From positions 1 through 45,331 of the forward strand of contig JABWBA010000021.1 in NCBI GenBank assembly GCA_013360745.1: a DNA stretch of 45,331 nucleotides, given 5' to 3'. The notes beneath the pieces were generated by a model, which saw nothing but the letters and a program-made list of their open reading frames with translations, did no database searches and had not been told where the DNA came from. The stretch comes from Chthonomonadales bacterium. GTDB lineage: Bacteria > Armatimonadota > Chthonomonadetes > Chthonomonadales > CAJBBX01. Below are positions 1-45,331 of the stretch, one piece after another. The position numbers and the translations under genes were made by a program. Positions within the stretch are counted from its first letter, which is position 1. The number at the start of each line of letters is the position of its first letter.

Positions 1-815
1 CCGGGGAGGCCGGCCGCGAGCATCCGCAGCGGCGTGCCCCGATCCGGCACGAACGGCGGTGCGCATCGGCCCCCACGAAGGCGCGCCCCACCGGCGACGC
101 CGACCATCGCCAGCCATACGGCGCTCAGGGTGATGATATCGTACGTATGGACGTTGCCCAGAATACAGGCAAAGGCTCCGGCGCCGAGGGCATGTCGGAA
201 GCTTCGGCGGCGCTCCGCCTCGATGAGACAGATCAGCGTCGCGAGCATCAGAACGAGCGATACCGTAAACAGCGGATACAGGTAGAGGCTCAGAAAGGTG
301 ACCGCTTCGGGCTGCCATGTGTCGACCGGTCCGGCGAACCCCCGTTCCCAGAACCCGGGGATCCATCCAAGGCCCGAGCTCAGAGCCACCGTGAGGAACG
401 CCGTCCGCCTCTGCAGGGGGGCGCTCAGCAGCAGTTCGCCGAGCCTCCAGACGAGCATCAGACACACGGGTATCGACGCCAGACGCGCGGCGTGATAGAC
501 CGCGATAGCGGGCATTCCGGTCCAGCGGCTCAGAGCGCCGAGAATCAGAAAGAACAGATTGAACTGATGGCCTGCCTGCGGGAGGGTCGTGAAGAGGTTG
601 CGCTGGGTCCACGCGCCGTCGGCGTACTGGCGCATCCACGAAAGATAGACCGCGTGGTCCGTGACGTTGTAGGCGCACCATGTGTAGAGCCCGTAGAGCG
701 GCGCGATCCCCTGCAGCGTCCGATCATAGAGATAGGGCAGACACGTCAGAGCCGCGATCCCCAGGGCGGTCCGGAACGCCCATCGGCGCCCGAGGCCATC
801 GGCTGGCGTCTCCAC
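1..815 (-). CDS. Polytopic membrane protein, partial at window edge
   Basis: A reading frame of about 271 codons starts at a GTG 14 bases after the purB stop and stays open to the left edge, so the C-terminal part is missing. GAAGGA directly after the purB stop is a suitable ribosome binding site. The protein is rich in hydrophobic segments: one near residues 15-30, others around 75-95, 135-150, 175-200 and 210-240. Short polar loops such as YTWCAYNVTDHAVYLSW and LGNVHTYD lie between them. This layout resembles large multi-span glycosyltransferase-C or mannosyltransferase-like membrane proteins, but I see no diagnostic motif, so no function is assigned. It is probably co-transcribed with purB. 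An overlapping frame on the other strand has no plausible domain and is discarded. Confidence 0.7.
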   Translation of the reverse strand, partial: METPADGLGRRWAFRTALGIAALTCLPYLYDRTLQGIAPLYGLYTWCAYNVTDHAVYLSWMRQYADGAWTQRNLFTTLPQAGHQFNLFFLILGALSRWTGMPAIAVYHAARLASIPVCLMLVWRLGELLLSAPLQRRTAFLTVALSSGLGWIPGFWERGFAGPVDTWQPEAVTFLSLYLYPLFTVSLVLMLATLICLIEAERRRSFRHALGAGAFACILGNVHTYDIITLSAVWLAMVGVAGGARLRGGRCAPPFVPDRGTPLRMLAAGLP

Positions 816-829
816 CGCGCCGATCCTTC

Positions 830-2122
830 TCAGATCCCGAGCTGATCGAACGTATGGTCCAGATGCTGGAGATGGAGTCGGACATCGAAGCATCGGCGGA
901 CCTGTTCCGGCGTCAGCTTATCGATCACCGTCGGATCGGCCTCGATCGCCTCCCGGAAGTCCATCCCTTCGTCCCACGTCCGTGCCGCGTTTCGTTGTGC
1001 GACCCCGTACGCCTCTTCCCGGCTCAGACCTGCCGCGATGAGCGCGAGCATCACCTGCTCCGAGGCGACCAGACCGCCCATCATGCCCAGATTCCGCTCC
1101 ATGTTGTCCGGATGGATCACGAGCCCGTCCAGGATATCGGCGAACTTCCAGAGCATCCAGTCCGTCAGGGCGCAGACGTCGGGCAGCGCGATCCGTTCCA
1201 CGGAGGAGTTGGAGAGATCCCGCTCATGCCACGTGGCCATGTTCTCGAGAACCGGCAGCAGCATCCCGCGAACGACGCGCGCCAGGCCCGTAACGGTCTC
1301 GCAGTTCCAGGGATTGCGCTTGTGGGGCATGGCCGAGGAGCCCTTTTGCCCTTTGGCGAACCGCTCCTGAACCTCGAGGATCTCCGTACGCGCAAGATTG
1401 CGAATCTCCGTGGCGAAACGCTCCAGCGATCCGGTCAGCACGGCCAGGGCGCAGACAAACTGGGCGTGACGGTCCCGGGTAATGATCTGAGTCGAGAACG
1501 GCGCCGGCTCCAGACCAAGGGCCGCGCAGACCGCACGTTCGATCTCGGGCGCGATGTTGGCATGGGTGCCCACGGCGCCGGAGATCTTTCCGACCGCAAT
1601 GGTCCGCCGAGCGTCGGCCAGCCGCTCGAGGTTCCGGTTCATTTCATCGAGCCAGCCGGCGAGCTTGAACCCGAAGGTGATCGGCTCCGCATGGATGCCG
1701 TGGGTGCGGCCGATCTCGAGGGTGTGGCGGTGCTCACGGGCGATGCGGCGAATGACCTCCCGCAGCCGTTCGGCCCGGCCGATGATGAGATCGGCGGCGT
1801 CGCGCAGCGCCATCGAGAGCCCGGTGTCGACGACGTCGTACGAGGTGATGCCGTAATGGACGTACCGGCCTTCGTCACCCAGATGCTCCTGCACGTTCTT
1901 GACGAACGCCATGACATCGTGCCGGGTTTCCAGCTCAATCTCCGCCATCCGAGCCAGATCGAAGGATGCGCCGGCGCGGATGGCCGCCGTCACTCCCGAC
2001 GGGATGGAGCCATGAGCTTCGAGCGCGGCGCACACGGCGATCTCGACGTCGAGCCAGCGCTGGGTGCGGGCTTGCATGGACCAGAGCGCGCCCATTTCCG
2101 GCGTTGTGTAGCGGTCAATCAC
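830..2122 (-). CDS. purB: Adenylosuccinate lyase
   Basis: 430 residues, full length for the family. PurB releases fumarate from adenylosuccinate (AMP synthesis) and from SAICAR (IMP synthesis) in the cytoplasm. The fumarase/aspartase superfamily signature loop SSAMPHKRNP is intact. The N-terminal YTTPEMGALWS, the TSYDVVDTG segment and the catalytic-histidine region GRTHGIHAEP match the purine enzyme rather than argininosuccinate lyase or fumarase. The start is a GTG at 2122, with AGGAA about ten bases upstream. No other purine genes are nearby. The membrane protein gene follows after 14 bases, which suggests a shared transcript. The purB start is about 140 bp from the decayed end of the CRISPR array. 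Confidence 0.97.
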   Translation of the reverse strand: MIDRYTTPEMGALWSMQARTQRWLDVEIAVCAALEAHGSIPSGVTAAIRAGASFDLARMAEIELETRHDVMAFVKNVQEHLGDEGRYVHYGITSYDVVDTGLSMALRDAADLIIGRAERLREVIRRIAREHRHTLEIGRTHGIHAEPITFGFKLAGWLDEMNRNLERLADARRTIAVGKISGAVGTHANIAPEIERAVCAALGLEPAPFSTQIITRDRHAQFVCALAVLTGSLERFATEIRNLARTEILEVQERFAKGQKGSSAMPHKRNPWNCETVTGLARVVRGMLLPVLENMATWHERDLSNSSVERIALPDVCALTDWMLWKFADILDGLVIHPDNMERNLGMMGGLVASEQVMLALIAAGLSREEAYGVAQRNAARTWDEGMDFREAIEADPTVIDKLTPEQVRRCFDVRLHLQHLDHTFDQLGI

Positions 2123-2265
2123 GATCGTTGTTCCTGTGTTGGTCGTTGATAGAGCCCATCGCGGGCGGTTCCACGCCGGCCGATCGCGTCACAGGGGTCG
2201 CGGCGCATCGATGTAGAGAATACCCGTGTCGTTCCCCCTTCCGGCAATCCCGCTCGCACCGTTGA

Positions 2266-2517
2266 CCCCGGTTGCTGAGCCTGTCGAAGCATCCGGGGTT
2301 TCCATGCCTGATCGGTGATGGTTCTCGGATCCAGATGCATACCCCGGTTGCTGAGCCTGTCGAAGCATCCGGGGTTTTCATGTGTGATCGATGATGGTTC
2401 TCGGATCCGATGGGCGGGTGCGCCTTCGACAGGCTCAGGCGCCGGTTCGCCTGATCGGCGCTAGCCCTCGGATCCAGCTGCGTACGCCGGTTGCTGAGCA
2501 TGTCGAAGCATCCGGGG
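2266..2517. repeat. Hairpin elements with loop TTCGACAGGCTCA, four copies
   Basis: Copies lie at 2266-2298, 2342-2374, 2420-2442 (inverted, different stem) and about 2485-2517. The first two are identical 33-mers. Outer arms CCCCGG/CCGGGG and inner arms TGCT/AGCA flank an 11-base loop. The third copy keeps the same loop on the opposite strand, but its arms are GCGCC/GGCGC, so the stem changed on both sides and pairing was kept. The fourth has one loop change (CATGTC for CCTGTC). The core, a CTTCGACAGGCTCAG-like sequence, is to my knowledge a common dispersed palindrome in many bacterial genomes. Here the copies occupy the spacer positions between decayed CRISPR repeats. Confidence 0.8.
2298..2478 (-). 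repeat. Decayed trailer-end CRISPR repeats (three)
   Basis: Three degenerate relatives of the array repeat lie at 2298-2335, 2374-2411 and about 2441-2478. Each keeps TGATCG and CTCGGATCC but has a 10-base centre where the good repeats have 9 (for example TGATGGTTCT for CATTAGTGT), giving 38 bases. The third has lost its left third. Starts are spaced 76 and 67 bp, close to the 72-81 bp period of the intact array. Loss of repeat identity at the end far from the leader is usual for CRISPR arrays, so this marks the left side as the trailer end. Confidence 0.85.
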
Positions 2518-4061
2518 TTTCCATGCCTGATCGGCATTAGTGTCGGATCCGACTGCGCGCGCGATGCGATAGGCTGGCCAGCGCGTACTCCGTTTCAATG
2601 CCTGATCGGCATTAGTGTCGGATCCGACCTGCGAGATCACGTCATTCACGACGGATAGAAGGGGGCTGTTTCAATGCCTGATCGGCATTAGTGTCGGATC
2701 CGACTGGCGCGGCGGATCGCCGCCGCCGCGCTCACCTCGCGCGTTTCAATGCCTGATCGGCATTAGTGTCGGATCCGACCCGGCAATCATGGACGCCCGG
2801 GCCTCCGCCACGGCCTCCGTTTCAATGCCTGATCGGCATTAGTGTCGGATCCGACAAGTAGCAGGAGGAGCAAGCAGCATCCCCGCACCAGTTTCAATGC
2901 CTGATCGGCATTAGTGTCGGATCCGACAACGTCCTGCTCGCCTGGGCAGAGCCCGATTACGTCGTTTCAATGCCTGATCGGCATTAGTGTCGGATCCGAC
3001 CTGAGCGGGGTCGGCTCTTTCGAGATCATTGAGGCTAAGGCCCGGTTTCAATGCCTGATCGGCATTAGTGTCGGATCCGATCATCGCGACCCATGGTACA
3101 TCCGGGGCGCGTTCTCAGAGTTTCAATGCCTGATCGGCATTAGTGTCGGATCCGATATCGAAGAAGTTCGTATACAGATGTGGAGCAGTGCAACAGTTTC
3201 AATGCCTGATCGGCATTAGTGTCGGATCCGATGACGCCCTACTGCGGCTGTTCGCACGAACCCTATCCGTTTCAATGCCTGATCGGCATTAGTGTCGGAT
3301 CCGACGCATGAGGCCTGATCTTCTGAAGACTCTTACCGCCGGGACGTTTCAATGCCTGATCGGCATTAGTGTCGGATCCGACTGGCATATTGCGAATGCC
3401 GTCAAAACCACGATGATAGACTGGTTTCAATGCCTGATCGGCATTAGTGTCGGATCCGACCGGTGAAGTTGGCGCGCTGTAGACGCGCGCCATCGAACCG
3501 TTTCAATGCCTGATCGGCATTAGTGTCGGATCCGACCAACCGTCAGATATCAGACTAAGTCAGGCGACTACGTAGTTTCAATGCCTGATCGGCATTAGTG
3601 TCGGATCCGACCCCGTACCCCCCCTAGGTACCTAGGCTCGCCTTCCTGTTTCAATGCCTGATCGGCATTAGTGTCGGATCCGACCATCCTCGGTGAGGTC
3701 CAGCTCCTCGAGGATATCGAGGAGGTTTCAATGCCTGATCGGCATTAGTGTCGGATCCGACATCATGACAGAGAAAGTGCGTTCCCTTTATACGTCAGAG
3801 TTTCAATGCCTGATCGGCATTAGTGTCGGATCCGACATCTACGACGACACGACATGCGTCACACACACCATCACGGTTTCAATGCCTGATCGGCATTAGT
3901 GTCGGATCCGACTGTCTCATCGGCGACCGGCGGCCATTCCGATCGGACCGTTTCAATGCCTGATCGGCATTAGTGTCGGATCCGACGACCATGACGGCCG
4001 TATCGCATCCATCGGCGCCCGATTGTTTCAATGCCTGATCGGCATTAGTGTCGGATCCGAC
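2517..4061 (-). CRISPR. CRISPR array, 21 repeats of 37 bp, 20 spacers
   Basis: Repeats start at 2517, 2592, 2668, 2743, 2819, 2891, 2964, 3045, 3120, 3196, 3269, 3346, 3424, 3500, 3575, 3648, 3725, 3800, 3876, 3950 and 4025. Spacers are 35-44 bp, all different. Repeats are identical except for one base in the first (GTTTCC for GTTTCA) and a final T instead of C in those at 3045, 3120 and 3196. On the plus strand the repeat begins GTTTCAATGCC and ends GTCGGATCCGAC. On the minus strand it ends in ATTGAAAC, the usual 5' crRNA handle of many type I and III systems, so crRNA is read leftward. Each repeat can form two structures: the 12-bp palindrome GTCGGATCCGAC and a 6-bp stem AATGCC/GGCATT with a 5-base loop. 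No cas gene is in the window. Type I or III is likely from repeat form only. Confidence 0.98.
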
Positions 4062-4123
4062 CCCTGTGCTCAGAAATCGAGCTCAACAGCGCTAACCTAC
4101 CACGCTTGCGCATATTCTGTCAA
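4062..4123 (-). promoter_or_regulatory. CRISPR leader with leftward promoter
   Basis: Reading leftward, a perfect -35 box TTGACA (4118-4123) is followed after 18 bases by a weak -10 box TAGGTT (4094-4099). Transcription would start near 4087, about 25 bases before the first repeat. The segment is less GC-rich than its surroundings, as leaders often are. Its orientation agrees with the ATTGAAAC handle and with the decayed repeats at the far end. Confidence 0.6.
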
Positions 4124-4197
4124 CTCTTCGGGCATGTCTGATCTCAATATTCGCCGCTAACCCCGGCGGTTTTCGGGCCTGCGGGAGGTTAGCGCTG
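4087..4197. repeat. 111-bp segment bounded by 12-bp perfect inverted repeats
   Basis: CAGCGCTAACCT at 4087-4098 is the exact inverse of AGGTTAGCGCTG at 4186-4197. A third copy of the core GCTAACC lies between them at 4157-4163. No target-site duplication is visible at the ends. The left arm overlaps the putative -10 box and start site of the CRISPR leader promoter. It could be a leader regulatory structure, a binding site pair, or a relic of a small inverted-repeat element. Confidence 0.55.
4152..4173 (+). terminator. Short hairpin with T tract
   Basis: Arms CGCCG (4152-4156) and CGGCG (4164-4168) enclose a 7-base loop and are followed by GTTTT. This looks like a small intrinsic terminator for rightward transcripts, in the gap between the array and the gene at 4434. 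The stem is only 5 bp, so activity is uncertain. Confidence 0.35.
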
Positions 4198-4433
4198 CCG
4201 AGGCGGGCCCGCCTGCCGCAGGAAGGGAACGCGATCGATCATACCACAAGGAGGTCGGAGGTGTCGCAGGGGGCGGTGCGGCCCAGGGAGCGTACCCGGT
4301 CCTCGCACAACCCGCACAGGGCGATCCGACCCATGTCGCTCGCGACGAAAACGGCGAAGGGTCCCGTATGGTACGGTGAGCCGGGCCGCCCTACCCAGCC
4401 ACGCGCTCGTCCGAGGAGTCCGGTACGATTACG
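4198..4433. other. Non-coding remainder between leader region and 4434 gene
   Basis: This is the right part of a gene gap of about 370 bp. It holds a 14-bp perfect palindrome AGGCGGGCCCGCCT at 4201-4214. I see no convincing coding frame, RNA gene or promoter for the rightward gene. Frames that cross it lack start signals and family resemblance. Confidence 0.5.
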
Positions 4434-6134
4434 ATGAAACGAAGAGTCCATGCCACAGGCGGTGTCATCGCCGCCGTACTGGCCCTTGCGATGGGCGCGA
4501 TCCCGGGCGTTGCGCGGATGCAGGATCCGATGACGGCCAGACGCTGGTTCTTCCTCCATACCCAGCTCGTCGCGCCAGGCGGAGTCGACAACGCGTGCGC
4601 CGTATTGAACAAGGCCGCCGATCTGGGCTACAACGGCGCGGTATTGACGGAGGGCTCCCTGGGCGTTGGCGGCGAACCGACCGCCGTCGATCGAGAACGG
4701 TTCGGGAAGCTGCTCGATGTGGCGCAGAGGCGCGGCATCGAGATCGTCCCTTCCGTGATGGCTCCGGCGACGATCCTGCGCCAGAATCCCGACCTTGTCG
4801 AACCGCTGCCCGTCCGGGACGCGCTGTTTCGAGTCCAGGGCGATCTGGCCGTCCTTGCCCCCGATCCGGCAGCGAAGCTGGTCAACGGCGGCTTCGAACA
4901 GGGGGACGGCGGAGGACCTGCCGGATGGAGCGTCCAACCGCCGGCCGCGCCCGCCCTGTCCCTGGATCCGACCGGCGGACGGAGCGGCGCGCAGGCGATC
5001 CGGATCGACGGGGAGGATGGAGCTCCCGTGACGGTGTCGCTTGCGCAGCGCGTTGCGGTGCAGCCGTTTCGTCAGTACCTCCTTTCGGTGTGGGCCAGGA
5101 CCGCGAACTGCCCCACCCCCTCGGCGCTGCAAGGATGGATCGTCGGAGACGGCAATCAACCGCTCAGCTATCCGCGATGGACCCTGGCGCGGGATGGCGA
5201 TTGGACCTGTTATCGGGCTGTGTTCAACAGCCTCGGGAATGCGCAGGCGCAGGTGCGGATCACGACGACGCGCTTCGCGGGCGCCCTCTGGCTGGACGAC
5301 GCCGACCTGAGCGAGATCGGGTTGCTGAATATGGTGCGCAGGGACGGTTGTCCGCTGATCGTTCGGGGCGACGATGGAACCGTGTATTCGGAAGGCCAGG
5401 ATTTCCAGCCCGTACGGGATCCATTGATGGGGCGCACGCCCTACGCCGGCGTCTACTCTTCCTACCACTCGATTCCCGACGGCATCCGACTGACGCCCGG
5501 CAGCCGGATCCAGGCCGGCGCGGCCCTGCGGGTCTCCTACTACGCGTGTCCTGTGATCTACGGACGGCGGGTCACCCAGTGCCTGTCCCATCCGGACATC
5601 GATGCGATCATGCGCCGGGAGATCCGACGGGTTCGGGACCTGCTCCATCCGAAGACGGTTCTCATCAGCCACGACGAGATGCGGGTTGCGGGCTGGTGCG
5701 CTCTATGCGCGGGCAGCGGCAAGAGCTCCGGTCAGCTTCTCGCGGACAATATCGCTCGATGTATCCAGATCATCAAGGATGAGGCGCCGGAAGCCGCAGT
5801 CGCCGTATGGTCGGATATGTTCGATCCCAACCACAACGCCAGAAACCCGTACTACTTCGCGCGCGGCGGCATGGCCCAATCGTGGAACGGTCTGCCGTCG
5901 CAGGCGCTCGTCTTGAACTGGAACTGGGCCAATCGGTCCAAGAGCCTGGAATGGTTCTCGTCCCGCGGCAACCCGCAGATCATCGCAGGATACTACGATC
6001 GGCCGGTGGCCCAGATACGGGATTGGCTCCAGGACGCCCGCGGCATAGGCGGGGTTGAGGGGGTGATGTACACCACGTGGAAACGGGACTACGGTAACAT
6101 GGACGCCTTCGCCCGGGCCGCGTGGGCCCGCTGA
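4434..6134 (+). CDS. Secreted GH20-like TIM-barrel protein with inserted carbohydrate-binding domain
   Basis: 566 residues. An N-terminal signal peptide (KRR, then a hydrophobic run to about residue 28) sends it out of the cytoplasm. Residues about 35-140 look like the first strands of a TIM barrel. NGGFE at about 150 opens a beta-sandwich of roughly 140 residues, like CBM4/9-type modules. The barrel then resumes with ISHDEMR (H413, D414, E415), a WCALC pair (C422, C425) and AVWSDMFDP. The adjacent Asp-Glu pair recalls the catalytic pair of GH20 hexosaminidases, so a glycoside hydrolase role is inferred, with substrate unknown. A clear paralogue lies at 37512-39161. GAGGAG is about 15 bases before the ATG, further than usual, so the start is less certain than the body. 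Confidence 0.8.
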   Translation: MKRRVHATGGVIAAVLALAMGAIPGVARMQDPMTARRWFFLHTQLVAPGGVDNACAVLNKAADLGYNGAVLTEGSLGVGGEPTAVDRERFGKLLDVAQRRGIEIVPSVMAPATILRQNPDLVEPLPVRDALFRVQGDLAVLAPDPAAKLVNGGFEQGDGGGPAGWSVQPPAAPALSLDPTGGRSGAQAIRIDGEDGAPVTVSLAQRVAVQPFRQYLLSVWARTANCPTPSALQGWIVGDGNQPLSYPRWTLARDGDWTCYRAVFNSLGNAQAQVRITTTRFAGALWLDDADLSEIGLLNMVRRDGCPLIVRGDDGTVYSEGQDFQPVRDPLMGRTPYAGVYSSYHSIPDGIRLTPGSRIQAGAALRVSYYACPVIYGRRVTQCLSHPDIDAIMRREIRRVRDLLHPKTVLISHDEMRVAGWCALCAGSGKSSGQLLADNIARCIQIIKDEAPEAAVAVWSDMFDPNHNARNPYYFARGGMAQSWNGLPSQALVLNWNWANRSKSLEWFSSRGNPQIIAGYYDRPVAQIRDWLQDARGIGGVEGVMYTTWKRDYGNMDAFARAAWAR

Positions 6135-6140
6135 CGGTTC

Positions 6141-6169
6141 GGCCCTCCCCGTATGGACCGGGGAGGGCC
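6141..6169. terminator. Hairpin between convergent genes
   Basis: A perfect 10-bp stem, GGCCCTCCCC (6141-6150) and GGGGAGGGCC (6160-6169), has a 9-base loop. It sits in the 43-bp gap between two convergent genes and could stop transcripts from both sides. There is no T tract. Confidence 0.65.
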
Positions 6170-6177
6170 TGGGCAGC

Positions 6178-6564
6178 TTAGCGACGCCGGAGCGGGATCA
6201 CCGCCATCTTGTTCAGCCGGGCCAGGACGACCCGATCCGGCGGCGCGAACCGGATGATGGCCAGCGGCGTGATCAGGGCGACCGCAGCGACGGCTTCGAG
6301 AAGCATCACGATCGGCGACGTAACCGGCTCATGCACGCCGATGATCTTCGCGATCAGGATCTGGATCGCGAAGAGGCCAGCGGTGACGGCCAGCGCCGCG
6401 CTCAACGCCCGGAGTTTATAGCACAGGCAGACCTGCGTATCGCGGAGCAGCGTCCATCCGACGGGCAACTCCAGAGCGCGAGGGCGATAGCGCTCCCACA
6501 CCGTGCGGGCTTCTTCACGGTACAGCGTATTGGTTCTGTTCTTCCGGTGCATAATAGATACCAT
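6178..6564 (-). CDS. Small membrane protein of unknown function
   Basis: About 128 residues from the ATG at 6564. The N-terminal half is polar and basic (HRKNRTNTLYREEARTVWERY). Two hydrophobic segments follow: about residues 60-78 (LSAALAVTAGLFAIQILIA) and about 85-108 (SPIVMLLEAVAAVALITPLA). The C-terminus is basic. I do not recognise the family. The start is ambiguous. AAGGAG lies only two bases before the ATG at 6564. Another ATG at 6552 has it 14 bases upstream, and the frame also allows 6612. The gene is convergent with the GH20-like gene and divergent from the GxGYxYP gene. Confidence 0.55.
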   Translation of the reverse strand: MVSIMHRKNRTNTLYREEARTVWERYRPRALELPVGWTLLRDTQVCLCYKLRALSAALAVTAGLFAIQILIAKIIGVHEPVTSPIVMLLEAVAAVALITPLAIIRFAPPDRVVLARLNKMAVIPLRRR

Positions 6565-6695
6565 CACTCCTTCACCGGTATAGACGATCGCCGCACCGTT
6601 CCGTTTCATCATCGTCCCGACGAACTTCGGAAGACCGCCCGGGATCCAGCCGTTCGGCATCCCGAACGCTCGATGGGAACTGGAGGGCCTATCGC

Positions 6696-9638
6696 ATGCG
6701 CAGCCTTGCCGCCACACTCTCGCTGTGTCTGATGGCCGCACTCGCCTCCGCCCAGAAGGGCCTTCCACCGGAGCTGCTCGCTGAGGTTCTCGCTCCCGAC
6801 CGTCTTCCGTCCGGGACCTACACCAGAGTCGCCCGCTGGGCGGCCGCCGGTGGGGCGTCGCATCTGACCGGGAAGGCGGTCGCCGGCGCCGTCGGGGAAT
6901 CGGCGCGGGTCTGGGAAGCGCGGATCGGCGTGGCCCGTTCGGGCAGGCACATGATCTACGGACCCTATCTTGCGGTCGAGGCCGGAACCTACGTCGCCTT
7001 TGTCCGCATGAAAGCGCTCGACGAGGCGGGGGCCGATTCGATTGCGCGGCTCGACGCCGCTACCGACCTCGGCGGGACCGAACGAGCGGCGCTGGAGGTC
7101 ACGGGCAGGCATCTGCGCAAGGGGCAGTACGTTCAGATCCCGCTGGCCTTTCGTACCGAAGCGGGCAAGCTCGAGGTTCGGCTCCTCTGGAGGGGTATCG
7201 CAGGTCTCCGAGTGGATACGATCACGCTCTACCGATTGGCCGACGGCGCGATCGTCGAGAACCCGCTCCGCGCCTCGCCGGCCAAACCGAGCGGCCGACC
7301 CTCCAACCTCCCGCTATCCACGGAGAAGCGGCCCTATCCCGACATCCTGCCCCGCTCCGCGCCGCCGGCCCGGACCCTCTTCGTCTGCGATCTTACCCGC
7401 GAGGCGCCGGACGTGCAGCTCGCGGTCCTGGCCCTGCAAGGGCTGATCAACCGCCGCCAGCCCGTCCTCTACTGCCTGTACAACGATACCGACGCCACAT
7501 GGCTCAACTGGATGCGGCGTCAGGGGTGGGTGACCTCTACGAAGCCGGTGAAGCGCTGGACCGATCTGCTGAGCGGCTTTCGGAGCCGGATCAAGGGGCT
7601 GGTGGTAACCGATCCTAACGTTCGGGCCACCCGGAACATCGGCACCATGGTCGGAGCTGTGGACGATCTTCTGATCGTGTCGCCGAGGATGCTCACGGCG
7701 TACGCCGCCGAGTTCCGCAAGGCGGACCTGACCGTCCGAGTCGACCTGCGAGGCCGATGGACCAGAGCGGCTCAGGCGTACCGCTGGGCTCTCGATCGGC
7801 TGTGGCCCAGGATGAACCATCATCTTGCAGCCTGCAGTTCGCCCGATCACCTTGGCCTGCGGGATTACCTGACCCAGCACCGCGCGTTCGTGTTCTGGGT
7901 CTCCGGGCCCATCGACGGGGCCGAGCCCGAAGGCGACCCGAACGCCGAAGCGGCCGTCGCCGAGGAACTCCTGGGCCGGATGCCCCAGAACAACCCGATC
8001 CTGAGCTACCCGTGGGCGGGCAAGGATGTCGGCATGGGTGAGGGGCCGGGGGTGACGCTTTTCGCCGAGTTCGGGAAATACCTGGTAGGCACGGTCGATG
8101 TCACGAACCTCAGCGTCCATTCGGGGATCGTCGTGCCCCATCTGCAGCCCCGTCGCGTCCAGCCTCCGAAGCTCGACGAGCGCAAAGTCTACGTCTCCTT
8201 CATCATGTCCGATGGCGATAACCTCCCGGTGCTCACGGTGGGGAACTTCCCGCAGCTCTGGGCTTCGGAGTATCGGGGCAAGACGCCTGTGGGATGGACC
8301 CTGTCGCCGGCGGCCTCCGTGGTCCTGCCCGGCATCGTCCAGTACTACTATTCCACGGCGACCCCGAACGACGCGTTTCTCGGCGCCGTGTCGGGCGTCG
8401 GCTATACCTACCCCGACAGCTACGGCCTGCGCTACCGGCCAGAGGTCCGCGCGCAGGTGTTCGACGGTTTTCTGGAGCAAACCGCCCGGTACATGCGTCG
8501 AAGCGGCCTTGATGAGCTCTGGATCATGAACGCCACACGGCCCGATTTGATCCGCCGCTACGCCGAACAGATACCCGGCCTGCGGGCGCTGTTCCCCGAC
8601 TACGGCAAACGCGTTGCCGATTATCGTTCGGCCACCTATCCAACGTTCGGCGGAGTGCCGGTGTTCCATGCGGTGACGGGGTGGACCGAGGCCGCCGGCT
8701 CGGAAGCGCGCATCGCCCAGATGGTCGAACAGATACGGGCCATCACTCCCATGGAGCGACCCGCCTTCCTCCACGTCTTCGTCCTGAACTGGGGCGCGGA
8801 TCTTGCCCACCTGCCCGAAGTGATGAAGCGGCTCGGGCCCGGCTATGTCGCCGTCCGCCCCGACCATCTTGCCGCGCTGTACGGGCAGGAGCTCAAGCGC
8901 CGCAAACTCCTCGTCCGCGCTCCGAGCAAAGCCATCGGGATCGCGGGGCGAGAGCTGGAGGTCGATTTCAGCGTGCAGAACGTCACCAACGCGCCCGTGG
9001 CGGTTACGCTGCAGCCCAGCGCGGGAAGCTCCGGCGGATCGATCCGCCCGGATTCGCTCACCATCCCGCCATGGGAAACCGCCACAGCCGTCCTTCGTGG
9101 TCTCATCCGGGGCGATACCGGGATCATCGTCGGCGGGCCGCTGGGCGAACACCGCTACGGCCTCGCCATCGAACTCATCCCGGCGGAGGAGGTTCCGATG
9201 GACATGCCCGGCGGCGCACTCAAGTTCGTGGGCCGCTATGAAGGCGAAAGCCTCCCCCATAACGGCGGCGGCCCGGTCTCCGACAGCGCCGCGTCGGGCG
9301 TGACCGCGTTGCGGGTCGACAGGGCCAGCGCGCAGGCGGGGTGTGTGGTCTTCGGCCCGTACGATACCCTGCCGCCCGGACGGTACGTCGCCCTCTTCCG
9401 TATGAAGGGAGGGGGCGGCGCTCAGGGCTCCGTCGATGCCTGTGTCGGAGGCGGCGTTCCGGTGACCTCCACCCGCAGCCTGTCCGGGTCGGAGTTCCAG
9501 TCGGAGGCGTATCGTTCCGTTCCCCTCGTCTTTACGCATCCAGGCGGACAGGCGGAGACCCGTCTGCACTGGACGGGCAGCGGCTGGCTCACCCTGGACT
9601 GGGTCGGCATCTGGAAGGTTGTCGAGCCGTCGCCGTAG
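6696..9638 (+). CDS. GxGYxYP family secreted protein
   Basis: 980 residues with a signal peptide ending near ALASAQ (residue 20). The family motif is present as GVGYTYP (residues 567-573), inside a region of the type called GxGYxYP_N/C, found next to glycan-degrading genes and thought to be a putative glycoside hydrolase. The barrel-like centre spans about 225-730. It is flanked by two related beta-sandwich domains: YGPYLAVEAGTYVAFVRMK at 88-106 and FGPYDTLPPGRYVALFRMK at 886-904 line up closely, so the ends look like an internal duplication, perhaps sugar-binding modules. GGAGG about ten bases before the ATG supports the start. The FAH-family gene follows after 32 bp, probably in the same operon. 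Confidence 0.88.
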   Translation: MRSLAATLSLCLMAALASAQKGLPPELLAEVLAPDRLPSGTYTRVARWAAAGGASHLTGKAVAGAVGESARVWEARIGVARSGRHMIYGPYLAVEAGTYVAFVRMKALDEAGADSIARLDAATDLGGTERAALEVTGRHLRKGQYVQIPLAFRTEAGKLEVRLLWRGIAGLRVDTITLYRLADGAIVENPLRASPAKPSGRPSNLPLSTEKRPYPDILPRSAPPARTLFVCDLTREAPDVQLAVLALQGLINRRQPVLYCLYNDTDATWLNWMRRQGWVTSTKPVKRWTDLLSGFRSRIKGLVVTDPNVRATRNIGTMVGAVDDLLIVSPRMLTAYAAEFRKADLTVRVDLRGRWTRAAQAYRWALDRLWPRMNHHLAACSSPDHLGLRDYLTQHRAFVFWVSGPIDGAEPEGDPNAEAAVAEELLGRMPQNNPILSYPWAGKDVGMGEGPGVTLFAEFGKYLVGTVDVTNLSVHSGIVVPHLQPRRVQPPKLDERKVYVSFIMSDGDNLPVLTVGNFPQLWASEYRGKTPVGWTLSPAASVVLPGIVQYYYSTATPNDAFLGAVSGVGYTYPDSYGLRYRPEVRAQVFDGFLEQTARYMRRSGLDELWIMNATRPDLIRRYAEQIPGLRALFPDYGKRVADYRSATYPTFGGVPVFHAVTGWTEAAGSEARIAQMVEQIRAITPMERPAFLHVFVLNWGADLAHLPEVMKRLGPGYVAVRPDHLAALYGQELKRRKLLVRAPSKAIGIAGRELEVDFSVQNVTNAPVAVTLQPSAGSSGGSIRPDSLTIPPWETATAVLRGLIRGDTGIIVGGPLGEHRYGLAIELIPAEEVPMDMPGGALKFVGRYEGESLPHNGGGPVSDSAASGVTALRVDRASAQAGCVVFGPYDTLPPGRYVALFRMKGGGGAQGSVDACVGGGVPVTSTRSLSGSEFQSEAYRSVPLVFTHPGGQAETRLHWTGSGWLTLDWVGIWKVVEPSP

Positions 9639-9670
9639 ACAACGGCGCACTACCCTGCGAGGAGGCAGTC

Positions 9671-10492
9671 ATGAAGATCGTTCGTTATCGCGAGGCCGCC
9701 GGCGGCGCGGCATGGGGCGTGATCGGCGGGGACGGGCGGATCCGCCGTATGGAAGGCAGCCCATTCGATCGGCCGGTGACGACCGACGACGTCCTCGAGC
9801 CCGCGCAGATCCTTGCGCCGGTTGAGCCGGCGGCCCTCCTGTGCATCGGGCTGAACTACCGTCGCCATGCCGAGGAGAGCGGCGCGCCGTATCCGGAGCA
9901 TCCCGTCCTGTTTATGAAGTCGCCCGCGGCTGTGCAGCATCCCGGATTGCCGATCCTTCTGCCCCGGTGGCTCCGGAGCGATCAGGTCGATTACGAGGCC
10001 GAGCTGGCGGTCGTGATCGGCAGAGACTGCCGGAACGTCTCTCGTGAGCGGGCGCTGGAGTGCGTCCTCGGCTATACCTGCGCCAACGATGTCAGCGCTC
10101 GCGACTGGCAGAAGCAATGGGGCGGAGGGCAATGGTGTCGGGGCAAGACGTTCGACACGTTTGCCCCGCTCGGCCCCTGTCTCGTCACCGCCGACGAGAT
10201 CCCCAACCCGAACGCGCTGGCCATTCGGTGCGCCATCAATGATGAGGTGATGCAGGACTGGACCACGGAGGACATGATCTTCGATGTTCCGACGCTCATC
10301 GAGTTCCTGAGCGGGAGCGCCACCCTTCGTGCCGGGACCGTGATCCTCACGGGTACGCCGCATGGCGTGGGCATGGCCCGGGTCCCGCCCCGCTGGCTTG
10401 CGCCCGGGGACATCGTGACGGTGGCCATCGAGGGGATCGGCAGCTTGATCAACCCGGTCGAGGAGGAATCGACCGCATCGAACGCCCTGTAA
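9671..10492 (+). CDS. Fumarylacetoacetate hydrolase (FAH) family protein
   Basis: 273 residues, cytoplasmic. The family hydrolyses C-C bonds in diketo acids or decarboxylates oxaloacetate, with a divalent metal. Typical segments are GLNYRRHAEE, the metal-site region DYEAELAVVIG, YTCANDVSARD, the TFDTFAPLGP loop and GTPHGVG near the end. The ATG at 9671 has GAGGAGG just upstream; longer forms from earlier starts would run through the preceding gene. Some members open acyl-pyruvates in sugar-acid pathways, including non-phosphorylating L-fucose breakdown. With an alpha-L-fucosidase about 6 kb away that is a reasonable guess, but the exact substrate cannot be read from the sequence. Confidence 0.93.
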   Translation: MKIVRYREAAGGAAWGVIGGDGRIRRMEGSPFDRPVTTDDVLEPAQILAPVEPAALLCIGLNYRRHAEESGAPYPEHPVLFMKSPAAVQHPGLPILLPRWLRSDQVDYEAELAVVIGRDCRNVSRERALECVLGYTCANDVSARDWQKQWGGGQWCRGKTFDTFAPLGPCLVTADEIPNPNALAIRCAINDEVMQDWTTEDMIFDVPTLIEFLSGSATLRAGTVILTGTPHGVGMARVPPRWLAPGDIVTVAIEGIGSLINPVEEESTASNAL

Positions 10493-10612
10493 CCGGACGT
10501 ACCGACGGATGCAGGAGGAACCGCCCCTGGCGGCGCATTATGGCCTATTCCAACGCTAATGGGGGCTGGCGCTGATGCCTCGATGCGGCACTTCATTCGG
10601 GAGCCTGCGACG

Positions 10613-13561
10613 ATGACGATCGTTCGAGCCGTAACCAGCGTCTTTCTCCTGGCCTGTCTGGCCGGTACCGCAGCCACGGCTCAGATCGGCTTCTCACGCA
10701 GCGTGTTCCTTGCGGATTATCCGAGTCCTCGAAGGGGCATGATCGGCGATGTCGATGGCGACGGACGTTGTGAGTTCGTGGGCTATTATCCCGGCGATGC
10801 CGGCATCATCGACATCGTCCGGATGTCCCGCCTGGGCAAACCGATGCCGGCCATCCAGGCCCACCCATCGGCCGGAGCGGGAGCGGTGATCGCAGACTGC
10901 GGCCGATTCGCGCCGAAGGAGAACGCCGCGGTCCTCCTGATCATGCCCGACGGCGCGTTACGATTGGTCCACGGCGCCAGGCCGGGCGAGCTCACCTATC
11001 AGGCGTCGGACAGCGTCGGGCGAATGCCGCAGTCCGAGATGCCCCGGGCGCCGCTGTTGATGGCTGCCGCCGATTTCGACAACGACGGCAGGGTGGATGC
11101 CGTCGTCGCGGGTTCCGACGGCAGGGCTGTCTGGCTGCGAAACAACTCATCGGAAACGAAGCTCGACTTCGAGGCCCGCGGGATCGGTAGGATCGGCTCT
11201 GTCGTCCGCCTTTCGGCCGGCGCTCTGGACGGGACGGGACCGGCCGGACTGGTGGGGATGCGCCCCGACGGAACCGTCCTATCGTGGGCTATCGAATCGA
11301 ACGGCGGCGCTCGCTGGGCGCTCAGCCGGGCTGCGACGTTGGGCCGCAGCGCGCGTGGCGACGGCCTGTGCGTGGGGCGGTTTGGCAAGGGAACGCCGGC
11401 GCAGGCGCTTGCAGGCAGGCAGATCCTTCCTTCGGGCGGGCCGATGAACGAACTGCCCCCGGCGACGGAGGCACAGACCGACTATGCGTGGCTGGCGGGG
11501 GACTTCGACGGAGATGGCCGCGATGATGTTGTCCGTTGTCAGCGAAGCTCGGATCCGCTCAACGGCAACCAGGTGCGCCTCCACTTCTCGATCAATGGAA
11601 CCGAAATCGAGCGCGCGGCTTTCGGCGACTACGATAATGACGGCCTGCTGAACGGCTGGGAAACCGGACAGATCCATCCTGGCGGCCTCGATCTCAAAGC
11701 CCTGGGTTGTTCGCCGGTGCGGCAGGATGTGATCTGTGAGGTCCAGCGGTTCGAGGACTTCCCGGAGGAGCGCCTCCGAGCGGAGATGGATCGTGTCGTC
11801 GCCTACTACGCGAGCCTGCCCAGCAAGAATCCGGACGGCTCCCGGGGCATCGCGCTGCACGTCATCGTCCGGGAGCCGATTCCCGTGGCCCAACTATCCC
11901 GTCCGTGGTTCGTCAACGGAGACGAGCATCACCCACGGGAGCATCGGGGTATTACCCACTGGATGCAGGTCGCACGGGGAGGGGGCGGACAGGCCGGAGA
12001 GCTGGCCGATCGCGGCGGCTGCGGAGGCGATGCCCTGTATGCCACCTTCATCCACGAGTTTGGCCATCAGCTGGGCCTCGACCACACAGGGCGGTGGCGC
12101 TCCGGCCAGTGTCCCGTCTACCCGAGTCTCATGAACTACGCCTACTCCTATCAGCTCGGCGGCGATCCGAACGCGATCGGTTACTCCACCGGCCGACTGC
12201 GCCATATCGTCCTGAACGAGCGGGACCTGGATGAATATCTGCCGGCTCGGCCCGAGGATCTGATCTCCGTCTCCGGGCCTCCCTATCACTTCAAGATCAA
12301 GCCTGCTCCAGACGGGAAAGGCGCCCTCGTCGACTGGAACTGGAACGGCGTCTTCGGCGAGCGCCATGTTCGAGCCGATATCGACTACGGATACTCGACG
12401 CATGCCGGTGATTGGAACACCCTCGGCAAGACCTATACGGCTCCAGCCCTTGCCACTCTGGGAACGGGGCTCCGGGACCGGCTTGTCCTCTTCGGCGCCT
12501 CTCTCAACGAGGGGGAGGCGCTCCCCCTGGCCGAAGCCTCCGAGCCTGCTCCCAGTCTCTGCGCCGCGCGTCCCGGCCGGCTCTACATGCGCGAATGGAC
12601 CGGCGCCGACCGCTCAACCAATGGGCTTTCGTGGAGCCCTGAAGCCGTCATCGAAAGCCGCGGGGTTACCGGTGATCCTTCGGCAGCCTCCGTGGGACGG
12701 GGGATCATCCTTGCGTATCCCACCGAGCTCGGCGCTGCCGTGCGCTTCATCGGCCGATCTCGCACCGGCCAGGCGCAGGCGGAGACTGCAACGATCCTGA
12801 GCGGGACTGTGGGGGCGGAACCTACGGTGGCGCGCGTCGGCAGACGGATTCTGCTGACCCTGTGGCGCGGCAAGGAGACTCCCCTGGCCTTCCGATGGCT
12901 GGAGCTCCGCAAGAGCGGCGTGGTTCAGATCGGCTCGGAGCGTTCGCTCGGCTTCGCCAGCGTTGTGCCCGTTGGCGTCGCCGAGGGAATCGCACGAGAT
13001 GCCTTACCTACCGTCTGGTTCGGCCTGATGCAGGACATTCCGCAGGGCCATCCGAGCCGATTTCAGGTTCGCCGGTTCGCGGTCGAACGAGACGGATCCC
13101 TTCGAGAGATCGCGATGGAATGGATTGGCGGTGAGAAGGGAATCGAGCGTGGCAGCAGTCGCGTGGCGCTCATCCATATACCCGATAAAACGATGCCGGG
13201 CGGAGGGCAGCTTCTCTATTTCGCCTGCGGACTGTTTGGCCCGACGACGCCATGGTCCTGCCATTTCGTCTGCATGCGTCTGGCCGACAGGAGCGTGAAC
13301 GGCGGTTGGCTGACTAGACGGTACTTCAATGAATGGGCACAGAGCCGATCAGCCCCCGGCGTATGCCGTTTCCGAGACGATCTGGCCTTCGCCGGGCGGT
13401 GGTTTGGCAATGTGCACGGCACCGAAAACGATAATCTCTTTGTCGGCTTCTACGCCAGCGGCATCAGCCGAGATCCCATGGGGGATTTCGATGATATCGG
13501 CCTGATCAGCGACTACGGCATGGCCCGATCGATTCCCCTGGTCTATTCCGACGCGCCCTGA
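10613..13561 (+). CDS. Secreted metzincin-like metalloprotease with FG-GAP repeats
   Basis: 982 residues. The ATG at 10613 is chosen because GGGAG lies nine bases upstream and a signal peptide follows (TIVRAVTSVFLLACLAG, cut near TAQ). Residues about 40-330 carry FG-GAP/VCBS-type calcium loops: DVDGDGRCE, DFDNDGRVD, DFDGDGRDD and DYDNDGLLN. The protease part follows with HEFGHQLGLDH: H481, E482, H485 and H491 are the zinc ligands and base of a metzincin, and SLMNYAY is a likely Met-turn. The C-terminal 400 residues look like another beta-propeller or sandwich region. Substrate unknown; an extracellular protease acting on proteins or glycoproteins is inferred. It may be co-transcribed with the FAH gene 120 bp upstream. 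Confidence 0.88.
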   Translation: MTIVRAVTSVFLLACLAGTAATAQIGFSRSVFLADYPSPRRGMIGDVDGDGRCEFVGYYPGDAGIIDIVRMSRLGKPMPAIQAHPSAGAGAVIADCGRFAPKENAAVLLIMPDGALRLVHGARPGELTYQASDSVGRMPQSEMPRAPLLMAAADFDNDGRVDAVVAGSDGRAVWLRNNSSETKLDFEARGIGRIGSVVRLSAGALDGTGPAGLVGMRPDGTVLSWAIESNGGARWALSRAATLGRSARGDGLCVGRFGKGTPAQALAGRQILPSGGPMNELPPATEAQTDYAWLAGDFDGDGRDDVVRCQRSSDPLNGNQVRLHFSINGTEIERAAFGDYDNDGLLNGWETGQIHPGGLDLKALGCSPVRQDVICEVQRFEDFPEERLRAEMDRVVAYYASLPSKNPDGSRGIALHVIVREPIPVAQLSRPWFVNGDEHHPREHRGITHWMQVARGGGGQAGELADRGGCGGDALYATFIHEFGHQLGLDHTGRWRSGQCPVYPSLMNYAYSYQLGGDPNAIGYSTGRLRHIVLNERDLDEYLPARPEDLISVSGPPYHFKIKPAPDGKGALVDWNWNGVFGERHVRADIDYGYSTHAGDWNTLGKTYTAPALATLGTGLRDRLVLFGASLNEGEALPLAEASEPAPSLCAARPGRLYMREWTGADRSTNGLSWSPEAVIESRGVTGDPSAASVGRGIILAYPTELGAAVRFIGRSRTGQAQAETATILSGTVGAEPTVARVGRRILLTLWRGKETPLAFRWLELRKSGVVQIGSERSLGFASVVPVGVAEGIARDALPTVWFGLMQDIPQGHPSRFQVRRFAVERDGSLREIAMEWIGGEKGIERGSSRVALIHIPDKTMPGGGQLLYFACGLFGPTTPWSCHFVCMRLADRSVNGGWLTRRYFNEWAQSRSAPGVCRFRDDLAFAGRWFGNVHGTENDNLFVGFYASGISRDPMGDFDDIGLISDYGMARSIPLVYSDAP

Positions 13562-13758
13562 ACCCCGTTCCTGGGCTGTCCAAACCTGCGGGAGGAGAGT
13601 AGATAACCGGTCAGTGGTCCGGCATCACGATCTCAGCGCCGAATCGGCGGGCAAGATCGCCGCGTCCCGGCGGATGCGCTCACCGGACGAGGCCATCCGA
13701 TCGCTGGCATGCGCTCGGGTTGTCCTGCAGCCGGTCCACCCCGGCGGCCGACATCTGC
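13562..13758. other. Gap before rnpB
   Basis: About 200 bp without a supported gene. Open frames here overlap rnpB and have no family features. A good -35 box for the rnpB promoter is not evident at the usual distance. Confidence 0.4.
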
Positions 13759-13764
13759 TACAAT
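13759..13764 (+). promoter_or_regulatory. -10 box of rnpB
   Basis: TACAAT lies six bases before the first base of the P1 helix of RNase P RNA, the right distance for a transcription start there. A matching -35 hexamer is not seen 16-18 bases upstream. Confidence 0.6.
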
Positions 13765-13769
13765 CCCAC

Positions 13770-14113
13770 GGGCAGAGGGTTGGGTGGCCGCTCCGGCCTT
13801 CGGGTCGGAGAGGAAAGTCCGGGCTCCACAGGGCACGATGCCGGATAACGTCCGGGCGGGGCGACCCGACGGAAAGTGGCACAGAAAAGACACAGCCGCC
13901 CTCGAGGCGGCAACGGTGAAATGGTGCGGTAAGAGCGCACCGGCGGTCGGGAGACCGGCCGGCCTGCTAAACCCCATCGGGAGCAAGGCTCGATAGGGAG
14001 GGGTTGAGGCGGCCCGCGGACCCTCCGGGTAGAGCCGCATGAGGTTTCGAGCAATCGGGATCCCAGAGAGATGGCCACACAAATACAGAACCCGGCTTAC
14101 AGACCCTCTGCCC
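13770..14113 (+). ncRNA. rnpB: RNase P RNA, bacterial type A
   Basis: This is the catalytic RNA that cuts the 5' leaders of tRNA precursors. The ends pair as helix P1: GGGCAGAGGGT (13770-13780) with ACCCTCTGCCC (14103-14113), 11 perfect pairs. Conserved blocks are in order: GAGGAAAGTCCGGGCTCC (from about 13810), the GGTGAAA...GTGCGGTAAGAGCGCACCG region (about 13914-13943), GGAGCAAGGC, and ACAGAACCCGGCTTA before the 3' P1 strand. Length is about 344 nt, normal for type A. Ends are set by P1 and may be off by a few bases. Confidence 0.97.
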
Positions 14114-14217
14114 CATGCTCCTGATACGCCGGCAGACACAATCCGCGCGAAACCCGTGCCCCAGTCCGCACGTCCACCCATCGGTAATGAAGGCTGGAGA
14201 AAAAGGAGATACGGACG

Positions 14218-14439
14218 ATGACGACATTGATTCAGGGTCTTCTCGCCCTTGTCAGCTTCGGGTGCTGGCTCTTTATTCTTATCGATGCGTTCCGCGATGA
14301 GATCTGGAAAGGGGTCGTCGGCTTGCTGTGCGGCCTCTACTTACTGTACTACGCCCTGTTCGAGTTTCAGCATGAACAGAAGCTCGCCATCGTTCTCCTG
14401 GCGCTCTTTGGCGGCGGCGCGGCGTTCGCGCTACGGTAA
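14218..14439 (+). CDS. Small membrane protein, 73 residues
   Basis: The start is clear: AAAGGAG lies seven bases before the ATG. The protein is nearly all hydrophobic, with likely membrane spans at about residues 3-22, 30-47 and 53-72, separated by short polar turns (DAFRDEIWKG and FEFQHEQK). I do not recognise a named family with confidence. It precedes a DUF2752 membrane protein whose frame begins at its stop codon. Small membrane proteins beside DUF2752 genes are common, so the two may work together. Confidence 0.75.
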   Translation: MTTLIQGLLALVSFGCWLFILIDAFRDEIWKGVVGLLCGLYLLYYALFEFQHEQKLAIVLLALFGGGAAFALR

Positions 14440-14492
14440 CGCGCATCGACTCCAATACCGTCGGGCGGCGCACGGTTGCCAACGGAGCCTGG

Positions 14493-14882
14493 CTGGGCGC
14501 GCTGGCGTTCGGTGCGCTGCTGGCGAGCATAGCCGTCGCCTACGGCGATCTCCCCGGCCTGCCGTGCCTCTTCCGAACCGCAACCGGGCTGCCGTGTCCT
14601 GGGTGCGGGATGACCCGATCGATCGCGTGCCTCTGGCGCGGCGATCCGGTCGGCTCCGTCCGGTATCATCCTCTTGGTCCGTTCGTTGCGGCGGGACTGC
14701 TCGGTACGGCGTTCGGAGCGTTGATCTACCGCGCCTGCCCGCCATGGCGACGGCGCATTGCCGCGGTCGCGGCGGCGCTCCGGCGACCCGCCGTCTCGTG
14801 GACGGCAGCCGGCGCACTGATCACGATCTGGCTCGTGCGGCTGATGGACCTTTGGTTCGGCTGGAGGGTGTTTCGATGGTAA
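14493..14882 (+). CDS. DUF2752 membrane protein with non-canonical start
   Basis: The frame carries the DUF2752 signature GLPCPGCGMTRS followed by the usual polar stretch and HPLG. Membrane spans flank it (about GALAFGALLASIAVA, then GPFVAAGLLGTAFGA and a C-terminal helix). The only ATG is inside the signature, at 14610, which would delete the first span and the CPGC motif. Upstream to the in-frame stop at 14373 there is no ATG, GTG or TTG. A CTG at 14493 has GGAG five bases upstream and gives a normal-looking 129-residue protein, so I use it as a working start; ATC at 14445 is another possibility. The stop overlaps the next gene's ATG (ATGGTAA), so translation is probably coupled. Function unknown. 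Confidence 0.7.
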   Translation: MGALAFGALLASIAVAYGDLPGLPCLFRTATGLPCPGCGMTRSIACLWRGDPVGSVRYHPLGPFVAAGLLGTAFGALIYRACPPWRRRIAAVAAALRRPAVSWTAAGALITIWLVRLMDLWFGWRVFRW

Positions 14883-16231
14883 AACGGGGTCCTCGCGCGC
14901 TCGACGGCGCAGCGCAGCGCCTGGCGCATCGGGCGGTGGTCGGGGCGATCATCACGCTCCTCTGTCTGCCGGGATGCTCCAGGAACGGCGCGGACATCGC
15001 CGATCAGGGCCGCACGGTGGTCTCGGTCTGGCATCCGTGGGGCGGCGCGATGACGCCGAGGATCGAGAAGATCATGGCGGCCTATGAGCGGTCGCATCCG
15101 AAGGTGAAGCTCCGGATCCTCTTCACCTCCAACGACCTGTCCAACAACCAGAAGTTCTTCACCAGCGTCGCCGCTGGCAAACCGCCGGACGTGATCTTCG
15201 TCGACGGCCCTCAGGTTGCCGAATGGGCCGAGCGGGGGGCCCTCCAGCCGCTGGACCGGATGGCCGCTGCATCGGGTATCAAGCCGACGGACTTCTTCGA
15301 TCCCTGCTGGAAGCAGAACACGTATCGGAATCGGCTCTGGGCGATGACGTTCTGCGCCGACCCCAACTTCGCCTTCGTCTGGAACAAGAAGGACTTTCGG
15401 GATGCGGGCCTCGATCCCGACACGCCGCCGACCTCCATCGCCGACCTCGATCGGTTCTCCGAACGCCTGACCCGGATCCAGGGGGGCAACATCACGCGGA
15501 TCGGCTTTATCCCGTGGGCCCAGTACGGGGGGACCAACTCCCTGTTCACCTGGGGCTGGGCCTTCGGCGGCTCATTCTACGACGAGAAACGACATCGGAT
15601 CACGGCCAACCACCCGCGCGTGGTGCAGGCCCTCGAATGGATGGTCTCCTACGCGAAGAAGTACGATGTCACCCGGATCACCAGCCTGCAGCAGGGCTTC
15701 GGCACCGCCCAGCTCGACCCGTTCTACATCGGTCAGATGTCCATGCGATGCCTCCATATCAGCGGCATCGAGGACATCAAACGATACGCGCCGGAGCTCG
15801 ACTACGGGATGACCTTCATCCCGGCGCCGCCCGCTGGCGAGCCCCATTCGTCGTGGGTGGGCGGCTGGTGCATGGCCCTGCCTGCCGGCTCGAGGCGACC
15901 CCGTGAGGGCTGGGACCTCATCCGATGGCTCTGCGCCGACGACAGGGGCACCGCGATGATCGGCAGCGAAATGGGCCTCATGCCCGGGGCAAGGAACTCG
16001 CCCGCCTTCGCGGAGCTCAAGCGGGTGCGCGGCTTCGATCAGTTCTACCGGATCCTGAAGGAGACGAAGCACCAGCGACCGGTGATGCCCGTGCAGGCCT
16101 ACTATATGGGCGCGCTGCAGCGGGCCGTGGATGCCGCCATCTACGGCAAGAAGACGCCGAAGCAGGCGCTGGACGATGCGACGGCGGAGACCCAGGCTGA
16201 GCTCGACGTCGTGCTGGGCGAACGTCGATAG
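14876..16231 (+). CDS. Sugar ABC transporter substrate-binding lipoprotein
   Basis: 451 residues. The signal peptide ends in the lipobox LPGC with C34, so the mature protein should be lipid-anchored outside the cytoplasm. The body is a family 1 solute-binding protein: SVWHPWGG at the start of the first lobe, YERSHPKVKL, GKPPDVIFVDGPQVAEWAERGAL, a FAFVWNKKDFRDAGLDP hinge segment and an aromatic-rich cleft (WGWAFGGSFYDE). Such proteins deliver oligosaccharides to ABC permeases. The permease genes are not here. GGAGGG precedes the ATG. The fucosidase gene starts ten bases after its stop, so the ligand may be a fucose-containing glycan, which is inference from position only. Confidence 0.93.
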   Translation: MVKRGPRALDGAAQRLAHRAVVGAIITLLCLPGCSRNGADIADQGRTVVSVWHPWGGAMTPRIEKIMAAYERSHPKVKLRILFTSNDLSNNQKFFTSVAAGKPPDVIFVDGPQVAEWAERGALQPLDRMAAASGIKPTDFFDPCWKQNTYRNRLWAMTFCADPNFAFVWNKKDFRDAGLDPDTPPTSIADLDRFSERLTRIQGGNITRIGFIPWAQYGGTNSLFTWGWAFGGSFYDEKRHRITANHPRVVQALEWMVSYAKKYDVTRITSLQQGFGTAQLDPFYIGQMSMRCLHISGIEDIKRYAPELDYGMTFIPAPPAGEPHSSWVGGWCMALPAGSRRPREGWDLIRWLCADDRGTAMIGSEMGLMPGARNSPAFAELKRVRGFDQFYRILKETKHQRPVMPVQAYYMGALQRAVDAAIYGKKTPKQALDDATAETQAELDVVLGERR

Positions 16232-16241
16232 GAGAGAGACC

Positions 16242-18002
16242 ATGATGTACAGGACGACGGGACGCACGATGCGGGCGCTGTTCGGCGCGGCATGGCTGGC
16301 GATGGCCCTGGGCGCGGTCGGCGCACCGAAGGAGACCCCCGCGGAGTTCGAGAAGCGGACGCGATGGTGGCGCGAGGCCCGGTTCGGGATGTTCATCCAC
16401 TGGGGCGTCTACGCGGAGCCCGCCAGCGCCGCAGGAGGGGCCGAATGGTACCTGAGCGGATCTCAGGTGCAGGTGCGCGACTACGAGAAGTTCGCGGGTC
16501 AGTTCAACCCGGTCCGGTTCGATGCGGCCGCCTGGGTGCGGATGGCCCGTGAGGCCGGCATGAAGTACATCGTGATCACGAGCAAGCACCACGATGGCTT
16601 CTGTATGTTCGACAGCGCCCTGACGGATTGGACCATCACGAAGGCGACCCCGTTCCAGCGTGACCCGCTCAAGGAGCTCGCCCGGGAATGCCGCAAGCAG
16701 GGCATCCGCCTCTGCTTCTATCACTCGATCATGGACTGGCATCACCCGGACTACCTGCCGAGACGGGCGTGGGAGACGACCACCCGGCCGGCGGACGGGG
16801 CCTCCCTGAACCGCTACATCGACTACATGAAGGGGCAGATCCGGGAGCTCCTCACCGGCTATGGCCCCATCGGCGTCCTGTGGTTCGACGGCGGATGGGA
16901 GCATACGGCCGAGGAGCTCCGCTCGGAGGAAGTCAACGCCATGATCCGCCAGCTGCAGCCCGGCATCATCATCAACGATCGGAACCAGCTCCCCGCCGAC
17001 TTCTCGACGCCGGAGCAAACCATCCCCTCCCGGGCGCTCCCCGATGGCCGACTCTGGGAGACCTGTATGACCATCAACGACACCTGGGGATACACGAGGG
17101 ACAACACGAACTGGAAATCGACCGGGGATCTGATTCACAAACTCTGCGACATCGCCCATAAAGGGGGCAACTTTCTCCTGAACGTCGGCCCCACCGAACT
17201 GGGCGAGTTCCCCAAGCCCATCGTCGAGCGGCTGCGGAGCATCGGCGCGTGGATGAAGGCCAACGGCGCCTCGATCTACGGCGCCTCCCGCAGCCCGTGG
17301 CGGCAGCTCTCCTTCGACGGCCGATGTACGGTTAAAGGGGATCGGCTGTACCTGCACGTGTTCCGATGGCCCGATGCCGACCTCAGCCTGCGGGGCCTCC
17401 GCTCCCGGGTCCGATCGGTGCGAGTGCTGGCAACGGGCGAACGTCTTACCGCGAGCCCGAGCGCCGCGACCGACGAACCGTCGATCACCATCAGCAGGCC
17501 CCGAACACTCGATCCTGTCGCCACTGTCGTCGAGGTCCGCTGCGACGGCCCGGTTCGGGCGGAGGACCCGTCCATGCGATACCGTCCGGACCCCTCGGGC
17601 AGGCTGACCCTCCACGGCGGCGACGCGGAGATCCGCGGCTCGGCCCAGCTGGAGGGGCCTGCCGGTGAGGAATGGGTCGGGTACTGGACGAGGCCCGCGG
17701 ATTACGTCAGCTGGGAGATCGAGACCGATCGACGGCGCCGATACCGGCTGGACGTCACCTACGCCTGCGCGCCCGGATTCGAGGGATCCCGGTATGTCAT
17801 CGGCGTCGGATCCCGGGGCGTGGATGGCTCGGCCTCAGGCTCGGTGGCTCCGACGGGATCGTGGCGGGAGTTCCGCACCGACCGTCTTACGGATACCATC
17901 ACGCTGCCCGAGGGCCGACAGACCATCACGGTCCGGGCTGTCAGCATGCCCCGGGGCGCTGTGATGAACCTGCGGACCGTGACGCTGACTCCCGAAGAGT
18001 AG
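16242..18002 (+). CDS. Alpha-L-fucosidase, GH29
   Basis: 586 residues with a signal peptide to about residue 28. GH29 enzymes remove alpha-linked L-fucose with retention. The catalytic barrel shows RFGMFIHWGVYAEP, SKHHDGFCMF, the nucleophile in VLWFDGGWEH (D216) and GGNFLLNVGP. After about residue 345 there is a beta-sandwich, then a C-terminal module of some 130 residues (from YRPDPSGR) that looks carbohydrate-binding. The start is the first of two ATGs, with GGAGAG four bases upstream. It sits ten bases downstream of a sugar-binding lipoprotein gene, probably one operon. The opposite-strand glycerol kinase gene ends eight bases after its stop. Confidence 0.96.
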   Translation: MMYRTTGRTMRALFGAAWLAMALGAVGAPKETPAEFEKRTRWWREARFGMFIHWGVYAEPASAAGGAEWYLSGSQVQVRDYEKFAGQFNPVRFDAAAWVRMAREAGMKYIVITSKHHDGFCMFDSALTDWTITKATPFQRDPLKELARECRKQGIRLCFYHSIMDWHHPDYLPRRAWETTTRPADGASLNRYIDYMKGQIRELLTGYGPIGVLWFDGGWEHTAEELRSEEVNAMIRQLQPGIIINDRNQLPADFSTPEQTIPSRALPDGRLWETCMTINDTWGYTRDNTNWKSTGDLIHKLCDIAHKGGNFLLNVGPTELGEFPKPIVERLRSIGAWMKANGASIYGASRSPWRQLSFDGRCTVKGDRLYLHVFRWPDADLSLRGLRSRVRSVRVLATGERLTASPSAATDEPSITISRPRTLDPVATVVEVRCDGPVRAEDPSMRYRPDPSGRLTLHGGDAEIRGSAQLEGPAGEEWVGYWTRPADYVSWEIETDRRRRYRLDVTYACAPGFEGSRYVIGVGSRGVDGSASGSVAPTGSWREFRTDRLTDTITLPEGRQTITVRAVSMPRGAVMNLRTVTLTPEE

Positions 18003-18010
18003 GGGCTGGA

Positions 18011-19502
<1,492 letters not shown>

Positions 19503-19510
<8 letters not shown>

Positions 19511-20327
19511 CTGCGCGGGCTTCTTCGGCACATCGGACCGAGAGGCAGAAGGCGAACGCTCCGTACCCGACAACTCGCCTCTCGTCCCCTCCCATGTCCG
19601 CCGATGTCCGGAGGTCCAGCTTCCTTACACTCATCCCACGTTCAGCGGCCAGCAGGAGGAGGCCGTTGAGGGCGACGGCGCCGCACGCCCCACGATCGCC
19701 GATCACTCGAGGATTGAGCGCCAGAATCGCCCGGGCCGTTTCGGCGTCGAAAACCCGCGCGGTGCCGAGCGTATGGTTATGGCTGAGGTCGGTGCTGACG
19801 ATGATGAGCGTCTCCGGGCCGCCCCAGAGCTCGCTCAGCAGCTCGGCAACGTCCTCGGCCGACGCCGAGCCGGTCAGAAGGGGCAGGATCGTGAACTCCT
19901 CAAGGCACATCTGGAGGAACGGCAGCTGCACTTCGATGCAGTGTTCCGCCTCGTGGGCCAGGTCCGAGACGTTCACGTTGGGCAGCATGGTCGCGAGCTC
20001 GCGCAATCGGGCGTCCACAGGCACATCGCCCAGGGGTGTCCTGAAGGCGTCAGCGCCGCTCACCGCGATCCCACGCACCGGTACGCGATGAGCGGGGCCG
20101 ATCACGATAACGCGGCTGTAGCGGTTACGATAGCGGCCCAGTGTCCGATAGCCCGAGGCGGCCACCGGCCCGGAATAGGCGTACCCTGCGTGCGGCACGA
20201 CCAGCGCCCTGGGCGCACAGGATCGCCACCCGGGCAACGCAAGGTACTCTGTGAGTTGAGATCGAAGCGTATCGGCGACGGCCGGATAGAACGACCCGGC
20301 CACGGCCGGCGGGCGAAACCCCTCCAC
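19503..20327 (-). CDS. amrB: AmmeMemoRadiSam system protein B (Memo family)
   Basis: 274 residues. The Memo family is related to class III extradiol dioxygenases and has a metal-site-like cluster of histidines. It is seen here as [18 protein letters not shown], the [12 protein letters not shown] segment and STDLSHNH. Members travel with a radical SAM enzyme and an AMMECR1 protein. The start is a GTG at 20327, with GAGG nine bases upstream. The radical SAM partner is divergent across only 46 bp. The AMMECR1 (protein A) gene is not in the window. The downstream glpK overlaps its stop. The biochemical role of the system is not established. Confidence 0.93.
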
Positions 20328-20373
20328 GATTCCTAGCCTCCGGTCGATGGTTCAATGATAGTACAACCTTACC

Positions 20374-21390
20374 ATGGATACCGCAGCAGCCAGATATTGG
20401 CGGACAGAGGGCGATAGGATTATCTGCGACCTCTGTCCGCGCGAGTGTCGCCTGAAACCGGGGCAGCGTGGCGCCTGCTATGTCCGTCGCAACGTGGACG
20501 GCCGTCTCGTGCTCGACGTTTACGGCCAGGTGTCGGGCTTCGCCATCGATCCGGTTGAGAAGAAGCCGCTGTACCATTTCCTGCCCGGAACCTCGATCCT
20601 ATCGTTCGGCACACTGGGATGCAATCTGGCCTGTCGCTATTGCCAGAACTGGCGCATCAGCGCGGCAACAGAGGACCGAACGCTGTCCACGCCGATCGCG
20701 CCCGACGCCATCGCCCGGATGGCCGTCCGGGAGCGATGCCCCAGCATCGCCTTTACCTATAACGATCCGATCCCGTCGCTCGAGTTCGTCGTCGAAGTCG
20801 CCCGCGCGGCCCGAGCGTGCGGCGTTCGGACGGTGGCGGTCACGAACGGTTTCATCAAGCCCGAGGCCTATCCGGAGTTCTTCGGCGCGATGGACGGCGC
20901 CAATGTGGACCTCAAGGCCATGACCGAGCGTTTCTACCATCGCAACTGCGCGGCGGCCCTGGCGCCCGTTCTCGATACCCTGCGCCGCATTCACGCGGAC
21001 GGCCGGACCTGGTTGGAGCTCACGACGCTGATCATTCCGGGCGAGAACGATCATCCGGACGAACTGCGCGCACTCGTGGACTGGATCGCCGAGAACCTCG
21101 GCCCCAACACGCCGCTCCATCTCTCGGCATTCCATCCTTCGTATCGGATGCTGGACCGCCCGCGCACGCCGGCGGCCACGCTCCACTTCGCGCGCAAGCT
21201 CGCCATGGACCGGGGATTGCGTTACGTCTACACCGGCAACATCCGGGATCCCGAAGGAAGTCGGACTGTATGCCCCGGCTGCGCGGCCACGCTCATCCTA
21301 CGGGACGGCTACCGGACGACCGTCGCCGGCATGGGCGCTCCCGGGGTCTGCGCCCGATGCGGATGCCGAATCCCGGGGGTCTGGGCGTGA
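20374..21390 (+). CDS. amrS: AmmeMemoRadiSam system radical SAM enzyme
   Basis: 338 residues, usual for the family. The radical SAM cluster motif is CNLACRYC (C83, C87, C90), preceded by SFGTLGC. The N-terminal cysteine set CDLCPRECRLKPGQRGAC and the C-terminal CPGC and CARCGC pairs are typical of this AmrS/PflA-like group and may bind zinc or another cluster. It reduces S-adenosylmethionine to a radical, with unknown substrate. The ATG at 20374 has no SD sequence. TACAAC and GATAGT lie within 20 bases upstream and could be -10 boxes, so a leaderless transcript is possible. It is divergent from its Memo partner. Confidence 0.95.
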   Translation: MDTAAARYWRTEGDRIICDLCPRECRLKPGQRGACYVRRNVDGRLVLDVYGQVSGFAIDPVEKKPLYHFLPGTSILSFGTLGCNLACRYCQNWRISAATEDRTLSTPIAPDAIARMAVRERCPSIAFTYNDPIPSLEFVVEVARAARACGVRTVAVTNGFIKPEAYPEFFGAMDGANVDLKAMTERFYHRNCAAALAPVLDTLRRIHADGRTWLELTTLIIPGENDHPDELRALVDWIAENLGPNTPLHLSAFHPSYRMLDRPRTPAATLHFARKLAMDRGLRYVYTGNIRDPEGSRTVCPGCAATLILRDGYRTTVAGMGAPGVCARCGCRIPGVWA

Positions 21391-21460
21391 CGCCGCGGAG
21401 CGCGTCGCCCCGCACCCGCGGAGCGCTGCGAACGGGCGGCCTCGGCGCTGTAGTGCCTCG

Positions 21461-22750
21461 ATGACCGCCCTCCCCGATCGGCGACTCCTCTGGGCAGCCG
21501 TCCTGATGGCGACCGCGGCGCTCAGCGCGTCTGCGTTCGATCGGGGCGGTGCGGAAGCGGCTGCACAGTACCGCGTGGAGCAGGAAGGTCCCGGCCGATC
21601 CGGGAATGGAGGATCCATGGCTGCCCGCCCTGCCGGCGTCCGAATCGTCGAGCCGCCCGTCAAGCTCTACCAGCTCGTCGGCGATTACGACCGTGAACGT
21701 AAGACGCAGACGGTCAACCAGACGGCCACCCGATGGAAGCTCCAGGGCACGGACCTCGGCGCATCGGTGATCCACAACGGCAAGCTGTACTTTCTGTTCG
21801 GAGATACCGTCGGCCCGCCCGGCGGTGACGCCATAGCGTGGACGGAGGATCGGGATCCGGAGAAGCCGCTGCGTCTGACCTTCCCATCGTTCGACGGCGC
21901 CTATGTGCCGCTCCGCATCCCGAAGATCGCGCAGGGGGACTTCGAGGTGCCGGTGGCGGGAGTCAGCGTCGGCGGCAAGCTCTACGTCTACCATACGACC
22001 GATCATACGCCCGTCCGGACCATGGGCCGCTCGGTCCTGGCAATGTCGAAGGACGGGGGGCCGGCGTTCACGTACCTGTACGATCTCTCAACACGCCACT
22101 TCATCAACGTTGCACCCGTACGGGCCGCGGCCCGGGATTGGCCGGGCCTGCCCGTCGCCCGAGGCGAGGCGCTCCTCCTCTTTGGGAGCGGCGACTTTCG
22201 GAGGAGCAACGTGCGGCTGGCCGTGCAGCCCCTGCGCGACATCGAGAAGAAGTCGACCCTCCGATATTTCGCCGGGGCCGCGCCGGACGGATCGCCCCGA
22301 TGGAGCGCGGCCGAGGCGGATTCCGTCCCCCTGTTCCATCACCCATGCGTGGGCGAGCTCTCGGTCTCGTGGAATCGCTACCTGCGCAAGTGGATCATGC
22401 TCTATAACGGAGCGCCGCCGCGGGGCATCCTCCTGCGAACCGCCGATCGCCCCTGGGGACCATGGTCCGATCCGCTCGTCCTCTTTGAGCCCCACCGGCA
22501 CGGCTACGGCGCCTTCATGCATATCGCCGATGGGCTCGGTCCATCCGACGGCCTCAGCGATCCGGGTCGGGCGCACGAATGGGGCGGGGAGTACGGTCCC
22601 TATGAGATCGCCGGGTCGGCGCGCGGCTCCAAAGGGCGGACAACGCTCTACTTCGTCCTCTCCACGTGGAACCCGTATACCGTCGTCGTCATGCGCACTA
22701 CGCTCGAAGTCGAACCGGCGGCCTCACCATCGCGCTCCGATAGGCCATAA
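21461..22750 (+). CDS. DUF4185 domain secreted protein
   Basis: 429 residues. A signal peptide (RRLLWAAVLMATAALSASA) leads the protein out of the cytoplasm. The body has the DUF4185 pattern seen in beta-propeller-like sugar enzymes: GTDLGASVIHNGKLYFLFGDTVG near 85-110, KLYVYHTTDH, YLRKWIMLYNG, GPWSDPLVLFEP, and EWGGEYGPYEI near the end. An activity on glycans is inferred from the fold and neighbours and is not proven. I see no SD before the ATG; later starts would damage the signal peptide. Its TAA overlaps an ATG (TAATG), but the next gene more likely starts at 22798. Confidence 0.82.
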   Translation: MTALPDRRLLWAAVLMATAALSASAFDRGGAEAAAQYRVEQEGPGRSGNGGSMAARPAGVRIVEPPVKLYQLVGDYDRERKTQTVNQTATRWKLQGTDLGASVIHNGKLYFLFGDTVGPPGGDAIAWTEDRDPEKPLRLTFPSFDGAYVPLRIPKIAQGDFEVPVAGVSVGGKLYVYHTTDHTPVRTMGRSVLAMSKDGGPAFTYLYDLSTRHFINVAPVRAAARDWPGLPVARGEALLLFGSGDFRRSNVRLAVQPLRDIEKKSTLRYFAGAAPDGSPRWSAAEADSVPLFHHPCVGELSVSWNRYLRKWIMLYNGAPPRGILLRTADRPWGPWSDPLVLFEPHRHGYGAFMHIADGLGPSDGLSDPGRAHEWGGEYGPYEIAGSARGSKGRTTLYFVLSTWNPYTVVVMRTTLEVEPAASPSRSDRP

Positions 22751-22797
22751 TGACGGAGTGCGATCCCTGCCGGTTGGCTCGAAAGGACTGCCTCCCT

Positions 22798-24330
22798 ATG
22801 CCACGACCATTCTACATCCTCCTCGCGATCCTTGCCCTTGGTGCGCCCCAGGCCCGGGCGCAACGAACCGAGATCGCGCGGGGCATCGTCTACCACGATC
22901 GAAACGGCAACGGCCGCAGAGACCCGGGCGAGCCGGGCCTGCGGGATGTGCGGGTCTCCAACCAGCGGGTCATCGTCCGGACGGATCGCTCCGGCCGCTA
23001 CGAACTGCCCGTCACGGAGAACACGGTCCTCTTCGTGATCAAGCCGAAGAACTGGGCCACGGTCGTCGACGCGGACGGCGTCGCTCGGGGCTACTACATC
23101 CACAACCCGAGGGGCACGAACAAGCTCCGTTACGGAGGCGTGCCGCCGACGGGACCTCTGCCGGCGTCGATCGACTTCGCACTGCGGCCCAATCGGGAGT
23201 CCAGACGGTTTCGGTTTCTCCTGTTCGGCGATACGCAGCCGCGCGATCAGAAGGAGATCGACTACATCGCCCATGATATCGTTGACCAGCTCATCGGCTT
23301 CCCGGCGGCGTTCGGGGTGACGCTCGGAGATATCGTCTTCAACGATCTCTCCCTCTTTCCCAGCCTGAAGCGAACCCTGGGGGCGATCGGGCTCCCGTGG
23401 TTCTACGTCCTCGGCAATCACGACACGGATCAGGATGTCAAAGGCGACGAGCTCTCGACCGAAACCTTTCGCCGCCACTTTGGCCCCGCCTACTATTCGT
23501 TCGACTACGGCGAGGTCCATTTCGTCGTGCTCGACAATATCCTGTGGAAGGGGCCGGGATACAGCGGCGGACTGGGCCCGGAGCAGATGGAGTGGTTGAC
23601 GAACGACCTCGCCCTGGTCCCGCCCAAACAACCGGTCTTCCTGTTCATGCATATACCGCTGGAATCCACCGCCGAACGGGACCGGATCCTGGCCCTCCTG
23701 CAGGGTCGACGGACGACCTTCTCGGCCTCGGCCCATACCCATACGCAGTCGCACCGGTTCATCGGCGAGGCCCAGGGCTGGCACGGTTCTGAGCCCCACC
23801 ACCACCTCATCAGCGGTACAGTCTGCGGAAGCTGGTGGTCCGGAGCTCCGGATGAGCGGGGGATCCCCCATGCGACCATGAGCGACGGCACCCCCAACGG
23901 CTACTCCGTCGTGAACGTGGACGGGTCACGGTACACCATCGACTACTACGCGGCCAGCAGGCCGTCGAGCTATCAAATGTCCATCGCCGCCCCTGAGGAG
24001 ATCGAAGCGCGGGCGAGCGCGAGCGCCGACGTGCAGGCAAATATCTTTGCGGGGTCGTCCCGTTCGACGGTCCAGATGCGGGTTGGAGACGGGCCATGGA
24101 CGCCCATGGAACCCGTGGTGACGCAGGACCGGACCTACATGAGCCTCAAGGAGCTGGAGACCTCGTCCACCCCGCCGCCCGGCCGACGATTGCCCAATGC
24201 CTCCAAATCGACGCATCTATGGGCTGCGCGCCTGCCGGCGCTCGGTCCAGGCCTGCACACGATCACGGTCCGGACGACGGATATGTTCGGCAGAACCTTC
24301 GAAGGACATCGCGTCCTCCGGGTCCGCTAA
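22798..24330 (+). CDS. Calcineurin-like phosphoesterase, secreted, three domains
   Basis: 510 residues from the ATG at 22798, chosen because a clean signal peptide starts there (PRPFYILLAILALGAPQARA). An N-terminal beta domain of about 100 residues contains the calcium-type DRNGNGRRDPGEPGL loop, as in SdrD-B-like and MetallophosN modules. The metallophosphoesterase core has all motifs in order: FGDTQ, LGDIVFND, LGNHD, FMHIPLE and AHTHTQSH. These bind two metals. The last 130 residues form the MetallophosC-like beta domain. The family cleaves phosphomonoesters or diesters; the natural substrate is unknown. It follows DUF4185 by 47 bp and is likely co-transcribed. Confidence 0.92.
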   Translation: MPRPFYILLAILALGAPQARAQRTEIARGIVYHDRNGNGRRDPGEPGLRDVRVSNQRVIVRTDRSGRYELPVTENTVLFVIKPKNWATVVDADGVARGYYIHNPRGTNKLRYGGVPPTGPLPASIDFALRPNRESRRFRFLLFGDTQPRDQKEIDYIAHDIVDQLIGFPAAFGVTLGDIVFNDLSLFPSLKRTLGAIGLPWFYVLGNHDTDQDVKGDELSTETFRRHFGPAYYSFDYGEVHFVVLDNILWKGPGYSGGLGPEQMEWLTNDLALVPPKQPVFLFMHIPLESTAERDRILALLQGRRTTFSASAHTHTQSHRFIGEAQGWHGSEPHHHLISGTVCGSWWSGAPDERGIPHATMSDGTPNGYSVVNVDGSRYTIDYYAASRPSSYQMSIAAPEEIEARASASADVQANIFAGSSRSTVQMRVGDGPWTPMEPVVTQDRTYMSLKELETSSTPPPGRRLPNASKSTHLWAARLPALGPGLHTITVRTTDMFGRTFEGHRVLRVR

Positions 24331-24349
24331 CGCGTTTGAGCGTACGGGC

Positions 24350-25279
24350 TCAGAAGTGATCGAGCTCGTCGAAGAACGCTTCCGACGGCTCCGGCAGCGC
24401 GATGTCCGGCTGCAGGGATACCGCCATCGGGATAGCGCCTGATCGGGCTTCCACGTTCATGAACCCCGTCCGACGGTCCGGCCGCAGCCAGCCGCCCACC
24501 CTGTCGGCGCGCAGATCGGCCGCTCGGGCCCGGATCGTCGCCCAGATTCTCGAGGGTTCGACGCCCGGGGCCGCCCATTCGTGGACGCGCAGGCAAGTCT
24601 GATCCATGCCGACGTTGACGTATCCGACTTCCCGTGATCCATCGCAGAGAATATAATCGTCCGGAGCTCCGCGCCACCATCGGAAAAAGTCCCACCACAC
24701 GGGCGTTCGCGTAACGCCCATCGGTTGTACGAGGGCGGCCGCCCGATGCCAGTCTCGCAGGCGCTCCCGGTCCGATGGTCTCGCCCGTCGTATGGCCAGC
24801 CCGGGCGAGGCGGGCAGAGAGCCGACCGGCGCGGACCAATCGAGCGCCGGATACTCGCGGAAGCCATGGCGAGCGTAGTATGCCGGCGCAATATCGGAGA
24901 AGAGGAACGCAGACTGATACCCCCTAGCGCGCGCATCGGCCAGGAGACGCTCGATGAGGGCTGCGCCGATGCCCCGTCCCCGTAAATCGTCCCGGACATA
25001 GACCGCGGCGATTCCCATAGACCGTATCCGCACACCGTTGCATTCGATCCCGCCATCGAGCGCCCGGGCCGAGGCCGCGAGTGCGCCGTCCTCCGAGACC
25101 AGGCCCATGTACCGCATCTCCGAGCCCATCCGTTCAACTGCGCTCAGGACTCTCTGGACGTAGGGCTCCTCGGCCCGGCCCTGATGCCAGAACCGGTAGG
25201 TTTGTCGGCACGCTTCGAGCACGCCCGACTCATCGAGAACGGTCAGGCGCAGCGCATCTGGAGTTATGGGACGATGCAT
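24350..25279 (-). CDS. GNAT family N-acetyltransferase, two-domain
   Basis: 309 residues from the ATG at 25279 (HRPITPDALRL). The acetyl-CoA site is in the first half: VYVRDDLRGRGIGAALIERLL, with the R-G-x-G-x-G type loop, followed by FLFSDIAPAYYARHGF, a common GNAT ending. The second half (from about 180) is less conserved and resembles the Eis-like two-domain group. The acceptor is unknown. No strong SD precedes this ATG. A longer form from 25366, with CAGG seven bases upstream, would add 29 arginine- and serine-rich residues. It is convergent with the phosphoesterase gene with 19 bp between them. Confidence 0.85.
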   Translation of the reverse strand: MHRPITPDALRLTVLDESGVLEACRQTYRFWHQGRAEEPYVQRVLSAVERMGSEMRYMGLVSEDGALAASARALDGGIECNGVRIRSMGIAAVYVRDDLRGRGIGAALIERLLADARARGYQSAFLFSDIAPAYYARHGFREYPALDWSAPVGSLPASPGLAIRRARPSDRERLRDWHRAAALVQPMGVTRTPVWWDFFRWWRGAPDDYILCDGSREVGYVNVGMDQTCLRVHEWAAPGVEPSRIWATIRARAADLRADRVGGWLRPDRRTGFMNVEARSGAIPMAVSLQPDIALPEPSEAFFDELDHF

Positions 25280-25495
25280 CCGAACAAGGATACCCGTCGG
25301 CGCCGAGCGCCCAACCGCTCTGGAGTGCCTCGCTCCTAACCGGACCGAAGGGGATCGTTGCCTCATGAAAGAACCTGACGGTATCCGTTGGCTCACGCCG
25401 GGGCGTAGCCGTTGGAGATGAGGCCGACCATGCCTGGGAACGTCCGATCGCCTTCTCCCGGATGCCCGCCTCGGCTGCGGCTCACGCTGATCGGA

Positions 25496-25858
25496 TTACT
25501 GGTATTCCACAACGAGCGCAAGCGCAGTGACGATCTCCTGCATGATATCGGCGGTCACCGCCCCAATCCGGTCGATGAAGCGCTGCACATCCACGCTGCG
25601 GACCTGCAGAACGTCGACCGCTGAGGGCTTCGTCAAGCCGTTGCTGGCGGTTGGGTCGATGCGCACGTGCCACAAGTCGCGCGTGAAGTGGGGCTGCCAT
25701 CCCGTAACCGGCGCGACCAGCTTGATGGGAAGTTTGCCGACGGCATCCGAACTGATGATAACGGCCGGACGCGCCTTCTGGATCTCAGAGCCGACAGTCG
25801 GGTCAAAGTTGATGCGCCACACCTCCCCGCGACTCGGGCCGAGGGCGCTAGTAATCAA
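25496..25858 (-). CDS. MazF/PemK family endoribonuclease toxin
   Basis: 120 residues. MazF/PemK toxins cut mRNA at short sequences. RGEVWRINFDPTVGSEIQKARPAVIIS is the classic N-terminal region; LVAPVTGW, DVLQVRSVDVQRF and the C-terminal helix complete the fold. The only reasonable start is TTG at 25858, with GGGGG eight bases upstream. Its first 11 bases overlap the end of the XRE-ImmA gene, so translation is coupled. No separate mazE-like gene lies before it. The tail of the overlapping protein seems to take that role. The gap of 216 bp to the GNAT gene shows no supported gene. Confidence 0.92.
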   Translation of the reverse strand: MITSALGPSRGEVWRINFDPTVGSEIQKARPAVIISSDAVGKLPIKLVAPVTGWQPHFTRDLWHVRIDPTASNGLTKPSAVDVLQVRSVDVQRFIDRIGAVTADIMQEIVTALALVVEYQ

Positions 25859-27023
25859 AGATATCGCCCCCGTACAGCTCCCGCCACTCGGTATCCCGAT
25901 CGTAGCCCTCCGCAACCTTCGCGGCATATTCCGTGAGCGCGCGGCGACGCTCCGCAAGGGGCAGCCTCATGAGTGCGCGCCGCTCCACCAGCGATAAGGG
26001 CTGGTCGATCTCGATGATCTCGCCGAGCATTTGTTCGGCCTCTTCGCGTCCCATGTGCCCCTCGGCCAGGGCGCGTAGAACCGTCCGTCTGAGCCACTGC
26101 GGCTGCTCCGCCGGCAACCGATCGGGCTCGTCGTTTCGGTAACCCATGCGATTGATGTTGATGCACCACTCGCGGTAGTGTGCCTGCGTGATGATGTCGA
26201 GATCGTGGAGGCGTCTGAGCAGGGCCTGCAGGCTCATGCCGAAACGCCGCTTGAGCAGCCTGAGTTCTGTGAGCTGGATATTTCGGCGCCTTGAGCCCAC
26301 CGCACGCCGTACCGCTTCCGCGGGCGCGAGGAAGGCGCCTGCAAAACGGAACGCGGCCTTCTCCTCATCGATCTCGTCCACTACATGGAGCGCCAGATGC
26401 CCCAGTTCGTGAGCCAGGTTGAGGCGCTGGCGCTCTCCAGGAAGCCCGGCGCGCGTGACGATGGCAGCGCAGACGATCGCGCTTGACTGGTCAAGGACGA
26501 CTGCAGAGAGACCGTCGAACTTCTCGTCAGTCTCGATCTCGATGACATGTACGCCATGGTCTTCGAGGACACCGATGACGCTGGCGATCGGATCGGTGCC
26601 GAGGTTCCATCGTTCGCGCAGTTTCTGGGCAGCCGTCTCCGCGTCGCTGATGGTAGCCACCATGCACCTTTCGTCGGGCACGCCAGGCCCGTTGTCCAGT
26701 ACCGTTCTCTCCATGAGTCGGAGGCGCTCCTCAAGGGCAAGCTCAACGGTCGCCTGAACTTGCGCCCGGTCGCTCTTACGAAGGCCGGAGCCTTTCCGGT
26801 AGGCGATGAACCGGACCCTATAAACCGGCTCACGCCACAGAGCCGCGGCGGGCGTGCGCAGAGCGCTGGATAGCTTCGCCAGAACGAATGCCGACGGCCG
26901 TGCCTTGCCCTGCTCGTACTTCCAGAGCGCCTGACGAGTGACGACGCCGCCCAGCTCCGCTGCGAGCTCCTGAAGTGAGAGCCCACGAGCAAGACGCGTC
27001 TGTTTCAGGCGTTCGCCAATCAT
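25848..27023 (-). CDS. XRE regulator with ImmA/IrrE metallopeptidase and antitoxin-like tail
   Basis: 391 residues. The ATG at 27023 has GGAGG six bases upstream. Residues 1-60 are an XRE helix-turn-helix (IGERLKQTRLARGLSLQELA, then VTRQALWKYEQGKARPS). The middle is an ImmA/IrrE domain (COG2856) with the zinc motif HELGHLALH at about 215. ImmA/IrrE proteases cut repressors. From about 305 a GRISR-like helix region and then SLVERRALMRLPLAERRRAL, with the last residues DTEWRELYGGDIFDY, closely resemble the small antitoxins that stand directly before MazF/PemK genes in other bacteria. This likeness is from memory, not a search. The protein therefore may bind its own operator, neutralise the toxin through its tail and carry a protease that could release it. 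Confidence 0.85.
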   Translation of the reverse strand: MIGERLKQTRLARGLSLQELAAELGGVVTRQALWKYEQGKARPSAFVLAKLSSALRTPAAALWREPVYRVRFIAYRKGSGLRKSDRAQVQATVELALEERLRLMERTVLDNGPGVPDERCMVATISDAETAAQKLRERWNLGTDPIASVIGVLEDHGVHVIEIETDEKFDGLSAVVLDQSSAIVCAAIVTRAGLPGERQRLNLAHELGHLALHVVDEIDEEKAAFRFAGAFLAPAEAVRRAVGSRRRNIQLTELRLLKRRFGMSLQALLRRLHDLDIITQAHYREWCININRMGYRNDEPDRLPAEQPQWLRRTVLRALAEGHMGREEAEQMLGEIIEIDQPLSLVERRALMRLPLAERRRALTEYAAKVAEGYDRDTEWRELYGGDIFDY

Positions 27024-27059
27024 GGAAGTCCTCCATTCCATAGTCGGCCATTAGTTTAC

Positions 27060-27089
27060 AACTGTATCAGTTAATATACTATATGTCAA
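27060..27089 (-). promoter_or_regulatory. Promoter and palindromic operator of the XRE-ImmA/MazF pair
   Basis: On the minus strand TTGACA (27084-27089) and TACAGT (27061-27066) are separated by exactly 17 bases. A 13-bp palindrome, AACTGTATCAGTT (27060-27072), covers the -10 box, the right place for repression by the HTH protein encoded downstream. The segment is a short AT-rich island in GC-rich DNA, which may mark acquired sequence. Confidence 0.8.
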
Positions 27090-27224
27090 CTTGCACTCCA
27101 CGGAGCCGCGGGATCGGGCCGCCTCCGCTGCCGTGCCCCTGCCGCCGATGGGGCATCGTGGTGTAGACTCTCTGTGTCCGGCTCCGCGAGGAGCCTCGCT
27201 CAATATATTCCGGAGGACCGCTGC

Positions 27225-29165
27225 ATGCCGATCACGTTTCTTGGACCGATCTTAACCGCCATGGCCGTTGGCGGGGCACAGTCCGCTCCGCCAGCCGTCA
27301 TCACTCTGGACAGGACGAAATCGGGGCCCCGCATCTCCCGCTATGTCTACGGACAGTTCATCGAGCATCTGGGCCGATGCATCCGGCAGGGGATCTGGGC
27401 CGAAATGCTCCGCGACCGAAAGTTCCTGCAGGAGCCCGGCCAATCCTGGACGGTAGTCGCGCCGCAAGGGGCTCCGTTTGAGGCCATCCATGCGCCGGAC
27501 GCCGCCTATGCGGGCGAAAAGGGGATAGACCTCTGGCTCAAGGGCGCCCCGGCAGGTCCCTGTGGGATCCAACAGGCCGGCCTCGGAGTCCGCGCCAGAA
27601 AAGAATATGTTGGCTACGGGATCCTCTCAGGGGCAGGCAAGCCGGCGAAACTGACCGTCACGCTCCGCTGGGCGCCCGGTCCGGACGGAGCGCAATCCAG
27701 AGTGGTTGAGGTCGGCCCGACCTATAAGAGGTACGAGTTTCGATTCACCGCCGCAGCGGATTCCGACGATGCGTCGCTCAGCGTCACCCTGGACGCGGCC
27801 GGTCATGCGTGGATCGGAGCCCTTTCGCTCATGCCCGCCGACAACGTCCGGGGCATGCGCGCCGACACGCTCGATCTGATTCGGCAGGTTGGCGCTCCGA
27901 TCACCCGATGGCCCGGGGGCAACTTCGTCTCCGGCTACAACTGGAAGGACGGCATCGGCGATCGGGACCGCCGCCCGCCACGCTGGGAGCGGGCATGGAA
28001 CGATATCGAGGACAACGATTTCGGCCTCGATGAGTTCATGGACTTCTGCGCGGAGGTGAAAACCGAACCGTACATCTGCGTCAATGCGGGCCTCGGTTCT
28101 GCCCAGGACGCGGCCGACGAAGTGCAGTACGCCAACGGCTCTGAGAGTACGATCTGGGGTGCGGCACGCGCTCGGAACGGCCACAGGCGGCCCTACAACG
28201 TGGTCTGGTGGGGCGTGGGCAACGAGATGTACGGCGACTGGCAGCTCGGCAACATCCCGGTCGCGCGCTACGCCGACCGCCACAACGCCTACGTCGGGGC
28301 CATGCGGGCCGTGGACCAGAAGATCAAGATCGTGGGCGTTGGATCGCCCGGCAGCTGGAACGACGAGTTCGTCGGCCGGAGCGTCGGTGCGATGGATCTG
28401 CTCAGCGGGCACCATTACTCCTCGCGCGAACTCCGGATGCCGCTCTCCGACGCGGATCGGAAAACCTACGCGGATCGGTTCCCGGAGTACTCCGCCAGCG
28501 TGGCGGCGGGCATTCGGTCGATCGTGCAGGATTTCCGTGGACGCACCAAGGACCCTGCCCGAGCCGCGCTTCGGCTCGCCATCGACGAATGGGGCATCGT
28601 CCGCGATTGGAACCCGGCGCCCGACGGGATGGGGATCGGATCGTTCGAGCACTATTACCCACTGGGCGACGCGATCGCGGCGGCCCGGGGGCTGCATGAG
28701 ATCCTCCGAAACGCCGATGTGGTCGAGATGGCCAACTGGGCGCAGCTCGTCAACGTCATCGCCGCGATCAAGACCAGCCGCACCGAAGCGGTCATGGATC
28801 CCGTCGGCTATATGCTCGCGGTCTACGGCGGCAACCTTGTCGGGCGCCTCCTCCCGATCGAAACGCCGAACGGGCTGCCGATCGATATCATCGGAGCGAA
28901 GGACACGGACCAGGGCTTCATGAGCGCGGCGATCGTCAACTACTCGCTGACCGACGATGTCACCCTCGACGTGCGGATCCCCGACGGCAAGGAGCAGTCC
29001 TGTCTCTGCTGGACCCTCACCGGCCGATCCTTTGCCGATACGAACGTCCCCGGCCAGCCGGAGCTCGTGACCCTCAAGCCGCTCCGAGGCTTGATGCTGC
29101 CGGGCGTGGTGACCGTGCCGAAGCACTCGATATTCGTGCTGCGGTACGCCATACCGAAGGAGTAG
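27225..29165 (+). CDS. Alpha-L-arabinofuranosidase, GH51
   Basis: 646 residues with a short signal peptide (ITFLGPILTAMAVGGAQS). GH51 enzymes remove L-arabinofuranose side chains with retention. RYVYGQFIEHLGRCI near the N-terminus is characteristic. The acid/base glutamate is in WGVGNEMYG (E334) and the nucleophile in AIDEWG (E455). RWPGGNFVSGYNW and the histidine segment LLSGHHYSS also fit. Between about 70 and 215 there is an inserted beta-sandwich, as in many bacterial GH51 proteins, and the C-terminus forms the usual beta domain. GGAGG eight bases before the ATG supports the start. A hairpin follows the gene. Confidence 0.95.
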   Translation: MPITFLGPILTAMAVGGAQSAPPAVITLDRTKSGPRISRYVYGQFIEHLGRCIRQGIWAEMLRDRKFLQEPGQSWTVVAPQGAPFEAIHAPDAAYAGEKGIDLWLKGAPAGPCGIQQAGLGVRARKEYVGYGILSGAGKPAKLTVTLRWAPGPDGAQSRVVEVGPTYKRYEFRFTAAADSDDASLSVTLDAAGHAWIGALSLMPADNVRGMRADTLDLIRQVGAPITRWPGGNFVSGYNWKDGIGDRDRRPPRWERAWNDIEDNDFGLDEFMDFCAEVKTEPYICVNAGLGSAQDAADEVQYANGSESTIWGAARARNGHRRPYNVVWWGVGNEMYGDWQLGNIPVARYADRHNAYVGAMRAVDQKIKIVGVGSPGSWNDEFVGRSVGAMDLLSGHHYSSRELRMPLSDADRKTYADRFPEYSASVAAGIRSIVQDFRGRTKDPARAALRLAIDEWGIVRDWNPAPDGMGIGSFEHYYPLGDAIAAARGLHEILRNADVVEMANWAQLVNVIAAIKTSRTEAVMDPVGYMLAVYGGNLVGRLLPIETPNGLPIDIIGAKDTDQGFMSAAIVNYSLTDDVTLDVRIPDGKEQSCLCWTLTGRSFADTNVPGQPELVTLKPLRGLMLPGVVTVPKHSIFVLRYAIPKE

Positions 29166-29178
29166 CCCGGCGCAAGAC

Positions 29179-29203
29179 CCGTCCGCAGGATGGCCGCGGA
29201 CGG
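29179..29203 (+). terminator. Hairpin after GH51 gene
   Basis: Perfect 8-bp arms CCGTCCGC (29179-29186) and GCGGACGG (29196-29203) enclose a 9-base loop. There is no T tract, so it may act as an attenuator or RNA-stabilising structure between GH51 and the next genes. Confidence 0.5.
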
Positions 29204-29221
29204 CAAGGAGTGAGCCGTCGC

Positions 29222-29275
29222 ATGTCGAACAGGAGGACATACAACCGGGGCCCGGACCAAGCCCCAGGAGGATAA
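29222..29275 (+). CDS. Possible 17-residue leader peptide
   Basis: ATG at 29222 has AAGGAG 11 bases upstream. The frame reads MSNRRTYNRGPDQAPGG and stops at 29275. Its last codons contain the AGGAGG of the following Gfo/Idh gene, so ribosomes ending here would sit on that binding site. It is very short, and chance is a fair explanation. Confidence 0.2.
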   Translation: MSNRRTYNRGPDQAPGG

Positions 29276-29279
29276 CAGG

Positions 29280-30587
29280 ATGGACGAAGACGAGAGAAAC
29301 CAGACCCGGCGGGAGTTCCTCCGGAAGTCCGGCGCCGCGGCGCTGACGAGCGCCATGAGTATGCCGATGCTGCTCCCGATGCGGGCGCTGGGCAAGCAGC
29401 GCAAGGACACGCTGAAGGTCGGCCTGATCGGCGCAGGGGGCAGGGGTACAGGCGCGGCCCTGCAGGCCCTCCACGCGGACCCGGATGTGACGCTGACGGC
29501 GGTCGGCGACGTCTACGCGACGCAGGCGCAGAGCAGCCTGCGCAATCTGCGGTCGGACGCCGAAATCGCTCCCCGGGTGCAGGTGAAGGACGACCATATC
29601 TTCATCGGTCTGGACTGCTACAAAGGGGTGATCGACAGCGGCGTCGACGTCGTGCTGCTGGCCTCACCTCCCGGGTTCCGCCCCCGGGAGATCATCGCAG
29701 CGGTCGAAGCGGGGAAGCACATCTTTGCCGAGAAACCGATGGGAACCGACCCGGTCAACGTCCTCCGGGCCATGGAGGCCGCCCGGGCGGTCGGAGCGAA
29801 GAAGCTCGCCTTCGTGGCCGGTTTCTGCTGGCGCTACGATCCCGCCCGACGGGAGTTCTACCAGCGGATCCACGAGGGGGCCATCGGTGACATCCGACAC
29901 GTCCATGCGACCTACCTGACCGGCCCCGTCAAGCCCATGCCGCCGGCCTCCGAGCGCCCTGCGGGCATGAGCGACGTGGAATGGCAGGTCAGCAACTGGT
30001 ACAACTTCGTCTGGCTCTCGGGCGACGGGCTTGTCGAGCAAGCGTGCCACAGCGTCGATAAGATCGTCTGGGCCATGAAGGACGTGCCGCCGCTCAAATG
30101 CACCGGAACGGGCGGCCGCGTCAACCCCAACAACGAGGGCAACATCCTCGACCATATCGACGTGTTCTACGAGTGGCCCGGCGGGATGCGCGCGACGATG
30201 GCCCAGCGGCAGATCCCCGGCTGCCCGTTCACCGAAAACGCGGACTACCTCGCGGGCGAAAAGGGCTACGGCACGATCACCGGCAAACCGGCCATCACGG
30301 GCGCGGTCAACTGGACCTATGAGGGCCGGGGCGGCAACATGTATCAGATCGAACATAACGAGTTCTTCGCGTCGATCCGGTCCGGCAAGCTGATCGACAA
30401 CAGCCAGAGGATGGGCGTCAGCACTCTGGCCGGGATCATGGGGCGGATGGCGGCCTATACCGGCGCCGAAGTCACCTGGGAGCAGGTCCTCGCCTCCAAG
30501 GACGATCTCTTCCCGAAGGACCTGAGGTGGGACGGCGCACTCCCGATCAAGCCCATGGCAATCCCGGGCAAGACCCGACTGGTGTAG
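29280..30587 (+). CDS. Gfo/Idh/MocA oxidoreductase with Tat signal
   Basis: 435 residues. The N-terminus holds a twin-arginine signal (TRREFLRKSGAAALTSAMS), so the folded enzyme with its nucleotide is exported. The Rossmann fold starts at VGLIGAGGRGTGAALQAL and the cofactor-site motif is AEKPMGT. RQIPGC and GEKGYGTITGK lie in the C-terminal half. The family oxidises or reduces sugars with NAD(P); Tat-exported members are common in polysaccharide degraders, and some are glycosidases working by a redox mechanism. AGGAGG directly before the ATG gives a sure start. It begins a rightward run of four genes that ends in a sulfatase. Confidence 0.95.
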   Translation: MDEDERNQTRREFLRKSGAAALTSAMSMPMLLPMRALGKQRKDTLKVGLIGAGGRGTGAALQALHADPDVTLTAVGDVYATQAQSSLRNLRSDAEIAPRVQVKDDHIFIGLDCYKGVIDSGVDVVLLASPPGFRPREIIAAVEAGKHIFAEKPMGTDPVNVLRAMEAARAVGAKKLAFVAGFCWRYDPARREFYQRIHEGAIGDIRHVHATYLTGPVKPMPPASERPAGMSDVEWQVSNWYNFVWLSGDGLVEQACHSVDKIVWAMKDVPPLKCTGTGGRVNPNNEGNILDHIDVFYEWPGGMRATMAQRQIPGCPFTENADYLAGEKGYGTITGKPAITGAVNWTYEGRGGNMYQIEHNEFFASIRSGKLIDNSQRMGVSTLAGIMGRMAAYTGAEVTWEQVLASKDDLFPKDLRWDGALPIKPMAIPGKTRLV

Positions 30588-30603
30588 CCGAAGTCGCGTG
30601 ATG

Positions 30604-30627
30604 GGAGGCGGAGGGCAGCCCGCCTCC
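30604..30627 (+). other. Hairpin between Gfo/Idh gene and the next gene
   Basis: Arms GGAGGCGG (30604-30611) and CCGCCTCC (30620-30627) enclose an 8-base loop. No T tract follows. It is in the 72-bp gap of a likely operon and could tune expression or mRNA decay. Confidence 0.45.
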
Positions 30628-30659
30628 TGGGAACGCCGTCGGAGGAAGGGGAAGCAGCG

Positions 30660-31817
30660 ATGTTCGTACGAGCGATGATGGCAGGCATGTTCGTTATGAT
30701 GACCGTATCCAGCGGGGCTCAGGCGCCCCTTTCCGCAAAGAAGCTCATCGAATACGGATGGGACGTTCCCACTCCGGCCCAGATGCAGGACATGCTGCCC
30801 GCCATGGAATCGAAGCCGTTTGATGGGCTGGTCTTCCGTCTGGCCGGCGGCTACAACGCGTTTGAGACCAGGCCGCTCGACCCGCAGAAGTTCGCCGACG
30901 ACGCTCGGATTCTGCGCAGCCTGCCGTTTCGGACGTTCACCGATAACTTCGTCCTCATCTGGGGATCGCCCCATCCGGAATGGGATTGGTTCGACGATGC
31001 GCAGTGGAAGGCCGTCGAGGCCAACGCGCGGCTTCTCGTGAAGACGGGCATGGCCGGCCGGATCAAGGGGATCTGTTTCGACCCCGAGCCCTACGACTTC
31101 GAGCTCTGGAACTACGCCAGGCAGGCCCGGGCCAAAGAGCATACGTTCGCCGAATACCGCGCCCAGGTGCAGCGTCGGGGCAAGCAGCTGATGCGGGCGT
31201 TTGAGCGGGAGATGCCCGGAGCGCTGATCCTCACCTTCTTCCATATCAGCATCATCGGCAATATGGCGGATATGTCCGAGGAGCAGCGAGCCCTGGAGCT
31301 CCAGAAGGGCGGCTGGGGCCTGATGCCCGATTTCTTCATCGGTATGCTGGAAGGCGCCAGCCCGAAGGCGCGGTTCATCGACGGCAACGAAATGGCCTAT
31401 TACTACACGAGCCGGGAGGCCTACTTCAGGGCCTACCACACCATGCGCCAGCGGGTTCTTCGAATGCTGCCCCGCAGCTTGCGGGATCGGTACACCCGGC
31501 AGGTCCAGGCAGGCAACGCGCTCTACGTCGACCAGAACTTCGCCCTCCGGCAGCCCGATACCCAGCAGTACCTCAGCTTCCGGATGACCCCGGAGGAGCG
31601 GGCCCGGTGGTTCGAGCACAACACCTACTGGGCGCTCTACACGACCGATGAGTACGTCTGGTGCTACAGCGAGCGGATGAACTGGTGGAAGAACGAGACG
31701 CCGCCCGGCCTCGAGGCGGCCATCGTCTCGGCCCGGGCCAAGATCAAGGAGGCGAAACCGCTCGGGTTCGATATCGAACCGCTCATCGCCGAGACGGGCA
31801 AGCGTCCATTGCCGTGA
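30660..31817 (+). CDS. Secreted protein of unknown function, putative TIM barrel
   Basis: 385 residues with a signal peptide (FVRAMMAGMFVMMTVSSGAQA). The start has a strong GGAGGAAGGGG upstream. Segments LIEYGWDVPTPAQM, GLVFRLAGGYNAF and KGICFDPEPYDFELWNY look like successive barrel strands. D141 and E143 in FDPEPY are candidates for catalysis. A later DGNEMAYYY and WALYTTDEYVWCYSERMNWW resemble the end strands of clan A-type hydrolases. I cannot name the family; a glycoside hydrolase role is inferred from fold cues and context. Its TGA overlaps the GTG of the next gene by three bases. Confidence 0.8.
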   Translation: MFVRAMMAGMFVMMTVSSGAQAPLSAKKLIEYGWDVPTPAQMQDMLPAMESKPFDGLVFRLAGGYNAFETRPLDPQKFADDARILRSLPFRTFTDNFVLIWGSPHPEWDWFDDAQWKAVEANARLLVKTGMAGRIKGICFDPEPYDFELWNYARQARAKEHTFAEYRAQVQRRGKQLMRAFEREMPGALILTFFHISIIGNMADMSEEQRALELQKGGWGLMPDFFIGMLEGASPKARFIDGNEMAYYYTSREAYFRAYHTMRQRVLRMLPRSLRDRYTRQVQAGNALYVDQNFALRQPDTQQYLSFRMTPEERARWFEHNTYWALYTTDEYVWCYSERMNWWKNETPPGLEAAIVSARAKIKEAKPLGFDIEPLIAETGKRPLP

Positions 31818-32926
31818 GGACCTACCGGGTCGGACTGATCGGAGCGGGCTTCATGGGCCGAACCCATGCGTGGTGCTGGCGGAGCCTCCCCTTCTTCTAC
31901 GATCCGCTCGGCTTCCGATGTGAGCTCCACGGGATCACGACGGCCCGTCCGGAGACTGCGGAGAGGGCCAGAGAGACCTTCGGCATCGCCCGGACCTACC
32001 CTTCGGCCGCCGATATGGCTGCCGACCCCGCCATCGACATCCTGGACATCGCCTCGCCCAACAACGCGCATCTGGAGGCTATCCTGGCGGCCCATGCCGC
32101 CGGCAAGCCGGTCTACTGCGATAAGCCGCTCACGGGGAGTCCGCAGGAGGCGGAGACCATCGCCGGGACCGTCGCCGACCCGGAGAGGGCAGGGCAGATG
32201 GTCTTCCATAACAGGTTCTTCCCGGCAACGCTCCGGGCGCGCCAGATGGTGGAGGAGGGGAGGCTCGGCGAGGTGATCGGCTTCCGGGGCGCCTACCTCC
32301 ATTCGGGCAACGTCTCCCCCGACAAGCCCATCGCCTGGAAGGACCTCCGACAGCACGGCGCAGGCGTCCTCTACGACCTCGGTTCGCATATCCTCGACCT
32401 CATCACGTGGGTTGCGGGCGATGGTCCGGCGGAGATCATCGCGCGCCGGCGCATCCTCCACCCCGATCGGCCTTCCCGGGAGGACCCCGCCCGTCGGGTG
32501 GCCCAGGACGGGGATGACCAGACGACCATGCTCATAACCCTCCGATCGGGAGCCGTCGGGACGATCGAGGCCTCCAAGATCGCCACCGGCGCTCAGGACG
32601 AACTCCGGTTCGAGATCGACGGGACGAAGGGCGCCCTCCGGTTCTCGCTGATGGACCCCAGCGTCCTGGAGCACTTCGACGCAGGCGATCCCGAAACGCC
32701 CTGCGGCGGCCTGTCCGGATTCCGCCGGATCCATTGCATCCAGCGGTACGAGAAGCCGGCCGTCTTCCCCGCCGCCAGGGCTCCCATCGGCTGGCTGAGA
32801 GGCCACCTCCACTGCCTCTACAGCTTCATCGCCGCGCACCACGAGGGACGCCCCTTCGAGCCGTCCCTGGCCCGGGGCATCGAGATCGAGCGATGGCTGG
32901 CGCGCGCCGCGGAGCCGGGCCGATGA
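31814..32926 (+). CDS. Gfo/Idh/MocA oxidoreductase, cytoplasmic
   Basis: 370 residues from a GTG at 31814 that overlaps the previous stop (GTGA). There is no signal peptide. The Rossmann motif VGLIGAGFMGRTHAWCW is near the N-terminus. ILDIASPNNAHLEAILAA precedes the cofactor motif, which here reads CDKP instead of the usual EKP, a conservative change. LYDLGSHILDLITW and GTKGALRFSL belong to the substrate domain. It probably oxidises or reduces a sugar released by the surrounding hydrolases. Lack of a good SD suggests translation coupled to the upstream gene. Confidence 0.93.
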   Translation: MRTYRVGLIGAGFMGRTHAWCWRSLPFFYDPLGFRCELHGITTARPETAERARETFGIARTYPSAADMAADPAIDILDIASPNNAHLEAILAAHAAGKPVYCDKPLTGSPQEAETIAGTVADPERAGQMVFHNRFFPATLRARQMVEEGRLGEVIGFRGAYLHSGNVSPDKPIAWKDLRQHGAGVLYDLGSHILDLITWVAGDGPAEIIARRRILHPDRPSREDPARRVAQDGDDQTTMLITLRSGAVGTIEASKIATGAQDELRFEIDGTKGALRFSLMDPSVLEHFDAGDPETPCGGLSGFRRIHCIQRYEKPAVFPAARAPIGWLRGHLHCLYSFIAAHHEGRPFEPSLARGIEIERWLARAAEPGR

Positions 32927-34308
32927 CGCCCAGACGCCCGTCCGTGGTGTTCCTGCTGGCCGACCAGTGGCGGGGTTCGGCCACCGGTTATGCGGGCGAT
33001 CCGAACGTCCGAACGCCCCGCCTCGACCGCATGGCCCGGCGGAGCCTCATGTTCCGGAATGCCGTGTCCGTGTGCCCCATCTGCACACCCTATCGTGCGG
33101 CGCTCCTCACGGGCCGTTACCCCACGAGCACGGGGATGTTCCTGAACGATCTCTATCTCCCGTCCCGAGAGCTCACCCTGGCCGAGGTCTTCAGGGGCGA
33201 AGGCTACGACACGGCCTACATCGGCAAGTGGCACCTGGACGGCCACGGACGGGACAGCTATATCCCTCAGGAACGCCGCCAGGGCTGGGACTACTGGAAG
33301 GCCGCCGAGTGCGAGCACGCCTACCTGAACTCCCACTACTACGAGGGGAGCTCATCGGAGAAACGGTGGTGGCAGGGCTACGACGCCTTCGCCCAGACCG
33401 ACGACGCCATCCACTACCTCAGGGGACGCGCGGGCAACCCTAAGCCGTTCGTCCTGTTCGTCTCCTATGGGCCGCCCCATAACCCCCATTTCGAGTTGCC
33501 AGAGGCGGCTCGAAACCTCTACGATCCTGACGCCGTCCGGATGCCGCCGAACGTCGCTCCGGAGCTTCTGGAGCGCTCCCGCAAGGAGGCTTCGGGCTAC
33601 TACGCCCACTGCGAGCTGCTGGACGGCTGCGTCGGCCGTATTCTGGATGAGATGGAGCGCCTCGGCATCGCCGATGACTCCATCACCATCTTCACATCGG
33701 ACCATGGCGACATGCTCGGCTCCCAGGGCTGCGGACCCTTCACCAAACAGGTCCCCTGGAGCGAGTCGGCCGTCGTACCCCTCCTGCTCCGCTATCCCCG
33801 GCTCCATGGCTCAGGCGGCAGGGTCGTCGAGACCCCCCTCAACACCCCCGACCTTGCGGCCACGCTGCTGGGATTGGCCGGCATCGCTCCGCCCCCGAGC
33901 TTCGAGGGCGAGGACCTCTCCCGGGTGGCGTCCGGAGGGTCGGACGAGGACCGCGCGTCACTCTATATGCTCATCTCTCCGTTCCATGGCCAGCGACACG
34001 CCGACCGGGAATACCGGGCGATCCGAACGATGACCCACACCTACGTCCGGAGCCTCGACGGTCCGTGGCTCCTCTACGACGACGCTCGCGATCCGTACCA
34101 GCTCCGGAACCTCATCGGCGACCCCGCGTCGGATACGCTCCGCGCCCGCATGGAGGCGCGTCTGCAGTCGGCGCTGCTGGGGATCGGAGACCGGTTCAGC
34201 CATCGGAAAACCTACATCGATCGCTTCGGCTACGAACTCGCCGATCATGGCTCCATCTCCTACGCACCGGGCGCTCGCCCCCAGACGCCGCGACCGCAGG
34301 ATCGCTGA
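32923..34308 (+). CDS. Sulfatase without signal peptide
   Basis: 461 residues. The formylglycine site is CTPYR (C54, P56, R58) inside VCPICTPYRAALLTGRYP, so it belongs to the Cys-type sulfatases that need a formylglycine-generating enzyme. Metal ligands include the N-terminal DQW and the SDHGDMLG segment; YIGKWHLDGH is the usual next motif. Unlike most sulfatases near glycoside hydrolases it starts at the first strand (RRPSVVFLLADQ) with no export signal, so it should act in the cytoplasm, perhaps on an imported sulfated oligosaccharide or monosaccharide. The ATG overlaps the previous stop (ATGA), with GGAG eight bases upstream. Confidence 0.94.
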   Translation: MTPRRPSVVFLLADQWRGSATGYAGDPNVRTPRLDRMARRSLMFRNAVSVCPICTPYRAALLTGRYPTSTGMFLNDLYLPSRELTLAEVFRGEGYDTAYIGKWHLDGHGRDSYIPQERRQGWDYWKAAECEHAYLNSHYYEGSSSEKRWWQGYDAFAQTDDAIHYLRGRAGNPKPFVLFVSYGPPHNPHFELPEAARNLYDPDAVRMPPNVAPELLERSRKEASGYYAHCELLDGCVGRILDEMERLGIADDSITIFTSDHGDMLGSQGCGPFTKQVPWSESAVVPLLLRYPRLHGSGGRVVETPLNTPDLAATLLGLAGIAPPPSFEGEDLSRVASGGSDEDRASLYMLISPFHGQRHADREYRAIRTMTHTYVRSLDGPWLLYDDARDPYQLRNLIGDPASDTLRARMEARLQSALLGIGDRFSHRKTYIDRFGYELADHGSISYAPGARPQTPRPQDR

Positions 34309-34416
34309 GGTCAGCGACGGAGCGGATCTGCAGCAGATCTCTACCGACGGACGGGCGGAGGATCGAGCGCGCAGGGGCGGCCCGCGGACCGCTCCCGCGC
34401 CCATGTCCTCCGTTTG

Positions 34417-35439
34417 CTAGCGGTCGGTCTTGCGTCGAAGCGCGACGGTCGAGACGGCTGCTGTGCCCAGGAGGGCGACGCCGAGCCAAGGTCCCGGATG
34501 CTGCATCGCGGTCATTGGTCCCGCCGGAGAACCCTGGGGCCCCAAATACCTGAGGGATCCCGTGGGCGTCGCCTCGTAGATCGCCCGTGCATCCCTGTCG
34601 GTGACCATCGTGCCCGCCGGGATGGACGGGGGCTGCAGCAGTTTGGTGCAGTCGAGGCCGGTCTGCGGCGAGGTCAACGTCATGGTCAGCTCGCTCATCA
34701 GAACGGATCTGCCGTCGATCTCGAGGTATTTCTCCATCCGGGCCCGGACGGGCAGCCATAACCCGTTCACGTCGCGGGCTTCATCGACGATCCATGTGGC
34801 CGATCCCGACTCCTCCCGGTCTGGCACAGCTGATAGATCGGCGCGAACCGCCATGTACCCACGGTCCGGAGCGAACGCCACACGGAGTGTACGGCCCGAT
34901 TCCGCAGGCCCTTCCGCGATGATCAGGCATCGGCCGTCCTCGTCGGCCGTGACGCCGGCCATTCGGTACCCCGGACGGGCCAGGACATCGGAGTACCAGA
35001 CGCCCTTGTGCGTGTACGCGTAGTCGAGCGGCGTTCCAGCGCCGGGCCGCCACCATAAAGAGCCGGACATGCCGTTGGACAGGGGCGACTGCTCCAGCGC
35101 CAGCAGACGCTTGCCATCCCAGAACAGCGTTTCGGAGGGCACACCCAGCTCGCCCGGTCCAGGAGGTATGGCGCCGTAGTCGAGCCGGTAGGTTGTTCGA
35201 TCGGCGATGAACCGGCCATGCCGCTCACGCATACGGGGAAGCGGCACCTCTGTGAAGATTCGATCGTAGTCCTCCGTATGGCGGGCAACGGCGACGAGGT
35301 CGGTGGTGACGCTGGTGAACCGGTTTCGGGTCCGCGTCAGGGCCGCGCGCAAGCTATGCAGGTTGTTCGGAACCGCCGCGGGCTGCGCTAAAGCGGCCGT
35401 TGATGTGCAGATGGAGATGAACACAAACAGTCGTTGCAT
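34417..35439 (-). CDS. Exported protein with LolA-like middle and C-terminal membrane anchor
   Basis: 340 residues from the ATG at 35439, with GAGGGGTG upstream. The longer frame upstream has no start signal. A signal peptide (QRLFVFISICTSTAALAQP) is followed by a beta-rich region with RHTEDYDRIFTEVPLPRMRERHGRFIADRTTYRLDYG, reminiscent of LolA/outer-membrane lipoprotein carrier folds, though weakly. The C-terminus is one hydrophobic helix (GPWLGVALLGTAAVSTVAL) then RRKTDR, like a sorting signal of the CTERM type. Function unknown. It is the last of three leftward genes with gaps of about 100 and 80 bp and may share their transcript. Confidence 0.75.
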   Translation of the reverse strand: MQRLFVFISICTSTAALAQPAAVPNNLHSLRAALTRTRNRFTSVTTDLVAVARHTEDYDRIFTEVPLPRMRERHGRFIADRTTYRLDYGAIPPGPGELGVPSETLFWDGKRLLALEQSPLSNGMSGSLWWRPGAGTPLDYAYTHKGVWYSDVLARPGYRMAGVTADEDGRCLIIAEGPAESGRTLRVAFAPDRGYMAVRADLSAVPDREESGSATWIVDEARDVNGLWLPVRARMEKYLEIDGRSVLMSELTMTLTSPQTGLDCTKLLQPPSIPAGTMVTDRDARAIYEATPTGSLRYLGPQGSPAGPMTAMQHPGPWLGVALLGTAAVSTVALRRKTDR

Positions 35440-35521
35440 AGTGGTTTCACCCCTCACTCTCTTTATGTACAACCGTGGCCTGTGGACGCCCCGATATCCT
35501 GCGCGGATGCTGGGAGGCGGA

Positions 35522-37408
35522 CTACCTCTCGATCGCTCCGATATCGGCAACCCCGGACGACGGTCGGGGTCGGCGCCGCTGGTCATCCCGAACAAGCCGT
35601 ACCGTACTCGAGAGCTCCCGCGCGTAGACGGTGACTTGATCGCCGAGTCGCCCCGTCGGGAACGTGGACCAGAACTCGTCGTTGAGGCCCGCCGGCCCCA
35701 ATCGCCCACCGATCGCCGTGTCCAGGTCCCGCCAGAACGATATCCAGGGAGCGTTGACCGCCTCTGCAGGCCACGTAACGCGGGGCCCGTACCACGTCGT
35801 CCCCTTCTTATCGCCGAACTGGGCGCCGAAGTTATGCCCCAGTATCGATCCGTAACGGGAGCGTAGGTGGGCGAGGAGGTGATTCAGGAAGTCGTCCTCG
35901 ACCGTTCCCCAACCCTTATATCCCGCGCGATAGTACCGGACGTCGTACTTTGCCCGATCGATTCGGTTCGAGGCTGCGCTTCCGGGCGGATATGCGACAA
36001 CCGCCATCTGCCCCGAGTCGGTTCCGGCGGAAACCGCGACAGCATGCCGTTCGACTCCGCCGAGATCGAGGGCCTGGGCGATCGGCACGTCGAGGAGATC
36101 GCCGGTCATGGGGCAATGCTTCCGGTTCAGGTCATCCCATTCGGGAACCGGCGCGAGTATCTGTGAGAATTCCATGAAACCGACGACGTTGTAGCCCCGG
36201 CTGTAGAAGCCGAGGAGCGAGCCTGCGAACCAGTCCTCCGGCGCACCGTTGAGCCTGTTGCCGACGACGATGCTGTGCTGGAGATGCACTTCCTCGACGG
36301 TGTGAGCATTGCCGATCGTCGCGGCGACCCCTCCCCCGCCCATGTTCGGCTTTCCGCTGAATACGGCTGCGTGGCCGGTCACCTCGTTTTCCGCGATGGT
36401 GCAGCTCGTTACGTTGAGCGATCCGCCGCCGATGTAAACCCCGCCGCCGCGATAGTAATGAGGGCCGGCTTCGGGCAGGCCCGGATGGTCCTCGACCAGA
36501 TTCCTGGCGATGGTGCAGTTCTCCAGGCTCATCGTCGCAAGGTTGGCAGGACCTCCCGATAACGTGAAGATGCCGCCGCCGTAGGCGTGCTGCCCCCGAA
36601 CCCGGTTGCCGCTGATGGCGGAGCGGACGATGCGCGTGTTGTTGCCGAACCCGCCGCCGTTATCGGCGCCGCCCACGCTGTAGATCCCGCCGCCCGCGCC
36701 TCCGTATCCTTCGACGACGTTCCCGCTGATGACGGAATCCTCGATATCCAGACCGTTGGCGTAGATCCCCCCTCCGAACGCCCCCCGATCACGACTGGCG
36801 TTGAGATCGCCCAAACACCGGTTGTCAGTGAGCGTACAGCGTCGGAGCCTGGCGCGCCCCCATACGGCCAGACCGGCGCCCCGTGCGAGCGTATACTGCT
36901 GCGCCCCGCCGCTAATGGCCATGCCGTGCGATCGCCCGCCGCGGACCGTGACATTGGACATCGTGAGGTTGCCGTATACCGCGAGAACGCGCGCCGGATT
37001 GACATCGCCGCCCGACCATTGGAGCGTGATGCCGTCGGGCAGCTCCGACGCGTCGATGGTCACATCGCCCCGAACATAGAGCGACGAAGGCCCGTAATCC
37101 CTGTCCTGATAACCCGAGAAGGTATTGCCGGCGTACACCTCGCCCTTGAGGACCGAATGCGCCGCGCCGATCTCCTGCAGGTTGATCGTGCCGCCGTTGA
37201 GCGACGGGCGGAAGACGATCACATCGCCGCTCGCAGCGCGGGTCAACGCCGCACGCAGCGTCATGGGGCCTCGATGCGGTATCGGGCCATCGGTGAGCGA
37301 GTCCACGACGATCTGCTTCCCGGATCTTCCGCCGCCGCCGCAGCCCGTCAGAAAACAAGCCGCGGCCCACAATACAAACCATCCCGGCTTTATGCTCCTG
37401 TAGCCCAT
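35522..37408 (-). CDS. Beta-helix lipoprotein
   Basis: 628 residues from the ATG at 37408, with GAGGAGG seven bases upstream. The signal ends in FLTGC, so C23 is a likely lipid anchor; a GGGG linker follows. From about 40 the protein has the right-handed parallel beta-helix pattern (VVDSLTDG, MTLRAALTRAASGDVIVF, then repeated SNVTVRGG, CTLTDNRC, SVISGNVV, SAISGNRV, CTIARNLV and CTIAENEV turns with glycine-rich loops). It matches the choice-of-anchor Q / polymorphic outer membrane type. It ends in GVADIGAIER, also typical. Such proteins often bind or cut surface polysaccharides. No catalytic residue is evident. Confidence 0.85.
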   Translation of the reverse strand: MGYRSIKPGWFVLWAAACFLTGCGGGGRSGKQIVVDSLTDGPIPHRGPMTLRAALTRAASGDVIVFRPSLNGGTINLQEIGAAHSVLKGEVYAGNTFSGYQDRDYGPSSLYVRGDVTIDASELPDGITLQWSGGDVNPARVLAVYGNLTMSNVTVRGGRSHGMAISGGAQQYTLARGAGLAVWGRARLRRCTLTDNRCLGDLNASRDRGAFGGGIYANGLDIEDSVISGNVVEGYGGAGGGIYSVGGADNGGGFGNNTRIVRSAISGNRVRGQHAYGGGIFTLSGGPANLATMSLENCTIARNLVEDHPGLPEAGPHYYRGGGVYIGGGSLNVTSCTIAENEVTGHAAVFSGKPNMGGGGVAATIGNAHTVEEVHLQHSIVVGNRLNGAPEDWFAGSLLGFYSRGYNVVGFMEFSQILAPVPEWDDLNRKHCPMTGDLLDVPIAQALDLGGVERHAVAVSAGTDSGQMAVVAYPPGSAASNRIDRAKYDVRYYRAGYKGWGTVEDDFLNHLLAHLRSRYGSILGHNFGAQFGDKKGTTWYGPRVTWPAEAVNAPWISFWRDLDTAIGGRLGPAGLNDEFWSTFPTGRLGDQVTVYARELSSTVRLVRDDQRRRPRPSSGVADIGAIER

Positions 37409-37511
37409 CTCGTTGCCTCCTCGTACGGGATGCTGCCAGCCGTCTGCCGGATTCGATTCGGAGTCTCCCATACGATATCCTTGCGCTCGTAGGACGGACG
37501 CTGTCGAGGTC

Positions 37512-39161
37512 TTAGCCCCCGCCCCATGCCTTGCTCGCCCAGGTCCCCATGGCCTCGTACTTGTCCTCCCACGTGGTGTACATCGCTCCGATGATGCCGG
37601 GGACGTCCCGCACAGCAGCCTGCCACTGGACGATGGCCTCGCCCGTGTCGTCCGTATCGTAGTAGCCCGACAGGATCTGCTTCAAACCGAGATCGGCAAA
37701 GAACCGGCAGTTCTTGCCCATCAACCCTCCATGCCAGTTGACGATGCCGACGTCCTTCGCGAGGCCCTCCCACGAGCCCTTGAGCGAGCCGTTGACCGCG
37801 TAGTACCCGTCGACGGCGTTGTGCATCGGGTCGAACATGTCGCTCCAGACCCAGATCCCCGCATCGGGACGGTGCTCCCGGATGATCGAAGCCGCTCGTC
37901 GTACGTTATCCGCAAGGAGTTGGCCCGGCGTCCGCTTGCGGCTGCGACAGAGCCAGCACCAGTTCATCACCCTCATCTCGTCGTGCGACATGAAGAACGC
38001 CTCAGGGCTCAAGAGCTCATCGGCGCGGCGCACCTCCTCGCGCCAGTCTTCGAAGATCTTCGGCTCGCTGATGCAGCTGGTCAATCGGTCCTCGTAGATA
38101 AGGATGGGATGGTAGTAGTCCACCCGGAGCTGTTCGCCCTCCCGGATGGCCGTGCCCGGCTTCAGCCGGATGACCGGACCTTCGTGGAAGGGGATCCAGG
38201 GATGGAGCAGCGGGTCGCGGATCGGTTCGTAATCCTTGCCCTCCTCGTAGACCATGCCCCGGTCACCCCGGACGGTCACCGGACACCCGGGCCGACGGAG
38301 GACGTTCACCAACCCCAGCTCATCGATGCTCAGGTCGTCCCACCAGAGCCTCCCGTCCTTGCCGCCCCAGGACCCGAGGTAGAGGTTCGCCTCGGTATGG
38401 TCGAAGCTGTTGAAGACGATATCGTACCGTTTCCAGTCCTGGGTGCGATCGACGCGGAACGTCTGAAAGCTGATCTGCCGACTCGTGTCGCGGGAAAGGA
38501 CCTTAACCTCGGGATTCGCGGGCGAGAGCCCTTCTGTTCTAACCCAGACGGAGATGTGGTATTGCCGGAAGGGGCGGAGGACGATCGGCTGCATGATCCG
38601 GCAGAGCTGGTTGGCGTTGCGGCTTATGTTCTCCATGCGGAGGGACGCCTGTCCTCCGTGCTTTACCTCCCGATCGACGAAGGTCGTCACCCCCTCATCG
38701 TCCTGCCATTGCCACCCCAGACAGCGATCGCCCGACGCCTCCTCGAAACCGCCGTTCCGGACGGTAGTCGGTATGTCCTGAACATGGGTCGCAATGCCGT
38801 CTTTGACCACAAAGAGCGCTCCCATGACCGGCGTCCCTTCGGCGTAGTTCCGATCCCGTGACCCGCCCATGACGATGGCGATGAGATCGAGGCCGTTCGC
38901 CTTCGCGGCCTCCCGAAGGGCCGGCGCTCGTTCCGGCGCGACGTTGTAGGATAGTGCGACGCCGTTGTAGCCCGCCGCCTTTGCCCTCGGCAGCCGCGCG
39001 ATGACCCGATCCACCTCCTTCGGATCCGACATGTCTCGCCAGACGAACAGCCAGCGGTGCGCGAGGGCGCGGCGCGATTGCGCCGGCACGGTTCCCGGCC
39101 ATGCGAGGCAGCCGATCGCGGCGATCATCAGGGCGATGCGGCCCGGGCGATTGAGTCTCAT
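37512..39161 (-). CDS. Secreted GH20-like TIM-barrel protein, paralogue of 4434 gene
   Basis: 549 residues from the ATG at 39161, with GGAG eight bases upstream. A signal peptide spans NRPGRIALMIAAIGCLAWPGTVPAQ. It follows the same plan as the protein at 4434-6134: barrel start with KAAGYNGVAL, the NGGFEE sandwich insert, a short linker with GCPVTVRGDRG, then MSHDEMRV (H393, D394, E395), NWCWLC, IWVWSDMFDP and a C-terminal VQWQAAVRDVPGIIGAMYTTW matching VEGVMYTTW in the other copy. The HDEM and WC-x-L-C motifs are conserved in both, so they probably matter for activity. The substrate is unknown. The next leftward gene starts 103 bp downstream. Confidence 0.82.
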   Translation of the reverse strand: MRLNRPGRIALMIAAIGCLAWPGTVPAQSRRALAHRWLFVWRDMSDPKEVDRVIARLPRAKAAGYNGVALSYNVAPERAPALREAAKANGLDLIAIVMGGSRDRNYAEGTPVMGALFVVKDGIATHVQDIPTTVRNGGFEEASGDRCLGWQWQDDEGVTTFVDREVKHGGQASLRMENISRNANQLCRIMQPIVLRPFRQYHISVWVRTEGLSPANPEVKVLSRDTSRQISFQTFRVDRTQDWKRYDIVFNSFDHTEANLYLGSWGGKDGRLWWDDLSIDELGLVNVLRRPGCPVTVRGDRGMVYEEGKDYEPIRDPLLHPWIPFHEGPVIRLKPGTAIREGEQLRVDYYHPILIYEDRLTSCISEPKIFEDWREEVRRADELLSPEAFFMSHDEMRVMNWCWLCRSRKRTPGQLLADNVRRAASIIREHRPDAGIWVWSDMFDPMHNAVDGYYAVNGSLKGSWEGLAKDVGIVNWHGGLMGKNCRFFADLGLKQILSGYYDTDDTGEAIVQWQAAVRDVPGIIGAMYTTWEDKYEAMGTWASKAWGGG

Positions 39162-39350
39162 GGAGGGCGCTCCGTTTCTGAACTGGGCTTCTGTTGTGGT
39201 TCGCTTCTGCATCGGTCCCGGTTTACCCTGCCTGTGCGGCGCAGGAAAGCGGGGTCCTCGTCCAGTGGATACGACCCGGTCGATGTGGCTGCCGTAGCCT
39301 GCGGCCGTGCATCGCGTGCTGGCGGAACGGATCGCGGGGTATGGTTAGGC

Positions 39351-40025
39351 GTGCGCACATGGCTCCCGCATCGCATCCGGCCGACGCTGGCCGCAGCAGT
39401 GGTCGCGCTTGGCGGCATCGTTCCTCTCCGCGCTGCCTCGAACGATCGTGAGCGGGAACGGGCCGTTCCGATCGTCGATAGCCGCATGACCCGGAGCGAG
39501 GCGTTGCGGGGTTCTCGGGCGCCGGCGCGGATTCTGCGGGCGCAGCGGCTCGTAACCGTACGCTATCGCTCGTTCGACGGGCGGCTGCACGAAGGCCAGA
39601 TCGTGATCCATCGGGACCTCGCGAGCGATATCGTCGCCATATTCCGTGAGATCGAGCGGATCGGCTTCCCCGTCGCACGAGTCGTCCCGATCGTCCGGTA
39701 CGGATGGTCCGATGCGCGTTCGATGGCCGACAACAACACCTCGGGCTTCAACTACCGGGCAAAGCCCAGGGGCGGCGGGCTCTCGAAGCACGCGTTCGGC
39801 ATGGCCGTGGATATCAACCCGATGCAGAATCCGTACATCGTCGGCTCGACGCGTCTGCCGCCGGGGGCTCGACGGGACCTGCGCAAAGCGGGAACCTTCG
39901 CCGGCGGGCGAATCGTCGCGGCGTTCGAGAGGCGCGGATGGACCTGGGGCGGACGATATCGGCGGGGCAAGGACTGGCAGCACTTCAGCAAATCCGTCCG
40001 CAGGCAGTCGGGGCGGTCCAAATAG
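39351..40025 (+). CDS. D-alanyl-D-alanine carboxypeptidase-like M15 peptidase
   Basis: 224 residues from a GTG at 39351. The choice is based on the signal-like N-terminus it gives (RTWLPHRIRPTLAAAVVALGG). The motif S-x-H-x-x-G-x-A-x-D is present as SKHAFGMAVD, with H147 and D154, and the third zinc ligand is H211 in DWQHF. This is the M15C type (LD- or DD-carboxypeptidase acting on peptidoglycan stem peptides). The preceding FNYRAKPRGGGLS also fits. SD is poor; TATGGT lies within ten bases before the start. The GH20-like gene diverges 189 bp upstream. It is 75 bp before the propeller gene. Confidence 0.87.
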   Translation: MRTWLPHRIRPTLAAAVVALGGIVPLRAASNDRERERAVPIVDSRMTRSEALRGSRAPARILRAQRLVTVRYRSFDGRLHEGQIVIHRDLASDIVAIFREIERIGFPVARVVPIVRYGWSDARSMADNNTSGFNYRAKPRGGGLSKHAFGMAVDINPMQNPYIVGSTRLPPGARRDLRKAGTFAGGRIVAAFERRGWTWGGRYRRGKDWQHFSKSVRRQSGRSK

Positions 40026-40100
40026 GACCGGTTCGTCCTGACCGCCACGTTCCCGCCTCGGGTATGATTCGGCTGACGGGGCGAGAGGATCAAGCCCCGA

Positions 40101-41519
40101 GTGGCCATGTTCGTCTTACGCACAGCGATACGTTATGGAGCGCCGATACTGGTCGCCCTGTCGGCCACGGCGGCCGTTGGCTGGTGGGTCGTCGGCTATT
40201 GGTTCCCCCCTCCGGCGCCGCTTCGCCCTCTCGGCAACGAGCAGTTTCGGGCCCTCCAGGCCTCCGCGCCTCAGGCTCCTGCGGCCACAGGCGCCAGCTT
40301 CAACCGGCCGGAGGCGCAGGTCCCTGAGACGGCAGGCCTGTGGCCGTGGTTTCGCGGCGCTGATCGCTCCAATATCGCCGAGACAGGCGCGGCAGCCTTC
40401 TTCGCTTGGACCGACGCCGCGCCGCCTCCGACGGTCTGGTCGGCTCAGATGGGCGAGGGCTACGCCGCGCCCGCCGTCCGAAACAGCCGCGTCTACGTCA
40501 TCGACTATGATCAGGCCGGCCAATCGGACGCCGTCCGCTGTTTCGCTCTCGGGACGGGCGAGGAGATCTGGCGCCGCTCCTATCCGGTTACGGTGAAACG
40601 GAACCACGGCATGTCGCGCACGATCCCGGCGGTGACGGATAAGTATGTGGTGACGCTCGGCCCAAAATGCCATCTGACCTGTCTCGACGCCCTGACCGGA
40701 ACGATCGTCTGGCAACACGATCTTCCTGCTGAGTTCGGCGTGACGGTGCCCGAATGGTATGCCGGACAGTGCCCGCTGATCGACGGCGACAGGGTCATCC
40801 TCGGCACGGGCGGCAAAGGTCTCGTCACGGCCTTCAATCTCGCGACGGGCGCGACGATATGGCAGACGCCGAACCCCCGGAACTGGACGATGACCCACTC
40901 GTCGGTCACGCCGGTCGAGATCGGAGGGGTACGCCAGTACGTTTGGTGCGGCAGCGGCGGGATTGCCGGGGTCGCCGCGGCCGACGGCAAGCTGTTGTGG
41001 GAGAACCCGGACTGGGTCATCAGTACAGCGACGGTACCGACGCCCATCGCCCTCGGCCCCGATCGGCTGTTCCTCAGCGGCGGGTACGACTCGGGCGCGG
41101 CCTTTCTAAAGGTCACCGCGTCGGCCGGGGCGTTCAAGGCTACGATTGAGAAGCGGCTGCCGGCGAGCGTGTTCGGATCGGAGCAGCAGACGCCGATCCT
41201 CTACAAGGATCATATTTACGGGGTGAAGCCGGGGGGCCAGCTGGTTTGCCTCGACCGTACCGGCAAGCTCCTGTGGAATAGCGGCACGGATCGGTTCGGG
41301 CTCGGCCCCTATATCATCACCGACGGCATGATCCTCGCCATGAGCGACAGCGGAACCCTCATGAGCGTGCGGGCGGAGCCGACCGGGTACGTGCGAACCG
41401 GCAAGGCGAAGGTGCTGGAGGGTCCTGAGGCGTGGGGTCCCATGGCCCAGGCTGGCCCGTTCCTCCTCGCACGGGATCTTCGGAAGATGGTCTGTCTCAA
41501 TATCGGCGCGAAGCGGTAA
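40101..41519 (+). CDS. PQQ-type beta-propeller membrane-anchored protein
   Basis: 472 residues. One N-terminal transmembrane helix (YGAPILVALSATAAVGWWVVGYW) then a proline-rich linker puts the propeller outside the cytoplasm. Blades contain PQQ-like repeats: RCFALGTGEEIWRR, TCLDALTGTIVWQHD, TAFNLATGATIWQT, VAAADGKLLWEN and VCLDRTGKLLWNS. PWFRGADRSNIAETG before the first blade is usual for BamB-like/PQQ enzymes in glycan- or alcohol-oxidising bacteria. Whether it binds PQQ cannot be told. GTG at 40101 is used, with AGAGGA 11 bases upstream; the ATG two codons later is an alternative. It precedes the iron-sulfur genes and may be their partner. Confidence 0.87.
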   Translation: MAMFVLRTAIRYGAPILVALSATAAVGWWVVGYWFPPPAPLRPLGNEQFRALQASAPQAPAATGASFNRPEAQVPETAGLWPWFRGADRSNIAETGAAAFFAWTDAAPPPTVWSAQMGEGYAAPAVRNSRVYVIDYDQAGQSDAVRCFALGTGEEIWRRSYPVTVKRNHGMSRTIPAVTDKYVVTLGPKCHLTCLDALTGTIVWQHDLPAEFGVTVPEWYAGQCPLIDGDRVILGTGGKGLVTAFNLATGATIWQTPNPRNWTMTHSSVTPVEIGGVRQYVWCGSGGIAGVAAADGKLLWENPDWVISTATVPTPIALGPDRLFLSGGYDSGAAFLKVTASAGAFKATIEKRLPASVFGSEQQTPILYKDHIYGVKPGGQLVCLDRTGKLLWNSGTDRFGLGPYIITDGMILAMSDSGTLMSVRAEPTGYVRTGKAKVLEGPEAWGPMAQAGPFLLARDLRKMVCLNIGAKR

Positions 41520-41559
41520 CGGAGAGCGGATTGTCGTCGTCCGTTCGTATAGGATGTAT

Positions 41560-41586
41560 CAGCGATCGCGTTTGCGCGAGACGCTG
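41560..41586 (+). other. Hairpin in the gap before the Tat lipoprotein gene
   Basis: An inner stem TCGCG/CGCGA with loop TTTG is extended by CAGCG/CGCTG on the outside, with one small bulge. It sits in a 103-bp gap. It could be a weak terminator of the propeller gene or a 5' leader structure. Confidence 0.4.
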
Positions 41587-41622
41587 ATGTGGACATCGGA
41601 CCCACGGGAGGCCAGATCGGCC

Positions 41623-42600
41623 ATGGATAACGAACAGCACGGAAAGCGCTGGACACGGCGCGAGGCGCTGATCGGCGGCGCGGCGGTCGTGTCGGCCGCG
41701 TCGCTTCTGACAGGGTGCGCGAACCGGCCCGATACCTCGGCCCTGCGCAAACGGGCCGACGCTGTGCCCGAAACCGACCCGGCCCTCGTCCAGTACCGGG
41801 AGATCGGCCGAATGGAGCCGGGCATCGAGGAACCGACCGGGATCGCGGTCACGGCGGACGGCCCGGTCTGGTTTGTCGGTAAGGACCGGATGGTCCTGTA
41901 TCGGGACGACGGCCCCGGCGAGTCGCAGCCCCTGCCCGGCCGGGCGTCGTGTGTCGCGGTGCATGGCGACAGGCTCTTCGTCGGCATCGGCAGCAGCGTC
42001 TACGTCCGGTCCGGCGACGGCCCGCTGGCCCAATGGCTCGATCTCGGCGAGCGGTCGGTGGTCACGTGCATCACGCCGACGGCGGACCAGGTCCTGATCG
42101 CCGATTCGGGCGAACGACGGATCGTCCGCTGTGCCGCCGACGGCAGGACGCTGGGATATCTGTGTGAGAAGGACGCATCCCGGGGATACACGGGCCTTGT
42201 CGTCCCCAGCCCGCACCTCGACGTCGTGGTCGGGGCGGATCACGCCATCCATGTGGTCAATCCCGGCACGCACACCATCGAGGTCTACGACCCCGACGGC
42301 AACCCCCGCTATACATGGGGGGACAGTTCGCAGGCGATGGAAGGATTCTGCGGCTGCTGCAACCCGACCGATATCGCCCTGCTGGAGGACGGCCGATACG
42401 TCACGTCTGAGAAGGGCATACCGAGAGTGAAGGTCTATTCGGCGCTCGGGCATTTCGAAGCCGTCGTCACGGGCCCCGAAGGCCTGAGCGCGGGCGCTGT
42501 CGGGCTGGATGTGGCTGGACTGCCCGACGGCAGGATTGCCGTCCTCGATCCGGGGATCGGCGCCGTCCGCATCTTCGAGAGGAAGGGTGACCATGCATAG
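41623..42600 (+). CDS. Tat-exported lipoprotein, NHL-type propeller with CGCC motif
   Basis: 325 residues from the ATG at 41623, with GGGAGG nine bases upstream. RR at 12-13 (WTRREALIGGAAVV) and a lipobox LTGC with C32 make it a Tat lipoprotein. The body is an NHL/SMP-30-like propeller: EPTGIAVTADGPVWFVG, DQVLIADSGERRIVRC, HTIEVYDPDGNPRYTWG. Residues 242-248 read FCGCCNP, three cysteines in four positions, followed by TDIALLEDGRYVTSEKGIPRVKVYS. Export by Tat in folded form and the cysteines suggest a bound metal or cluster, but this is inference. Its stop overlaps the next gene by eight bases. Confidence 0.87.
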   Translation: MDNEQHGKRWTRREALIGGAAVVSAASLLTGCANRPDTSALRKRADAVPETDPALVQYREIGRMEPGIEEPTGIAVTADGPVWFVGKDRMVLYRDDGPGESQPLPGRASCVAVHGDRLFVGIGSSVYVRSGDGPLAQWLDLGERSVVTCITPTADQVLIADSGERRIVRCAADGRTLGYLCEKDASRGYTGLVVPSPHLDVVVGADHAIHVVNPGTHTIEVYDPDGNPRYTWGDSSQAMEGFCGCCNPTDIALLEDGRYVTSEKGIPRVKVYSALGHFEAVVTGPEGLSAGAVGLDVAGLPDGRIAVLDPGIGAVRIFERKGDHA

Positions 42601-42814
42601 GCGAACCATCTCCCGCCGGGAGTGGCTCCGGAGCGGCCTCCGCTGGACGGTCTTTTCGGCGATCGTCGGAGGCGCGACGGCCTTGATCCGGAGGCCCGGC
42701 GACTGCACCATCGCCCCCGACTGCGTCAGCTGCGGCCTGAAGGCGCGCTGCACCAGGCCCCGAGCTATCGAGACAAGGAGGATCGAGTCCCATGGCACAA
42801 CAGCCCGGTCCTGA
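42593..42814 (+). CDS. Small Tat-signal protein with four cysteines
   Basis: 73 residues. Its ATG overlaps the previous stop (ATGCATAG) and has AGAGGAAGGG upstream. SRREWLRSGLRWTVFSAIVGGATALIRR is a Tat-type N-terminus. The short mature part has C-x5-C-x2-C-x5-C (CTIAPDCVSCGLKARC) and a basic tail. It is too small for a normal ferredoxin; it may hold one iron-sulfur or zinc site, or a signal anchor may keep it in the membrane. The last 23 bases overlap the ferredoxin gene. I know no family name. Confidence 0.7.
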   Translation: MHRRTISRREWLRSGLRWTVFSAIVGGATALIRRPGDCTIAPDCVSCGLKARCTRPRAIETRRIESHGTTARS

Positions 42815-43364
42815 CAAAAAGACGCGGCGTGACCTGCTGGCGGGCGGAGCTCGCCTTGCGGGGGTCGTCTCGGTCGGGTCCCTCCTCACCGCGCTGGCGA
42901 AGGGGAGCAAATCGGAGCCGACCGTCTGGCAGATCGACCCGGAGAAGTGCATCCACTGCGAGCACTGCGCCACCGAATGCGTCGTGAGCCCGTCCGCCGT
43001 CAAGTGCGTCCACTCCTACGCCATCTGCGGCTACTGCAAACTGTGCTTCGGGCTCTTTCTCGATAAGCGGACCGGCAATACGATCACCGCTGAGAACAAC
43101 CGGTGCCCGACGGATGCCATCAAACGGCGGTACATCGAAGATCCGTTCTATGAGATGTACATCGACGAGTCGCTCTGCATCGGCTGCGCGATCTGCGTGA
43201 AGGGGTGCAACAGCTTCGGCAACGGCTCGATGAACCTGCAGATCCGACACGATCGCTGCGTCAACTGCAACGATTGCGCGATCGCGCGGGTCTGTCCCGC
43301 CGACGCCATCATGCGCGTGCCGGTCTCAAGGCCCTATATGATACGAACGCAGCCTCGGGGGTGA
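42792..43364 (+). CDS. Tat-exported ferredoxin with four [4Fe-4S] sites
   Basis: 190 residues, with AAGGAGG before the ATG. KKTRRDLLAGGARLAGV is the Tat signal. Seventeen cysteines include CIHCEHCATEC, CGYCKLC with a distant RCP, CIGCAICVKGC and CVNCNDCAIARVCP. The order and pairing match DmsB/NrfC/PhsB-like electron-transfer subunits with four cubane clusters. It should sit on the outer side of the membrane and pass electrons between an exported enzyme and the membrane protein encoded next. Its TGA overlaps the GTG of that gene. Confidence 0.93.
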   Translation: MAQQPGPDKKTRRDLLAGGARLAGVVSVGSLLTALAKGSKSEPTVWQIDPEKCIHCEHCATECVVSPSAVKCVHSYAICGYCKLCFGLFLDKRTGNTITAENNRCPTDAIKRRYIEDPFYEMYIDESLCIGCAICVKGCNSFGNGSMNLQIRHDRCVNCNDCAIARVCPADAIMRVPVSRPYMIRTQPRG

Positions 43365-44737
43365 ACGGACGTTTTCGAGCCGGCAGGACTTCTCCCATCG
43401 CAGGTCCCGGCTCCGCAATAACCGCGTCGGGACGGGGGCTTCTGGGCCGGGTGTGGAGGGTCGCCGCCGTGCTGGCGACCGCCGTGCTGAGCGTCGCCAT
43501 CTGGGCGCAGGAAGAGCAGAAGAGACAGCCTCCTCCGGAGTTCACTTCCGGGTACTTCCCCCCGACACCGACGGAGCCGCAGCCGCGACTCGATACGTTC
43601 GCCTACGTCGATGTGGTCCTGCTCATCGTCGTCCTCAGCCTGACGGCGTGGTTCCTCCTGCGGGTCCGTTCTCGGCCGATGGTCCGCCTGCTCGCGATCT
43701 TCTCGGCGCTCTACTTCGGTTTCTATCGTCTCGGGTGCGTCTGCTCCGTCGGCTCGATCCAGAACGTCGCGCTGGCCCTCGGCGATTCCAACTATGCCCT
43801 TCCGCTCACGGTCGGCGCGTTCTTCGCGATCCCGCTGGCGTTCGCGCTCTTCTTCGGCCGGGTGTTCTGCGCAGCTGCCTGCCCGCTCGGCGCGATCCAG
43901 GACCTCGTCGTGCTCCGCCCGAAGCAGACGAGCAAGACGCTGGACCATATCCTGGGCGTCATCCCCTATCTGTATCTGGGCCTCGGTGTGGCGCTGGCCT
44001 ATACGGGAGCGCAGTTCCTTATCTGTCAGTTCGATCCGTTCATCTCCATCTATCGCCTGGGCGGCCCGCAGGGCGTCCTCCTGTTCGGCGGCGCCATGCT
44101 GGCCATCGGGACCGTGATCGGGCGGCCGTATTGCCGCTATCTGTGCCCCTACAGCGTCCTGCTCCGATGGGCGTCCGTCCTGGCGCGGTGGAAGGTCAAG
44201 ATCACCCCGGGCGAATGCCTCCACTGCCATCTTTGCGCCGACGAATGTCCCTTCGGGCAGATCCATCCGCCGACCAGGTTCGACCCTCCCACGGATCTCG
44301 CGACCGCGCGACCAAGGCTCATCCGATCGCTCATCGCCCTCCCATTCCTCATCGTTCTCTTCGCATGGATGGGCCACGCCCTCGCGCCGGTCGTGAGCCG
44401 GTCGCATCGCGACGTCGCCCTTGCCGATCGGCTGTGGCTGGAGGAGAAGGGGAGGGTCCGCGGAACGACCGAGGAGACCGACGCCTTTCGCGCCCAGGCC
44501 CTGCCGAACGCCGAGGGCTACCGTCGGGCGGTCGTCGCCCGCAAGCGCATCGATCTGGCGATGACGTGGCTGGGGGTCTGGTTCGGCATCGTGATCGGCG
44601 GCAAGCTGATCCTGCTGAACGTTCGACGCCGTCGGGAGGACTACGAGACCGACCGGAGCGGCTGCGTCGGCTGCGCCCGGTGTTATCGATCGTGCCCGGT
44701 TGAGCACGAGCGGCTGGGCTGGATCACCCTGGAATGA
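43361..44737 (+). CDS. NapH/NosR-like membrane iron-sulfur protein
   Basis: 458 residues from a GTG at 43361 (GTGA overlap; longer frames run through the ferredoxin gene). An N-terminal hydrophobic segment and four or five more spans surround cysteine motifs: GCVCSVG at about 125, CAAACPLGAIQD, GRPYCRYLCPYS, the cytosolic-type 4Fe-4S motif CLHCHLCADECPFG and, near the C-terminus, CVGCARCYRSCP. This is the family that takes electrons from quinol or ferredoxin and delivers them across the membrane (NapH, NosR, CcoG relatives). With the Tat ferredoxin it likely forms the membrane module of an extracytoplasmic redox complex. Confidence 0.93.
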   Translation: MNGRFRAGRTSPIAGPGSAITASGRGLLGRVWRVAAVLATAVLSVAIWAQEEQKRQPPPEFTSGYFPPTPTEPQPRLDTFAYVDVVLLIVVLSLTAWFLLRVRSRPMVRLLAIFSALYFGFYRLGCVCSVGSIQNVALALGDSNYALPLTVGAFFAIPLAFALFFGRVFCAAACPLGAIQDLVVLRPKQTSKTLDHILGVIPYLYLGLGVALAYTGAQFLICQFDPFISIYRLGGPQGVLLFGGAMLAIGTVIGRPYCRYLCPYSVLLRWASVLARWKVKITPGECLHCHLCADECPFGQIHPPTRFDPPTDLATARPRLIRSLIALPFLIVLFAWMGHALAPVVSRSHRDVALADRLWLEEKGRVRGTTEETDAFRAQALPNAEGYRRAVVARKRIDLAMTWLGVWFGIVIGGKLILLNVRRRREDYETDRSGCVGCARCYRSCPVEHERLGWITLE

Positions 44738-45331
44738 GCGCACCCGCCCCGCCTGGCGACGCCGGCCGCTTCCGACCGGCCCGATGGACCATGTACGTAG
44801 CCCTTGCCTACTGCGCCGTGGTCCTGATCCTGATGGCGGTGAACTCGATCGCCAGCCGTTCCGCCGATCCTCTGGACGCGATACGACTCGAGGGCTTGCG
44901 CCACGACCTCACCCTCCGGCCGAACGACGAGAAACTGCGCAACGAGGTGCGCGCCGAGGATGTTCGAGTGCGTCGACAGTACCTCCGGCATCGTGATTTC
45001 GCCGTGCGGGGAGCCTGGCTGCTGCTGGTGGGCATCATCGTTTTCCTGGTCACTTCGGAGCTGGCGCGCAAGGATCGTCCGGACGTGCCGATGCCCAATC
45101 GGGCCGCTTCCGAGCGCGCCCGTGCTGCGGCGTACGCGACGTTCCGCGGGATCGTCAGCATCGGAGGGCTCCTCATGGGCACGCTGCTCACGCTGCACGT
45201 GCTGGCGCGCCATGACCTGGTGGCGGAATACGCCAGGGAGGCCGCCCACGCCCCGCCGAAAGCCCGCGGGAGCGCCGCCGGGCCGGCGAGCGGAGCAGCC
45301 GCTCAGCCTCCTCCCGTCGCAGGTCTGCCCC
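44734..45331 (+). CDS. Membrane protein, partial at window edge
   Basis: The ATG overlaps the previous stop (ATGA) and the frame is open for 199 codons to the right edge. Membrane spans are at about residues 20-38 (MYVALAYCAVVLILMAV), 93-110 (WLLLVGIIVFLVTS) and 147-163. A charged stretch between the first two (RLEGLRHDLTLRPNDEKLRNEVRAEDVRVRRQYL) looks helical, perhaps coiled coil. The visible end is alanine- and proline-rich. No family recognised. Its overlap puts it in the iron-sulfur operon as a probable subunit or partner. Confidence 0.75.
   Translation, partial: MSAPAPPGDAGRFRPARWTMYVALAYCAVVLILMAVNSIASRSADPLDAIRLEGLRHDLTLRPNDEKLRNEVRAEDVRVRRQYLRHRDFAVRGAWLLLVGIIVFLVTSELARKDRPDVPMPNRAASERARAAAYATFRGIVSIGGLLMGTLLTLHVLARHDLVAEYAREAAHAPPKARGSAAGPASGAAAQPPPVAGLP

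What the first reader, a model, noticed from the sequence alone, without database searches (positions are those of the whole stretch)
25848..27089. XRE-ImmA/IrrE protein fused to an antitoxin-like tail and coupled to MazF/PemK
MazF toxins normally follow a small antitoxin gene. Here the preceding gene is a 391-residue HTH plus HExxH metallopeptidase protein whose C-terminus (about 344-391, ending EWRELYGGDIFDY) looks like the small antitoxins that stand before PemK/MazF genes. The TTG of the toxin overlaps its last 11 bases. Regulator, protease and antitoxin in one chain would permit triggered release of the toxin by self-cleavage.
Basis: partly seen in the sequence, partly recalled or inferred. 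Interest (0 to 1): 0.8.

Follow-up and report, generated by a model that had tools for sequence, protein, structure and literature searches.

The report
Sensor-protease antitoxin guarding a MazF toxin
This bacterial gene pair makes an RNA-cutting MazF-type toxin and, instead of the usual tiny antidote, one large protein that joins a gene switch, a stress-sensing protease and the antidote tail; the same design recurs in about ten bacterial phyla, so stress sensing and toxin control may be wired into one molecule.

Summary
Window 25848-27023 (-) encodes a 391-residue HTH + M78 (ImmA/IrrE, HELGH) protein whose gene overlaps a PemK/MazF toxin gene (25496-25858) by 11 nt. The tail (about 339-391) is not a general ImmA C-terminus: it is homologous to small antitoxins that precede PemK genes with the same 11-nt overlap, on several unrelated N-terminal domains. 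Core relatives paired with PIN toxins lack it. Of 26 complete cores next to PemK, 22 carry the tail by profile and the other 4 have a comparable extension; 0 of 30 next to PIN carry it. The fusion recurs in about ten phyla. Zinc ligands are conserved in 26/26. A palindromic operator at the promoter is shared across partner types and occurs once in this 3.3-Mb genome. Most likely it is a type II toxin-antitoxin operon in which an RmrA/VapB52-like core represses its promoter and senses stress while an exchangeable tail neutralises MazF. Triggered self-cleavage is untested here but published for a PIN-paired relative (ssDNA, FR motif); the window has YRK at that junction. New variant of a known kind.

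The parts
27053..27091 (-). Promoter/operator: inverted repeat AGTTGACA-N23-TGTAAACT enclosing the -35 (TTGACA, 27089-27084) and the -10 (TACAGT, 27066-27061)
   Evidence: Motif conserved upstream of PemK-, PIN- and zeta-paired relatives (34 of 86 ORF upstream regions; 0 in shuffles); unique in the 3.3-Mb genome.
25848..27023 (-). HTH-M78(ImmA/IrrE)-tail antitoxin, 391 aa, ATG start
   Evidence: PADLOC RmrA 2.2e-52 over residues 4-333 only; NCBIfam spr1629 antitoxin below its cut-off; AlphaFold mean pLDDT 84.3.
26829..27023 (-). N-terminal XRE helix-turn-helix domain (residues 1-65)
   Evidence: Pfam HTH_3 6e-12; Foldseek to SinR, C.BclI, DdrO, ImmR HTH domains.
26793..26801 (-). Y75-R76-K77 at the HTH/peptidase junction, at the place of the VapB52 FR (F75-R76) self-cleavage motif
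   Evidence: R76 in 24/24 and Y/F75 in 23/24 PemK-paired cores that cover the site; VapB52 motif from PMC13273310. Its use here is inferred.
26151..26660 (-). M78/ImmA-IrrE metallopeptidase domain (about residues 122-291)
   Evidence: Pfam PF06114 2.1e-12; nearest solved relatives VapB52 9vzy, IrrE 3dte, CapP 7t5t, PprI 8slm.
26397..26411 (-). Zinc motif HELGH (H205, E206, H209); presumed third ligand E221 at 26361-26363
   Evidence: H205, H209 and E221 in 26/26, E206 in 25/26 PemK-paired cores.
25851..26009 (-). Antitoxin tail, residues 339-391: helices 345-352 and 356-376, then a disordered end
   Evidence: shared with standalone PemK antitoxins; pLDDT about 74 in the helices, below 50 for 379-391.
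25848..25858 (-). 11-nt overlap of antitoxin and toxin genes
   Evidence: Same 11-nt overlap in fused (L019, L029, L034, L035, L038, L063) and standalone (L020, L021, L022) forms.
25496..25858 (-). PemK/MazF-type toxin, 120 aa, TTG start
   Evidence: PF02452 2.5e-26; solved MazF relatives; R30 and T52 invariant among 13 relatives.

Best explanation
This is a two-gene type II toxin-antitoxin operon built from two exchangeable halves. The 5' half (operator, HTH, M78 peptidase) is an RmrA/VapB52-like regulator and sensor that represses its own promoter. The 3' half is a cassette of toxin-binding tail plus MazF/PemK toxin. In growing cells the tail holds MazF inactive and the HTH keeps the operon low. 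[quoted passage not shown] This derepresses the operon and weakens the hold on the toxin, so MazF cleaves RNA and growth stops. Shown here: domain make-up, tail homology, tail-toxin covariation, conserved zinc ligands and YRK motif, conserved operator. Inferred from family knowledge: neutralisation by the tail, autorepression, RNA cleavage. Inferred by analogy only: ssDNA trigger, self-cleavage, toxin release and defence role.
For: Tail alone matches standalone antitoxins directly upstream of PemK. Fused form conserved in about ten phyla. Tail/partner association: PemK-paired 22/26 with tail, PIN-paired 0/30; Fisher p 3.9e-12 for PemK against all others, 4.7e-4 after excluding 19 loci used to build the tail profile or found by or with it. 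PemK-pairing needs about 4 changes on the core tree, at least 3 on starred branches. Toxins of fused and standalone types interleave. Zn ligands 26/26, YRK site 23/24. Operator shared by PemK-, PIN- and zeta-paired loci and unique in the genome. Nearest solved peptidase relative is VapB52, shown to self-cleave on ssDNA (PMC13273310); Foldseek's top hits are CapP and ssDNA-bound PprI.
Against: No function was tested. Relation to VapB52 is distant (profile E 2e-5, peptidase domain only). VapB52's cysteine-switch residue is absent from the 210-220 loop. A cut at YRK would leave the tail on the peptidase fragment, so toxin release needs an extra step. The tail-toxin interface was not modelled. Most relatives come from metagenome-assembled genomes; some copies are decayed (L030, L037, and the standalone L020, L022, L064).
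Confidence: 0.7

Rival explanations
1. Ordinary MazEF-like module: the tail neutralises MazF, and the antitoxin is degraded by host proteases (Lon, ClpXP). The M78 domain is only a scaffold or sensor and does not cut the chain.
For: Classical MazEF works this way (established knowledge). RipB, an XRE-ImmA antitoxin, depends on ClpX (PMC12795458). NetFlax describes linear exchangeable neutralising elements with sensory partners (PMC10440598).
Against: Zinc ligands conserved in 26/26 and catalytic E in 25/26 PemK-paired cores, unexpected for a mere scaffold; VapB52 peptidase is active.
Confidence: 0.25
2. One reading: the peptidase cuts between peptidase and tail, so the tail is lost or stays on the toxin as a short unstable peptide.
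For: The tail is a distinct, flexible C-terminal element (pLDDT below 50 at 379-391) joined by a variable linker.
Against: No conserved motif in the linker around 335-345. The only conserved candidate site known from a relative is at 75-77.
Confidence: 0.15
3. The peptidase cleaves another protein in trans (as IrrE cuts DdrO or CapP cuts CapH), and the MazF pairing mainly stabilises the locus.
For: IrrE, ImmA and CapP act in trans (PMC10904395 and PMC13273310).
Against: No second repressor gene was seen next to the operon; HTH and peptidase are fused in every complete member found.
Confidence: 0.12

Closest known systems
VapB52-VapC52 of Mycobacterium tuberculosis (PMC13273310; PDB 9vzy)
   Same: N-terminal HTH, M78 peptidase middle domain, toxin-facing C-terminal domain; FR-type motif at the HTH/peptidase junction; toxin encoded next door. 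Best solved relative of the peptidase domain.
   Different: Toxin is a PIN tRNase, not MazF; its four-helix C-terminal domain covers a PIN active site, whereas the window tail matches PemK antitoxins; it has a cysteine switch, the window does not; sequence similarity is distant.
RosmerTA (RmrA/RmrT; RipAB of pneumococcus), XRE-COG2856 antitoxins
   Same: Antitoxin core matches PADLOC RmrA at 2.2e-52; the family pairs with diverse toxins (PMC10440598; PMC2701414).
   Different: PADLOC has no model that matches the PemK toxin. The papers read name PIN, RelE and membrane toxins; none describes a MazF partner or a MazF antitoxin tail on this core.
MazEF / PemIK modules
   Same: PF02452 toxin; overlapping upstream antitoxin gene; C-terminal toxin-specific segment after an N-terminal DNA-binding domain.
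   Different: Antitoxin is 391 aa with XRE-HTH + metallopeptidase instead of about 80 aa with AbrB or RHH.
IrrE/PprI-DdrO and CapP/CapH
   Same: M78 peptidase fold (Foldseek hits 7t5t and 8sln) activated by ssDNA in those systems.
   Different: They cut a separate repressor; here repressor and peptidase are one chain with a toxin-binding tail.

Membership tests
RosmerTA | RmrA-type antitoxin: HTH + ImmA/IrrE peptidase | tested here: met
   PADLOC RmrA 2.2e-52 over 4-333; Pfam HTH_3 and PF06114
RosmerTA | Cognate RmrT toxin as modelled in PADLOC | tested here: not met
   No PADLOC hit for the toxin; it is PemK. Hence 'RmrA-like', not a RosmerTA member
RosmerTA | Antiphage activity | not testable with these tools
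   Needs plaque assays
MazEF/PemIK type II TA | PemK/MazF toxin domain | tested here: met
   PF02452 2.5e-26; MazF chains in PDB
MazEF/PemIK type II TA | Adjacent overlapping antitoxin gene with a toxin-specific C-terminal segment | tested here: met
   11-nt overlap; tail homologous to standalone PemK antitoxins
MazEF/PemIK type II TA | Small AbrB or RHH antitoxin | tested here: not met
   XRE-HTH + M78, 391 aa
MazEF/PemIK type II TA | Toxin cleaves RNA and is neutralised by the antitoxin | not testable with these tools
   Needs expression assays
VapB52-like ssDNA-triggered self-cleaving antitoxins | HTH + active-type M78 (HExxH + E) | tested here: met
   H205, E206, H209, E221; conserved in 25-26 of 26 relatives
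VapB52-like ssDNA-triggered self-cleaving antitoxins | Aromatic-Arg motif at the HTH/peptidase junction | tested here: met
   Y75-R76-K77; 23/24 PemK-paired cores
VapB52-like ssDNA-triggered self-cleaving antitoxins | Cysteine switch in the active-site loop | tested here: not met
   No Cys in the loop after HELGH in the window; present in one PemK-paired relative, L057, and in L054 (toxin lost at contig end)
VapB52-like ssDNA-triggered self-cleaving antitoxins | ssDNA-dependent self-cleavage | not testable with these tools
   Biochemistry needed

The most novel reading that the evidence does not exclude
A widespread TA architecture in which one chain is operator-binding repressor, nucleic-acid-sensing self-cleaving protease and MazF antitoxin, made by plugging a tail+toxin cassette onto a conserved operator+HTH+protease cassette. 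MazF would then be switched on directly by DNA damage or phage ssDNA, without Lon or Clp.
Probability: 0.4. Interest if true: 0.75.

Novelty: new variant of a known kind. Interest (0 to 1): 0.6.

Why it matters
How type II toxins are switched on is a long-standing dispute. Here a candidate sensor-protease is covalently attached to a MazF antitoxin tail and conserved with its zinc site across many phyla, so activation becomes directly testable with point mutants (HExxH, YRK) in one protein. The same core carries PIN, PemK or zeta toxins behind one conserved operator, which shows antitoxin modularity at a defined joint.

Tried and rejected
(1) Tail as a general ImmA C-terminus: rejected; PIN-paired relatives end about 11-29 aa after the core in most cases. 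(2) Significant tail hit in Pfam, NCBIfam or PDB: none. (3) Single-chain tail-toxin model by reading through the stop (TAGC=S): not accepted by the structure tool and not pursued; no interface model. (4) Viral contigs with A1: no relative; PemK hits in phages are distant, 26-35%. (5) Whether the different tail of the zeta-toxin-paired relative L003 matches zeta antitoxins elsewhere: no independent hit; left as a resemblance only. (6) A generic palindrome score upstream was uninformative; the spaced repeat seen by eye was then tested. The motif was derived from the loci printed, so the independent support comes from the other loci and from its uniqueness in the genome. (7) The independent-pairs test on the core tree had too few pairs to decide. 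(8) Literature: searches found no description of MazF with an ImmA-fused antitoxin; the library is open-access only.

Full report
1. The observation. The minus-strand ORF 25848-27023 (391 aa, ATG) and the TTG-started toxin ORF 25496-25858 are as described, with an 11-nt overlap. Pfam finds HTH_3 (6e-12), Peptidase_M78 with HELGH (2.1e-12) and, for the second gene, PemK_toxin (2.5e-26). PADLOC gives RmrA, the antitoxin of RosmerTA, at 2.2e-52, but only over residues 4-333; the toxin has no PADLOC hit. The tail has no significant Pfam or NCBIfam match. The own genome has one copy of each gene.

2. What the tail is. The 53-residue tail used alone finds a second fusion in the same phylum (L019, 55% identity, 1.2e-14), a 78-aa standalone antitoxin (L020, 4e-9), an 85-aa standalone protein (L013, 4.5e-9), and, in plasmids, a DUF2283-tail protein of Gloeothece (4e-9) and a 75-aa protein of Chroococcidiopsis (weak, E 0.1). 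L020, Gloeothece and Chroococcidiopsis overlap a PemK gene by 11 nt, as in the window. A tail profile adds standalone forms with RHH or other N-termini next to PemK: L053, L061, L062, L064, L066, L067 (Pfam RHH_1 and DUF2283). Exceptions are L013 and the weak hit L065, with no PemK beside them. So the tail is the toxin-specific end of a PemK/MazF antitoxin family that has been put on several N-terminal domains.

3. The fusion is a conserved system. A genome scan with the fused protein returned 13 loci; 11 have the whole fusion followed by an overlapping PemK: Nitrospirota (2), Gammaproteobacteria, Acidobacteriota, Omnitrophota, Ignavibacteria, Chlorobiaceae, BRH_c32, Verrucomicrobiota (antitoxin with a TGA inside the tail), a delta-proteobacterium and another proteobacterium. 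Profile searches of 291 own-phylum genomes and 251 genomes of the phylum of a Chloroflexales MAG added more. Most are metagenome-assembled genomes, so single assignments may be wrong.

4. Tail and toxin go together. After removing duplicates and incomplete cores, 26 cores have PemK next: 22 carry the tail by profile; two more (L099, L102) align by eye, and L073 and L082 have unrecognised extensions of 49 and 43 aa. Thirty cores have a PIN toxin next and none carries the tail. Fisher p for PemK against all other cores is 3.9e-12; it stays at 4.7e-4 when the 19 loci that trained the tail profile, or were found by or with it, are left out. Rows are related, so the tree matters: PemK-pairing needs 4 changes on the core tree and at least 3 on starred branches. 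On the toxin tree the window toxin is nearest by path to the toxin of the standalone Chroococcidiopsis pair, and fused and standalone toxins are mixed (many branches weakly supported). L003, 43% identical in the core, has a different tail and a zeta-type toxin (PF06414 2.2e-8).

5. Protease, cleavage motif and operator. In the 26 PemK-paired cores H205, H209 and E221 are invariant and E206 is present in 25; R76 is in 24/24 and Y/F75 in 23/24 that cover the site. The cores were selected by similarity to a profile, which favours conserved residues. Upstream regions hold an inverted repeat RGTTKACA-N22-24-TGTMAACY, in 34 of 86 ORF upstream regions against 0 in shuffles, for PemK-, PIN- and zeta-paired genes alike. 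In the window it encloses the -35 TTGACA and the -10 (27053-27091) and it is the only such site in 3.3 Mb. The motif was first seen by eye in some of these loci.

6. Structure. AlphaFold gives a confident core (blocks mostly 85-96) and a tail of two helices (about 74) with residues 379-391 below 50, as expected for an element that folds on its toxin. Foldseek's best PDB matches are CapP and ssDNA-bound PprI (E about 1e-3). By profile, the nearest solved relative of the peptidase is 9vzy, which is VapB52. A tail-toxin model was not obtained.

7. Mechanism. VapB52 of M. tuberculosis is an HTH-peptidase antitoxin whose C-terminal domain (357-415) covers its PIN toxin's active site and whose peptidase, activated by ssDNA, cuts its own chain, probably at an FR motif (F75-R76) between HTH and peptidase; the N-terminal domain is needed for toxin binding (PMC13273310). 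The window has Y75-R76-K77 at this junction and an exchanged C-terminal element. The best explanation is therefore an RmrA/VapB52-like sensor-repressor refitted with a MazF-specific tail. Not explained: a cut at 75/76 leaves the tail attached, so either HTH loss weakens the complex as in VapB52, or derepression matters most, or there is a second cut. The cysteine switch of VapB52 is missing here, so the trigger may differ.

8. Novelty. XRE-COG2856 fusions near PIN and RelE toxins were noted in 2009 (PMC2701414); NetFlax described the ImmA hub and exchangeable neutralising elements (PMC10440598); RipAB and VapBC52 give function. None of the papers read describes a MazF partner or a MazF antitoxin tail on this core. 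New here are that pairing, the tail-toxin covariation and the shared operator. It is a new variant of a known kind.

Noticed in passing
window 27053-27091; upstream of L003, L004, L024, L029-L036, L056, L098-L105 and others: Operator RGTTKACA-N22-24-TGTMAACY shared by RmrA-type genes regardless of toxin partner; could serve as a search handle for this family.
   Followed up: partly
L003:934-2538 (-): Same core with a different tail and a zeta-type toxin downstream; the tail found no independent relatives.
   Followed up: partly
L030 (toxin), L037 (tail), L020, L022, L064 (toxin): Copies with an in-frame stop or broken toxin/antitoxin frame: decayed TA copies or assembly errors.
   Followed up: no
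L026, L027, L028, L004: PIN-paired relatives lie near genes often seen in defence islands: ThiF/E2/multiubiquitin, nucleotidyltransferase, patatin-like phospholipase, a restriction-specificity-like ORF.
   Followed up: no
L111-L113, L084, L085: Five PIN-paired cores lack HExxH, so the peptidase can be lost with PIN partners; this was rare with PemK (L082 only).
   Followed up: no
window 24350-25396 (-): GNAT acetyltransferase gene 100 nt downstream of the toxin on the same strand; probably unrelated.
   Followed up: no

Follow-up and report, generated by a model that had tools for sequence, protein, structure and literature searches.

Membrane iron-sulfur proteins of the NapH type are familiar from the NapGH, NosR and MauMN systems, in which a protein with two CxxxCP motifs and C-terminal iron-sulfur motifs adjoins a Tat-exported ferredoxin. 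MauM/MauN or NosR have a maturation-type role. In flavinylated systems, NapH-like proteins are modularly tied to extracytosolic redox proteins, as described in a survey (PMC8238504). On the cytoplasmic side, the electron-bifurcating enzymes of the Bfu family (HydABC, Nfn-Bfu and Wor-Bfu; Schut et al. 2022, PMC9304861) are described as reversible, and 17 of the 57 clades were left without assignment; NapH, PQQ and propeller find no mention in that text.

The locus described here brings elements of these systems together in an operon for which we found neither a name nor an assigned function. It differs from NapGH, NosR and MauMN in that its NapH-like protein falls below the family cut-offs, and in that this protein is followed by a propeller and a putative Bfu module, where NapA, NosZ or a c-type cytochrome would otherwise be expected. 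It differs from known Bfu enzymes in that BfuC and BfuB form one chain and the third partner would be a NapH-like protein with exported propellers. The set also lies outside the definition used in the flavinylation survey (PMC8238504), for which an FMN-binding domain or ApbE in the cluster would be expected, because no FMN_bind domain was matched in the window proteins, nor in 10 neighbor proteins scanned by Pfam. A search of the open-access literature, with subscription papers and preprints outside its scope, found no description of the gene set, and, judged by title, the DUF116 papers listed (12 of 24) seemed off topic.

Gene organization of the locus

The window, the whole stretch of 45,331 nucleotides that was analyzed, is one complete contig (C105 of assembly G000). 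Six open reading frames occupy its right end, at the positions given in a preliminary description made from the DNA alone:

40101..41519, forward strand: PROP1, a membrane-anchored eight-bladed propeller of predicted BamB/PQQ fold, with a GTG start and an N-terminal membrane helix
~41623..42600, forward strand: NHL propeller, a Tat lipoprotein (TRREAL...LLTGC) with FCGCCNP just before an inner strand
42593..42814, forward strand: micro-protein of 73 amino acids (SRREWL), with a Tat/membrane anchor and C-x5-C-x2-C-x5-C
42792..43364, forward strand: Tat-exported ferredoxin with cysteines for four [4Fe-4S] clusters
43361..44737, forward strand: NapH/NosR-like membrane iron-sulfur protein, whose nearest named families are NapH and NosR
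44734..45331, forward strand: 5' part of a third propeller gene, with three predicted membrane segments and a Pro/Ala-rich linker, cut by the contig edge

The first five products are what the preliminary description had taken them to be. The sixth, described there as another membrane protein, does have membrane segments and is in fact the 5' end of a third propeller protein, whose propeller is of the PQQ type. From the Tat lipoprotein gene onward all junctions overlap, as had been noted, by 8 nt (NHL propeller/micro-protein), 23 nt (micro-protein/ferredoxin), 4 nt (ferredoxin/NapH-like) and 4 nt (NapH-like/third propeller); PROP1/NHL is the only junction with a gap in 40101-45331. Alternative in-frame ATG starts for the NHL propeller lie at 41554 and 41587.

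The gene set continues on a second contig and is conserved

Searching the same genome with proteins of relatives showed that the third propeller gene resumes at the end of contig C70. The window part is 41% identical to residues 25-200 of the homologue at locus L083, and the C70 part is 49% identical to its residues 255-667. It is followed on C70 by a fused NuoE-NuoF protein (NuoEF; BfuC-BfuB) and a BfuA-like iron-sulfur flavoprotein, so that extension to the right, on C70 and in relatives, met no catalytic subunit of the Nap, Nos or Dms type. The split of one gene between C105 and C70 suggests that the two contigs are adjacent; the junction itself is not assembled, with no exact overlap of more than 5 bases joining the ends and no common 15-mer in their last and first 400 bases, and this unclosed gap counts against our best explanation. 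We favor, with moderate confidence, an eight-gene operon split between two contigs, whose products would act together as an electron conduit.

Comparison of loci bears out the expectation that the genes are conserved together across genomes, mostly in one order. In 70 core loci, a set that omits seven divergent loci (L058-L060, L062-L064 and L066) as well as the window, and counting only loci with enough flank, PROP1 is kept upstream of the ferredoxin in 60/62, the NHL propeller in 63/66, the NapH-like protein in 59/61, the third propeller in 52/54, NuoEF in 41/45 and BfuA in 33/38. No NuoEF was seen in four of 45 such loci and no BfuA in five of 38, which counts against the best explanation. 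Of the 41 loci that have sequence on both sides, 32 show the full order PROP1-NHL-ferredoxin-NapH-like-third propeller-NuoEF; among the nine that depart from it, several carry additional propeller genes or frames that are split. Median junctions are between -4 and +3 nt for PROP1-NHL, ferredoxin-NapH-like, NapH-like-third propeller, third propeller-NuoEF (1 nt) and NuoEF-BfuA of the G5 type, and -10.5 nt for NuoEF-BfuA of the G14 type. Distance matrices for six genes in 35 loci correlate at 0.88-0.96, a figure to which common species history contributes. This conservation excludes chance as the source of the gene set. Judged by record titles, core operon carriers belong to eight major bacterial groups and include Pontiella sulfatireligans, Carboxylicivirga linearis and Plebeiobacterium marinum. 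Distribution counts refer to the ferredoxin at E <= 1e-45, a cut-off of our own choosing to which some second-type copies fall close, and not to the whole operon.

A putative transmembrane path fed by a Bfu-type module

In an alignment of 23 ferredoxin sequences, from which L035, L037 and L057 of an earlier list were excluded, 16 cysteines are invariant and one is nearly so. The NapH-like protein matches TIGR02163 (6e-11, below the family cut-off), and a search of solved structures brought up no meaningful relative. It carries GCxC, two CxxxCP and two C-terminal CxxCxxCxxxCP motifs, present in 59-62 of 62 sequences; the GCxC segment is an extra feature, its conservation established among homologues of this protein and not by comparison with NapH itself.

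Several lines of evidence identify NuoEF as a probable BfuC-BfuB fusion. The L045 protein contains PF01512, PF10531, PF10589 and Fer4 (FMN 51K, SLBB, NADH 4Fe-4S and ferredoxin), which we take to correspond to the InterPro domains that define BfuB, and in the same chain PF01257 at residues 23-166, the NuoE-like thioredoxin [2Fe-2S] domain expected of BfuC. The G000 copy likewise matches NuoE models and aligns over its full length with NfnB (9n5u, 705 bits), which with 9bov_B and 8oh5_B is among the closest solved relatives. Across 39 sequences the histidine column characteristic of a pentacoordinate B2 cluster shows conservation of at least 95%, and the regular expression H-x4/5-C-x4-C-[KR] matches 30 of these, consistent with the B2-site His/Cys pattern of the Bfu family. 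The adjoining BfuA has an N-terminal [2Fe-2S] motif and further iron-sulfur motifs: the L083 form combines PF13510 with Fer4/DPD-type domains, as expected of the 2Fe-2S and 4Fe-4S parts of BfuA, and the G000 copy gives HydA- and NfnA-type matches. Judged from these domains, NuoEF and BfuA would constitute a Bfu-type NADH/ferredoxin module that may be capable of bifurcation.

This BfuA does not fit the Nfn-Bfu type, in which BfuA has a complete FAD/NADP-binding domain. It has no counterpart to the stretch from ~299 to 401-430 of 9bov_A, presumably the domain that binds NADP. In addition, no FAD-domain match was obtained for the form found in Bacteroidales (G14 of L045), and together these observations argue against NADP as a third substrate. 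Three features go beyond the preliminary description: this cytoplasmic module and, as described below, the fusion of micro-protein and NHL propeller and the linkage to terpenoid genes.

Propellers and micro-protein

PROP1 and the NHL propeller were modeled from alignments of 42 of 49 and 46 of 53 listed homologues, giving predicted structures with pLDDT of 89.8 and 91.4, respectively. PROP1 matches Pfam PQQ_2 (2e-28), and a fold search with its model retrieved sorbose dehydrogenase (4mh1, Z 30.1), suggesting that it has its fold in common with the BamB and PQQ-dehydrogenase propellers. It is distinguished from them by its own conserved funnel motifs (HG.SRT, GQCP, HSS, QQTP and WGP). Among 42 homologues W81, F84, R85, H169, R173, C224, H266 and W445 are invariant and Q362 nearly so; these His/Arg/Cys/Gln/Trp motifs stand at blade starts and, in the predicted structure, face the funnel. 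PROP1 scores below the cut-offs both for BamB (55.1 bits against 285), with which it has the fold in common, and for PQQ dehydrogenases (30.6 bits against 480), and the G000 assembly gave no PqqC match.

The best fold matches of the NHL model are NHL domains. The fold searches thus identified folds and no enzyme; the absence of a family from their VIA list carries no evidential weight. GCCNP is present in 63 of the 65 core loci that have the NHL gene; L025 and L034 carry GCSNP, so that the vicinal cysteine pair is not absolute. This counts against the best explanation, as does the fact that no known catalytic cofactor site was found in any propeller. The micro-protein has no Pfam or NCBIfam match. 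Of 71 loci, 41 encode it as a gene of its own, and in 16 it forms a C-terminal extension of the NHL propeller (CxxC-x4-C); 65 of these 71 loci are core, and the counts of 41 and 16 also stand against those 65. In Bacteroidales the two form one chain.

Proposed electron path and alternatives

Taken together, the parts can be read as a complete electron route that starts at NADH/ferredoxin and ends beyond the inner membrane. The BfuC-BfuB chain with BfuA would take electrons from NADH, and probably also from reduced ferredoxin; the NapH/NosR-like protein would carry them across the membrane to the Tat-exported 4x[4Fe-4S] ferredoxin, which may in turn reduce a center formed by the NHL propeller, with vicinal cysteines at its funnel, and the four-cysteine micro-protein. 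PROP1 is probably the terminal subunit, binding substrate or cofactor, and the third propeller a putative membrane-anchored partner, and the net effect would be reduction of an extracytoplasmic substrate. On balance we consider such a conduit, running from the Bfu module via the NapH-like protein and then the Tat ferredoxin to the propellers, the probable function of the operon. Gene content, order, conservation and motifs are read directly from the sequences, and the folds of two of the propellers are predicted; complex formation, the path and its direction, bifurcation, cofactors and substrate are inferred from these.

The reversibility of Bfu enzymes weighs against a fixed outward direction and would allow electrons to flow inward, from a propeller acting as an extracytoplasmic quinoprotein-like dehydrogenase, by way of the ferredoxin and then the NapH-like protein, to a Bfu module reducing NAD+ and ferredoxin. 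The predicted fold of PROP1 fits such a role, and the survey (PMC8238504) reports clusters in which a NapH-like protein accompanies the alcohol oxidase ExaA. We nevertheless regard inward flow as unlikely: PROP1 falls far below the PQQ-dehydrogenase cut-offs, no other redox enzyme was common to the loci in the clusters seen, and PqqC exceeded its cut-off in only two of 41 relatives (G015 and G018), both without the ferredoxin. The lack of PqqC in G000 itself is a weak test, 14 control genomes being likewise without it.

Somewhat harder to sustain is a maturation or repair apparatus, in which electrons would be used to assemble a protein, cofactor or disulfide on the export side and the propellers would be scaffolds. 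This would suit the NapH/MauN family match, the MacB-type ABC genes frequently found downstream of the set, and the divergent relatives, in which an NHL protein with two CC pairs, the ferredoxin and the NapH-like protein adjoin a Phosphonate-bd protein with extra cysteines, with DsbD/thioredoxin-like or DsrE/TusA-like genes nearby as read from their neighbors. The core set, however, has no conserved exported client, and a dedicated Bfu module would be a heavy supply for that job.

An ordinary Nap, Nos or Dms electron module whose reductase is encoded at another site, a reading to which the resemblance of the membrane protein to NapH and NosR might point, is very improbable: PF00384 matches only NarG and a NuoG frame in G000, so that no NapA or DmsA was seen there, the ferredoxin matches no MauM/NapG model among the 25 matches listed, and no such catalytic gene is common to the loci. 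Specifically, neither NapA nor NosZ was seen in the part of the window examined, on C70 or among common neighbors, and the set does not pair a molybdoenzyme with a DmsC/NrfD-type anchor, as a Dms/PsrC system would, its membrane protein being of the NapH type. Equally remote is the coincidence of two independent adjacent operons, one for the exported ferredoxin and propellers and another for a soluble Bfu enzyme; divergent loci L059, L060 and L062-L064 do have NHL-ferredoxin-NapH-like without NuoEF, but NuoEF comes next in the great majority of core loci, at a median distance of a single nucleotide and in records that span eight groups.

Linkage to terpenoid genes and a candidate substrate

Squalene-cyclase-like (SHC) and/or DUF116-polyprenyl-synthase genes adjoin the operon in 20 of the 46 loci with enough upstream sequence. 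They are unlinked in the other 26, which counts against the best explanation, and neither SHC nor a DUF116-fused synthase was found in G000 by a search run without a positive control. Where cyclase and polyprenyl-synthase genes do adjoin, the extracytoplasmic substrate of the conduit is plausibly an isoprenoid lipid. A more speculative possibility, which we put forward tentatively, is that the operon encodes a kind of extracytoplasmic reductase not described before. Confurcation of NADH and reduced ferredoxin at the Bfu core would, with the membrane potential, drive low-potential electrons through the NapH-type conduit and exported polyferredoxin into metal- or thiol-centered propellers, where isoprenoid lipids or some other substrate that is difficult to reduce would accept them. 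Outside the cytoplasm such a chain would do without heme, molybdenum and bound flavin, and part of its redox center would come from the micro-protein.

If the proposed electron path is right, it would add a class of third partner to the Bfu enzymes, give anaerobes a route to low-potential chemistry in the periplasm and predict a new type of propeller redox center; the named carriers make the system testable. In the loci with terpenoid linkage, the SHC-PROP1 junction is at most 50 nt in 9/9 cases, and DXDDT is present in all 20 of 20 cyclases.

Operon layout and its probable continuation on a second contig

The window makes up the whole of contig C105 of genome G000. The open frames near its right end, and those that probably follow on contig C70 of the same genome, are:

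Window 40101-41519, +, PROP1, a membrane-anchored propeller of BamB/PQQ fold
Window about 41623-42600, +, NHL, a Tat lipoprotein propeller
Window 42593-42814, +, micro-protein of 73 residues
Window 42792-43364, +, Tat ferredoxin
Window 43361-44737, +, NapH/NosR-like protein
Window 44734 to the edge, +, 5' part of the third propeller, frame cut by the edge
C70 14279-16711, -, fused NuoE-NuoF protein (NuoEF) of 810 residues, overlapping the third-propeller part by 4 bases
C70 12665-14233, -, BfuA-like iron-sulfur flavoprotein (BfuA) of 522 residues, after NuoEF

From the NHL gene onward neighbouring frames overlap, as the preliminary description had stated, by 4 to 23 bases. Pfam assigns PQQ_2 to PROP1, ferredoxin domains to the Tat protein, and Fer4_5 with further 4Fe-4S domains to the NapH-like protein; NHL gives sub-threshold matches only, and the micro-protein and the last window frame give none. 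This last frame corresponds to residues 25-200 of a homologue of 668 residues in the relative G002 (locus L083). That homologue ends in a PQQ-type propeller at its C-terminal side, and C70 starts within the third propeller, matching residues 255-667 of the L083 protein with 49% identity. We infer the join between the two contigs, since their ends have no sequence in common. The terminal redox partner had been suggested to be one of the propellers or to lie beyond the right edge; the cluster probably continues on C70 with NuoEF and BfuA. Genes with a Peptidase_M15_4 domain lie on both flanks and run in the operon's direction (window 39390-40022, +; region L102 of G000, 11784-12863, -), and two large predicted proteins are encoded to the left on the opposite strand (window 35522-37471, -; 37512-39212, -).

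Conservation and distribution

A scan of public genome contigs yielded 66 loci, to which 11 longer regions were added, and profile annotation was applied to these 77 loci and the window. A single gene order emerged, PROP1 - NHL - (micro-protein) - ferredoxin - NapH-like - third propeller - NuoEF - BfuA, upholding the proposal of a distinct electron-transfer cluster. Among the 70 core loci (without the window and seven divergent loci), with absence scored only where the flank was long enough, PROP1 was kept in 60/62, NHL in 63/66, the NapH-like gene in 59/61, the third propeller in 52/54, NuoEF in 41/45 and BfuA in 33/38; the complete order was present in 32/41. The full set occurs in records titled Armatimonadetes (L002), Opitutae/Verrucomicrobia (L005), Pontiella (L013), KSB1 (L016), Lentisphaerae (L017), Planctomycetales (L023), Hydrogenedens (L034) and Prevotella (L045); we take Pontiella to belong to the Kiritimatiellae and Prevotella to the Bacteroidetes. 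The ferredoxin is patchily distributed and not universal: it was found in 13 of 41 relatives (window's genome included) and, counted alone at E <= 1e-45, in 45/291 genomes of the window's phylum (probably Armatimonadota, going by the closest relatives), 61/387 of Pontiella's and 1/395 of Prevotella's, the single carrier being the query's own genome.

The cytoplasmic module resembles bifurcating enzymes

NuoEF comprises a thioredoxin-like [2Fe-2S] domain, a second N-terminal cysteine region, an FMN domain, SLBB and an NADH 4Fe-4S domain, and has two further 4Fe-4S motifs at its C-terminus. Its nearest solved structures are bifurcating-type BfuB subunits (top, NfnB 9n5u, 705 bits). This domain set is the one demanded by the definition of the electron-bifurcating Bfu family in PMC9304861, which also describes the B2-site histidine as conserved. 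The corresponding column is at least 95% conserved across 39 NuoEF sequences, 30 of which fit the stricter pattern with K/R following; the module is a candidate for bifurcation. The alignment of BfuA with 9bov_A falls into two blocks; between them about 299 to 401-430 of 9bov_A has no match, a stretch that we take, from the GltD fold, to be the pyridine-nucleotide domain; a Bacteroidales form (one protein, Pfam) lacks any FAD-domain match, and together these sequence features make NADP an unlikely third substrate. In G002 the NuoEF and BfuA genes are separated by a gene of the same direction for tyrosine phenol-lyase (L083 1853-3268, -; TIGR02618, above cut-off). G000 encodes a second NuoE/NuoF-type pair (C98:36933-38934; 57% identity to L083 NuoEF over the NuoF part), probably another Bfu-type enzyme.

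The exported and membrane components

Sixteen ferredoxin cysteines are invariant in the alignment and a seventeenth nearly so. The NapH-like protein has the motifs GCxCxxGxxQN (60/62 sequences), FCxxxCP (59/62), CRxxCP (61/62), CxxCxLCxxxCP (59/62) and CxxCxxCxxxCP (62/62); Pfam finds no FMN_bind domain in this protein. Of the 71 loci examined, 41 encode the micro-protein as a small gene of its own, and in 16 a CxxC-x4-C tail on NHL takes its place, a fusion that puts the micro-protein's cysteines at the NHL propeller; neither form was found in 14 of the 71, six of them divergent.

Folds were predicted with high confidence for PROP1 (pLDDT 89.8) and NHL (pLDDT 91.4). The invariant or nearly invariant groups of PROP1 (G222-Q223-C224-P225, H266/S268, Q362/T364/P365, F399-G402-P403 and W445/P447) stand, in alignment and predicted model, immediately ahead of the short strand that opens each of several successive blades, and F242-G244-C245-C246-N247-P248 of NHL likewise lies ahead of strand 250-253. 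Such positions presumably face the central funnel in propellers of these folds. GCCNP is kept in 63/65 core loci, and two Hydrogenedentota loci have GCSNP instead.

Direction of electron flow

In the best-supported reading, NADH and ferredoxin would serve as electron donors to a complex of these proteins, and electrons would flow outward through putative redox centres to the propellers, with an extracytoplasmic compound as substrate. The chief alternative has electrons running inward, with a propeller dehydrogenase as their source; clusters of NapH-like genes with the alcohol oxidase ExaA are recorded in PMC8238504. The set is unlikely to serve an ordinary Nap or Dms system, since a PF00384 search of G000 matches only NarG and a NuoG frame. 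The former, a NarG-type nitrate reductase alpha subunit (G000:C17:4522-6687, L105), adjoins a cytochrome c-like gene, so the organism may respire nitrate via a separate route.

The divergent relatives bear on the first acceptor. Loci L059, L060, L062-L064 and L066 encode an NHL protein with two vicinal cysteine pairs (CCGI, GCCNP), and five of the six additionally encode a ferredoxin and a NapH-like protein, with NuoEF absent; NHL, ferredoxin and NapH-like protein thus constitute a reusable trio. Both loci examined by Pfam (L063, L064) encode a Phosphonate-bd protein with extra cysteines and a Cys-rich N-terminus, and we read the neighbours as DsbD/thioredoxin-like genes at L060 and DsrE/TusA/HdrA-like genes at L063. 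Thiol or sulfur chemistry at the first acceptor is thus a live alternative. The operon is built from members of known families (Bfu, NapH-like, BamB/PQQ fold, NHL); searches of an open-access library gave no account of the gene set, and it may represent a new class of propeller reductase.

Linked terpenoid genes

Among the 46 loci with 8 kb or more of upstream sequence, 20 carry a squalene-cyclase-like gene, a DUF116-polyprenyl-synthase fusion or both next to the core, often together with genes for a radical SAM protein and a small ferredoxin. DXDDT is kept in 20/20 squalene-cyclase-like proteins and DDxxD in 18/18 polyprenyl synthases; no function was found for DUF116 fused to a prenyl synthase. 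Where the cyclase gene directly precedes PROP1 on the same strand, 9/9 junctions are within 50 nt; in other lineages the terpenoid block is on the opposite strand, and the link therefore survives rearrangement. Searches of G000 gave no cyclase match and ordinary polyprenyl synthases only. MacB-type ABC genes are often found downstream of the core. In the Prevotella record (L045 1683-7452) and its equivalents, ferredoxin, radical SAM, DUF116-polyprenyl synthase, a small alpha-alpha-toroid protein and a squalene-cyclase-like protein (DXDDT) form a conserved block.
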